Positions 1 through 35,398 of a DNA stretch of 35,398 nt are shown here, piece after piece; the first letter of the stretch is position 1; each line of letters opens with the position of its first letter. A program made the position numbers and the translations under genes. The stretch comes from Myxococcota bacterium (GTDB lineage: Bacteria > Myxococcota_C > UBA6777). Where the stretch lies: NCBI GenBank assembly GCA_023150835.1, contig JAKLKB010000060.1, positions 1 to 35,398 on the forward strand, given 5' to 3'. The notes under the pieces were generated by a model that ran no database searches, was not told where the DNA came from, and saw only the letters and a program-made list of their open reading frames with translations.

Positions 1-129
1 GGGGGGAAGTTGGAACGGGCAGCGTCTGCGTCTCGTGCATACAGCGTGCGTCACGAAAAAACAACATCCCCGCTGCTTCCGACTTTCGCTCCCTCCCCTG
101 TTCACGGGGGAGGGCTGGGGTGGGGGGCC

Positions 130-279
130 AACAAGCGCTTCACCTAACGCCTGTGGGGCGCGGCCCCACGCCCCGCAAGGGAGCTTTGCCCCCTTGACCC
201 CGAGAGGGGCGAAGAGAGCGATGGTTTTCCAAACGAACGACTCTGTCGCTTGAAGTGTCGCGAACGCGGGGTTTTTTGT
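130..279 (-). repeat. Dispersed structured repeat, copy A
   Basis: Read on the minus strand, this stretch starts with a run of A and C, continues through CAAGCGACAGAGTCGTT and a conserved GGGGTCAAGG block, and ends in a hairpin of stem GTGGGGC/GCCCCAC with loop CGC. The same order of blocks recurs at 16395-16560 and 28803-28970, where the hairpin stem has changed on both sides while keeping pairing. The stretch 60-130 beside it carries another G/C-rich inverted motif (CCCTCCCC and GGGGGAGGG). No gene is seen in 1-325. What the element does is unknown; it resembles the G-rich intergenic elements found scattered in many environmental bacterial genomes. Confidence 0.7.
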
Positions 280-325
280 CCTCTGCGTGACTTTTCTCTC
301 TGTTGCTTTGTTGGGAGGATAGCGT

Positions 326-2053
326 TTGCAAGAAAAAACCATCCTGTATTACAGCCCTGTTGCGCGGCAGTTTGATCGTTTTTTGGAAGAGTTGGGCGAA
401 CTGCTCGGTGTGGTGGTACGCGCAGGGGGGGCGAGTGCAGTCACGACTTTCGGGGAATGTTCGCTGGTGTGGTTCCCTGTGCGCATGGCCCGCGATGTGA
501 TGGCCTTTTTGGATCGCCGTTATGTTCATTGGTTGGTGATGGATCTGCGCTTTCCTGCGGATTATGCGCCTAAAGATATCGAAGAAGATATCTGCGAAGT
601 GTATGCCTTGCTGCAACAGATGGACGAATTGGAAGACCTCGAAGCACGCTATGGATTCCATCGCATCGCAGCGTTGGTTGGGGCGGCTGAACCCGAGCCG
701 ATCGATGCTTTGTGCGTTTCTTTGGGGCATCGAGGGATCACGCATGTGATGCGTCAACACCCGCGAGGCTGCGCACCAAAAGAGCCGTATCTTGGGGCTT
801 TGATGCAGCATCTCGTGGCATGGATACGCAAACCACGCACACGAAAAAATGCCTTGTGCCTTTCAGGAGGCGGGATCACGGGGATCTTTTACGAGTTGGG
901 GGCCGTTAAGTGTCTCGATGATTGTTTGATCGGTGCGCCCGATGATCCCCTGCCACCGATCAATCAGTTCGATATGTACTTTGGGATCAGCGCAGGGGCC
1001 GTGAATTGTGGCATCCTGACGGCGGGCTACGCCGTCGAAGAGATGATGGCGGCCATCGCAGGTGTTCAAGGCGGTCGGATGGGTTCGTTGGATCTCAGCT
1101 TGTTTCACTTATCGCACTTTCACTTTTTCGATGTGATGCGGCGACTGCGTCAAGCCGTCCTCTCTTCGCTTGGAGCCGTTCAACGGGCTTTTTGGCGTCG
1201 TCAGTTTCCCGATCTCGACAAGCTACTCCTCGATTATACCGAGCTTGTCGGCCCTCCCTTTCACTCGAATCACTTTGAAAAACTGATCGCGGCCTTGTTG
1301 CAAGTCGAAGGAGCCACCAACGATTTTCGCGCCCTCCCAAGAGAGTTGTATATCGGTGCTTCCGACCAAGACGCCAAAAAACACGTCCTCTTTGGAGCCG
1401 AGGAACTTCGCGATATCCCGATCAGCAAAGCCATCCAAGCCTCGTTGAGCATCCATCCCGCTTTTTCCGCCGTCGAGATCGAAGGCCGTTATTATGAGGA
1501 TGGTGCTGTGACCAGTACATCCGGCTTTTCCGAAGCCATCCGACGCGGAGCCGATCTGATCTTTGTCTTCGATCCCTTTCTGCCCTTCGTCTCCAAAGAG
1601 GCCGGATACACCAACCGACGCGGCATCTTGTACAACATCGACCAAGATATCCGCACGATCTCTTTCACCCGCTACGAAAGCATCCGCAACTGGGCCTTGC
1701 GCAAGCATCCCAACGTCAGCTCCTATACCTTCGTCCCCTCAAACCGTTCGCGACAACTGCTCTCAAACAATCCCATGGATCATCGACCCTTTCTCCCGAT
1801 CTGGCGCGATGCCTACCTCTCTACCTTCCGACGGATCGAGATCCTCCGCCATCGTATCCAAGGCGATCTCGAAGCCCACGGATGGGGCCTTTCGCTCGAC
1901 AATGCCCGGCGTATCGCCGAACAACTCGAACACAACGAATCTCCCGCCTTTTCGGACTTCTTCTTGGAACGCGATGTCGTGATCCGCACTCCTCCCCTCT
2001 CTCTCCAACAATCCCCCCGAAAAAGAAGTGCTGTCGAAGAAACTTATGAATGA
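326..2053 (+). CDS. Patatin-like phospholipase
   Basis: A 575-residue protein whose C-terminal two thirds is a patatin-type serine acyl hydrolase, expected to cleave acyl chains from membrane phospholipids. The oxyanion loop GGGITG is at residues 181-186, the nucleophile motif GISAG at 220-224 (Ser222), and the Asp of the dyad in DGA at 392. The first ~170 residues are an alpha/beta region of unknown role; its pattern of alternating short hydrophobic strands is reminiscent of a degenerate receiver domain, which is only a guess. No signal peptide or membrane segment is seen, so it is probably cytoplasmic or peripheral. The start is TTG at 326, supported by GGGAGGA at 313-319 with six bases of spacing. 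The gene ends 153 bases before the next gene on the same strand. Confidence 0.9.
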   Translation: MQEKTILYYSPVARQFDRFLEELGELLGVVVRAGGASAVTTFGECSLVWFPVRMARDVMAFLDRRYVHWLVMDLRFPADYAPKDIEEDICEVYALLQQMDELEDLEARYGFHRIAALVGAAEPEPIDALCVSLGHRGITHVMRQHPRGCAPKEPYLGALMQHLVAWIRKPRTRKNALCLSGGGITGIFYELGAVKCLDDCLIGAPDDPLPPINQFDMYFGISAGAVNCGILTAGYAVEEMMAAIAGVQGGRMGSLDLSLFHLSHFHFFDVMRRLRQAVLSSLGAVQRAFWRRQFPDLDKLLLDYTELVGPPFHSNHFEKLIAALLQVEGATNDFRALPRELYIGASDQDAKKHVLFGAEELRDIPISKAIQASLSIHPAFSAVEIEGRYYEDGAVTSTSGFSEAIRRGADLIFVFDPFLPFVSKEAGYTNRRGILYNIDQDIRTISFTRYESIRNWALRKHPNVSSYTFVPSNRSRQLLSNNPMDHRPFLPIWRDAYLSTFRRIEILRHRIQGDLEAHGWGLSLDNARRIAEQLEHNESPAFSDFFLERDVVIRTPPLSLQQSPRKRSAVEETYE

Positions 2054-2206
2054 TTTTTTTGCAAGAGAGTTTTGTGTCTTGCCAAGGAGTGCTTGTTTGT
2101 GCGAGCGTTCGGGGGTCTTTGAGGATTCTGACTTGGGTTCCCGACGGGTCGGGTCTGCGCTTTTTTGGGTCGGGTTTGCCTGATCGAGTCAAAAGGAAGG
2201 ATCGGG

Positions 2207-3838
2207 ATGGAGCGTCGAGGATTGTGGTTGGGGTCCGTGTGGGTTCGTGCGTTTGTGTTGGGTTGTGGTGTCGGGGTGAGTGTGTGGATGTTTGTTGTTT
2301 CTCGCCCGTTTTATCATGATGACGCGTACATCACGTTGCGCTACGCTCATCATCTTTTGCAAGGCCAAGGCATCGTGTGGAATCTGGGGGAGTCTCTACA
2401 AGGTTACACCAACTTTCTGCATTTGGTGCTGATCGCGGGGTTGGGTGCTTGTGGGGTGGATCTGGTTGTGGCTTCGCGTTTCGTGGGGGGCGGGGCCTTT
2501 GCAGGGCTGCTGTTGGGTGTCTTTTGGCTTCGATCTGTTTGGGAATTGCCAACGGCACAACGGACTTTCTCGGTACAAGAAGGCGCACCAGAGGCTCTTT
2601 CAGTACAAGAAGGCGCACAAGGGGCTTGGTTTCTGTCGTTTGTGTTGCTGTTGACGTCGGCTCCTTTAGTGGTTTGGTCGTGGGGAGGGCTGGAGGGCAA
2701 TTTGTTTGCGTGTTTCGTCGCTGTCGGGGCGTTGTTGGTGATGGCGGCCTCAAGACATCCCAAGCCGCTTCGGTTGGCGAGTGCTGCGGGGATGGTGTTG
2801 GCGTGGTCTTGTCTGGTTCGCCCAGAGGGGTGGTTGTTTTGGGGGATCTCTTGGTTGTGGCTGGGTTGGTTTGTTGCCCGCCCGCTGGGTTCGGTTCGGT
2901 TGTTTGGCGCGTATGGGATCGGCGGTTTGTTGTGCCTTGTGCCTTATTTGTGTTGGCAATACGCCTATTATGGCGAACTCATCCCCAACACTTTTTATGT
3001 CAAGGTGGGGGTTCCGTTGGGGTTGCGGCTTGGGCTTGGTGTGTCGTATTTTTGGAAGTACTTGTGGTGGATGCCTTGCTTGTATCTGTTGGCGCTGTTG
3101 GGGTGGGTGGGGTGGGTGTATCGCGTGCGCAAAGGCGAGGATCTCAAGGAACTCGGCTACTTGTTTGGGTTGATCGGAGCGTATGGTGTGTATGTTGTGT
3201 ACGCGGGGGGCGATCACATGCCTTCGTTTCGGTTTGGTTTGCCGTTGATTCCGCTGATGTGTTTCGTGGGGGTGATGGCTTTTGCGGGGACAAGGTTGTT
3301 GCGCGATCGGCGTTGGGTTCACGGTTTGGCTTTGTGTTTTGTGGGACTGGCGCTCTACTCCACAAAACACCCGATGGTGCTACCGCGAACAACGAATATC
3401 GCGGCAGATGTCGGCGCGATCGTCGGGAAATATATTCGGGAGGCATGGCCCAAAGGTGCGTTGGTGGCTTTGAATACGGCGGGTTCGACGCCCTATTACG
3501 CGACTGAGCATCGTTACATCGATATGCTGGGTTTGAACGATCGTGCAATCGCCCGTCGAAAGGTCAACAAGATCGAAGTACCTTGGCAGCGCGCCCCGGG
3601 TCATTTCAAGGGAGATGGGCGTTATGTGCTATCACGACGCCCCGATTACATCATCGTGGGACCCGCAAATGGCACGACCATCGACAAGCCTTGGTTTCTT
3701 TCAGACCTTGAAATGCAACGTGATCCGCGTTTTCATGCAGAGTACGAGATGTTTCGATTTCCGCTCGACCGGCAGGGGCGGGTTTCTGTGAACTGGTCGA
3801 TCTTGTTCACCTATTACAAGAGGCGGGATACCCGCTAA
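2207..3838 (+). CDS. GT-C family polytopic membrane glycosyltransferase-like protein
   Basis: A 543-residue inner-membrane protein with about ten hydrophobic segments. The first extracytoplasmic loop holds the motif DDAYITLRYAHHLL (about residues 36-49) followed by GQGIVWN and GYTNFLH. This is the signature of GT-C polyprenyl-phosphate-sugar transferases related to ArnT/AftB-like proteins, where the acidic pair is the catalytic site. The C-terminal part is a soluble periplasmic domain with the typical IDMLGLND stretch. The donor and acceptor cannot be told from sequence; a role in decorating an envelope glycan or lipid is inferred. The start is ATG 2207 with AAGGAAGG at 2192-2199; an in-frame TTG at 2165 lacks a ribosome site. 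A loop near residues 122-140 holds a tandem SVQEGA duplication. The stop codon forms part of a terminator hairpin. Confidence 0.8.
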   Translation: MERRGLWLGSVWVRAFVLGCGVGVSVWMFVVSRPFYHDDAYITLRYAHHLLQGQGIVWNLGESLQGYTNFLHLVLIAGLGACGVDLVVASRFVGGGAFAGLLLGVFWLRSVWELPTAQRTFSVQEGAPEALSVQEGAQGAWFLSFVLLLTSAPLVVWSWGGLEGNLFACFVAVGALLVMAASRHPKPLRLASAAGMVLAWSCLVRPEGWLFWGISWLWLGWFVARPLGSVRLFGAYGIGGLLCLVPYLCWQYAYYGELIPNTFYVKVGVPLGLRLGLGVSYFWKYLWWMPCLYLLALLGWVGWVYRVRKGEDLKELGYLFGLIGAYGVYVVYAGGDHMPSFRFGLPLIPLMCFVGVMAFAGTRLLRDRRWVHGLALCFVGLALYSTKHPMVLPRTTNIAADVGAIVGKYIREAWPKGALVALNTAGSTPYYATEHRYIDMLGLNDRAIARRKVNKIEVPWQRAPGHFKGDGRYVLSRRPDYIIVGPANGTTIDKPWFLSDLEMQRDPRFHAEYEMFRFPLDRQGRVSVNWSILFTYYKRRDTR

Positions 3839-3882
3839 TTTTAGCTATCGCAAGGTGAGCGGGATACCCGCTAAATTTTTTT
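3823..3882. terminator. Twin hairpin bidirectional terminator
   Basis: Two copies of GCGGGATACCCGC occur 36 bases apart (3823-3835 and 3859-3871), each a perfect stem of five to six pairs with an ATA loop. The second is followed by AAATTTTTTT, a good rho-independent tail for the plus strand. The TAA stop of the glycosyltransferase gene directly follows the first stem, and the TAG stop of the convergent pentapeptide gene is built from the last stem bases of the second. Confidence 0.75.
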
Positions 3883-4881
3883 CCTTGAGCGTTTGGGCGT
3901 GGGTTCGTCGATCACGCCGTCGAGGATCGCGCCCGGGAATCGGGCCTCTTCGAGGATGGCTCCCGAAAAATCCGCGCCCGTCAGATCCGCACACTCAAAG
4001 TCCGCTCCCGTCAAATCGGCATGGCGAAAATTCGCCCCCACAAGGCGCGAACCCGAAAAGTCCGTGTACTGGAGCTTTGCGCCTTCAAACAACGCACCGT
4101 CAAAGATCGCATCTGTGGCGATGCTGTGCGTCATGTCGGCTTGCGTGAAGTTGGCTTCTTTGGCAGAACAGCCCGAGAGATCCGCGTAGGACAGATCGGC
4201 TTTTTTGGCTTGTGTGCCTGCGATGTTTTTGAGCCGCAAGACCGCTTGTGTGCCTTCGCTGGCTTGCGCTCCGACGTACATATTGAGCGGTAGCCCCGAC
4301 ACCGAGAGCAGTTGCCAAGAGCCGCCCGCACCGCCGCTTTGAAGGAAGCGTTTGTGTTCTTCGATAAGGGCTTTCCATGCTTTTTTGTCGAGGGGAGGCG
4401 TGCTTTGAGCGAGGCTTTCGATCATCGTCCGATCCATGCTGCGGCTTGAAGGCTCGTTGCAAGAAGGGAATCGTTGTGCGCGTTGGTAGGCTTCGCGTCC
4501 TTCGGGAGTTTCTGAGATGTGCAGCAAGATCACCACTTCTTGACCGAGCCATCGAGTCAGGGCCGTAGCCTCAGTCTCGTTGAGTCCTTTGGACATCAAC
4601 AAGGACAGGATCTGTTCGGTGGGGGTGTCTTTGGGCAGTGCGTTTTCATACAAATTGGCGGTGAATCCGCCTTCTCCGCCACAAGGCCAGTACCATGCGA
4701 ATCCGGCCTTGGCTCCGCGTGTGATGTAATCGAAGATCCCGCCCATCCATGTTTGTTCGCAATCGTTGGCGTTATCAAAGTAGAGTTGGGCTTGAGTGGG
4801 CTTTTGTTTTTTCTTGTAGCCGATGCAGGTCATCCCTTCGGCGACCATCTCGTCAAACAGCGCGTATTTACGATCACGCAA
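3871..4881 (-). CDS. Pentapeptide-repeat protein
   Basis: A 336-residue protein. Residues ~225-325 are consecutive A(D/N)Lxx-type pentapeptides (LSYADLSG, NFRHADLTGADF, GADFSGAIL), which fold as a right-handed quadrilateral beta helix. The N-terminal ~220 residues are an unassigned globular part containing WPCGGEGGF. Pentapeptide proteins range from DNA mimics to scaffolds, so no function is assigned. The start is doubtful: the longest frame begins at TTG 4881 without a clear ribosome site, and that point lies inside a repeat shared with 16619-16647. ATG 4848 (residue 12) is an alternative. The 5' end may therefore have been rebuilt or truncated by repeat insertion. It shares its strand with the helical gene upstream and converges on the glycosyltransferase gene. 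Confidence 0.75.
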   Translation of the reverse strand: MRDRKYALFDEMVAEGMTCIGYKKKQKPTQAQLYFDNANDCEQTWMGGIFDYITRGAKAGFAWYWPCGGEGGFTANLYENALPKDTPTEQILSLLMSKGLNETEATALTRWLGQEVVILLHISETPEGREAYQRAQRFPSCNEPSSRSMDRTMIESLAQSTPPLDKKAWKALIEEHKRFLQSGGAGGSWQLLSVSGLPLNMYVGAQASEGTQAVLRLKNIAGTQAKKADLSYADLSGCSAKEANFTQADMTHSIATDAIFDGALFEGAKLQYTDFSGSRLVGANFRHADLTGADFECADLTGADFSGAILEEARFPGAILDGVIDEPTPKRSRKKI

Positions 4882-4895
4882 CGGGCGGATGCCGT
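4867..4895 (+). repeat. 29-bp direct repeat, left copy
   Basis: This segment, starting TTTACGATCACGCAACGG, matches 16619-16647 in the same orientation at 26 of 29 positions. It covers the proposed start codon of the pentapeptide gene. The related tail of repeat copy C (28945-28985, read in reverse) keeps parts of the same motif. The pair brackets an 11.75-kb segment that includes the restriction-modification operon. Confidence 0.65.
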
Positions 4896-5006
4896 ATCAT
4901 TCCCACGGCACGGAGGAGCAGATGATTTTCGTAGGGGGATATGCAGTGAGCGTGAAGAGAGCGTGCTGAAAGAGGCGGCTGTTTTGTGTGGGGAGGGCCT
5001 TGAGGG

Positions 5007-5795
5007 TTAGGGCGTTTTGGGGGCGGGGGCTTTGCGTGCTCGTTTGTGAAGAACGGGTAGGGCTTCGCGCTTTTTGGGATCTTTGGCATACAAGAACTGC
5101 ATGTGGCGATCCGCTTCGGCTTGGATATCCAAAAAGAAAGTCCACGCACGATCGCGTTCGAGGCGAGCTTCTTCGGAAACGCTTTCGCTTTGGGTGGGGG
5201 CAAGCAAAGCCTCTGCCATACTTTGCAGCGATGTGATCTGTGCGGGAGTGAGCAGTTCTTTTTGGAGGATCGTCGCCTTGTACGTTTCGACCGCTCTGGA
5301 GAGGTCTTGCAGGTCGTTTGCACGATCCACATAGCCCGTACCCGGCTTCACTTTTTCGATCACCTCTTCCACTTTTTTGTCACCAAACCCCACAACCCGC
5401 AGCACTTGGATCACGTATTCCTTCAATACCCCTGCTTCTTCGTATTTTTCTTGCGCCGCTATCGAGTTTGGATCAAGCAATTCGACCGCACGTTGCGCCG
5501 ACCAAAACGCCAATGCCGCTTTGCGTAGCAAGGCAAATTGTTTTTCAGGAACACTCACAAACGTCGCACGCAATGCAGGCAGCGCTTCTTTGAGCTTGGC
5601 GTCCATCCGCGTCGCGTAAGCCGATGCCTGTGCGCCTGAGAGCCGAGGCTTCCGGAGTTCTTCTTCTTTCAACGCCGCAAGGTGTTCTCGGAGTGCATCA
5701 AGGGCTTCTTGTGCTTCGCTCTCGTTAAGCTTCTCGCTGTCTTCGTCGTGTGGGCCTTCTCCCAAGGCATCTTTCCATGTCTGGCTTTCTGTCAT
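5007..5795 (-). CDS. Hypothetical helical protein
   Basis: A 262-residue acidic, almost wholly alpha-helical protein with no signal peptide, membrane segment or motif that I recognise. Residues 1-60 are rich in Glu, Asp and Ser with a heptad-like Leu/Ala pattern (coiled-coil tendency), 100-180 contain a VVGFGDKKVEEVIEKV stretch, and the last 20 residues are basic and Pro/Lys-rich. The start ATG 5795 has GGAGAG a few bases upstream. It lies 125 bases upstream of the pentapeptide gene on the same strand, and the two could share a transcript, although a repeat lies between them. Function unknown. Confidence 0.7.
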   Translation of the reverse strand: MTESQTWKDALGEGPHDEDSEKLNESEAQEALDALREHLAALKEEELRKPRLSGAQASAYATRMDAKLKEALPALRATFVSVPEKQFALLRKAALAFWSAQRAVELLDPNSIAAQEKYEEAGVLKEYVIQVLRVVGFGDKKVEEVIEKVKPGTGYVDRANDLQDLSRAVETYKATILQKELLTPAQITSLQSMAEALLAPTQSESVSEEARLERDRAWTFFLDIQAEADRHMQFLYAKDPKKREALPVLHKRARKAPAPKTP

Positions 5796-5829
5796 GGTCG
5801 CTCTCCATCTTGTTTTGGCGTTGGTGTTT

Positions 5830-5885
5830 CAAACCGCTTTCTGTTGACCGCAAGGGCGAGAACGCGGGGTTTTTGGGTAGCTGGC
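5830..5885 (-). repeat. Possible fragment of the dispersed repeat
   Basis: The string GAACGCGGGGTTTTT at 5860-5874 is also present at 263-277, the outer edge of copy A, and the neighbouring CAAGGGCG resembles the next block of the family. No covarying hairpin follows, so this would be a remnant only. Confidence 0.35.
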
Positions 5886-5980
5886 TCCTCTGAGAAACAC
5901 CCTCGCTTTTAACATACGCTCTCAACAAAGCGCAAGCATCCTCCGAAAGCATCGAAGATCACGCCCAATGGGCGGCGGTC

Positions 5981-6349
5981 GCTTGTTTGGTAATGTGGGA
6001 TTGCGGTGGAGGCTGTGGTACAGCCTGTTTGGTAATGTGGGATTGCGGTGGAAGCTGTGGGACAGCCTGTTTGGCAATGTGGGATTGCGGCGGAGGCTGT
6101 GAGACAGCTTGTTTGGTAATGTGGGATTGCGGTGGAGGCTGTGAGACAGCTTGTTTGGTAATGTGGGATTGCGGCGGAGGCTGTGAGACAGCTTGTTTGG
6201 TAATGTGGGATTGCGGCGGAGGCTGTGAGACAGCTTGTTTGGTAATGTGGGATTGCGGCGGAGGCTGTGAGACAGCCTGTTTGGTAATGTGGGGTTGCGG
6301 TGGAGGCTGTGAGACAGCTTGTTTGGTAATGTGGGATTGCGGTGGAGGC
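5981..6349. repeat. 42-bp tandem repeat array, about 8.8 copies
   Basis: Units start at 5981, 6023, 6065, 6107, 6149, 6191, 6233, 6275 and a partial one at 6317, all exactly 42 bases long, built around TTTGGTAATGTGGGATTGCG. They differ at a few positions only. Because 42 is a multiple of three the array is open in several frames. On the minus strand the most protein-like reading (5959-6465) is a 14-residue Pro/Gln-rich repeat PPPQSHITKQAVSQ. A second minus frame (5909-6481) begins with a hydrophobic FIACIAFICGW stretch, and a plus frame (5987-6592) reads as a Cys/Gly/Trp-rich repeat. None has a good ribosome site: both minus frames begin with TTG. I therefore annotate the repeat rather than a gene. 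It occupies most of the 720-base gap before hsdM. Confidence 0.9.
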
Positions 6350-6410
6350 AGCGGTATGGCTTGTGGCTTGTGGCGTGAGGCTTTCCTTGTCGATGCTTGC
6401 TTTGCTTTCT

Positions 6411-6438
6411 TTGCTTTCTTGAGGATGGGTGTTATACC
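6411..6438 (+). promoter_or_regulatory. Candidate promoter of the R-M operon
   Basis: TTGCTT (6411-6416) and TATACC (6433-6438) are separated by 16 bases and lie about 80 bases before the hsdM start, just beyond the 42-bp array. Both boxes are only partial matches to the sigma-70 consensus, so this is a weak prediction. Confidence 0.25.
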
Positions 6439-6515
6439 ATCCGCAGATGAAGGCGATACACGCAATAAAGCGCACCGTCAACGGCTGTTTTTCTCAGGAT
6501 GTGATGGGAGTTGGG

Positions 6516-8822
6516 ATGGATCAGGCAACGCACAACAAGATCGTATCTTTTCTTTGGGGGATCGCGGACGACGTTTTGCGCGACCTGTTTAGGCGCGGCA
6601 AGTATCCCGATGTGATCTTGCCGATGTGCGTCTTGCGCCGTTTGGATGCCGTACTCGAACCCACAAAACCCGCCGTTCTGGAAACCAAATCGCTCCTTGA
6701 TGAAGCAGGGATCTTGGATCAACACGCCGCACTTTGCGGGGCGTCTGGTCAGGCTTTTTACAACACCTCCCCATTTTGCCTTCGGGATCTCAAGTCGCGT
6801 GACACCACCCAGAAACTGCTTGCTGATTTTGAGGACTATCTCAACGGCTTTTCCAAAGATGTTCAAGATATCCTCGACAACTTCAAGTTTCGCAATCAGC
6901 TTGCGACACTCTCCAAAGCCGATGCGCTCGGAACCTTGGTCGAAAAGTTCCTCCATCCTGAGATCGATCTCAGTCCCGCAGGACTGGACAATCATGCGAT
7001 GGGAACGGTGTTTGAAGAGTTGGTGCGGCGCTTTAACGAAGAGAACAACGAAGAAGCGGGAGAACACTGGACGCCTCGTGATGCTGTGCGCTTGATGTCG
7101 AACCTCGTCTTTTTGCCCGTGGCCTCGCAGATCAAAGCGGGAACGTATCTGATCTATGATTGCGCTTGTGGGACAGGCGGGATGCTGACCGTGGCTGAAG
7201 AGACCTTGATGGAGATCGCCACCCAGCGCGGCCAACAAGTCAACGCACACCTGTACGGACAAGAGATCAATCCCGAAACTTACGCGATCTGCAAAGCCGA
7301 TATGTTGATCAAAGGAGAAGGAGAAAACGCCGAGAATATCAAAGGGGGTGCACAGTATTCGACGCTCTCCAACGATGCGTTCCCTGCGATGGCCTTTGAT
7401 TTCATGCTCGCCAACCCACCCTACGGCAAAAGCTGGAAAAAAGACCTTGAGCAGATGGGCGGCAAAGACGGGATGACGGACGCACGTTTTCGTGTGATGC
7501 ACAAAGGCGAGGAGCTTTTATTTCGGACGCGTTCAAGCGACGGGCAGATGCTTTTTCTCGCCAACATGGTCTCCAAGATGAACCACAAGAGCGACTTGGG
7601 ATCGCGCATCGCAGAAGTCCACAACGGAAGCTCGCTCTTTACGGGGGACGCTGGACAGGGAGAGAGCAATATCCGCCGTTGGATCATCGAAAACGATTGG
7701 TTGGAAGCTATCGTTGCGCTGCCGTTGAACCTCTTCTACAACACAGGCATCGCCACATACATCTGGGTTCTCTCGAATCGCAAGGCCGCACATCGTCAAG
7801 GCAAAGTCCAGCTTATCGATGCCTCTTCATGGTTTCAGCCTTTGCGAAAGAACCTCGGCAAGAAGAATTGCGAGCTTTCCCCTGCGGATATCCAACGCAT
7901 CTGCGATACCTTCCTTGCTTTTGAAGAAACCCCACAATCCAAGATCTTTCCGAACGAAGCCTTTGGATACCACAAGATCGTGGTCGAGCGGCCCTTGCGT
8001 CTGCACAGCCAGCTTTCCACTCCACGCATCCAAACGCTGCGCTTTGCTTCGGGGGATGAAGATCTGCGCTCCGTCTTGTTCGATGCTTTTGGCGATGCCT
8101 TGGCGGAGGACTTCGCTTCGGTCGCTGCGGAGGTGCAAGCGCGTCTGGATGCGTGGGGAACTGAAGACGTCGAAGACAGCGACGACGAAGAAGGCCCATC
8201 GAAAAAAGGCTTGCCGAAAAAGAAGAAAGACAAACTGCTCGATCCAAAGACATGGAAACGCGATGCGCGGCTTGTGGAGGTCGCAACGCTTTTGCGCGCC
8301 GAACTTGGCGGGGAGCTTTTCACGGATCACAACGTCTTTTGTGAGCGGGTGGACGACGCACTCAAGCGCCACGCCACGAAGTTGACCGCTGCGGATCGCA
8401 AAGCCTTGTTGCAAGCCGTCAGTTGGCGCGTTGAAGACGCTCCCCCTGTGATCGCCAAAAAGCACAAGCCAAGCAAAGTTAGCGCCGCTCCGTTGTTTGG
8501 ACTCTTTGAAGTCACGCTCCACGGGAATGTCTTTGTGGTCGAGTACGAAAGCGACAGCGAGATCCGCGATGCCGAGCAGATCCCCTTGCTCGAAGAGGGC
8601 GGTATCGAAGCCTTTTTCCGCCGCGAAGTCTTGCCTTACACCCCCGATGCGTGGATCAAACAAGACGCCACCAAGATCGGCTACGAGATCAGCTTCACAC
8701 GCCACTTTTATCAACCCAAGCCGCTTCGCTCCCTCGCCGAGATCCAAGCGGATATCCTTGCACTCCAAAAAGAAACCGCTGGCTTGTTGGATGGACTCTT
8801 TCAAGAGGAGATTGTGTCATGA
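6516..8822 (+). CDS. hsdM: Type I restriction-modification DNA methyltransferase subunit HsdM
   Basis: A 768-residue N6-adenine methyltransferase subunit, the modification core of a type I R-M complex with HsdS and HsdR. The N-terminal helical domain begins FLWGIADDVLRDLF. The AdoMet-binding motif DCACGTGG is at residues 215-222 and the catalytic NPPY at 300-303. HsdM-typical GEHWTPRDAVRLM lies between. After the core a charged linker (acidic then Lys-rich, about residues 548-575) leads to a C-terminal domain ending in PYTPDAW and GYEISFTRHFY, usual for the long HsdM subgroup. The chosen start ATG 6516 has GGGAG five bases upstream and gives the conserved N-terminus; upstream in-frame codons extend to 6429 without support. 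The stop overlaps the next start (ATGA). Confidence 0.96.
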   Translation: MDQATHNKIVSFLWGIADDVLRDLFRRGKYPDVILPMCVLRRLDAVLEPTKPAVLETKSLLDEAGILDQHAALCGASGQAFYNTSPFCLRDLKSRDTTQKLLADFEDYLNGFSKDVQDILDNFKFRNQLATLSKADALGTLVEKFLHPEIDLSPAGLDNHAMGTVFEELVRRFNEENNEEAGEHWTPRDAVRLMSNLVFLPVASQIKAGTYLIYDCACGTGGMLTVAEETLMEIATQRGQQVNAHLYGQEINPETYAICKADMLIKGEGENAENIKGGAQYSTLSNDAFPAMAFDFMLANPPYGKSWKKDLEQMGGKDGMTDARFRVMHKGEELLFRTRSSDGQMLFLANMVSKMNHKSDLGSRIAEVHNGSSLFTGDAGQGESNIRRWIIENDWLEAIVALPLNLFYNTGIATYIWVLSNRKAAHRQGKVQLIDASSWFQPLRKNLGKKNCELSPADIQRICDTFLAFEETPQSKIFPNEAFGYHKIVVERPLRLHSQLSTPRIQTLRFASGDEDLRSVLFDAFGDALAEDFASVAAEVQARLDAWGTEDVEDSDDEEGPSKKGLPKKKKDKLLDPKTWKRDARLVEVATLLRAELGGELFTDHNVFCERVDDALKRHATKLTAADRKALLQAVSWRVEDAPPVIAKKHKPSKVSAAPLFGLFEVTLHGNVFVVEYESDSEIRDAEQIPLLEEGGIEAFFRREVLPYTPDAWIKQDATKIGYEISFTRHFYQPKPLRSLAEIQADILALQKETAGLLDGLFQEEIVS

Positions 8823-9838
8823 GCTACGATGACTTGCTTGTATCCATCGCAGAAACCATCAAAGATTACAGGGAAGGCGAGATCGAGCCAAGAAATGAAC
8901 AATGCGTCGATCGGTGGGTTCAGCAGTTTGAGTCTGCGGTTCGTCGTCCCCTGTTGGTTGAGTTGGATTGGGTATTCAAGCAGACTTACCTTTCTCGCGC
9001 TGCGTTGGTAAGGGCTTTTACAGCATTGGTCAAAAAAAATTCGCCTGTGTATTGGAAAAACACACACTTCCTACAAATACAGCAAAACGGAAACAGCCAA
9101 AACGAGATGTTATCGCTTCTCAATGCTGCGATGTTGGATGTTCATGGCTTTGATCTCGGTGCTTGTGTCGGCGGTGAGCGGTATATGTACCTCGACGATA
9201 TCTCTTTTACAGGAAACCGCATCACAAATGATCTGATCCCTTGGATCAAGCAAGACGCTCCCAAAGAAACGGAGTTATGCATCGCGAGCGTGGTTCGACA
9301 TTCTTTTGGAGCCTACCAAGCCCATCAAAAATTAGAAGATGCAGTGAAGCAGTCAGGGAAATCGATCCACATCGATTGGCGATATTCCAAAGAGATGGAG
9401 AATCGCAAGACTTATCGTGACGATTCAGATGTGCTTTGGCCTTCGGTGCTTCCCGGTGATGTGTTTGTGCAAGAGTACCTCAGCGCGCAGAAATACCCCT
9501 TTGAGCCTCGCAATGCGGCTAGTCCCCCCCCCAGATACTTCTCTTCGGAAGAGGGACGCCAACTCTTGGAACGAGAGATGTTGCTTGCAGGCTTACAGAT
9601 CCGTTCCTTTTGCCAAAACCCCAAGGAGATCATGCGCCCTCTTGGTTATGGCCCTTTTGGGCTAGGGTTTGGCTCGACTTGGGTAACTTACCGTAATTGC
9701 CCAAACAACGCGCCTCTTGCGTTTTGGTGGGGTGATCCAGACTATCCGACAAACCATCCTTTTTCGCGTTGGTATCCTCTTTTTCCACGGAAAACATACG
9801 ACACGACGAACGAGGGCGTTTTTGATGACTTTGCTTAG
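8819..9838 (+). CDS. Phosphoribosyltransferase-like protein inside the R-M operon
   Basis: A 339-residue protein with the PRPP-binding signature of type I phosphoribosyltransferases: YLDDISFTGNRI at residues 125-136, matching the hydrophobic-strand/DD/xxTG loop, followed by a strand CIASVV and conserved-looking NGNSQNEML (about 90-98). The C-terminus NNAPLAFWWGDP...WYPLFPRK is characteristic, from memory, of the PRTase-like proteins seen in bacterial conflict or defence loci rather than of nucleotide-salvage enzymes. The base partner is unknown and the hood region does not match any salvage family I know. Its ATG overlaps the hsdM stop by 4 bases, and it overlaps the NADAR-hsdS start by 14 bases, so it is translationally coupled to both. 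The assignment to the PRTase fold is good; activity is inferred. Confidence 0.82.
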   Translation: MSYDDLLVSIAETIKDYREGEIEPRNEQCVDRWVQQFESAVRRPLLVELDWVFKQTYLSRAALVRAFTALVKKNSPVYWKNTHFLQIQQNGNSQNEMLSLLNAAMLDVHGFDLGACVGGERYMYLDDISFTGNRITNDLIPWIKQDAPKETELCIASVVRHSFGAYQAHQKLEDAVKQSGKSIHIDWRYSKEMENRKTYRDDSDVLWPSVLPGDVFVQEYLSAQKYPFEPRNAASPPPRYFSSEEGRQLLEREMLLAGLQIRSFCQNPKEIMRPLGYGPFGLGFGSTWVTYRNCPNNAPLAFWWGDPDYPTNHPFSRWYPLFPRKTYDTTNEGVFDDFA

Positions 9839-12122
9839 ACAACACCTTCCTGAACAAGCACGCACTTATGAGCGCCAGACCAGCGTTGTTTTTCTCAAGA
9901 CGAAAGAGGCGTTTGGTGGACTGTCCAACATGGCGGGCGGCTATCCTTTGCGCGTGAACCGCATCGTGCTTCTCACATCCGAAGCCCTCTATCAAGCCTG
10001 CCGCTTTCCCCATCTTCCCGATGTTCAGCGCATCATCCTTGCGGAAAAAAGCCCCATGACCGCAAAGATGCGTACGAAACCCTATCGTGCAGACTCTCGG
10101 CCTGATTGGGATCACGTTCGCGTCAAGATCATGCGTTGGTGTTTGCGTGTGAAACTTGCCCTTCACTGGGACAGCTTTGGCGAGCTGCTGCTCAGTACAG
10201 AAGAGCGCCCCATCGTCGAAGAATCCCGAAAAGATGATTTCTGGGGAGCCAAGCCCACGGATAGCCAGACGCTCGTTGGAATGAACGTGTTAGGCCGCTT
10301 GTTGATGGAACTCCGCGAAGCTATCAAAACAGAACCGAAAGAAGCGTTGTTGCGTGTCGAACCGCTCAACATCCAGCGTTTCTTGCTGCTCGATGCAGCC
10401 ATCGAAACGGTTGTCTCCCCAACTCTCTCGACGCCGCGCACATTGCACATCGTCCCCGCCTTCTTTCCCACGCCCTCCCCACCACCCGCACAGATCTCAC
10501 TCTTCGACACGAACCCTCCTTCACACGCCGAACGTGCAGACACCGTTATTCCTTCGCAGCTTCACACCGCAAATACAGCTTCTCCCCCTCACGTCTTGGA
10601 TACATCCATGAACACAACCACGACCGAACCTTCCACCGCGACCACCGAACCTTCCCTCCCACACCCACCACGCAACCCTCAACCTTATCCAGCCTACAAG
10701 GCTTCGGGTTCACCTTGGATCGGACAAGTGCCTGAACATTGGGAAGTGAAGCAAGCAAAGCACTTGGGTTCTTTTTTTAAAGGGGTAGGAGGAACGAAAG
10801 AAGACAATGTTCTTTTGGGGGTTCCATGTGTTCGCTACGGTGATCTTTACACAACACACCATAGCTTCATCCGCCGCAGCAAAGTATTTGTTCACGAGGG
10901 GCGTACGCACGATTACACGCCGATCCAGTACGGTGATGTTCTTTTTGCTGCGTCTGGCGAAACAATCGAAGAGATCGGTAAGTCCGCCGTAAATTTGATG
11001 CGAGAGTCCGCTGTTTGCGGCGGTGATACAATCATTTTGCGCCCAAATTCTTTTATTTATCCACCATTTTTAGGTTATGCAACAGATTGTCGGACATCCC
11101 AAACACAAAAGGCGATGATGGGCAGAGGAACCACAGTCAAACATATTTACCCAAGCGAACTCAAAAATCTCTTGATGCCGCTCCCTCCGTTGGAGGAGCA
11201 GGCCGCAATGGTGCGTTATCTCGATGATGCGTGTGGTCGTCTGGATCGAGCGATTCGAGCGAAGCGAAAGATGCTCGCGCTGCTTCACGAACAAAAGCAA
11301 GCCATCATTCACCGCGCTGTCACCCAAGGTCTCGACCCTCACGCACCCCGCAAACCGTCGGGCATCCCTTGGCTCGGTGAGATTCCGCAGCATTGGGAGG
11401 TGTTGCGGTTGGGGAGAGTAACGAATCTTATAACGGGGTATCCCTTCAAAAGCGAATGTTTCACGCAAAAGGAATCTGCGACGCGGCTTCTCAGAGGGAT
11501 CAATGTAACGCCAGCAGGATTGCGGTGGGACTCGACCGTTCGATGGGAACGAGCGTACAATGACGGTCTCGATGTGTTCTGCCTTGAAGTCGGTGACATC
11601 ATATTAGGGATGGATCGCCCAATCATCGCGTCTGGCGTTCGTGCTGCACAAGTTGAAGCGAAGGATGTCCCATCGCTTCTGCTTCAGCGAGTCGCCCGAA
11701 TTCGGCCAACTGAGAGACTGGACAACAGCTTCCTACTTATGTTGCTGAGAGGGAAACTCTTTGCTTATTACATCGCTCCAATTTTCACTGGCATAAGCGT
11801 GCCGCATCTTAGTCCAGAGCAAATTCTGAATTTCAAAATCGTGCTCCCGCCAAAGTCTGAGCAATCGGAAATCGTGCGATACGTTGAGGCGGAAACCGTA
11901 TCCCTAAATACCGCCATTGCCCGCATCGAAAGAGAAATCGCTTTACTGCAAGAGTACCGCACGCGGTTGGTGTCGGATGTGGTGACGGGGAAGTGGGATG
12001 TGCGAGAGGCGGCCAAGCATGTGAGGGAGATTTCGTATGGGGAGGATGCGGTCGATGGGGAGGATGTGGAGGGTGATGGGTTGGTTGAAGATGCGGACGA
12101 GGCGGAGGATGCGGAGGGATGA
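9825..12122 (+). CDS. hsdS: NADAR domain fused to type I specificity subunit HsdS
   Basis: A 765-residue fusion, versus 380-450 for an ordinary HsdS. Residues ~20-168 are a NADAR (YbiA/DUF1768) domain: LSNM at 33-36, SEALYQACRF around Glu53, RPDWDHVR with Trp95, EESRKDDFWG with Asp138, and GMNVLGRLLMELR at 152-164. These keep the Glu/Trp/Asp set of this N-glycosidase family, whose members act on ribosylated or ADP-ribosylated bases. Residues ~200-315 are a Pro/Thr/Ser-rich linker. Residues ~316-740 are HsdS with two target-recognition half repeats, each opening with SGxPWxGxxPxHWEV and closing with a helical LPPxxEQ conserved region. The end is an acidic tail. Start ATG 9825 (GAGGGCG upstream) overlaps the PRTase gene; upstream in-frame codons would extend the frame to 9717. 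Confidence 0.92.
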   Translation: MTLLRQHLPEQARTYERQTSVVFLKTKEAFGGLSNMAGGYPLRVNRIVLLTSEALYQACRFPHLPDVQRIILAEKSPMTAKMRTKPYRADSRPDWDHVRVKIMRWCLRVKLALHWDSFGELLLSTEERPIVEESRKDDFWGAKPTDSQTLVGMNVLGRLLMELREAIKTEPKEALLRVEPLNIQRFLLLDAAIETVVSPTLSTPRTLHIVPAFFPTPSPPPAQISLFDTNPPSHAERADTVIPSQLHTANTASPPHVLDTSMNTTTTEPSTATTEPSLPHPPRNPQPYPAYKASGSPWIGQVPEHWEVKQAKHLGSFFKGVGGTKEDNVLLGVPCVRYGDLYTTHHSFIRRSKVFVHEGRTHDYTPIQYGDVLFAASGETIEEIGKSAVNLMRESAVCGGDTIILRPNSFIYPPFLGYATDCRTSQTQKAMMGRGTTVKHIYPSELKNLLMPLPPLEEQAAMVRYLDDACGRLDRAIRAKRKMLALLHEQKQAIIHRAVTQGLDPHAPRKPSGIPWLGEIPQHWEVLRLGRVTNLITGYPFKSECFTQKESATRLLRGINVTPAGLRWDSTVRWERAYNDGLDVFCLEVGDIILGMDRPIIASGVRAAQVEAKDVPSLLLQRVARIRPTERLDNSFLLMLLRGKLFAYYIAPIFTGISVPHLSPEQILNFKIVLPPKSEQSEIVRYVEAETVSLNTAIARIEREIALLQEYRTRLVSDVVTGKWDVREAAKHVREISYGEDAVDGEDVEGDGLVEDADEAEDAEG

Positions 12123-12170
12123 CCGAAGGGCAAGAGAGAGGTGTGGTGATAGGAAAGAGAGGAGGAAGGT

Positions 12171-13202
12171 TTGGCGAAGCAGAAGAAGCAGAGCAAAGGC
12201 GCGGAAGAGAGTACGCCGTTTGATGAATTGATGAAGCATCTCGCGGATCGGTATGGGCGTGAGTTGGTGACGTATTTGGGGGGATTGTCGGAGGTGGAGC
12301 GTTGTGAGTCTGTCGGCGGAGAAGTGGAGATCACGCATCGTTTGACAGATCGGGTATTTCGGGTGAAAGCAAAGTTATCCCCCGAAGGAGAACAGGAAGA
12401 GTTTTTGGTGCATTTGGAGTTTGAGTCGTCTTACAACAAGTGGATGGGACAACGCTTGGGGACATACGGTTGGCATCTTTGCGAGAGAGAGAACTTGCCA
12501 GTGATGCACCTCGTTTGGTATGTGAGCGAAGAAACTCCGTCGTACTGGCCTTTGGGAGAATGGCAAAGAGAACGGGAAGAGGAGATGTGGATCGGGGGTC
12601 GGTTGGTGGGGTTGGTGTGTTGGCGGGAGATCTGGTTTTCAGGGAAGTACAAGGCTGAAGATTTTGTGAAAGAAGCACCAGCGTACTTGCTGCCGTTTGC
12701 GGCGTTGATGGAAGGGGCAGAGCGGCCCTTTATCAAGAGACTGGCCGAGGCGATTATGAAGAGCGATGTTTCCGAACAGCACAAACAAGACTTGTTGTTG
12801 ATGGCAAGTTTTTTGTTTGCGCGTTTTTTTGGAGTCCAGATCGTGCAAGAGGAGATCAAGATGAGCTTGCTTGAACCGAATCCATTGGTTGAGTACTTCA
12901 TGCAAAGAGGCCAAGAGAAAGGAAGACAGGAAGGAAGGCAAGAGATTATCGAAAAGATGTTGGGGCAGGGCCTTCCTCCGCAAGTGGTGGCCAATTTCAC
13001 TGGCTTATCGGTCGAAGAGGTGGAAGAGATCAAAGAAGCGCGGCGAGAAAAAACGCAGAGCAAGCAGCGTGTTGTGTTGCGGATGTTGGAGCGTGGCTTT
13101 TCTGTGGAAGAGATCGTTGATGTGACAGAGATGAAAAGAGAAGAGATCGAGCGTATTCAAGAGCAAACCAGCAGCAAGGGGATGCCCGAAGGGGAGGGGT
13201 GA
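12171..13202 (+). CDS. Rpn/PD-(D/E)XK family nuclease-like protein
   Basis: A 343-residue protein of the recombination-promoting nuclease (RpnA-like)/PDDEXK transposase-related group. The nuclease core is seen in PFDELMKHLADRYG (about 16-29), LTDRVFRVKA with the candidate metal Asp, VHLEFESS with the Glu pair (about 80-87), and QRLGTYGWHL. The C-terminal ~90 residues carry two helix-turn-helix-like repeats (GLPPQVVANFTGLSVEEV and RGFSVEEIVDVTEMKREEI), a common tail of this family. The start is TTG 12171, chosen because GGAGGAAGG lies immediately upstream and the protein would otherwise lose its N-terminal helix. It follows hsdS by 48 bases and precedes hsdR by 108, so it is co-transcribed; it is not a standard R-M component and may be an accessory nuclease or a passenger. 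Confidence 0.78.
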   Translation: MAKQKKQSKGAEESTPFDELMKHLADRYGRELVTYLGGLSEVERCESVGGEVEITHRLTDRVFRVKAKLSPEGEQEEFLVHLEFESSYNKWMGQRLGTYGWHLCERENLPVMHLVWYVSEETPSYWPLGEWQREREEEMWIGGRLVGLVCWREIWFSGKYKAEDFVKEAPAYLLPFAALMEGAERPFIKRLAEAIMKSDVSEQHKQDLLLMASFLFARFFGVQIVQEEIKMSLLEPNPLVEYFMQRGQEKGRQEGRQEIIEKMLGQGLPPQVVANFTGLSVEEVEEIKEARREKTQSKQRVVLRMLERGFSVEEIVDVTEMKREEIERIQEQTSSKGMPEGEG

Positions 13203-13310
13203 GGGGCAGCACGAAAAAGGAGCGTGTGACACGGAGTGTCGGAAGAAGGTGTTAGAGAGGAAAAGGCAGGGACGAAGGTCATCCATCACGAGGAAAGAGG
13301 AGGAAGTCTG

Positions 13311-16300
13311 ATGCGTGTCACAGATATCTCGGAGAAGGGTTTGGAGTTGTTGATCGTGGGGGAGATGACAGGGACGGATGGGGTGACACCACAAGCGGAG
13401 ACTCTTTCGGAAAACGCGGTGGGGCCGAGCAGTACTTATGCAGCGAACAAAAAGGGCTGGTTGTTGGGGAGGGCCAAGGATTATGATCGGGGCCACGCGT
13501 TGGATCTTGTGCAGCTATGTGCCTTTTTGCACGCGACGCAGCCCACGCTGTTTGAGAAAGTCCCCTTGCACGGGGAGCTTGATCCCAAGGATAGTCAGAC
13601 TGCGAAGTTTCTTGCGCGGCTATCATCGGAGATCGGAAAGGTGGGGGTGGTGGATGTCTTGCGGAAGGGGATAGAACACGGGCCGCACCATGTGTGGCTC
13701 TTTTATGGAACGCCCTCGGAAGGGAACACCACCGCAGAGATATTGCACACACAAAACCGTTTTAGCGTGACACGGCAGTTGCGTTACAGCCACGACGAGA
13801 CACGGAACGCGTTGGATCTGGTGTTGTTTGTGAACGGCCTTCCCATCGCGACGTTGGAACTCAAGAACAGCCTGACCAAGCAAACGGTGGCGGATGCAGT
13901 CGAGCAGTACAAGACAGATCGAGATAAGCGAGAAAAGCTGTTTGGTTTGGGTCGTTGTGTGGTGCATTTTGCGGTAGATGATGCAGAAGTGCGGATGTGT
14001 ACGGAGCTACAGGGGAAAGCGTCGTGGTTTTTGCCCTTTAACAAGGGTTGGGAGGATGGCGCGGGGAATCCGCCGAATCCAGCGGGACTCAAGACGGATT
14101 ATTTGTGGAAGGATATCTTTGCGCCGAAGAGTTTGATACATCTGCTCGAACATTTTGCACAGATGGTGGAGATCAAAGATCCTGAAACGAACAAGAAGAA
14201 GAAGTATCAGCTTTTTCCGCGCTATCACCAACTGGATGTGGTGCGATGTTGCCTTGCGGATGTGCAACGCCGTGGCGTGGGGGGGCGTTATCTGATCCAG
14301 CACTCGGCGGGGAGTGGGAAATCGAACTCGATAGCTTGGTTGGCGCATCAACTGGTGGGGCTTCAACAAGAGGGACAGTCGGTCTTTGATTCGGTGGTGG
14401 TGTTGACGGATCGACGGGTGTTGGACAACCAACTGGCGCAGACGATTCGACAATTGATGCAGATCAGGGCAACGGTGGGACACGCGCAAGAGGCAGGTGA
14501 TCTCAAGCGATTTTTGCAGGAAGGCAAAAAGATCATCATCAGTACAATTCAAAAGTTTCCCTTCATTTTGGAGGAACTCAGCGGGGAGGACAAAGGGCGG
14601 AAGTTTGCGTTGATCATCGACGAAGCCCATTCGAGCCAAGGCGGGAAAAGTTCAACGGCGGTGAATACGGCCTTGTCGGAGGGGTTGTCTGTGGAGGAAG
14701 AGGAAGATGGGGAGGATCTGATCAACCGCGCACTCGAACAACGGAGTGCATCGAGGAAGATGTTGAGCAACGCGAGTTACTTTGCGTTCACGGCGACGCC
14801 CAAGAACAAGACGTTGGAGATGTTTGGAGAGGGGCTTCCAGCCGATGCAGAAGGCAGAGTGAGATATCGGCCATTCCATCATTATTCGATGAAACAGGCG
14901 ATCCAAGAGGGTTTTATCTTGGATGTGCTCAAGAGTTTCACGCCGATCCAGAGCTATTACAGGCTGACAAAGACCATCGAGGGAGATCCCGAATTTGACG
15001 TGCGGAGGGCGCAAAAAAAGCTGCGCCGTTATGTCGAAAGCCACGAGTATGCGATCCGTTTGAAGGCGGAGATCATGGTGGATCACTTTCATGAGCGGGT
15101 GAGCGGGTTAAAAAAGATCGGTGGAAAAGCGCGAGCGATGGTGGTTTGCAATGGTATTGCGCGAGCCATCGAGTATTTTCGGGCATTTCAGGCGTATTTG
15201 ACGGAGCGAAAAAGCTCCTACAAAGCCATCGTCGCCTTTTCGGGGGAGTTTTTACATCAAGGGATCAACGAAACGGAAGCGTCGTTGAATGGCTTTGCGA
15301 GTGATGCCATCGCGAGCAAGATCAAAGAAGATCCGTACCGTTTTTTGATCTGTGCAGACAAATTCCAAACGGGGTATGACGAACCGTTGTTGCATACGAT
15401 GTACGTAGACAAGCCGTTGTCGGGGATCAAAGCGGTGCAAACGCTGTCTCGTCTGAATCGCGCCCACCCAGAAAAGTACGATGTCTTCGTGCTGGACTTT
15501 TACAACGACGCCACAGCGATAGCGGATGCTTTTTCAACGTACTACCGAACAACCGTCTTGAGCGAAGGAACCGATCCGAATCGGTTGAACGATCTGAAGC
15601 GTGATCTGGATCGGTTGGGTGTGTACGCTGCGGAGGAAGTTGAGCGGTTGGTGGGTCTGTTTCTTTCGGGTGCATCGCGGGAAAAGATCGATCCGCTGTT
15701 GGACATCTGGGTGTCAGAGTATCAAGGCTTGGACGAAGAAGAACAGATCGAATTCAAGGGGAAAGCCAAAGCCTTTGTGCGTGTGTACAGTTTTTTGGCG
15801 TCGGTATCATCGTATCCTCACGCAGGATGGGAGGGTTTGTCGATTGTGTTGAATTTGCTGATTCCCAAGCTACCCGCGCCAAAAGAGGAAGATCGGGCCA
15901 AAGGCATCCTTGAGACGGTGGATATGGAGAGTTATCGTGCAGAAAAGCAGGCCGTACAAAGTCTGCGGCTTGTTGATGCAGATGCGGAGATCGCGCCTGT
16001 TCCTGTGGAGAACGGTGGGGGGCGGGGAGAAGCAGAGATGGATCGTTTGAGCAGGATCCTTGATGCGTTCAATGCGCATTTTGGGGCATTGTTCACCGAC
16101 GCGGATCGGGTGATACGACGTATTCGCGAAGATATAGCGCCCAAAGTCGCCGCAGATACAGCCTACCAAAACGCCAAAAACAACACACCTGCGACTGCGC
16201 GAATCGAACACGACAAAGTGTTGGATAGAGTGATGCTTTCCTTGTTGAAGGATGACACCGAAGTCTATAAACAATTCCAAAACAACGACCAGTTCAAGCG

Positions 16301-16370
16301 AGAGGTGCGGGATCTGGTGTATCGGTTGACGAGCGGAGGCTTGGCTGAAGGCAAGAAAGATGTGGTTTGA
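13311..16370 (+). CDS. hsdR: Type I restriction endonuclease subunit HsdR
   Basis: A 1019-residue motor/nuclease subunit that translocates unmodified DNA and cuts it. The N-terminal PD-(D/E)XK nuclease shows Asp169 in LDLVLFVNG and Glu183/Lys185 in ELK. The SF2 translocase has Walker A GSGKS at residues 334-338, DEAH at 437-440, the TATP motif in FAFTATPKN and the arginine-finger region QTLSRLNRAHP. The C-terminal helical domain follows to the end. Start ATG 13311 is preferred because AGGAGGAAG precedes it; GTG 13236 would add 25 residues without a good ribosome site. It is the last gene of the operon. A hairpin at 16590-16611 may end the transcript. No frameshift or missing motif, so the system looks intact. 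Confidence 0.96.
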   Translation: MRVTDISEKGLELLIVGEMTGTDGVTPQAETLSENAVGPSSTYAANKKGWLLGRAKDYDRGHALDLVQLCAFLHATQPTLFEKVPLHGELDPKDSQTAKFLARLSSEIGKVGVVDVLRKGIEHGPHHVWLFYGTPSEGNTTAEILHTQNRFSVTRQLRYSHDETRNALDLVLFVNGLPIATLELKNSLTKQTVADAVEQYKTDRDKREKLFGLGRCVVHFAVDDAEVRMCTELQGKASWFLPFNKGWEDGAGNPPNPAGLKTDYLWKDIFAPKSLIHLLEHFAQMVEIKDPETNKKKKYQLFPRYHQLDVVRCCLADVQRRGVGGRYLIQHSAGSGKSNSIAWLAHQLVGLQQEGQSVFDSVVVLTDRRVLDNQLAQTIRQLMQIRATVGHAQEAGDLKRFLQEGKKIIISTIQKFPFILEELSGEDKGRKFALIIDEAHSSQGGKSSTAVNTALSEGLSVEEEEDGEDLINRALEQRSASRKMLSNASYFAFTATPKNKTLEMFGEGLPADAEGRVRYRPFHHYSMKQAIQEGFILDVLKSFTPIQSYYRLTKTIEGDPEFDVRRAQKKLRRYVESHEYAIRLKAEIMVDHFHERVSGLKKIGGKARAMVVCNGIARAIEYFRAFQAYLTERKSSYKAIVAFSGEFLHQGINETEASLNGFASDAIASKIKEDPYRFLICADKFQTGYDEPLLHTMYVDKPLSGIKAVQTLSRLNRAHPEKYDVFVLDFYNDATAIADAFSTYYRTTVLSEGTDPNRLNDLKRDLDRLGVYAAEEVERLVGLFLSGASREKIDPLLDIWVSEYQGLDEEEQIEFKGKAKAFVRVYSFLASVSSYPHAGWEGLSIVLNLLIPKLPAPKEEDRAKGILETVDMESYRAEKQAVQSLRLVDADAEIAPVPVENGGGRGEAEMDRLSRILDAFNAHFGALFTDADRVIRRIREDIAPKVAADTAYQNAKNNTPATARIEHDKVLDRVMLSLLKDDTEVYKQFQNNDQFKREVRDLVYRLTSGGLAEGKKDVV

Positions 16371-16394
16371 GCGAAGAATGGCGCAGGCAACAAA

Positions 16395-16560
16395 ACCCCC
16401 CGTGTACACACCCTCCCAAGCGGCGGAGTCGTTGGTTTGAAAAAACCCTGATCGTCCCGCCGATAGGGGGTCAAGGGGCGACAGTCTATGGCGGGGTGTG
16501 GGGTGAAACCCCACGAAGGCGAACCAACTGCGTCATACGAAATCCGCAGGGAGCGTGATC
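16395..16560 (+). repeat. Dispersed structured repeat, copy B
   Basis: Same block order as copies A and C: CAAGCGGCGGAGTCGTT at 16417, GGGGTCAAGGGG, then GCGGGGTGTGGGG and a hairpin GTGGGGT/ACCCCAC whose stem differs from A and C but still pairs. The tail CATACGAAATCCGC at 16534-16547 is shared in altered form with copy C. It fills the first part of the 311-base gap after hsdR. Confidence 0.7.
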
Positions 16561-16589
16561 GAAGGAGAGCGCGAAGACGCCCTGTGCTT

Positions 16590-16622
16590 GGGCAGCCACA
16601 GGGGGCTGCCCCTACATTTTTA
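16590..16622 (+). terminator. Strong hairpin with T-rich tail downstream of hsdR
   Basis: GGGCAGCC and GGCTGCCC form a perfect eight-pair stem with the six-base loop ACAGGG, followed by CTACATTTTTA. It could end transcripts of the R-M operon, about 220 bases after its last stop. The same hairpin motif is common as a dispersed element in environmental genomes, so it may belong to the repeat instead. Confidence 0.5.
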
Positions 16623-16647
16623 CGATCACACAACGGGCGGATTTCGT
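16619..16647 (+). repeat. 29-bp direct repeat, right copy
   Basis: Partner of 4867-4895 (26 of 29 identical, same orientation). It lies 35 bases before the dnaE stop codon, at the right edge of the segment that carries the R-M operon. Confidence 0.65.
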
Positions 16648-16681
16648 CTAAGTCCTATGAGAATTTGAAGTGAGTGGGGGA

Positions 16682-19600
16682 TTAGCGGAGAGAGAGAGCG
16701 CGAGGGCCGAAGAGGTTTTCGATGGCTTCTTCGAAGGATTCGGAGGGATCGACGCGGATGTGTTCGGGGAGTCGGATGAGCGTTTCGGAGCGTTGGGGGA
16801 TGGTGAGGTGAAGGAGGGCGAGGCAGGATCCTTGGTGTTGGTGGAAGATTTGCAGCATTTGGCGAGCGGCGGCTTCGGAGAGATCGGAGGAAGTGAGGTG
16901 GAGATGGACTTCGCGGGCTTTTTCGTTGCGGGCGGCGATGAGGGAGCGTATTTCGGCACCTTTCATGCGGACTTGGTTTTCGTCGGATTCGGTTTCACCG
17001 CGAACAAGGACGGGTTCGTCGCTGTCAAGGAGAGAGGCGACTTCGCTGTAGAGGCGTGGGAAGACGGAGACTTCGATGGTGCCGGTCATATCTTCGACCA
17101 TGATAAAGGCCATGGGTTCGCCTTTTTTGGTGACCATGCCGCGTTTGGAGGTGATGATGCCAGCGATAGTCACTTCGCTACCACTCGGATAATCGGAGAG
17201 ATCGGCGATATTTGCGGTGACGAAGCGTTTGATGTCTTTTTCGAGGCGTTGGAGGGGATGGCCGGAGATGTAAAAGCCGAGGATCTCTTTTTCTTGTTGG
17301 AGGCGTTCTTTTTCGGGCCAGTCTTTGAGGAGGGGGATCTTGGGTTTGGGTGGAGGGGCGGAGCTTGCGAGGAGATCGAACATCGAGATCTGGCTGCTGC
17401 CTTTGTCTTTTTGGAGGCTTTGGCCGTATTGGACGGCGTCGTCCATGACAGCGACGAGAGAGGCGCGGTTGATGGGTTCGATGCCATCGAAGGCACCGGA
17501 CTTGATCAGGGCTTCGATCACGCGCTTGTTGACGGGTTTGAGGTCGACGCGCTCGCAAAAGTCGTAGATGCCGGTAAAGGGGCCGCTTTTGCGGGCTTGG
17601 ATGATCGAGTCGATGGCGTTTTCGCCGATGCCTTTGATGCCAGCGAGGCCAAAGCGGATCTTGTCACCGATGGCGACAAAGCCTCCGTGGGATTCGTTGA
17701 CGTTGGGAGGAAGGACTTGTACTTTGTGTTGGCGGCAATCGTTGAGGTAGAGCAGAAGTTTGTCGGAGTTTCCGGCATCTGCGGTGAGAAGCGCAGCCAT
17801 GTATTCATGTCGGTAGTGGGCTTTTAACCACGCGGTTTGGTACGCAACCAGCCCGTACGCCGCCGAATGTGAGTTGTGTACGATCAAGCCGTTCGCAACG
17901 AAGTTATGATCGTGTTCAACGGTCAGATCGTAGGTTCTTTGCGCGCCTTTTGGTGTAATCGATACAACCGTATCCCAGTAGATCTCGGAATCTCCGAGAT
18001 ATTGAAGGTGGGTAGAAGAGAAAAAGGTAGCGAGTTTTTGGATCGTTGTGCGGCAGAAGCCTTTCTTTTTTTGCGTTGTTGCACCATAAAAATCTCGGAC
18101 ACAGACGCCTGATCTGTTTTCCACTTCCTTCCACGTCAGCCCTGCTTTTTGACGAAGGTCTTCGATCGATTCTCGGATATCAGAAGGGATTGTATCTTTG
18201 CTGCTTTCTTCCTCAACAAGGCGATCAAGGTAATTTTTTAGCTGCTCGACCTGTTCTTCTCGGCCAACGCAGTGGGGGGCAACTGTTTCGACAAACCGCC
18301 GTTTGGTTTGTGCTCCGATAAGCGAAACGGTGAATCCACCTTTTTTTTGCTCTCGGTAGGCAAAGGTTTTTGAGGCGATTTTGCTAGGCAAGCCGAGGCG
18401 CAAAAGCAGTAACTGCACGTCTTTTGCTAAACGTTGGGATGAAGTCGCGTAGAAAGGAGCGTCATGTTCACGCCTCCCGAAAATGAATCCGTCTCCGGCC
18501 CATAACCGGCCCAAAAAGAGAGCGATATCATCGTCTCGCAGGGTAAAGATTTCGGATGGGACAAATTTTTCTGTGGCGGTACAACCGATGAGTCCGAGCT
18601 GCTGCGCCCAATAGAAAGCGCCTGAACGCTTTGGCTGTGTTTGTTTCTGTGCAAGATTTCCGAGAGTGGGTTGGTTTTGCGATGTACAACGAAATGCCCG
18701 CCCGGTGTTTGCTGCCACTTCCATTCGGACAGTATTCGGTCTTGTGTAGATGTGGGCGACGGTATTAGGGAATTTTTGGATAGCTTGGGCAAAGTCATCA
18801 ATTTGTATGGGGTTGTTGTTGTAGAAATAAAGCGTGGTGGGGTGGCATGTATTGCCCTCTGCGATCAAGCCTGCAAGGGCGATAAGTTGGTGTTCTGCCC
18901 AAGAGTTCGATGTGTGCGTTGGTATACATCGGGGGGCAGCGATACGTGTTCCGACTTGCAAGTTTTCGAGCAGGGTCCAGCCTTGGAGGGTGCGAAAGGG
19001 ATGGTTTGCTGTGGCGGTGATGGTTTTGCCCAAGGCCGTTTTGAGTTCAAACGTGGGTTGGATACCGTTGTCGATGACGTCAGAGACCGAGCGGGTGTGG
19101 ATTTTCCAGTCGTTTCCGAGAGCATGAATTGAAAAGGGGCGTGGTGTGGCGTGGAGTTCGGCGAGGGTGGTGCGTTCGCCAGTCTGTGCGTCGAGGAGCT
19201 CGGTATCGCCAGCCAAGCAACGATTGAAACCATAGGCGGCGAACTTTTCGACCTTTCCGAAGAGGTCTTCGGCTTTTGCGGTGTCGAAGCCGTTTTTTTG
19301 GGCACCTTCGACAAAGCGGCTGCGTTGCTTTTCCATTTCGAGGGCGTCTTTTTTACCCATAGCGCGGCGCAAGAGGTCGGCTTCACCGAGGGAATAGCTG
19401 GCGAGTACGTTGGCGATTTGCATGACTTGTTCTTGGTAGATGCAGACGCCGTAGGTGCTACCGAGGACAGGTTGGAGGACATCGAAGATATAGTCGATCT
19501 TTTCTTGTCCGTGTTTTCGGAGGATGAAAGAGTCGGCCATACCGCTTTGGAGGGGTCCGGGTCGGTAGAGGGCGACGAGGGCGATGACGTCTTCAAAACA

Positions 19601-21574
19601 GGAGGGTCGGAGTCGGGTGATCAGTTGGCGCATTCCGGAGGATTCGAGTTGGAAGACGCCCAAGGTATCGGCGTGGCACAAAAGGTCGAATACAGCGGGG
19701 TCTTCGATGTTGATGGTTTCCATATCGACGGTGACGCCTCGGTTTTGTTTGATCAAGTCGAGGCAATTTTTGATCAGGGTAAGGTTCTTGAGTCCGAGGA
19801 AGTCGAACTTGATCAGGCCGACGCTTTCGACCCCTTTCATATCGAACTGCGTGACGACTTCGCCTTTTGCGCCTTTGTAGAGGGGGAGGTGTTCGACGAG
19901 AGGGCGTCCATCGGAGATGACGACGCCAGCGGCGTGGACGGAGGCGTGTCGGTTGAGACCTTCGAGTCGGCGGGCGATATCGAAAAGTTTGGCGAGGCGG
20001 GGATTTTCTTTGATTTCTTCGCGCAGACGGGGTTCTTGTTGGAGGGCGTCGTCAAGGGTGATATCGAGGACGTTGGGGATGAGTTTGGCGAGGCGGTTGG
20101 TTTCGTTGAAAGAGATGTCCATAGCGCGGCCAACGTCTTTTAAGACGGCCTTGGCTTTGAGTTTTCCGAAGGTGATGATCTGGGAGACGGCGGGTCCGCC
20201 CGGGACGGCGTATCGTTCACGGACGTATTGGATGACTTCGTCGCGTCGGGATTCACAGAAGTCGACGTCGATATCGGGCATGGAGATGCGTTCTGGGTTG
20301 AGGAAACGCTCGAAGAGCAGGCTGTGTTTGATCGGATCGATGTCGGTGATGCGGGTGCAAAAAGCGACGAGGGAGCCCGCAGCCGAGCCACGTCCCGGAC
20401 CGACGGGGATATCGTGATCTTTGGCCCAGTTGATAAAGTCAGAGACGATCAAGAAGTAGTCGGCGAAGCCCATTTTTTGGATCATCAGGAGTTCGTATTC
20501 GAGGCGATCGAAGTATTCTTTGCGCAGATCGTCGTGTTTTTCGGGTGGGTTTTGGGCGAGAACGATCTGGAGTCGGGCCTCGAGTCCTTTGAGGCTATCG
20601 GCGCGCAAGGCGTCCATATTGGAGACGCCGTCGCCTTTGTCGAGTTTGGGGAAGTAGTAATCCTTGTTTTTGAGGTTGACATCGCACATCTCGGCGATCT
20701 TGAGGGTGTTTTCGCAGGCATCGGGCCATTCTTTGAAGAGTTCCCACATCTCGTCGGGGCTTTTGAGATAGAACTCTTGGACATCGTGTTTGAGGCGATT
20801 GGGATCGCTGATGGTTTTGCCTGTTTGGATGGCGAGGAGGGCGTCTTGGGCTTCGGCGTCTTCGCGGGCCATGTAGTGGACGTCGTTGGTGGCGACCAGT
20901 CCGAGTCCAAGCTCACGAGCGATCTGGACGAGCTTGGGATTGACGGCCATCTGTTCTGCGATGCCGTTCATTTGGAGTTCGATGTAATAGTAGCCGTTGA
21001 AGATCTGGGCGTATTCTTTGGCGGCGGCGAGGGCTTCTTCGTCGCGTCCTTTGAGCAGAAGTTGGCAGACTTCACCCGCGAGACAAGAAGAAGTGCCGAT
21101 CAAGCCTTCGGCGTGTTGGCGGAGGATCTCTTTATCGATGCGAGGGCGGTAATGGAAGCCTTCAAAAAAGCCCGCAGTCACGAGCTTCGAGAGGTTGCGG
21201 TAGCCTGTGTTGTTTCGGGCGAGGATGAGTTGGTGGTAGTAGATGCGATCGGTGAATCGGCCTTTTTCTTTGCTAAGGCGGGACACAGGAGCCAGATAGG
21301 TTTCGCAGCCCACGATCGGTTTGATGCCCGCGCTGGTGGCCTTTTTGAAAAAGTCGATGGCACCGAACATATTGCCGTGATCGGTGATCGCGACAGCGTC
21401 CATGCCGAGGGATTGGATCTTGTTGAGTAGGCCGTATTCTTTTTTGGGATTTTTGAGATCGCCGATGAGTTGGGCGCCATCAAGCAAGCTGTAAGTGGTG
21501 TGAAGGTGCAGGTGGACAAATTTCTTTTTGATTTGTCCGATATCGCTGCATGTTTCGGTGATGATCGAAGCCAT
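16682..21574 (-). CDS. dnaE: DNA polymerase III alpha subunit with an in-frame intein
   Basis: The replicative polymerase subunit, 1630 residues as a precursor and about 1181 after removal of a 449-residue intein, close to the usual ~1160. The PHP domain opens with HLHLHTTYS (His21/23/25), the palm carries PDIDVDF near residue 431, and an OB-fold (VTIAGIITSKRG, about residue 1465 of the precursor) sits near the C-terminus. The start ATG 21574 has GAGGAA upstream and gives the normal N-terminus; the frame continues open to 21667 without a better site. The intein interrupts AAYGFNR/SHSAAYG in the polymerase core, so activity requires splicing. The gene is the last of a minus-strand cluster with the kinase and HKD genes. 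Confidence 0.97.
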   Translation of the reverse strand: MASIITETCSDIGQIKKKFVHLHLHTTYSLLDGAQLIGDLKNPKKEYGLLNKIQSLGMDAVAITDHGNMFGAIDFFKKATSAGIKPIVGCETYLAPVSRLSKEKGRFTDRIYYHQLILARNNTGYRNLSKLVTAGFFEGFHYRPRIDKEILRQHAEGLIGTSSCLAGEVCQLLLKGRDEEALAAAKEYAQIFNGYYYIELQMNGIAEQMAVNPKLVQIARELGLGLVATNDVHYMAREDAEAQDALLAIQTGKTISDPNRLKHDVQEFYLKSPDEMWELFKEWPDACENTLKIAEMCDVNLKNKDYYFPKLDKGDGVSNMDALRADSLKGLEARLQIVLAQNPPEKHDDLRKEYFDRLEYELLMIQKMGFADYFLIVSDFINWAKDHDIPVGPGRGSAAGSLVAFCTRITDIDPIKHSLLFERFLNPERISMPDIDVDFCESRRDEVIQYVRERYAVPGGPAVSQIITFGKLKAKAVLKDVGRAMDISFNETNRLAKLIPNVLDITLDDALQQEPRLREEIKENPRLAKLFDIARRLEGLNRHASVHAAGVVISDGRPLVEHLPLYKGAKGEVVTQFDMKGVESVGLIKFDFLGLKNLTLIKNCLDLIKQNRGVTVDMETINIEDPAVFDLLCHADTLGVFQLESSGMRQLITRLRPSCFEDVIALVALYRPGPLQSGMADSFILRKHGQEKIDYIFDVLQPVLGSTYGVCIYQEQVMQIANVLASYSLGEADLLRRAMGKKDALEMEKQRSRFVEGAQKNGFDTAKAEDLFGKVEKFAAYGFNRCLAGDTELLDAQTGERTTLAELHATPRPFSIHALGNDWKIHTRSVSDVIDNGIQPTFELKTALGKTITATANHPFRTLQGWTLLENLQVGTRIAAPRCIPTHTSNSWAEHQLIALAGLIAEGNTCHPTTLYFYNNNPIQIDDFAQAIQKFPNTVAHIYTRPNTVRMEVAANTGRAFRCTSQNQPTLGNLAQKQTQPKRSGAFYWAQQLGLIGCTATEKFVPSEIFTLRDDDIALFLGRLWAGDGFIFGRREHDAPFYATSSQRLAKDVQLLLLRLGLPSKIASKTFAYREQKKGGFTVSLIGAQTKRRFVETVAPHCVGREEQVEQLKNYLDRLVEEESSKDTIPSDIRESIEDLRQKAGLTWKEVENRSGVCVRDFYGATTQKKKGFCRTTIQKLATFFSSTHLQYLGDSEIYWDTVVSITPKGAQRTYDLTVEHDHNFVANGLIVHNSHSAAYGLVAYQTAWLKAHYRHEYMAALLTADAGNSDKLLLYLNDCRQHKVQVLPPNVNESHGGFVAIGDKIRFGLAGIKGIGENAIDSIIQARKSGPFTGIYDFCERVDLKPVNKRVIEALIKSGAFDGIEPINRASLVAVMDDAVQYGQSLQKDKGSSQISMFDLLASSAPPPKPKIPLLKDWPEKERLQQEKEILGFYISGHPLQRLEKDIKRFVTANIADLSDYPSGSEVTIAGIITSKRGMVTKKGEPMAFIMVEDMTGTIEVSVFPRLYSEVASLLDSDEPVLVRGETESDENQVRMKGAEIRSLIAARNEKAREVHLHLTSSDLSEAAARQMLQIFHQHQGSCLALLHLTIPQRSETLIRLPEHIRVDPSESFEEAIENLFGPRALSLR
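17873..19219 (-). mobile_element. LAGLIDADG intein within dnaE
   Basis: A 449-residue intein, precursor residues 786-1234. It starts with Cys (CLAGDTEL, block A), has TANHPF (block B, TxxH), two LAGLIDADG-type motifs LAGLIAEG and LGRLWAGDG for a homing endonuclease, and ends VHN before Ser+1 of the extein. Between the second endonuclease motif and the last splicing block is a helix-turn-helix-like stretch (DLRQKAGLTWKEVENRSG). All splicing residues are present, so it should be active. The insertion point is four residues downstream of the site used by the cyanobacterial split DnaE intein (before CFN). Codon use appears less GC-biased than in the flanking exteins, consistent with transfer. Confidence 0.95.
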
Positions 21575-21624
21575 GAGATTCCTCGCAAAGTCAAGAAGGT
21601 GTTGGATCGGGGGTTTTAAGGGGA

Positions 21625-22335
21625 TTAGGAACGAGAGGAGGTGGTGGGGCGGGCATAGAGGGCCCAAAGCCGATCGAACTCTTGTTGAAAAGCGCGGATC
21701 ATCGAGGGATTGCGTGTGATGATCAGGTTTTCGTGGTTGTTGGTGCTTGCGGAGCGCGTCCAGTTGAAGCTGCCGTTGAGGAGGATGGATTGGTCGAGGA
21801 TGGCGAATTTGTGGTGCATGTGATCGCTGTTTTGATCGACAGCGGTGGGGATTCCGGTTTGGTTGAGGTTGGTCACATCGGAGCCGAGGTCGGCGGCTTT
21901 GTCGTTGTCGGAGAGGATGCGGACGGAGAGGCCGTTTTGGTGGGCTTTTTCGAGGATGCGGGAGAGGCGGTCATCCGTGATGGTGTAGACGCAGACATCG
22001 AGGGTCTTTCGGGCGCTTTGGAGGACTTCAAGAAGGCGGGCGTAGGAACGTGCATCAGGGAAGAACAAGGCTTCGTCGGCGTCGGTGGTTTGGGTGGGGG
22101 ACTGTTGGAGAAGGATCTTGGTGAGGGAGGCGATCCATTCGAGGGCAAGGCGCTCTTGGGGATGGCGGAGGGCTTGTTGTGCGCAAGCAAAGATCTCGTG
22201 GCGCAGGAGTTGGAGTTGTTCGGTGGAGGGTTGGGCGTCTTCAAGGAGTTGCTTGAAGACGGTGGCTTCGTTGCGGGAGAGTTGTTGATCGTCGAAACTT
22301 TGTTGGAGAAAGGTGCGGAATTGTTGGATATCCAT
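21625..22335 (-). CDS. Single-HKD phospholipase-D-like protein
   Basis: A 236-residue protein. Residues 1-75 are an all-helical N-terminal region of unknown role. Residues ~88-230 form a PLD-like domain with one HKD motif, H174-x-K176-x4-D181, followed by GSFNWT. Such single-HKD proteins dimerise to form the active site and include nucleases (Nuc/Zucchini type) as well as phospholipases; the order SARKTLDVCVYTITDDRLS is typical of that subgroup. No signal peptide, so it is probably cytoplasmic and more likely nuclease-like. The gene is 50 bases upstream of dnaE and 116 bases downstream of the kinase on the same strand, so the three may be co-transcribed. A link to replication or repair is inferred from position only. 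Confidence 0.82.
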   Translation of the reverse strand: MDIQQFRTFLQQSFDDQQLSRNEATVFKQLLEDAQPSTEQLQLLRHEIFACAQQALRHPQERLALEWIASLTKILLQQSPTQTTDADEALFFPDARSYARLLEVLQSARKTLDVCVYTITDDRLSRILEKAHQNGLSVRILSDNDKAADLGSDVTNLNQTGIPTAVDQNSDHMHHKFAILDQSILLNGSFNWTRSASTNNHENLIITRNPSMIRAFQQEFDRLWALYARPTTSSRS

Positions 22336-22451
22336 CGTTGGGCCTCGGGGGTAGAAAGACTAGACAAAAAGACAGAGGGAGGATGCCGCGAGGCGAGGTT
22401 GAAGTCAATGATGCGAGGGGAGGCAACGGAAGCAAGGGTGAAAGCGAAGGA

Positions 22452-23954
22452 TTATCTGAGGAAGAGGAAGTAGAGGAGGAGCATGAGGAAGATCCCCGAG
22501 AAGAGGCCGATGAGGACGAGGGCGGCGAGGTGGCGTTTTTTGATGCGTTGTGGGGGTGTTTGCTCGGGGAAGGGTGTGTGGGCTTGGGTGGTTTTGGCGT
22601 GTGGGGTTGGAGCGGTTGCGTGGGGAAGATTGCCGTTGGAAGCGCGTTGTTGTCGGATCTGAGCGACGATATCTTCGGGTCTGCGGAGGTCGACGCTGGT
22701 GCGTTCGTCGGGGACGTTGGGTTCAGCGTCAGGGAGGGCGTCTTGGGAGTTCCATTGGGGTGCGTTGGAGGGAGAGTAGGGTGTGGGTTTGCCCATAGGA
22801 GGGGGAGATCCCATGGGAGGAGGAGCGCCAGCGGGGGTTCCGGAGACGGGCCATCCGCCGATGACGGTGCGTTCGGACTCGAAGCTTTCGTGTTGAGCGC
22901 CTTCTTCGAGGGCGAGTTGGAGATCTTCAAAGAAAGCGCGAGCGTCGGGATAGCGGTCAGCGGGGCTTTTGGCGAGCGCTTTGTTGAGGATATCTTGGAG
23001 TTGGGGAGGGAAAAAGCGTTCGGGGCAGGATTCGGCGAGGGAAGGTGGCGGGTGGCGGAGGTGCTTTTCCATGACTTCGATGGGTCGTTTGGTACCCCAG
23101 AAAGGAGGTCTTCCCGTGAGGACTTCGTAGAGGATGGCTCCAGCGGCGTAGAGGTCGGCGCGGTGGTCGACGCGGGCGTCGATGATGATCTGTTCGGGGG
23201 CCATGTAGTGGGGAGTACCAACGACCATGCCGGCGGCGGTGAGTTTACGTTCGTTGGCGTCTTCAAGAAGAGCGATGCCGAAGTCGAAGACTTTGAGTTT
23301 GCGGTGGACGAGGGAGTCGTCTTGGTTGGGTAGGGAGTGGCCAGCGGAGACGAGCATCATATTTTCGGGTTTGAGGTCGCGGTGGACGATATCGCGGGTG
23401 TGCATGAAGTACATGGCGCTGGTGAGTTGGTTGAAGATGTGGAGGATCTCGTCAAAGGCGAGTGTTCCGCGTTTTTTTCGTTCGTCAAAGAGGGTGCTGC
23501 CTTCGAGCCATTCCATCGCCATGTAGGGGCCAAGGCCGCTGAGATGGCCGAAGTCGTGGATGGAGACGACGTTGTCGTGTTGTAGCCGAGCGAGGACGCG
23601 GGCTTCGCGTTCAAAGCGAGCTTTGGTTTCTTCGTCGGTGATGAGGTCAGCGCGCAAGACTTTGACGGCGAAGAGCTTTCCGAGGTCGGTGTGTCGGCCT
23701 TGGTAGACGGCACCTGCACCGCCAAAGCCGATGCGTTTTTCGAGGACGATCTTTCCGACGTATTTGCCGAGGAAGGGGTCGACGTCTTCGCCTTTGAGGG
23801 AGGAGCCGCAACGGCTACAGTAGGTGGCGGTGTTGTTGTTTTTGTGGCCACAATTTCGGCAAGTGGTGCTCTGATCCGTCACCGTCGTTCGTTCCTTTTC
23901 TTTGGTGGGCGCGGGCAAGACATCCGTGTGAGATCCCGAGCCATCGTGGGCCAT
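22452..23954 (-). CDS. Zinc-ribbon Ser/Thr protein kinase with C-terminal membrane anchor
   Basis: A 500-residue kinase. A zinc ribbon uses Cys32, 35, 46 and 49 (CRNCG...CSRCG). The kinase domain spans ~66-335: Gly-rich GFGGAGAVYQG (76-86), Lys98 in FAVKVL, HRDLKPEN at 191-198, DFG at 224-226 and APE at 252-254, all intact. A Pro/Gly-rich low-complexity linker (~345-470) leads to one transmembrane segment at the very C-terminus (LAALVLIGLFSGIFL), so the kinase faces the cytoplasm. This build is common in Myxococcota. Its substrate is unknown. ATG 23954 is used; GTG 23882 (AAAGGAAC upstream) would start just before the zinc ribbon and is a fair alternative. It is divergent to gltX. Confidence 0.93.
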   Translation of the reverse strand: MAHDGSGSHTDVLPAPTKEKERTTVTDQSTTCRNCGHKNNNTATYCSRCGSSLKGEDVDPFLGKYVGKIVLEKRIGFGGAGAVYQGRHTDLGKLFAVKVLRADLITDEETKARFEREARVLARLQHDNVVSIHDFGHLSGLGPYMAMEWLEGSTLFDERKKRGTLAFDEILHIFNQLTSAMYFMHTRDIVHRDLKPENMMLVSAGHSLPNQDDSLVHRKLKVFDFGIALLEDANERKLTAAGMVVGTPHYMAPEQIIIDARVDHRADLYAAGAILYEVLTGRPPFWGTKRPIEVMEKHLRHPPPSLAESCPERFFPPQLQDILNKALAKSPADRYPDARAFFEDLQLALEEGAQHESFESERTVIGGWPVSGTPAGAPPPMGSPPPMGKPTPYSPSNAPQWNSQDALPDAEPNVPDERTSVDLRRPEDIVAQIRQQRASNGNLPHATAPTPHAKTTQAHTPFPEQTPPQRIKKRHLAALVLIGLFSGIFLMLLLYFLFLR

Positions 23955-24051
23955 TGATCGCCGATCTGGCAGGAAGATTCCTTGTATCACAAAGTATCGG
24001 CGCGCACCAAGTTTGTGTGCTTGGAGAGCGGAAGGCAAGAGAGGGATCAGG

Positions 24052-24080
24052 CTTGCGAAGGGTGAGAGGGGCCATTAGAA
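24052..24080 (+). promoter_or_regulatory. Candidate sigma-70 promoter of gltX
   Basis: TTGCGA (24052-24057) and TAGAAT (24075-24080) are separated by 17 bases. The match to consensus is 4 of 6 and 5 of 6. The inferred transcript start near 24087 leaves a leader of about 140 bases that contains hairpins (see the next entry). Confidence 0.45.
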
Positions 24081-24134
24081 TGCGCGCCGCAAAAGGCTGA
24101 ACTTTGTTAGGGAGTATGCGTTTGCGTTGTCGAG

Positions 24135-24154
24135 ACGCCCATGTGGGGCGTTTT
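24135..24154 (+). promoter_or_regulatory. Leader hairpin before gltX
   Basis: ACGCCC and GGGCGT form a perfect six-pair stem with loop ATGTG, followed by TTT; a second stem GTGGC/GCCAC follows within 30 bases (24167-24183). The position in the gltX leader could mean attenuation, but no leader peptide or T-box is recognisable. Confidence 0.35.
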
Positions 24155-24229
24155 GGAGGAGGCGTGGCTGTGGAGGCCACAAGAAAAGGCGGCGGCAGAA
24201 CGGGCGTGCCGCGAGGGAGAAGAAGAGTG

Positions 24230-25717
24230 ATGAGTGTTCGCGTGCGTTTTGCGCCGAGTCCTACGGGATATCTGCATGTGGGTGGTCTGCGGACCGCGTT
24301 GTACAATTATCTGTTTGCGCGCAAGCATGGGGGTACGTTTGTGTTGCGGGTGGAGGACACGGATCGCAAGCGCTTTGTGGAAGATGCGATGAAGCGGCTG
24401 ATTGCGAGCATGCGTTGGGCAGGGATCGATTATGACGAGGGTCCGGGCAAAGAAGGCGAGGTGGGTCCGTACACCCAAAGCGAGCGACTGGCTCTGTATC
24501 GCGATGCAGCGGAGCAGTTGGTGAAGGCAGGGAAAGCGTATTATGCGTTCGATACGCCCGAAGAAGTCGAGGCGATGCGACAAATCCAAGAAGACCAACA
24601 ATTGCCGCATACGTTTTATGATCGGGCTGCGATGAAGAACAGCCTTTCGTGTGATGCTGCCCAAGTACAGGCATGGATAGCCGAAGGTGTGCCGTATGTC
24701 GTTCGGTTGAAGGCTCCCGAGGATCCGAATAAGCAATACATCTTGCAGGATCTTGTGCATGGAGAAGTGGTGTTTGCGTCGGATAGTGTGGACGATCAGG
24801 TGTTGTTAAAAGCGGATGGTTTTCCGACGTATCACCTTGCGAATGTGGTGGATGATCACGCGATGAAGATCACGCACGTGATCCGAGGCGAAGAATGGTT
24901 GCCGAGCGCACCGAAGCACTTGTTGTTGTACGAGAGCTTTGGTTGGGAGCCGCCGAAGATGGCGCATCTTCCGCTGCTGTTGAACTCAGACGGGACCAAG
25001 ATGAGCAAGCGTAAGACGATCGGGGCGTTTCAAGTCGATGTGATGGTCGAAGATTATCGAGACAAGGGCTACCTGCCCGAGGCGCTGATCAACTTTTTGT
25101 CGTTGTTGGGTTGGAATCCCGGGACAGGGCAGGAGCTATTTACGTTGGCGGGGCTGGTGGAGGCTTTTTCGTTGGAGCGAGCGCAAAAAGCGGGAGCGAG
25201 CTTTGATATCGAAAAGCTTCAATGGATGAATAAGCAGCACTTGAAGATGTTGGAATTGACGGATCTTGCGCAGCGATTGAAGCCAGCGGTGATCGCGTCG
25301 GGTATGCCGATGCCATCGGACGAGGCGTTGGCAGTGATCGCGGGGTTGATGCGCGAGCGAGTGACGTTTTTGGAAGAGATCCCGACGCAAGCGGATTATC
25401 TGTTTCGCGATCCGACGGTGTACGACGAGGGCGTGGTGAAAAAGCAGTGGAAGGGCGATGCTTTTGCGAAGATGGTGGCCCTGCAAAGCCAACTGTCGGG
25501 GCTTTCGGTGTGGGAGCGGGATGCGATCGATCAGGCGATCGTACAAGCCGCCGAAGGGATGGGGCTAAAGAAGGGAGCGTTTTTGGCGATTATGCGGCTT
25601 GCGGTGAGTGGTGCAGCGGGTGGCCCGGATCTTCTCGATATGATGGCGTTGTTGGGTCAGGAGACCTGTCTTCGCCGTGTTGCGCGTGCGTTGGAGGCGC
25701 TGCCGCCGATGGTTTGA
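24230..25717 (+). CDS. gltX: Glutamyl-tRNA synthetase
   Basis: A 495-residue class I synthetase that charges tRNA with glutamate for translation. The HIGH-like motif is in PSPTGYLHVGG (residues 9-19), the KMSKS motif reads KMSKR near 257-261, and LRVEDTDRKR and HVIRGEEWLPSAPKH are family hallmarks. Length is normal. The start ATG 24230 puts MSVRVRFAPSPTG at the N-terminus and has GAGGGAGAAG upstream; the frame remains open to 24104 but the extra residues are not GluRS-like. Whether it discriminates tRNA-Glu from tRNA-Gln cannot be told here. The gene is divergent from the kinase and convergent with the RCC1 lipoprotein gene. Confidence 0.97.
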   Translation: MSVRVRFAPSPTGYLHVGGLRTALYNYLFARKHGGTFVLRVEDTDRKRFVEDAMKRLIASMRWAGIDYDEGPGKEGEVGPYTQSERLALYRDAAEQLVKAGKAYYAFDTPEEVEAMRQIQEDQQLPHTFYDRAAMKNSLSCDAAQVQAWIAEGVPYVVRLKAPEDPNKQYILQDLVHGEVVFASDSVDDQVLLKADGFPTYHLANVVDDHAMKITHVIRGEEWLPSAPKHLLLYESFGWEPPKMAHLPLLLNSDGTKMSKRKTIGAFQVDVMVEDYRDKGYLPEALINFLSLLGWNPGTGQELFTLAGLVEAFSLERAQKAGASFDIEKLQWMNKQHLKMLELTDLAQRLKPAVIASGMPMPSDEALAVIAGLMRERVTFLEEIPTQADYLFRDPTVYDEGVVKKQWKGDAFAKMVALQSQLSGLSVWERDAIDQAIVQAAEGMGLKKGAFLAIMRLAVSGAAGGPDLLDMMALLGQETCLRRVARALEALPPMV

Positions 25718-25808
25718 GGGGCTGTATTGTTCGCTGGGGGAGGAATGTGCAAAGCGCGGGAGCAACGAGGCTTGTGCCGAGGGCTTGAGGGGACTGTGTT
25801 GTTCGCTG
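25714..25808 (+). repeat. Short direct repeat at the gltX end
   Basis: TTGAGGGG plus CTGTATTGTTCGCTG at 25714-25735 recurs as TTGAGGGG plus ACTGTGTTGTTCGCTG at 25785-25808, 71 bases apart. The first copy includes the gltX stop codon. It fills most of the gap between two convergent genes; no terminator is obvious. Confidence 0.6.
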
Positions 25809-25815
25809 CGAGGGG

Positions 25816-27315
25816 CTAGAAACCTCTTTGCCCCCAGCATCGGTGCGTTGAATCTTTGAAGATAGCGCAAGAGATACCGTTACCTACCGCCACACGTTGG
25901 ATGCCTGTTAAACCTTGGACTTGCAGGGCTGTTCGTGTGCTGTCCGGTTTACTGCCACCGAGCTGTCCGTCGTTGTTGTTCCCCCAACAAAAAGCTGTTC
26001 CGTCGTTGGAGGTTGCGCAGGTATGCGAGGTCCCAGCGCTGATCTGAATCCCGTTGCGAAACTCCTGTACAGGCAATGGGGTGGGTTCTTGGAAGCTCCA
26101 ACCCGGGCGATCTCCCACGCCCAGATTGCCCGACAGATCAGAACCCCAACATTTGGCCGTACCGTCCTTTAAGATCGCGCAAGTCGAACTGTGCCCTGCC
26201 GAGATGTCTTGTGCCCCCGAGACTTCGATGACGAGGAGGGGATTGGGACTGGTGTTGCCAGCGGTGCCATTTCCAAGCTGACCGTTGTTGTTGTTCCCCC
26301 AACACTTGACGGTGCCGTCTTCCAAGCGGGCGCAGGTATGGGTTGAGCCAGCGGAGAGTTGTTTGATGCGGCTCAGGCCGAGGATCGGAGCGACCGCCCC
26401 AAACATGGGTGTACTGCCTGTTCCGAGTTGGCCGGCCATTCCCCATCCCCAACATACGCCTGTGCCGTCTTCTAAAAGGGCGCAGTTGTGTGCGTCTCCT
26501 GCGGTGATCTGGGTGGCGCGAGAAATGCCTTGAATCTTTTTGGGCGTGGTGGTGGTGCTGCCTGTGCCGAAGGCATCCAGTCCCCAACATCCGACGGAAC
26601 CATCTTCAAAGAGAGCACACGAATGCTTCGATCCAACAGCCAATTGTTTTGCTTTTGTGAGTCCAACGACAGCTTGAGGGGGGTCCGTGGGCGATGTTGC
26701 GCTGTGCCCGAGTTGCCCAGCATCATTTTTTCCCCAACATTGGGCGGTTTGATCTTCTAAGAGTATGCACGAGTGACCCGCACCCAAGGCAAGATCCCGA
26801 ACGGGCGCACAGCGGCCTTCTTTGCAATCCGAGAGACAAACCTTGCCACAAGCTCCGCAATTTTTCGGATCTGTTTGAACCGAGATGCAAACGTTGTTGC
26901 CGCAATCTTGTGTTCCTTGTGGGCATTGAAAGGCGCAAGAACCGTCGACACAAACATGATCGGATGGACAACCAACGCCGCAGGCTCCGCAGTGTTTTGG
27001 ATCTTTTTGCAGTGATACGCAACTCGATCCGCAAACAGCCTGATCTTTCGGGCATTCTAGGACGCAGGCTCCTTGCTTGCAGACGTGATTGGATGGGCAG
27101 GTTTTGCCGCAAGCTCCGCAGTGTTTTGGATCTGTTTGCAACAATACGCAGCTCGATCCACAACGACCTTCTTCGGGTTTGCAATTGGCTGTAGAGGCGC
27201 AGGAGGGATCCTTGCAGACAGAGGGAGTCTGGCAGCCCAGCCAAAGAGGGAACAGCCATAGAGAAAACACAGGAAATCGAACCATTGGTGAACGGAACGG
27301 AGAGCGAGTTCGCAT
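25816..27315 (-). CDS. Cys-rich, seven-bladed RCC1-repeat lipoprotein
   Basis: A 499-residue exported protein. A hydrophobic signal (FPVFSLWLFPLWLGC) ends in a Cys at residue 28 that could be lipidated, although the residue at -3 is Trp rather than Leu. Residues ~34-185 hold three Cys-rich units built on DPKHCGACGKTC and VCKQGACVLEC, a pattern typical of Myxococcota surface proteins. Residues ~190-499 hold seven RCC1-type repeats (HSCALLEDGT, CWG, GQLG), the number of blades of a complete RCC1 propeller; each repeat also keeps two Cys that could form a disulphide. No ligand can be named. Start ATG 27315 has a perfect AAGGAG six bases upstream. It is expected outside the inner membrane. Confidence 0.9.
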   Translation of the reverse strand: MRTRSPFRSPMVRFPVFSLWLFPLWLGCQTPSVCKDPSCASTANCKPEEGRCGSSCVLLQTDPKHCGACGKTCPSNHVCKQGACVLECPKDQAVCGSSCVSLQKDPKHCGACGVGCPSDHVCVDGSCAFQCPQGTQDCGNNVCISVQTDPKNCGACGKVCLSDCKEGRCAPVRDLALGAGHSCILLEDQTAQCWGKNDAGQLGHSATSPTDPPQAVVGLTKAKQLAVGSKHSCALFEDGSVGCWGLDAFGTGSTTTTPKKIQGISRATQITAGDAHNCALLEDGTGVCWGWGMAGQLGTGSTPMFGAVAPILGLSRIKQLSAGSTHTCARLEDGTVKCWGNNNNGQLGNGTAGNTSPNPLLVIEVSGAQDISAGHSSTCAILKDGTAKCWGSDLSGNLGVGDRPGWSFQEPTPLPVQEFRNGIQISAGTSHTCATSNDGTAFCWGNNNDGQLGGSKPDSTRTALQVQGLTGIQRVAVGNGISCAIFKDSTHRCWGQRGF

Positions 27316-27401
27316 CGTGGACTCCTTACGGGGTTAGGGGGTTAGGGTTTGCGTGTTCGGAAGCATCGAAGATTCGCAAACCATTCGGGTTTTGTTCTAT
27401 G

Positions 27402-27430
27402 TTGAATAGAAGATTTTTTCTTTTTATAAT
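27402..27430 (+). promoter_or_regulatory. Candidate divergent plus-strand promoter without an annotated gene
   Basis: TTGAAT (27402-27407) and TATAAT (27425-27430) are exactly 17 bases apart. The -10 box is separated from the opposite -10 box by only four bases (TATAATTTTCATTATA). No plus-strand gene follows before 29002; a short untranslated RNA is possible. Confidence 0.35.
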
Positions 27431-27434
27431 TTTC

Positions 27435-27462
27435 ATTATAAAAGGTATATATTGCTCGACAA
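27435..27462 (-). promoter_or_regulatory. Candidate promoter of the RCC1 lipoprotein gene
   Basis: On the minus strand TTGTCG (27457-27462) and a perfect TATAAT (27435-27440) are 16 bases apart, about 115 bases before the start codon. It lies in an AT-rich island. Confidence 0.45.
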
Positions 27463-27773
27463 AGATCGAAAATAAGTAGAGACAATTTCTTTTTGATATG
27501 ACGAACTGAGAACTTATCAAGTTTGATGCCATCATAGTTGATAAAAATATTTATAAGTAAAAACAGTATTTTATGTTATTTTTTATCAAATGGAGTTGTC
27601 GAGATTTGCGAGTGGGCGGTGTGATGGATAGGAGTGATGGATAAACGAGTTTCCAAAGACTGGTGTTTGCTTATCGAGGGGAGGCAAGTATGTTTAGGCG
27701 GTGAAGGGTTGGGTTCGTTGGTTTTGTGAGGGGGTGGAGGGGGAGGCACTACGTTGGAGGCTTTGGTTGCGGA

Positions 27774-28598
27774 TTATTTTGCATGGATGGAGAGAGAGTG
27801 TTCGAGGCGTGCGGTGTTTGCGTTGTTGTCGTCTGTGGCGATCAAGATCAGGGTGTATTGTCCGGGCTTGTGGAGGGTGATCTTGCCTTGGACGGTCCAA
27901 ACGGGATGGATGAGGGTGGGAGGGAGTCGGATGGTTTGGGGTCGGCCTGTTTGTAGGAGCTTGGGCGGGCCGGCCTCGTGACGGAGCTGGATATCGACAC
28001 GGGCGCGCAACAGGCCGTTTTTGGGCTTCAATCCGCTGATCCGTACGCGGTAGGTGATCGTGCCGGGGGGGAGGGGACCACTTTGGAGATGCGGAAAGCC
28101 GGCATTGTTGAGGATATCAAAGTCGATCAAGGCGAGTTTGCGTTTGGCTTCTTCTTCGAGAGCGCGGATGCGTTGTTCGAGAGCGGGGCCACCGAATTGA
28201 AAGCGGGTGAGTTGGCCGTTTTGGAAAGCGAGAAGCAGGTGGAAGCGTGCATTTGCGTAAAAGAGGCGATAGAGGACGCCTTTTTTTCCGTTATCGTTTG
28301 TGGCTTTGGGGGAGCGTTCGTAGCGTTGGAGGGGTCCGAAGCTGCGCAGGAGTTGATGAAGGCGAGCGAAGTCGCGGATCGAGAAGTTGATGGGCATACC
28401 TCGGGTGATCTTTAGGAATGCAGCGTGATCGTTGTGTTGGAAAGAAGCGAGGAGCTTTTTGAAGGTCTGCTCGACCGTTGGGTCTGGTGGTGGGGATGCC
28501 CGTACAGAGGGAAGAAAGAGCAAGACAGCGAAATGAAGAAAGCCAAGAAGGCCGATAATACGGTATCTCGTGGGATTGTAAACAGAAAGTTGTTCCAT
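27774..28598 (-). CDS. Exported protein of unknown function
   Basis: A 274-residue protein with a Sec signal peptide: basic start, hydrophobic IIGLLGFLHFAVLLFL, and likely cleavage after SVRA near residue 34. The mature part has an N-terminal helical/sheet domain (TFKKLLASFQHNDHAAFLK, about 42-60) that recalls DUF3887-like small domains, a helical stretch with LEEEAKRKLALID, and a C-terminal beta-rich domain (about 175-274) of immunoglobulin-like appearance (TITYRVRISG, QYTLILIAT). I do not recognise a family with certainty. Start ATG 28598 has GGAGAAG upstream and places the signal correctly; the frame runs open to 28874 through repeat DNA. Periplasmic or secreted location is inferred. Confidence 0.75.
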   Translation of the reverse strand: MEQLSVYNPTRYRIIGLLGFLHFAVLLFLPSVRASPPPDPTVEQTFKKLLASFQHNDHAAFLKITRGMPINFSIRDFARLHQLLRSFGPLQRYERSPKATNDNGKKGVLYRLFYANARFHLLLAFQNGQLTRFQFGGPALEQRIRALEEEAKRKLALIDFDILNNAGFPHLQSGPLPPGTITYRVRISGLKPKNGLLRARVDIQLRHEAGPPKLLQTGRPQTIRLPPTLIHPVWTVQGKITLHKPGQYTLILIATDDNNANTARLEHSLSIHAK

Positions 28599-28802
28599 GC
28601 GATCTTCTCCGAGGGTTGGATCGTGAGGGGGTGGTGAGGACGAAAGACCTGTGCAACGTGCCCTTGCATCGGACGTAGTGGATTTGACCGAGAGGGCCGT
28701 TGCGAGAACGAAGCAGATGTAGCACAAAAGCGGATCGAAGGAAAACGCGGTTCGAGTCGGACGGAGCCGTTCGGTTTGGGATAGGAGTTCCGCAGTTGCC
28801 AA

Positions 28803-28985
28803 AAAAAGCCGTGTATGCGAACGCCCAAGCGACAGAGTCGTTGTTTGGAAAACCATCGATCTTTTCGCCAACACGGGGTCAATGGAGCCGCGCCCTTAGC
28901 GCGGGGCGTGGGGTTCCAACCCCACAAAACCATTCAACTGCTTCACTTCGATACATAATCCCGATGGGAGTTTGTGATATGTGCG
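28803..28985 (+). repeat. Dispersed structured repeat, copy C
   Basis: Third copy of the element: CAAGCGACAGAGTCGTT at 28827, GGAAAACCATCG as in copy A, GGGGTCAA, then GCGGGGCGTGGGG and a hairpin GTGGGGTT/AACCCCAC, the best-paired of the three. The tail TCGATACATAATCCC matches the tail of copy B loosely. It occupies about half of the 403-base gap between two divergent genes and ends just before the ribosome site of the next gene. Confidence 0.7.
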
Positions 28986-29001
28986 GATGGAGGAGCGAGC
29001 G

Positions 29002-29958
29002 ATGTTTCAGATATCGTTGTTGATCTTTTTGGGGACGCAGACGTGGATGGAGGGGACGTTGCCGTTGCCAGCGCCGATGGAGCGGCGTTTGCGTCATGTG
29101 GAGGCAACGATACGAGAAGAGGCGTTGTTGCGGTTGCGGTGTCGTCGGAATGCACACGAGCAGGAGGCGTTGTGGAGGGGACTTGGGGATGCGTTGGCGT
29201 CTGTGCGTTGGCGTGCGTTGGCGGGACTGTTGTTGTGCGATGAAAAGCAGGCGATGGAGGCGATGGTTCGGGCGAGTCGAGACGAGGCGTATTTGATTCG
29301 GCTTGCGGTGGCGCGTCGAGCGGCGCGTGTGCGAGGGAGGGATAGTTTTTTGTTGTTGCGTTCTTTGTTGGAGGATCGGCATCCGGTGGTGTATGCGTAT
29401 GCGCTGGTGGGCTTGGTGCAGCGGGGGTATGTGTTGGCGTTGCCGATGTTGCGGAGGAGACTGCGTCATTCGGATCAAGATGTTGCGCAAGAGGCGTTGT
29501 TGTTGGCGATCGAGCGGATGCGTGCGGAACGGGCGGTATCGGCGTTATGGGATGTGCTTCGGCATCGTGACGCGGGGTTGCGCGGGTTGGCGCTGCGGGT
29601 GTTGGTGTCTTTGTCGCTGTCGCGTCGGGATGTACGTCGAAAGGCGCTGCGTTGGTTGATGCGGGAGCAAGGGCGTTTGCGAGGAGATGCTCGTGGGGCG
29701 ATGGTGGCGGCTCTAGCGATCTTGGGGGAGCCGAACGGCCTGCGAGCGTATCGTCTGTTGTTGAAAGAAGGGCCGCTTGGGCCTGCAAAGGCAGGCTTGG
29801 CATTTTTGGGTTCTATGGAGGAGCCGATCGCGGTCGAGATGTTGCGGGAAGCTGCAAAAACCGCGATGATGCCGTTGCGTTTGGAGGCTGAGACTTCGTG
29901 GCAGCGGATGCAAGTGGAGATGCAGCGGTGGCGTTCTGCGGAAGAGCGTTCTTTTTGA
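29002..29958 (+). CDS. HEAT-like repeat protein, probably exported
   Basis: A 318-residue, Arg/Leu-rich, all-helical protein. Residues ~25-300 are degenerate HEAT-type helical pairs (ALASVRWRALAGLLL, LRHSDQDVAQEALLLAIERM, LRHRDAGLRGLALRVLVSL), spaced about 30-35 residues, which form a curved protein-binding scaffold. The first ~15 residues (MFQISLLIFLGTQTW) are hydrophobic and may be a short signal or anchor. Start ATG 29002 is chosen because GGAGGA lies seven bases upstream; GTG 28981 and ATG 28987 are in frame but unsupported. The binding partner is unknown. It precedes the sigma factor gene on the same strand by 187 bases. Confidence 0.75.
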   Translation: MFQISLLIFLGTQTWMEGTLPLPAPMERRLRHVEATIREEALLRLRCRRNAHEQEALWRGLGDALASVRWRALAGLLLCDEKQAMEAMVRASRDEAYLIRLAVARRAARVRGRDSFLLLRSLLEDRHPVVYAYALVGLVQRGYVLALPMLRRRLRHSDQDVAQEALLLAIERMRAERAVSALWDVLRHRDAGLRGLALRVLVSLSLSRRDVRRKALRWLMREQGRLRGDARGAMVAALAILGEPNGLRAYRLLLKEGPLGPAKAGLAFLGSMEEPIAVEMLREAAKTAMMPLRLEAETSWQRMQVEMQRWRSAEERSF

Positions 29959-30145
29959 GGGGTGCATCTGGGGGCTTGTGTTTGCGCGGGCCTGTTTTTG
30001 TGGGTGGTGGAGATCTTGTGTTGGAGGGCGGGTACGCACAGAGTTTGAGCGTGTTGGAATAAAGAGAGTGGGGGGGAAGGTTGAAAGAAGTCGAGAATGC
30101 CGCGAGATGGCGAGGCGTTCATCCCCCAGCGCAAGGGAACCGAGT

Positions 30146-30796
30146 ATGTTTGGTTTTTTGAAGCGTTCAAAGCAAAATGAATTTGAAGCGTTATCGATGC
30201 CTTACCTTGACGCGTTGTACAACGCGGCGGTGCGTTTGTGCCGCAGCGAAAGCGATGCGGAAGATCTTGTACAAGAGACGATGTTAAAAGCCTTCCGCTT
30301 TTTTCATCGTTTCGAGCAGGGGACGCATATCAAGGCTTGGCTGTTTAAGATCATGACAAACACGTTTATCAACCATTATCGCAAGCAACAGCGGGATCGC
30401 GAGGTGGTCGAAGATTGGGATTGGGATCAGATCGCCAAGCCCGATCCGAGCAGTCGGGACTTTGAGCAAAGGCTGTTTGCGCACGCGATCAGCGATCAAG
30501 TGATGGCGGCGCTCGAAGAGATCCCGTTGGACTTTCGGATGGTGGTGATGTTGGCGGATATCGAAGAGTTTGCTTACAAAGAGATCGCAGAGATCGTGGA
30601 TTGCCCGATCGGAACGGTGATGAGCCGTCTGTATCGAGGGCGTCGGATGCTTCGTAAGCTGCTGCATGGATACGCTGTCGAACATGGCATTATCGATGCT
30701 TCGTGGTCGGCTGAACATGAGCCAGACGCCAAAGTCGCGGATATGGAATCGTTTCGGCGCGTGCGTGCGGAGAAGCAGAAAGTGGGGGGCGCGTGA
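30146..30796 (+). CDS. ECF-type RNA polymerase sigma factor
   Basis: A 216-residue sigma factor. Region 2 spans about 15-85: LYNAAVRLCRSESDAEDLVQ and AWLFKIMTNTFINHYRK, which bind core and the -10 element. Region 4 spans ~125-180 with a helix-turn-helix (FAYKEIAEIVDCPIGTVMSR) for the -35. Regions 1.1 and 3 are absent, which defines the ECF group; the sequence is RpoE/SigH-like. ATG 30146 has AGGGAA upstream and yields a normal N-terminus. Its last four bases overlap the start of the next gene, a membrane anti-sigma protein, so the pair is coupled. An envelope or oxidative stress role is likely from family knowledge; the autoregulatory promoter was not identified. Confidence 0.92.
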   Translation: MFGFLKRSKQNEFEALSMPYLDALYNAAVRLCRSESDAEDLVQETMLKAFRFFHRFEQGTHIKAWLFKIMTNTFINHYRKQQRDREVVEDWDWDQIAKPDPSSRDFEQRLFAHAISDQVMAALEEIPLDFRMVVMLADIEEFAYKEIAEIVDCPIGTVMSRLYRGRRMLRKLLHGYAVEHGIIDASWSAEHEPDAKVADMESFRRVRAEKQKVGGA

Positions 30797-31572
30797 GTGC
30801 AATCTTGAAGAATGCGACGGAGTTTCGGTCGATGACGAAGCAAGAAAAAGAACAAATTCTCCATGCTTATTTGGACAACGAGCTTGGGGCGCGAGAGCGC
30901 GTGGAGATGGAAGAAGCCTTGGATGCAGAGCCGACGTTGCGCGCAGAACTGCGTTTTTATCGAAAGATGCGCCAACAACTGCAAGAAGCTCCACGCAAAC
31001 TGGCTTCACTCGCGTTGGCAGGGCGGATTCAGGCGCGTTTGGAGGGAGAGGTGCGAACAACCCGTTGGACGGGATTTTGGCAGGCAGGGATGGCCGCAGG
31101 GATGGCGTGTGCGATGACTGCTGTGATCTTCTTTTGGAGCCGCCAGTCCGATTCCCCGCATCTTTCGGTGGGTCCGAGTCTTGCGGGGAGCGATGCTCAA
31201 AAAGCGACGCCAACTCAAGCTGCGACCGAGCCTTTCGTTCAAGGTAGCACACCCGTCGCCGAAGGCTCGCGGCCCTCCGCGAACGAACAAAACCGTGATG
31301 CTCCGTCTGAGTCGATGTTTCCTGCCGAATCGACGCCAAACGACACGCGATTGTTGCGTTGCCCACGCAAGTACAAAGCATGGTTGCGACAGCGCGCTCA
31401 AGAACGCCAAAAAGCGCAACGCCTCCAAGCCTTGCGCCTGTTGCGGATGTACCACCCTTCTCTTGTTCAACCAAGAACAGTCGTTTCTGTCCCTTCCTAC
31501 CGCTTGATCCATCCCCCAACGCGGCTTCCACTCCGACCCTTGTCGCGATCATCTCGTTCTACCCGTCCTTAG
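30793..31572 (+). CDS. Membrane anti-sigma factor
   Basis: A 259-residue partner of the preceding sigma factor. Residues ~15-65 are an anti-sigma helical domain (ILHAYLDNELGARERVEMEEALD) of the RsiW/ZAS shape, but the Cys pair of the zinc-binding HxxxCxxC is missing, so it must be a zinc-free version. One transmembrane segment follows (AGMAAGMACAMTAVIFFW, ~97-114), then a Ser/Pro/Ala linker and a strongly basic Arg-rich C-terminal region outside the membrane. The GTG at 30793 overlaps the sigma stop; ATG 30832 is an alternative start. It would hold the sigma factor at the membrane until a signal triggers release. Confidence 0.82.
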   Translation: MSAILKNATEFRSMTKQEKEQILHAYLDNELGARERVEMEEALDAEPTLRAELRFYRKMRQQLQEAPRKLASLALAGRIQARLEGEVRTTRWTGFWQAGMAAGMACAMTAVIFFWSRQSDSPHLSVGPSLAGSDAQKATPTQAATEPFVQGSTPVAEGSRPSANEQNRDAPSESMFPAESTPNDTRLLRCPRKYKAWLRQRAQERQKAQRLQALRLLRMYHPSLVQPRTVVSVPSYRLIHPPTRLPLRPLSRSSRSTRP

Positions 31573-31606
31573 CTTCCTAAATGTGCTGCCCTGTGCGATA
31601 GAAAAC

Positions 31607-31635
31607 TTGCGTTTCTTGTGCGTTTTTTGTAGGTT
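31607..31635 (+). promoter_or_regulatory. Weak candidate promoter before the PBP gene
   Basis: TTGCGT (31607-31612) and TAGGTT (31630-31635) are 17 bases apart. The rest of the 333-base gap 31573-31905 holds a small TGTGC/GCACA hairpin at 31761-31775 but no gene. Confidence 0.2.
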
Positions 31636-31905
31636 GGCGCAGGCTTGGGGAGTCGTTGTGCGTACGTGTGCGCTCGTGATCGCGAACACAAGGATTTTTC
31701 ACGATTTTTTCACAATTCCTGCTCGTGGTTCTCGCCCAAGTCTGCAACAAAAAGATGATTTGTGCGCAAAGCACAGAGGTGTTTTGAGGTCGCAGGTTCC
31801 GACGGATCTGCGTGAATGGGAGGTTCGTGAGAGCTCGTTGGAGATCAGAACGTCCTTCAAAAAGCCGCAGAGTCGGAGAAAACTGCGCGTATGGGAGGCT
31901 TGGAG

Positions 31906-34900
31906 ATGCGTCAGCAACAGCAACAGGGCGGAGGATGGACCCAAGTCAAAGGGGGGCCGATCCATATCCCGCAGCGGTATCGGCAAGAAACGCGAGGAAC
32001 CCGCCCGCCTGCTCAGTTGGAAAATACACGGCGGCAGAGTTTTTTTCGCCAAGTGTTGCGTTTTGGTGTTTTTTTGGTGTTGGTGGGGTTTGTGACGGGC
32101 GGATGTAGCGGACTGTGGGTGTTTTCTCGCTATGCGACGGGCATTCCGTTGATTACGAGCTTGAGCCAATACAATCCCGAACTACCGACCTTTTTCTATG
32201 CCGAAGACGATCAGGTGGTGGGCGAAGTGGCCAACAAACGGCGTGTGTTGTTGCCGATCGAAAAGCTGCCCACCAAGCTGATCTACGCGCTCGTTGCAGC
32301 CGAAGATGACCGCTTCTTTCATCACGGCGGCGTCGATCCGTTGGGCGTTTTGCGAGCTGTGGTCAAAAACCTCAAGACAGGGCGGCTCAAAGCGGGTGGA
32401 TCGACTCTTTCGCAACAAGTGGCGAAAAGCTTCTTATTGGAAAGCCTCGATCTGCGGATGCAAAAAGGTCTTTGTCGCAACGATGCGCAATGTGGTTGGC
32501 GAGAGCGCTGTCAAACCAAGTCAGGTTCGCCGTATGGGACGTGTGTGGCGCGCTCTTTCAAAAACTGCGCAAAGAAGATCACGCGGATCATCCAAGGCCG
32601 TCCGATGCAGATCTATCAAGGCTTTTCAACCACTTGCGATGCACACGAAGCCTGCAAAGTCCAATGCAGCGACCGCGAAACCAACAACAGCGGCCTGTGT
32701 CCGCGCTGGATCTGCACGCCCGTGGCGACGCAACCGACTTGTCAAAGCAACGCAACTTGCGGGTTTGGGCAGCGTTGCGAAGAGGGCGAGTGCAAGCCCC
32801 AATTTGCCGCACAAGTCGCGGATATCTTGGATCGTTTGCAACGGGCAGGAGCGGTCGTTAGCAAAGTTCGTGGTCCCCAAGAAGTCTTGCAAAAGCTCGA
32901 AGGCAGTTTATTTCGTGAACGCACCGAAAAAGATGAGCAAGTACGGATCTTTGCAGAAAGAGGCGCACAAGTCGAAACACGCTCGATCCAGTCTTTGCCG
33001 GGTGTTTTGTCGGTGTACCGTTTCGCCAAAAAGAGCCTTCGCCGAAAGATCCGCGAAGCGATCTTGGCGACACGTCTCGAACGAAAGTTCACGAAAAAAG
33101 AGATCTTGTGGTTGTATCTTAACGAAAACTACTTTGGCCACCATGCCTATGGTGTCCAAGCTGCCGCCCAAAACTACTTCGGCAAAAACGTATGGGATCT
33201 GAACCTTGCGGAGATCGCGATCCTAGCGGGGCTTCCGAATGCTCCGAGCAAGTTTGATCCCTATCGTTATCCCGAACGAGCGCGCCAACGGATGAAGTAC
33301 GTTCTCAAGCGGATGTTTGAGATGGAGTTTATCACCAAAGCCGAACATGACGAGGCGTTGAACCTCAAGATCGAAACACGGTCGATCCCGGATCGTTTTC
33401 GTGTACAAACGCCCTATTTTACAGAAGAAGTACGCAAAGATATCTTGCGTCGTTATGGCAAGACCAAGCTGATGGAAGGTGGATTGCGGATCTTTACCAC
33501 CATCGATCCAGAAAAACAGATGATCGCCCGTCGTGCGTTGCGTCGTGCGCTTGAATCGCTGGATATGCGCCAAGGATATCGCGGTCCTTTGGGCCATATC
33601 CCCCGCGCACATTGGGCGGATGCAAACAAACAAGCCGCAGGTTTTTATGGCAAAGAACCACTCAAAGCGGGCCGATTGTACGGTGGTTTGATCACGGGCA
33701 TCGATCGGGGAGAACAAGTCGTGACGGTGCAGATCGGCGACCACAAGGCATCCTTGCCGCTGGCAGGGATGGCGTGGGCGCGCAAGCCCGGCTCTTCCTC
33801 GAATCCCAAGAATTACAAACGCACCCGCATCGGAGATCTGGTGAAGCGGGGAGATTGGGTGCTTGTGGAGGTTGTGAAAGATCGCAAGGCTCTCAAAACA
33901 GGCAACGCAGCGATCGATCGCAAGATCCCCGAAGAAGGCGTGTTGTTGCGTCTGCGTCAGCATCCAAAAGTCGAAGGCGCGTTGCTGTCGGTACAACCGC
34001 ACTCTGGTTATGTGGACGTGATGGTGGGTGGGTATTCGTACGCTCGCAGCGAGTTTAATCGTGCGATGCACGCTTGCCGCCAGCCGGGTTCTTCCTTTAA
34101 GCCCTTGGTGTACGCTGTGGCGATGGAAGAAGGAGAACCGCAAAAGGTCAATGGCCGCGAAGAAGTCACGCCGATCACCCCGGGAACGATCTTGCTCGAT
34201 ACACCGCTGGTTCACGACTCGGGGACGGACCCTGCGGCGGCCCGCTACAAACCGAGCAATTATTCGGGCAAGTACGAGGGCGAAGTGATGTTGCGCAACG
34301 CCTTGATCCGATCGATGAACGTCCCATCCATCCGACTGATGCTAAAAGTTGGGATCGACAAGATCGTCGATTATGCCCAAAAGTTCGGCATTACCACACA
34401 ACTTCGCAAAGAGCTTGGTTTGGCTCTTGGCCAATCTTGTGTCAAGCCGTGGGAACTGACCCAGTTTTACGCATCTGTCGCTCGCGAAGGGCGCAAACCG
34501 CGCTCAACGATGCTCAAGATGGTTTTGGATCGCGAGGATCGCGTGCTCGAAGACCACCGCTATTTTGATGATCCTTCGTTAAGTCCCGAATCCAAACTGA
34601 ATCGCCTTGAAGCCGAGATCTTCCGCGAAGAAGAACAGATCCTAAGCAAAGAAACCGCTTATCTGATCACCAACCTGATGCGTCAAGTCGTTGCCCAAGG
34701 GACGGGCTTTAAGGTGCGCAAACTTGGAAAACCTGCTGCGGGCAAAACAGGTACCACCAACGATGCCTTCGATGTGTGGTTCACAGGGTTGACGCCGTTG
34801 CATGCCACCACCGTTTGGCTTGGTTTCGACAAGAACGAAAACCCCTTGGGGGTGTGGGAAACGGGTGGCGATACGGCTGCGCCTGCTTGGGCCGAGTATA

Positions 34901-35112
34901 TGAAACAAGCGACGAAAGGCATCGAATGGGACGAATGGACAGCTCCACCGACGATCCGATGGGAGCGTGTCGATCCAAAAACAGGAAAACTCGCAAACGT
35001 CGATACACCCGGCGCGATCCGCATCCCCTTCCGAGAAGGCACACAACCCACCCAAGTGGTCGAAAAGCGTGGTCGCCTCAAGACGGGCGATGTGATGCGT
35101 GGCGATTGGTGA
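31906..35112 (+). CDS. mrcA: Class A penicillin-binding protein 1A with Cys-rich insertion
   Basis: A 1068-residue bifunctional peptidoglycan synthase. A basic, Gln-rich cytoplasmic start and one membrane anchor (~52-72) lead to a GT51 glycosyltransferase with catalytic Glu133 in AAEDDRFF and GGSTLSQQ at 164-171. The GT domain is then interrupted at about residue 183 by ~190 residues with 14 cysteines, and resumes at 376 with KSLRRKIREAILATRLE and YLNENYFG. The transpeptidase has SSFK (Ser729), SMN (Ser803) and KTGT (947-950), all intact. ATG 31906 is chosen for GGGAGG upstream; ATG 31891 would add five residues. The enzyme acts on the periplasmic face. It lies downstream of the sigma/anti-sigma pair on the same strand. 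Confidence 0.95.
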   Translation: MRQQQQQGGGWTQVKGGPIHIPQRYRQETRGTRPPAQLENTRRQSFFRQVLRFGVFLVLVGFVTGGCSGLWVFSRYATGIPLITSLSQYNPELPTFFYAEDDQVVGEVANKRRVLLPIEKLPTKLIYALVAAEDDRFFHHGGVDPLGVLRAVVKNLKTGRLKAGGSTLSQQVAKSFLLESLDLRMQKGLCRNDAQCGWRERCQTKSGSPYGTCVARSFKNCAKKITRIIQGRPMQIYQGFSTTCDAHEACKVQCSDRETNNSGLCPRWICTPVATQPTCQSNATCGFGQRCEEGECKPQFAAQVADILDRLQRAGAVVSKVRGPQEVLQKLEGSLFRERTEKDEQVRIFAERGAQVETRSIQSLPGVLSVYRFAKKSLRRKIREAILATRLERKFTKKEILWLYLNENYFGHHAYGVQAAAQNYFGKNVWDLNLAEIAILAGLPNAPSKFDPYRYPERARQRMKYVLKRMFEMEFITKAEHDEALNLKIETRSIPDRFRVQTPYFTEEVRKDILRRYGKTKLMEGGLRIFTTIDPEKQMIARRALRRALESLDMRQGYRGPLGHIPRAHWADANKQAAGFYGKEPLKAGRLYGGLITGIDRGEQVVTVQIGDHKASLPLAGMAWARKPGSSSNPKNYKRTRIGDLVKRGDWVLVEVVKDRKALKTGNAAIDRKIPEEGVLLRLRQHPKVEGALLSVQPHSGYVDVMVGGYSYARSEFNRAMHACRQPGSSFKPLVYAVAMEEGEPQKVNGREEVTPITPGTILLDTPLVHDSGTDPAAARYKPSNYSGKYEGEVMLRNALIRSMNVPSIRLMLKVGIDKIVDYAQKFGITTQLRKELGLALGQSCVKPWELTQFYASVAREGRKPRSTMLKMVLDREDRVLEDHRYFDDPSLSPESKLNRLEAEIFREEEQILSKETAYLITNLMRQVVAQGTGFKVRKLGKPAAGKTGTTNDAFDVWFTGLTPLHATTVWLGFDKNENPLGVWETGGDTAAPAWAEYMKQATKGIEWDEWTAPPTIRWERVDPKTGKLANVDTPGAIRIPFREGTQPTQVVEKRGRLKTGDVMRGDW
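32452..33030 (+). other. Region encoding the Cys-rich insertion in the PBP GT51 domain
   Basis: Residues ~183-375 of the PBP. Cysteines are spaced C-x5-C-x5-C-x10-C at the start and C-x5-C-x5-C-x4-C later (TCQSNATC, GFGQRCEEGEC), resembling Dickkopf/EGF-like repeats that myxobacterial surface proteins carry. A helical, charged stretch (VADILDRLQRAGAVV) follows before the GT fold resumes. The reading frame is unbroken. Confidence 0.85.
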
Positions 35113-35265
35113 ACTTTGGCGATCTGCGCAGGGGGCGGGTAGTTCGGGCTATTTGGGGAGTGGCTGTCAAGTTCTCAAACGGCAAAGTTGAGGCGTCCGG
35201 GGGATGTGTGGGGAAGGATACGAAAAAACGCGGGCATCACGCAGAGGATATCGAAAAGAAGAGTC

Positions 35266-35398
35266 CACGGAAAGCACGGAAAACACGGAAAGTACGGAAA
35301 GTACGGAAAGTACGGAAAGTACGGAAAGTACGGAAAGTACGGAAAGTACGGAAAGTACGGAAAGTACGGAAAGTACGGAAAGTACGGAAAGTACGGAA
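35266..35398. repeat. 9-bp tandem array at the window edge
   Basis: Fourteen full units and part of a fifteenth: CACGGAAAG, CACGGAAAA, CACGGAAAG, then identical TACGGAAAG units to the last base. The array runs off the window, so its length is unknown. The stretch before it (35229-35250) has a CATCACGCAGAGGAT string similar to one in reverse at 280-292. No gene is seen in 35113-35398. Confidence 0.95.

Follow-up and report, generated by a model that had tools for sequence, protein, structure and literature searches.

A NADAR–HsdS fusion suggests that a two-gene anti-phage module is wired into a type I R-M operon

The window—the whole 35,398-nucleotide stretch of Myxococcota DNA analysed here—carries a complete type I R-M gene set in one operon, comprising hsdM, a two-TRD hsdS and an hsdR with an SF2 motor, arranged in the order hsdM, PRTase, NADAR::hsdS, an Rpn-like gene and hsdR (Table 1). 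The hsdM frame can be extended upstream to 6429, the likelier start being the MDQATHN at 6516. The PRTase gene shares an ATGA with the end of hsdM, its last 14 nt lie within the fusion gene, and the Rpn-like ORF is cargo outside the conserved core. A preliminary description made from the sequence alone had recognized the NADAR–HsdS fusion and had overlooked the PRTase gene lying immediately upstream.

Table 1. Genes and protein features of the operon, with positions in the window
Feature	Position	Strand	Evidence
hsdM, type I methyltransferase subunit	6516..8822	+	HsdM_N + N6_Mtase; PADLOC MTase_I E 3e-255
PRTase-CE / DS32_1 phosphoribosyltransferase-like protein	8819..9838	+	PF24390 E 4e-46; NF053875 354.8 bits
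NADAR::HsdS fusion gene, 765 aa	9825..12122	+	Pfam, PADLOC, AlphaFold2, Foldseek
NADAR domain (DS32_2 family), residues 23-167	9891..10325	+	PF08719; NF053876 279.1 bits
Disordered linker, residues 203-281	10431..10667	+	pLDDT <50
QISLF peptide, beta-clamp-binding-like, residues 223-227	10491..10505	+	Match to Q-L-x-L-F consensus
HsdS part, two TRDs + two long helices, residues 286-730	10680..12014	+	PADLOC Specificity_I; Foldseek 1yf2_A
Rpn-family nuclease-like ORF between hsdS and hsdR	12171..13202	+	TIGR01784 E 5e-10, below cut-off
hsdR, type I restriction subunit	13236..16370	+	HSDR_N, SWI2_SNF2, T1R_D3-like; TIGR00348 E 6.5e-63, below cut-off

NADAR and HsdS share a single uninterrupted frame. 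The NADAR domain, originally placed at residues 20-168, is covered almost exactly there by PF08719 (E 2e-22; 80.6 bits against a cut-off of 35.1), and the proposed two-TRD HsdS is indeed full length, with Methylase_S matching twice and the PADLOC type I specificity profiles spanning the HsdS part at E 3e-95. The linker of ~115 residues described previously is accurate if measured from where the NADAR profile match stops to where HsdS begins, although the disordered stretch itself amounts to only ~80 residues. An AlphaFold2 model built from the window protein and 42 fused relatives, 43 sequences in all, displayed a confident NADAR fold over approximately residues 10-200 and disorder across the linker; its HsdS part contained both of the long conserved helices (456-501 and 677-720), the TRDs being modelled less well. 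Foldseek matched this model to the HsdS structure 1yf2 (6.5e-18), to YbiA (2b3w, 1e-7) and to a NADAR bound to ADP-ribose (8bau, 6e-6). A frameshift hidden between the domains, raised as a possibility at the outset, or a chance read-through is ruled out: the frame is intact and the same fusion occurs at 51 fetched loci, most of which come from independent genomes. The possibility that HsdS is translated on its own was likewise considered and rejected, as no internal start with a Shine-Dalgarno sequence exists in the window's linker; candidate in-frame starts of this kind were found in 10 of the 51 fused loci, scattered and unconserved, which makes a free HsdS unlikely.

Both halves of the protein look functional, since the NADAR active site is near-invariant while the HsdS TRDs have been swapped. 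Glu53 and Trp95, the motif residues highlighted in the preliminary description, belong to this near-invariant core, and across 121 NADARs the invariant positions are E53, Q57, R60, K81, R92, W95, K110, E132, W140, G141, G152 and N154. The conserved acid had been assigned to Asp138; that position holds Asp in only 75 of the 121 proteins, and the conserved residue is instead Asp137 (116/121). The NADAR active-site pattern (Glu, Lys/Arg, Trp, Glu/Asp) is therefore represented by E53, R60, W95, E132, D137 and W140. In the NADAR of P. nicotianae, ADP-ribose is contacted by E43, K50, E125, D130 and W133 (PMC11543638); in our own mapping, the window residues would correspond to these contacts by their spacing, with Arg in place of Lys50. 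Apart from D137, which is replaced in five sequences, the catalytic residues are retained throughout the fusion lineages, from which we conclude that an active enzyme has been kept. The HsdS parts, by comparison, are as little as 33-44% identical where the paired NADARs share 97-99% identity, with variation peaking in the region of the second TRD; judged by these sequence comparisons, the HsdS part appears to behave as a live, swappable specificity subunit. With a genuine NADAR bearing intact catalytic residues on a full HsdS, the earlier proposal of a ribosyl-base hydrolase attached to a DNA-recognition complex stands.

The identity of the neighbouring gene changes how this fusion is to be understood. 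Both the PRTase and the NADAR directly downstream of it exceed the curated cut-offs for DS-32 (250 bits for NF053875, DS32_1, and 240 bits for NF053876, DS32_2), and so the operon can be read as a type I R-M system into which DS-32 has been inserted. Here, the NCBIfam names are taken to mean the DS-32 of DefensePredictor (PMC13092281), an anti-phage pair from a screen reported there as validated; the accessible portion of that source names the NADAR and PRTase domains and gives no mechanism for DS-32. The PRTase has the PRPP-type motif YxDD--FxG, which is kept in 112 relatives. Its AlphaFold2 model (pLDDT 93) found UPRT and XGPRT as the best Foldseek matches, weakly (E 1e-3) and over part of the fold, a sequence search against solved structures returned nothing meaningful, and PADLOC PRTase_III-A matched at E 2e-8—a distant homology. 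The domain had been called a YbiA-like NADAR; the family assignment holds and the free-standing YbiA type does not, as the riboflavin-glycosidase profile TIGR02464 (YbiA) scores 68.8 bits, below its cut-off of 73.7, which rules out a YbiA-like housekeeping enzyme. Given the DS-32 score and the PRTase partner, the fusion must be read as the two-protein DS-32 wired into R-M, and the locus suggests a known two-gene anti-phage module built into a restriction machine. The same genome encodes two other NADARs (L001 and L002), only 30-33% identical and lacking the QxSLF tail considered below.

To place the fusion in a broader context, a NADAR query alignment built without other HsdS fusions was used to scan 84,980 species genomes, giving 228 relatives; the analysis went on with the best 80 of these. 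NADAR and HsdS occupied one ORF (~670-830 aa) at 46 of these best 80 genomic loci, across six or more phyla—a proportion that is not a population frequency, because these 80 were selected as the nearest relatives of the NADAR in the window. The same one-ORF fusion was present in 5 of 33 viral contigs retrieved with a PRTase query. Named isolates with the fusion include Nitrococcus mobilis, Poseidonocella pacifica, Parvibaculum sedimenti, Marinobacterium litorale and Swaminathania salitolerans, joined by MAGs from Planctomycetota, Thermodesulfobacteriota, Acidobacteriota, Chloroflexota and Melainabacteria. The PRTase lies upstream of the fusion at all 49 loci whose contig extends that far (L027 and L048 start at the edge), and an adjoining NADAR accompanies each of the 33 PRTases on viral contigs, a set retrieved independently of NADAR. 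A further 144 genomes, chosen for their relatedness to the window's genome, yielded DS32_1 in a single, distant relative; the distribution of the module is sporadic. HsdS-fused sequences cluster in a quick tree, which fits either one or several fusion origins. The fusion is thus common, as had been allowed for, and no description of a NADAR::HsdS type I fusion was found in the literature searched, in line with the original impression that this layout is undescribed; the embedded-defence preprint of Payne et al. 2024 may list the arrangement.

HsdS is not the only fusion partner. Four loci (L011, L033, L043 and L053) join NADAR to a DUF1156 DNA-methyltransferase-like protein belonging to a DUF499/helicase system—called by Pfam for L011 and L043, and by the same sequence signature for L033 and L053—and at L083 and L084 NADAR and DUF1156 are separate adjoining genes. 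In cyanobacterial NADARs, the C terminus is extended by a stretch that no Pfam family matches. Free-standing pairs of PRTase and NADAR occur in plasmid-collection records, viral contigs and E. coli, where megablast detected the pair in 62 of 5426 genomes, 19 of them at no less than 99% identity over most of the query.

The R-M family itself appears to take up varied cargo. In 369 gammaproteobacterial genomes, 17 loci with an HsdM identity of at least ~58% could be assessed; PRTase and NADAR::HsdS were found at 3 of them and were absent from 14. Other relatives often fill the hsdM-hsdS or hsdS-hsdR gap with a YhcG/DUF1016 nuclease or Abi_2 (Pfam), and one gap gene resembles, by eye, a DarG-type macrodomain. 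The module sits between hsdM and hsdS, in a slot that holds other cargo in the same R-M family, and alphaproteobacterial fused loci such as L015 have an extra GmrSD_N gene before the PRTase. The RptR-RMS-DarTG2 island of EPEC holds the same kind of cargo, with DarTG2 between hsdS and hsdR (PMC12255303).

A short peptide recurs after the NADAR domain. The pattern [QE]x[SDAGTN][LM]F, defined after inspection of the sequences, occurs within residues 190-245 in 44 of the 51 fusions, compared with 0.5% predicted from shuffled linkers. Of 51 unfused NADARs, 32 terminate in a related pattern, as do 9 of the 14 that carry some other extension, among them proteins in which it follows the DUF1156 part; the controls gave 1.6% for background ORFs, 0 of 114 for PRTases and 1 of 51 for the ends of fused HsdS. 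After clustering at ~80%, 11 of 17 fusion clusters and 9 of 21 unfused clusters retain the strict form, so the motif is recurrent and not universal; a minority of fusions lack it or have a degenerate version. The beta-clamp consensus is Q-L-x-L-F, usually C-terminal (PMC4549789), and the window's QISLF, lying in the disordered region, matches it at the level of consensus, with enrichment over shuffles and background. The peptide is absent from NADARs without a PRTase (L001, L002, L137 and L156), which makes docking to the PRTase an alternative: the peptide could bind the PRTase rather than the sliding clamp.

PRTase and NADAR are so constantly co-encoded that a writer/eraser or toxin/antidote relationship suggests itself. 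Type I-like PRTases use PRPP to form N-glycosidic bonds, and NADAR breaks ribosyl N-glycosidic bonds. Among all readings we favour one, at a probability of roughly 0.4, in which a type I R-M system absorbed DS-32, with the PRTase as toxic effector, NADAR as antidote and the intact R-M complex as guard. The PRTase and NADAR genes would have been taken into the operon, the NADAR half joining the specificity subunit. The PRTase, as the harmful effector, would place a phosphoribosyl group from PRPP on a base, most likely in DNA, and NADAR would hydrolyse that N-glycosidic bond—a PRPP counterpart of DarT1/NADAR. With the antidote on every HsdS, an intact, DNA-bound R-M complex would keep the PRTase harmless; should a phage block, displace or destroy the complex, the antidote would be lost or misplaced and the PRTase would stop the infected cell. 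In addition, the QxSLF peptide may keep the antidote close to the sliding clamp, the site at which adducts would be most damaging.

Several precedents bear on the individual steps. NADAR is the antitoxin of DarT1 and removes ribosyl groups from guanine (PMC11543638), PRTases are described as effectors of type III retrons (PMC12548924), and PrrC is silenced by the linked type I enzyme EcoprrI and released by an anti-restriction peptide (PMC2610378). With the eraser on every HsdS, safety would depend on R-M integrity, a logic already established for PrrC with EcoprrI. The fusions and adjacency to DUF1156 methyltransferases, together with the clamp-like peptide, argue for DNA as the workplace of NADAR. 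As the module also occurs without R-M, a guard role would be limited to the fused form. The assignment of toxin to PRTase and antidote to NADAR, drawn from these analogies, is the least well supported part of this account, and the fusion itself the best supported: NADAR could be the effector and the PRTase an accessory, and across 43 complete fused loci NADAR distances co-vary with HsdM and HsdR (Mantel r 0.81 and 0.82) more than with PRTase (0.62), a value weaker than a tight toxin-antitoxin pair might show. The options listed in the preliminary description—erasure of a modified base, sensing of phage nucleotide chemistry and licensing of cutting—may still apply; they leave the PRTase unused, and its presence points more towards a toxin/antidote guard. 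It is improbable, though conceivable, that the locus embodies a defence by reversible PRPP-dependent base phosphoribosylation, in which the PRTase writes, NADAR erases from its seat on HsdS while docked on the replication clamp, and the R-M complex doubles as restriction enzyme and carrier of the antidote.

Two serious rivals have to be weighed. A metabolic or signalling effector, which we hold to be rather unlikely, would have PRTase and NADAR using PRPP or soluble nucleotides as substrates, either to deplete them or to produce and remove a signal, with the fusion coupling this activity to R-M as a sensor. PRTases of known fold use free bases, and the weak fold matches here are to UPRT and XGPRT; YbiA acts on small riboflavin intermediates, and phage NADARs were proposed by Iyer et al. 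to target soluble ADP-ribose derivatives (PMC9503650). However, the PRTase fold match is partial, and a soluble substrate gives no reason for tethering to HsdS or DUF1156, nor for a clamp-like peptide. The other rival, which we consider unlikely, is sequence-directed base editing, in which HsdS brings NADAR to target sites in invading DNA and a ribosylated or hypermodified base is removed, or in which the PRTase adds a base modification that NADAR removes from methylated self DNA; phage DNA would then be exposed to cutting or suffer abasic damage. The repeated fusion to HsdS and, separately, to DUF1156 DNA methyltransferases, the clamp-like motif and the activity of NADAR on ADP-ribosylated DNA in DarTG1 (PMC11543638) all favour it. 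Yet the pair also stands alone, without a DNA-recognition subunit, and DS-32 is reported as defensive; moreover, HsdS in M2S is occupied by HsdM, with no obvious second catalytic slot, and the ~80-residue disordered linker places NADAR at no defined base. Finally, an inert NADAR—a decayed remnant after loss of a stop codon on an ordinary HsdS, as might be allowed by the complete HsdS part and by the fact that most members related to this R-M family do their work without NADAR—is highly implausible in view of the near-invariant active site in 121 proteins, the constant PRTase pairing and the dozens of fused loci in several phyla.

Comparison with known systems helps to delimit the guard arrangement that we favour. 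DS-32 is matched by both proteins and by the order, PRTase then NADAR; elsewhere, as in the E. coli relatives, it is a free two-gene pair, whereas here a type I operon encloses it and its NADAR forms one protein with HsdS. In the EcoprrI operon, the PrrC gene lies between hsdM and hsdS. There too, the R-M complex restrains a module that harms the host and is encoded within the type I operon (PMC2610378), as is proposed here; the cargo in our case is PRTase and NADAR, partly fused covalently to HsdS, and profile scans of the operon genes found no PrrC anticodon nuclease (ACNase); the position of the cargo is what the two share. DarTG1 also sets a NADAR beside a glycosyl-transferring enzyme, with the same active-site residues except Arg60 for Lys (PMC11543638), but the partner here is a PRPP-type PRTase rather than an NAD-dependent ART, and NADAR is fused to HsdS; no DarT1-type ART was found among the operon genes scanned by profiles. 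The EPEC island RptR-RMS-DarTG2 embeds a nucleic-acid-ribosylating toxin-antitoxin pair in a type I operon (PMC12255303), a likeness that presupposes ribosylation at our locus, but there DarTG2 consists of separate genes with neither a fusion nor a PRTase. The PRTase effectors of type III-A retrons resemble ours through the distant PRTase homology noted above; unlike those retrons, no reverse transcriptase gene was found among the operon genes scanned.

The HsdS and methyltransferase fusions, together with the clamp-like peptide, suggest that NADAR works at DNA, on R-M complexes and perhaps at replication forks, and these natural fusions make the mechanism of DS-32 directly testable. If many bacteria attach a catalytic domain to their type I specificity subunit, some of the annotated HsdS genes that current tools label as plain R-M would encode two-function defence proteins.

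Beyond its pairing with HsdS, the NADAR domain was also found fused to, or adjoining, a DUF1156 DNA-methyltransferase-like protein in loci retrieved from other genomes (L011, L033, L043, L053; L083, L084). These DUF1156 partners belong to a DUF499/helicase defence system, and a PRTase gene is located upstream of NADAR/DUF1156 in the same loci.

The gaps of the type I operon accommodate additional genes. The space between hsdS and hsdR, taken up in the window by an Rpn-like ORF, is occupied by other genes in relatives. A GmrSD_N gene was observed in the stretch from hsdM to PRTase in L015, an alphaproteobacterial locus where NADAR and HsdS share one ORF. In three members of the same type I family (L203, L204 and L208), a DarG-like macrodomain gene, judged by eye, seems to lie 3' of hsdS. 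Other features of the window are included in the table.

Inserted genes, repeats and the intein-containing dnaE gene
Feature	Position	Strand	Remarks
42-bp tandem repeat	window 5981-6349		8.8 copies, 95% matches; a short way upstream of hsdM
Rpn-family nuclease-like ORF	window 12171-13202		between hsdS and hsdR
DnaE (DNA polymerase III alpha) with intein	window 16682-21667	-	intein with LAGLIDADG domain; Pfam Intein_splicing, LAGLIDADG_3
9-bp tandem repeat, ACGGAAAGT	window 35267-35398		14.7 copies; reaches the window's end
GmrSD_N gene	L015:7106-8899		type IV restriction-like; between hsdM and PRTase

Some NADARs occur in other settings. One of them (L007, 42% identical), with a tail terminating in QLGFF, comes from Vibrio parahaemolyticus, where it adjoins a Dam methyltransferase; the replicon, 882 kb in size, also carries nrdAB and NAD genes. 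Finally, two NADARs (L137 and L156; 49-55% identity) resembling that of DS-32, the anti-phage pair of PRTase and NADAR, are encoded on 485-kb and 177-kb contigs from a viral collection. No PRTase was found in their neighbourhood, and these NADARs could be phage-borne antidotes.
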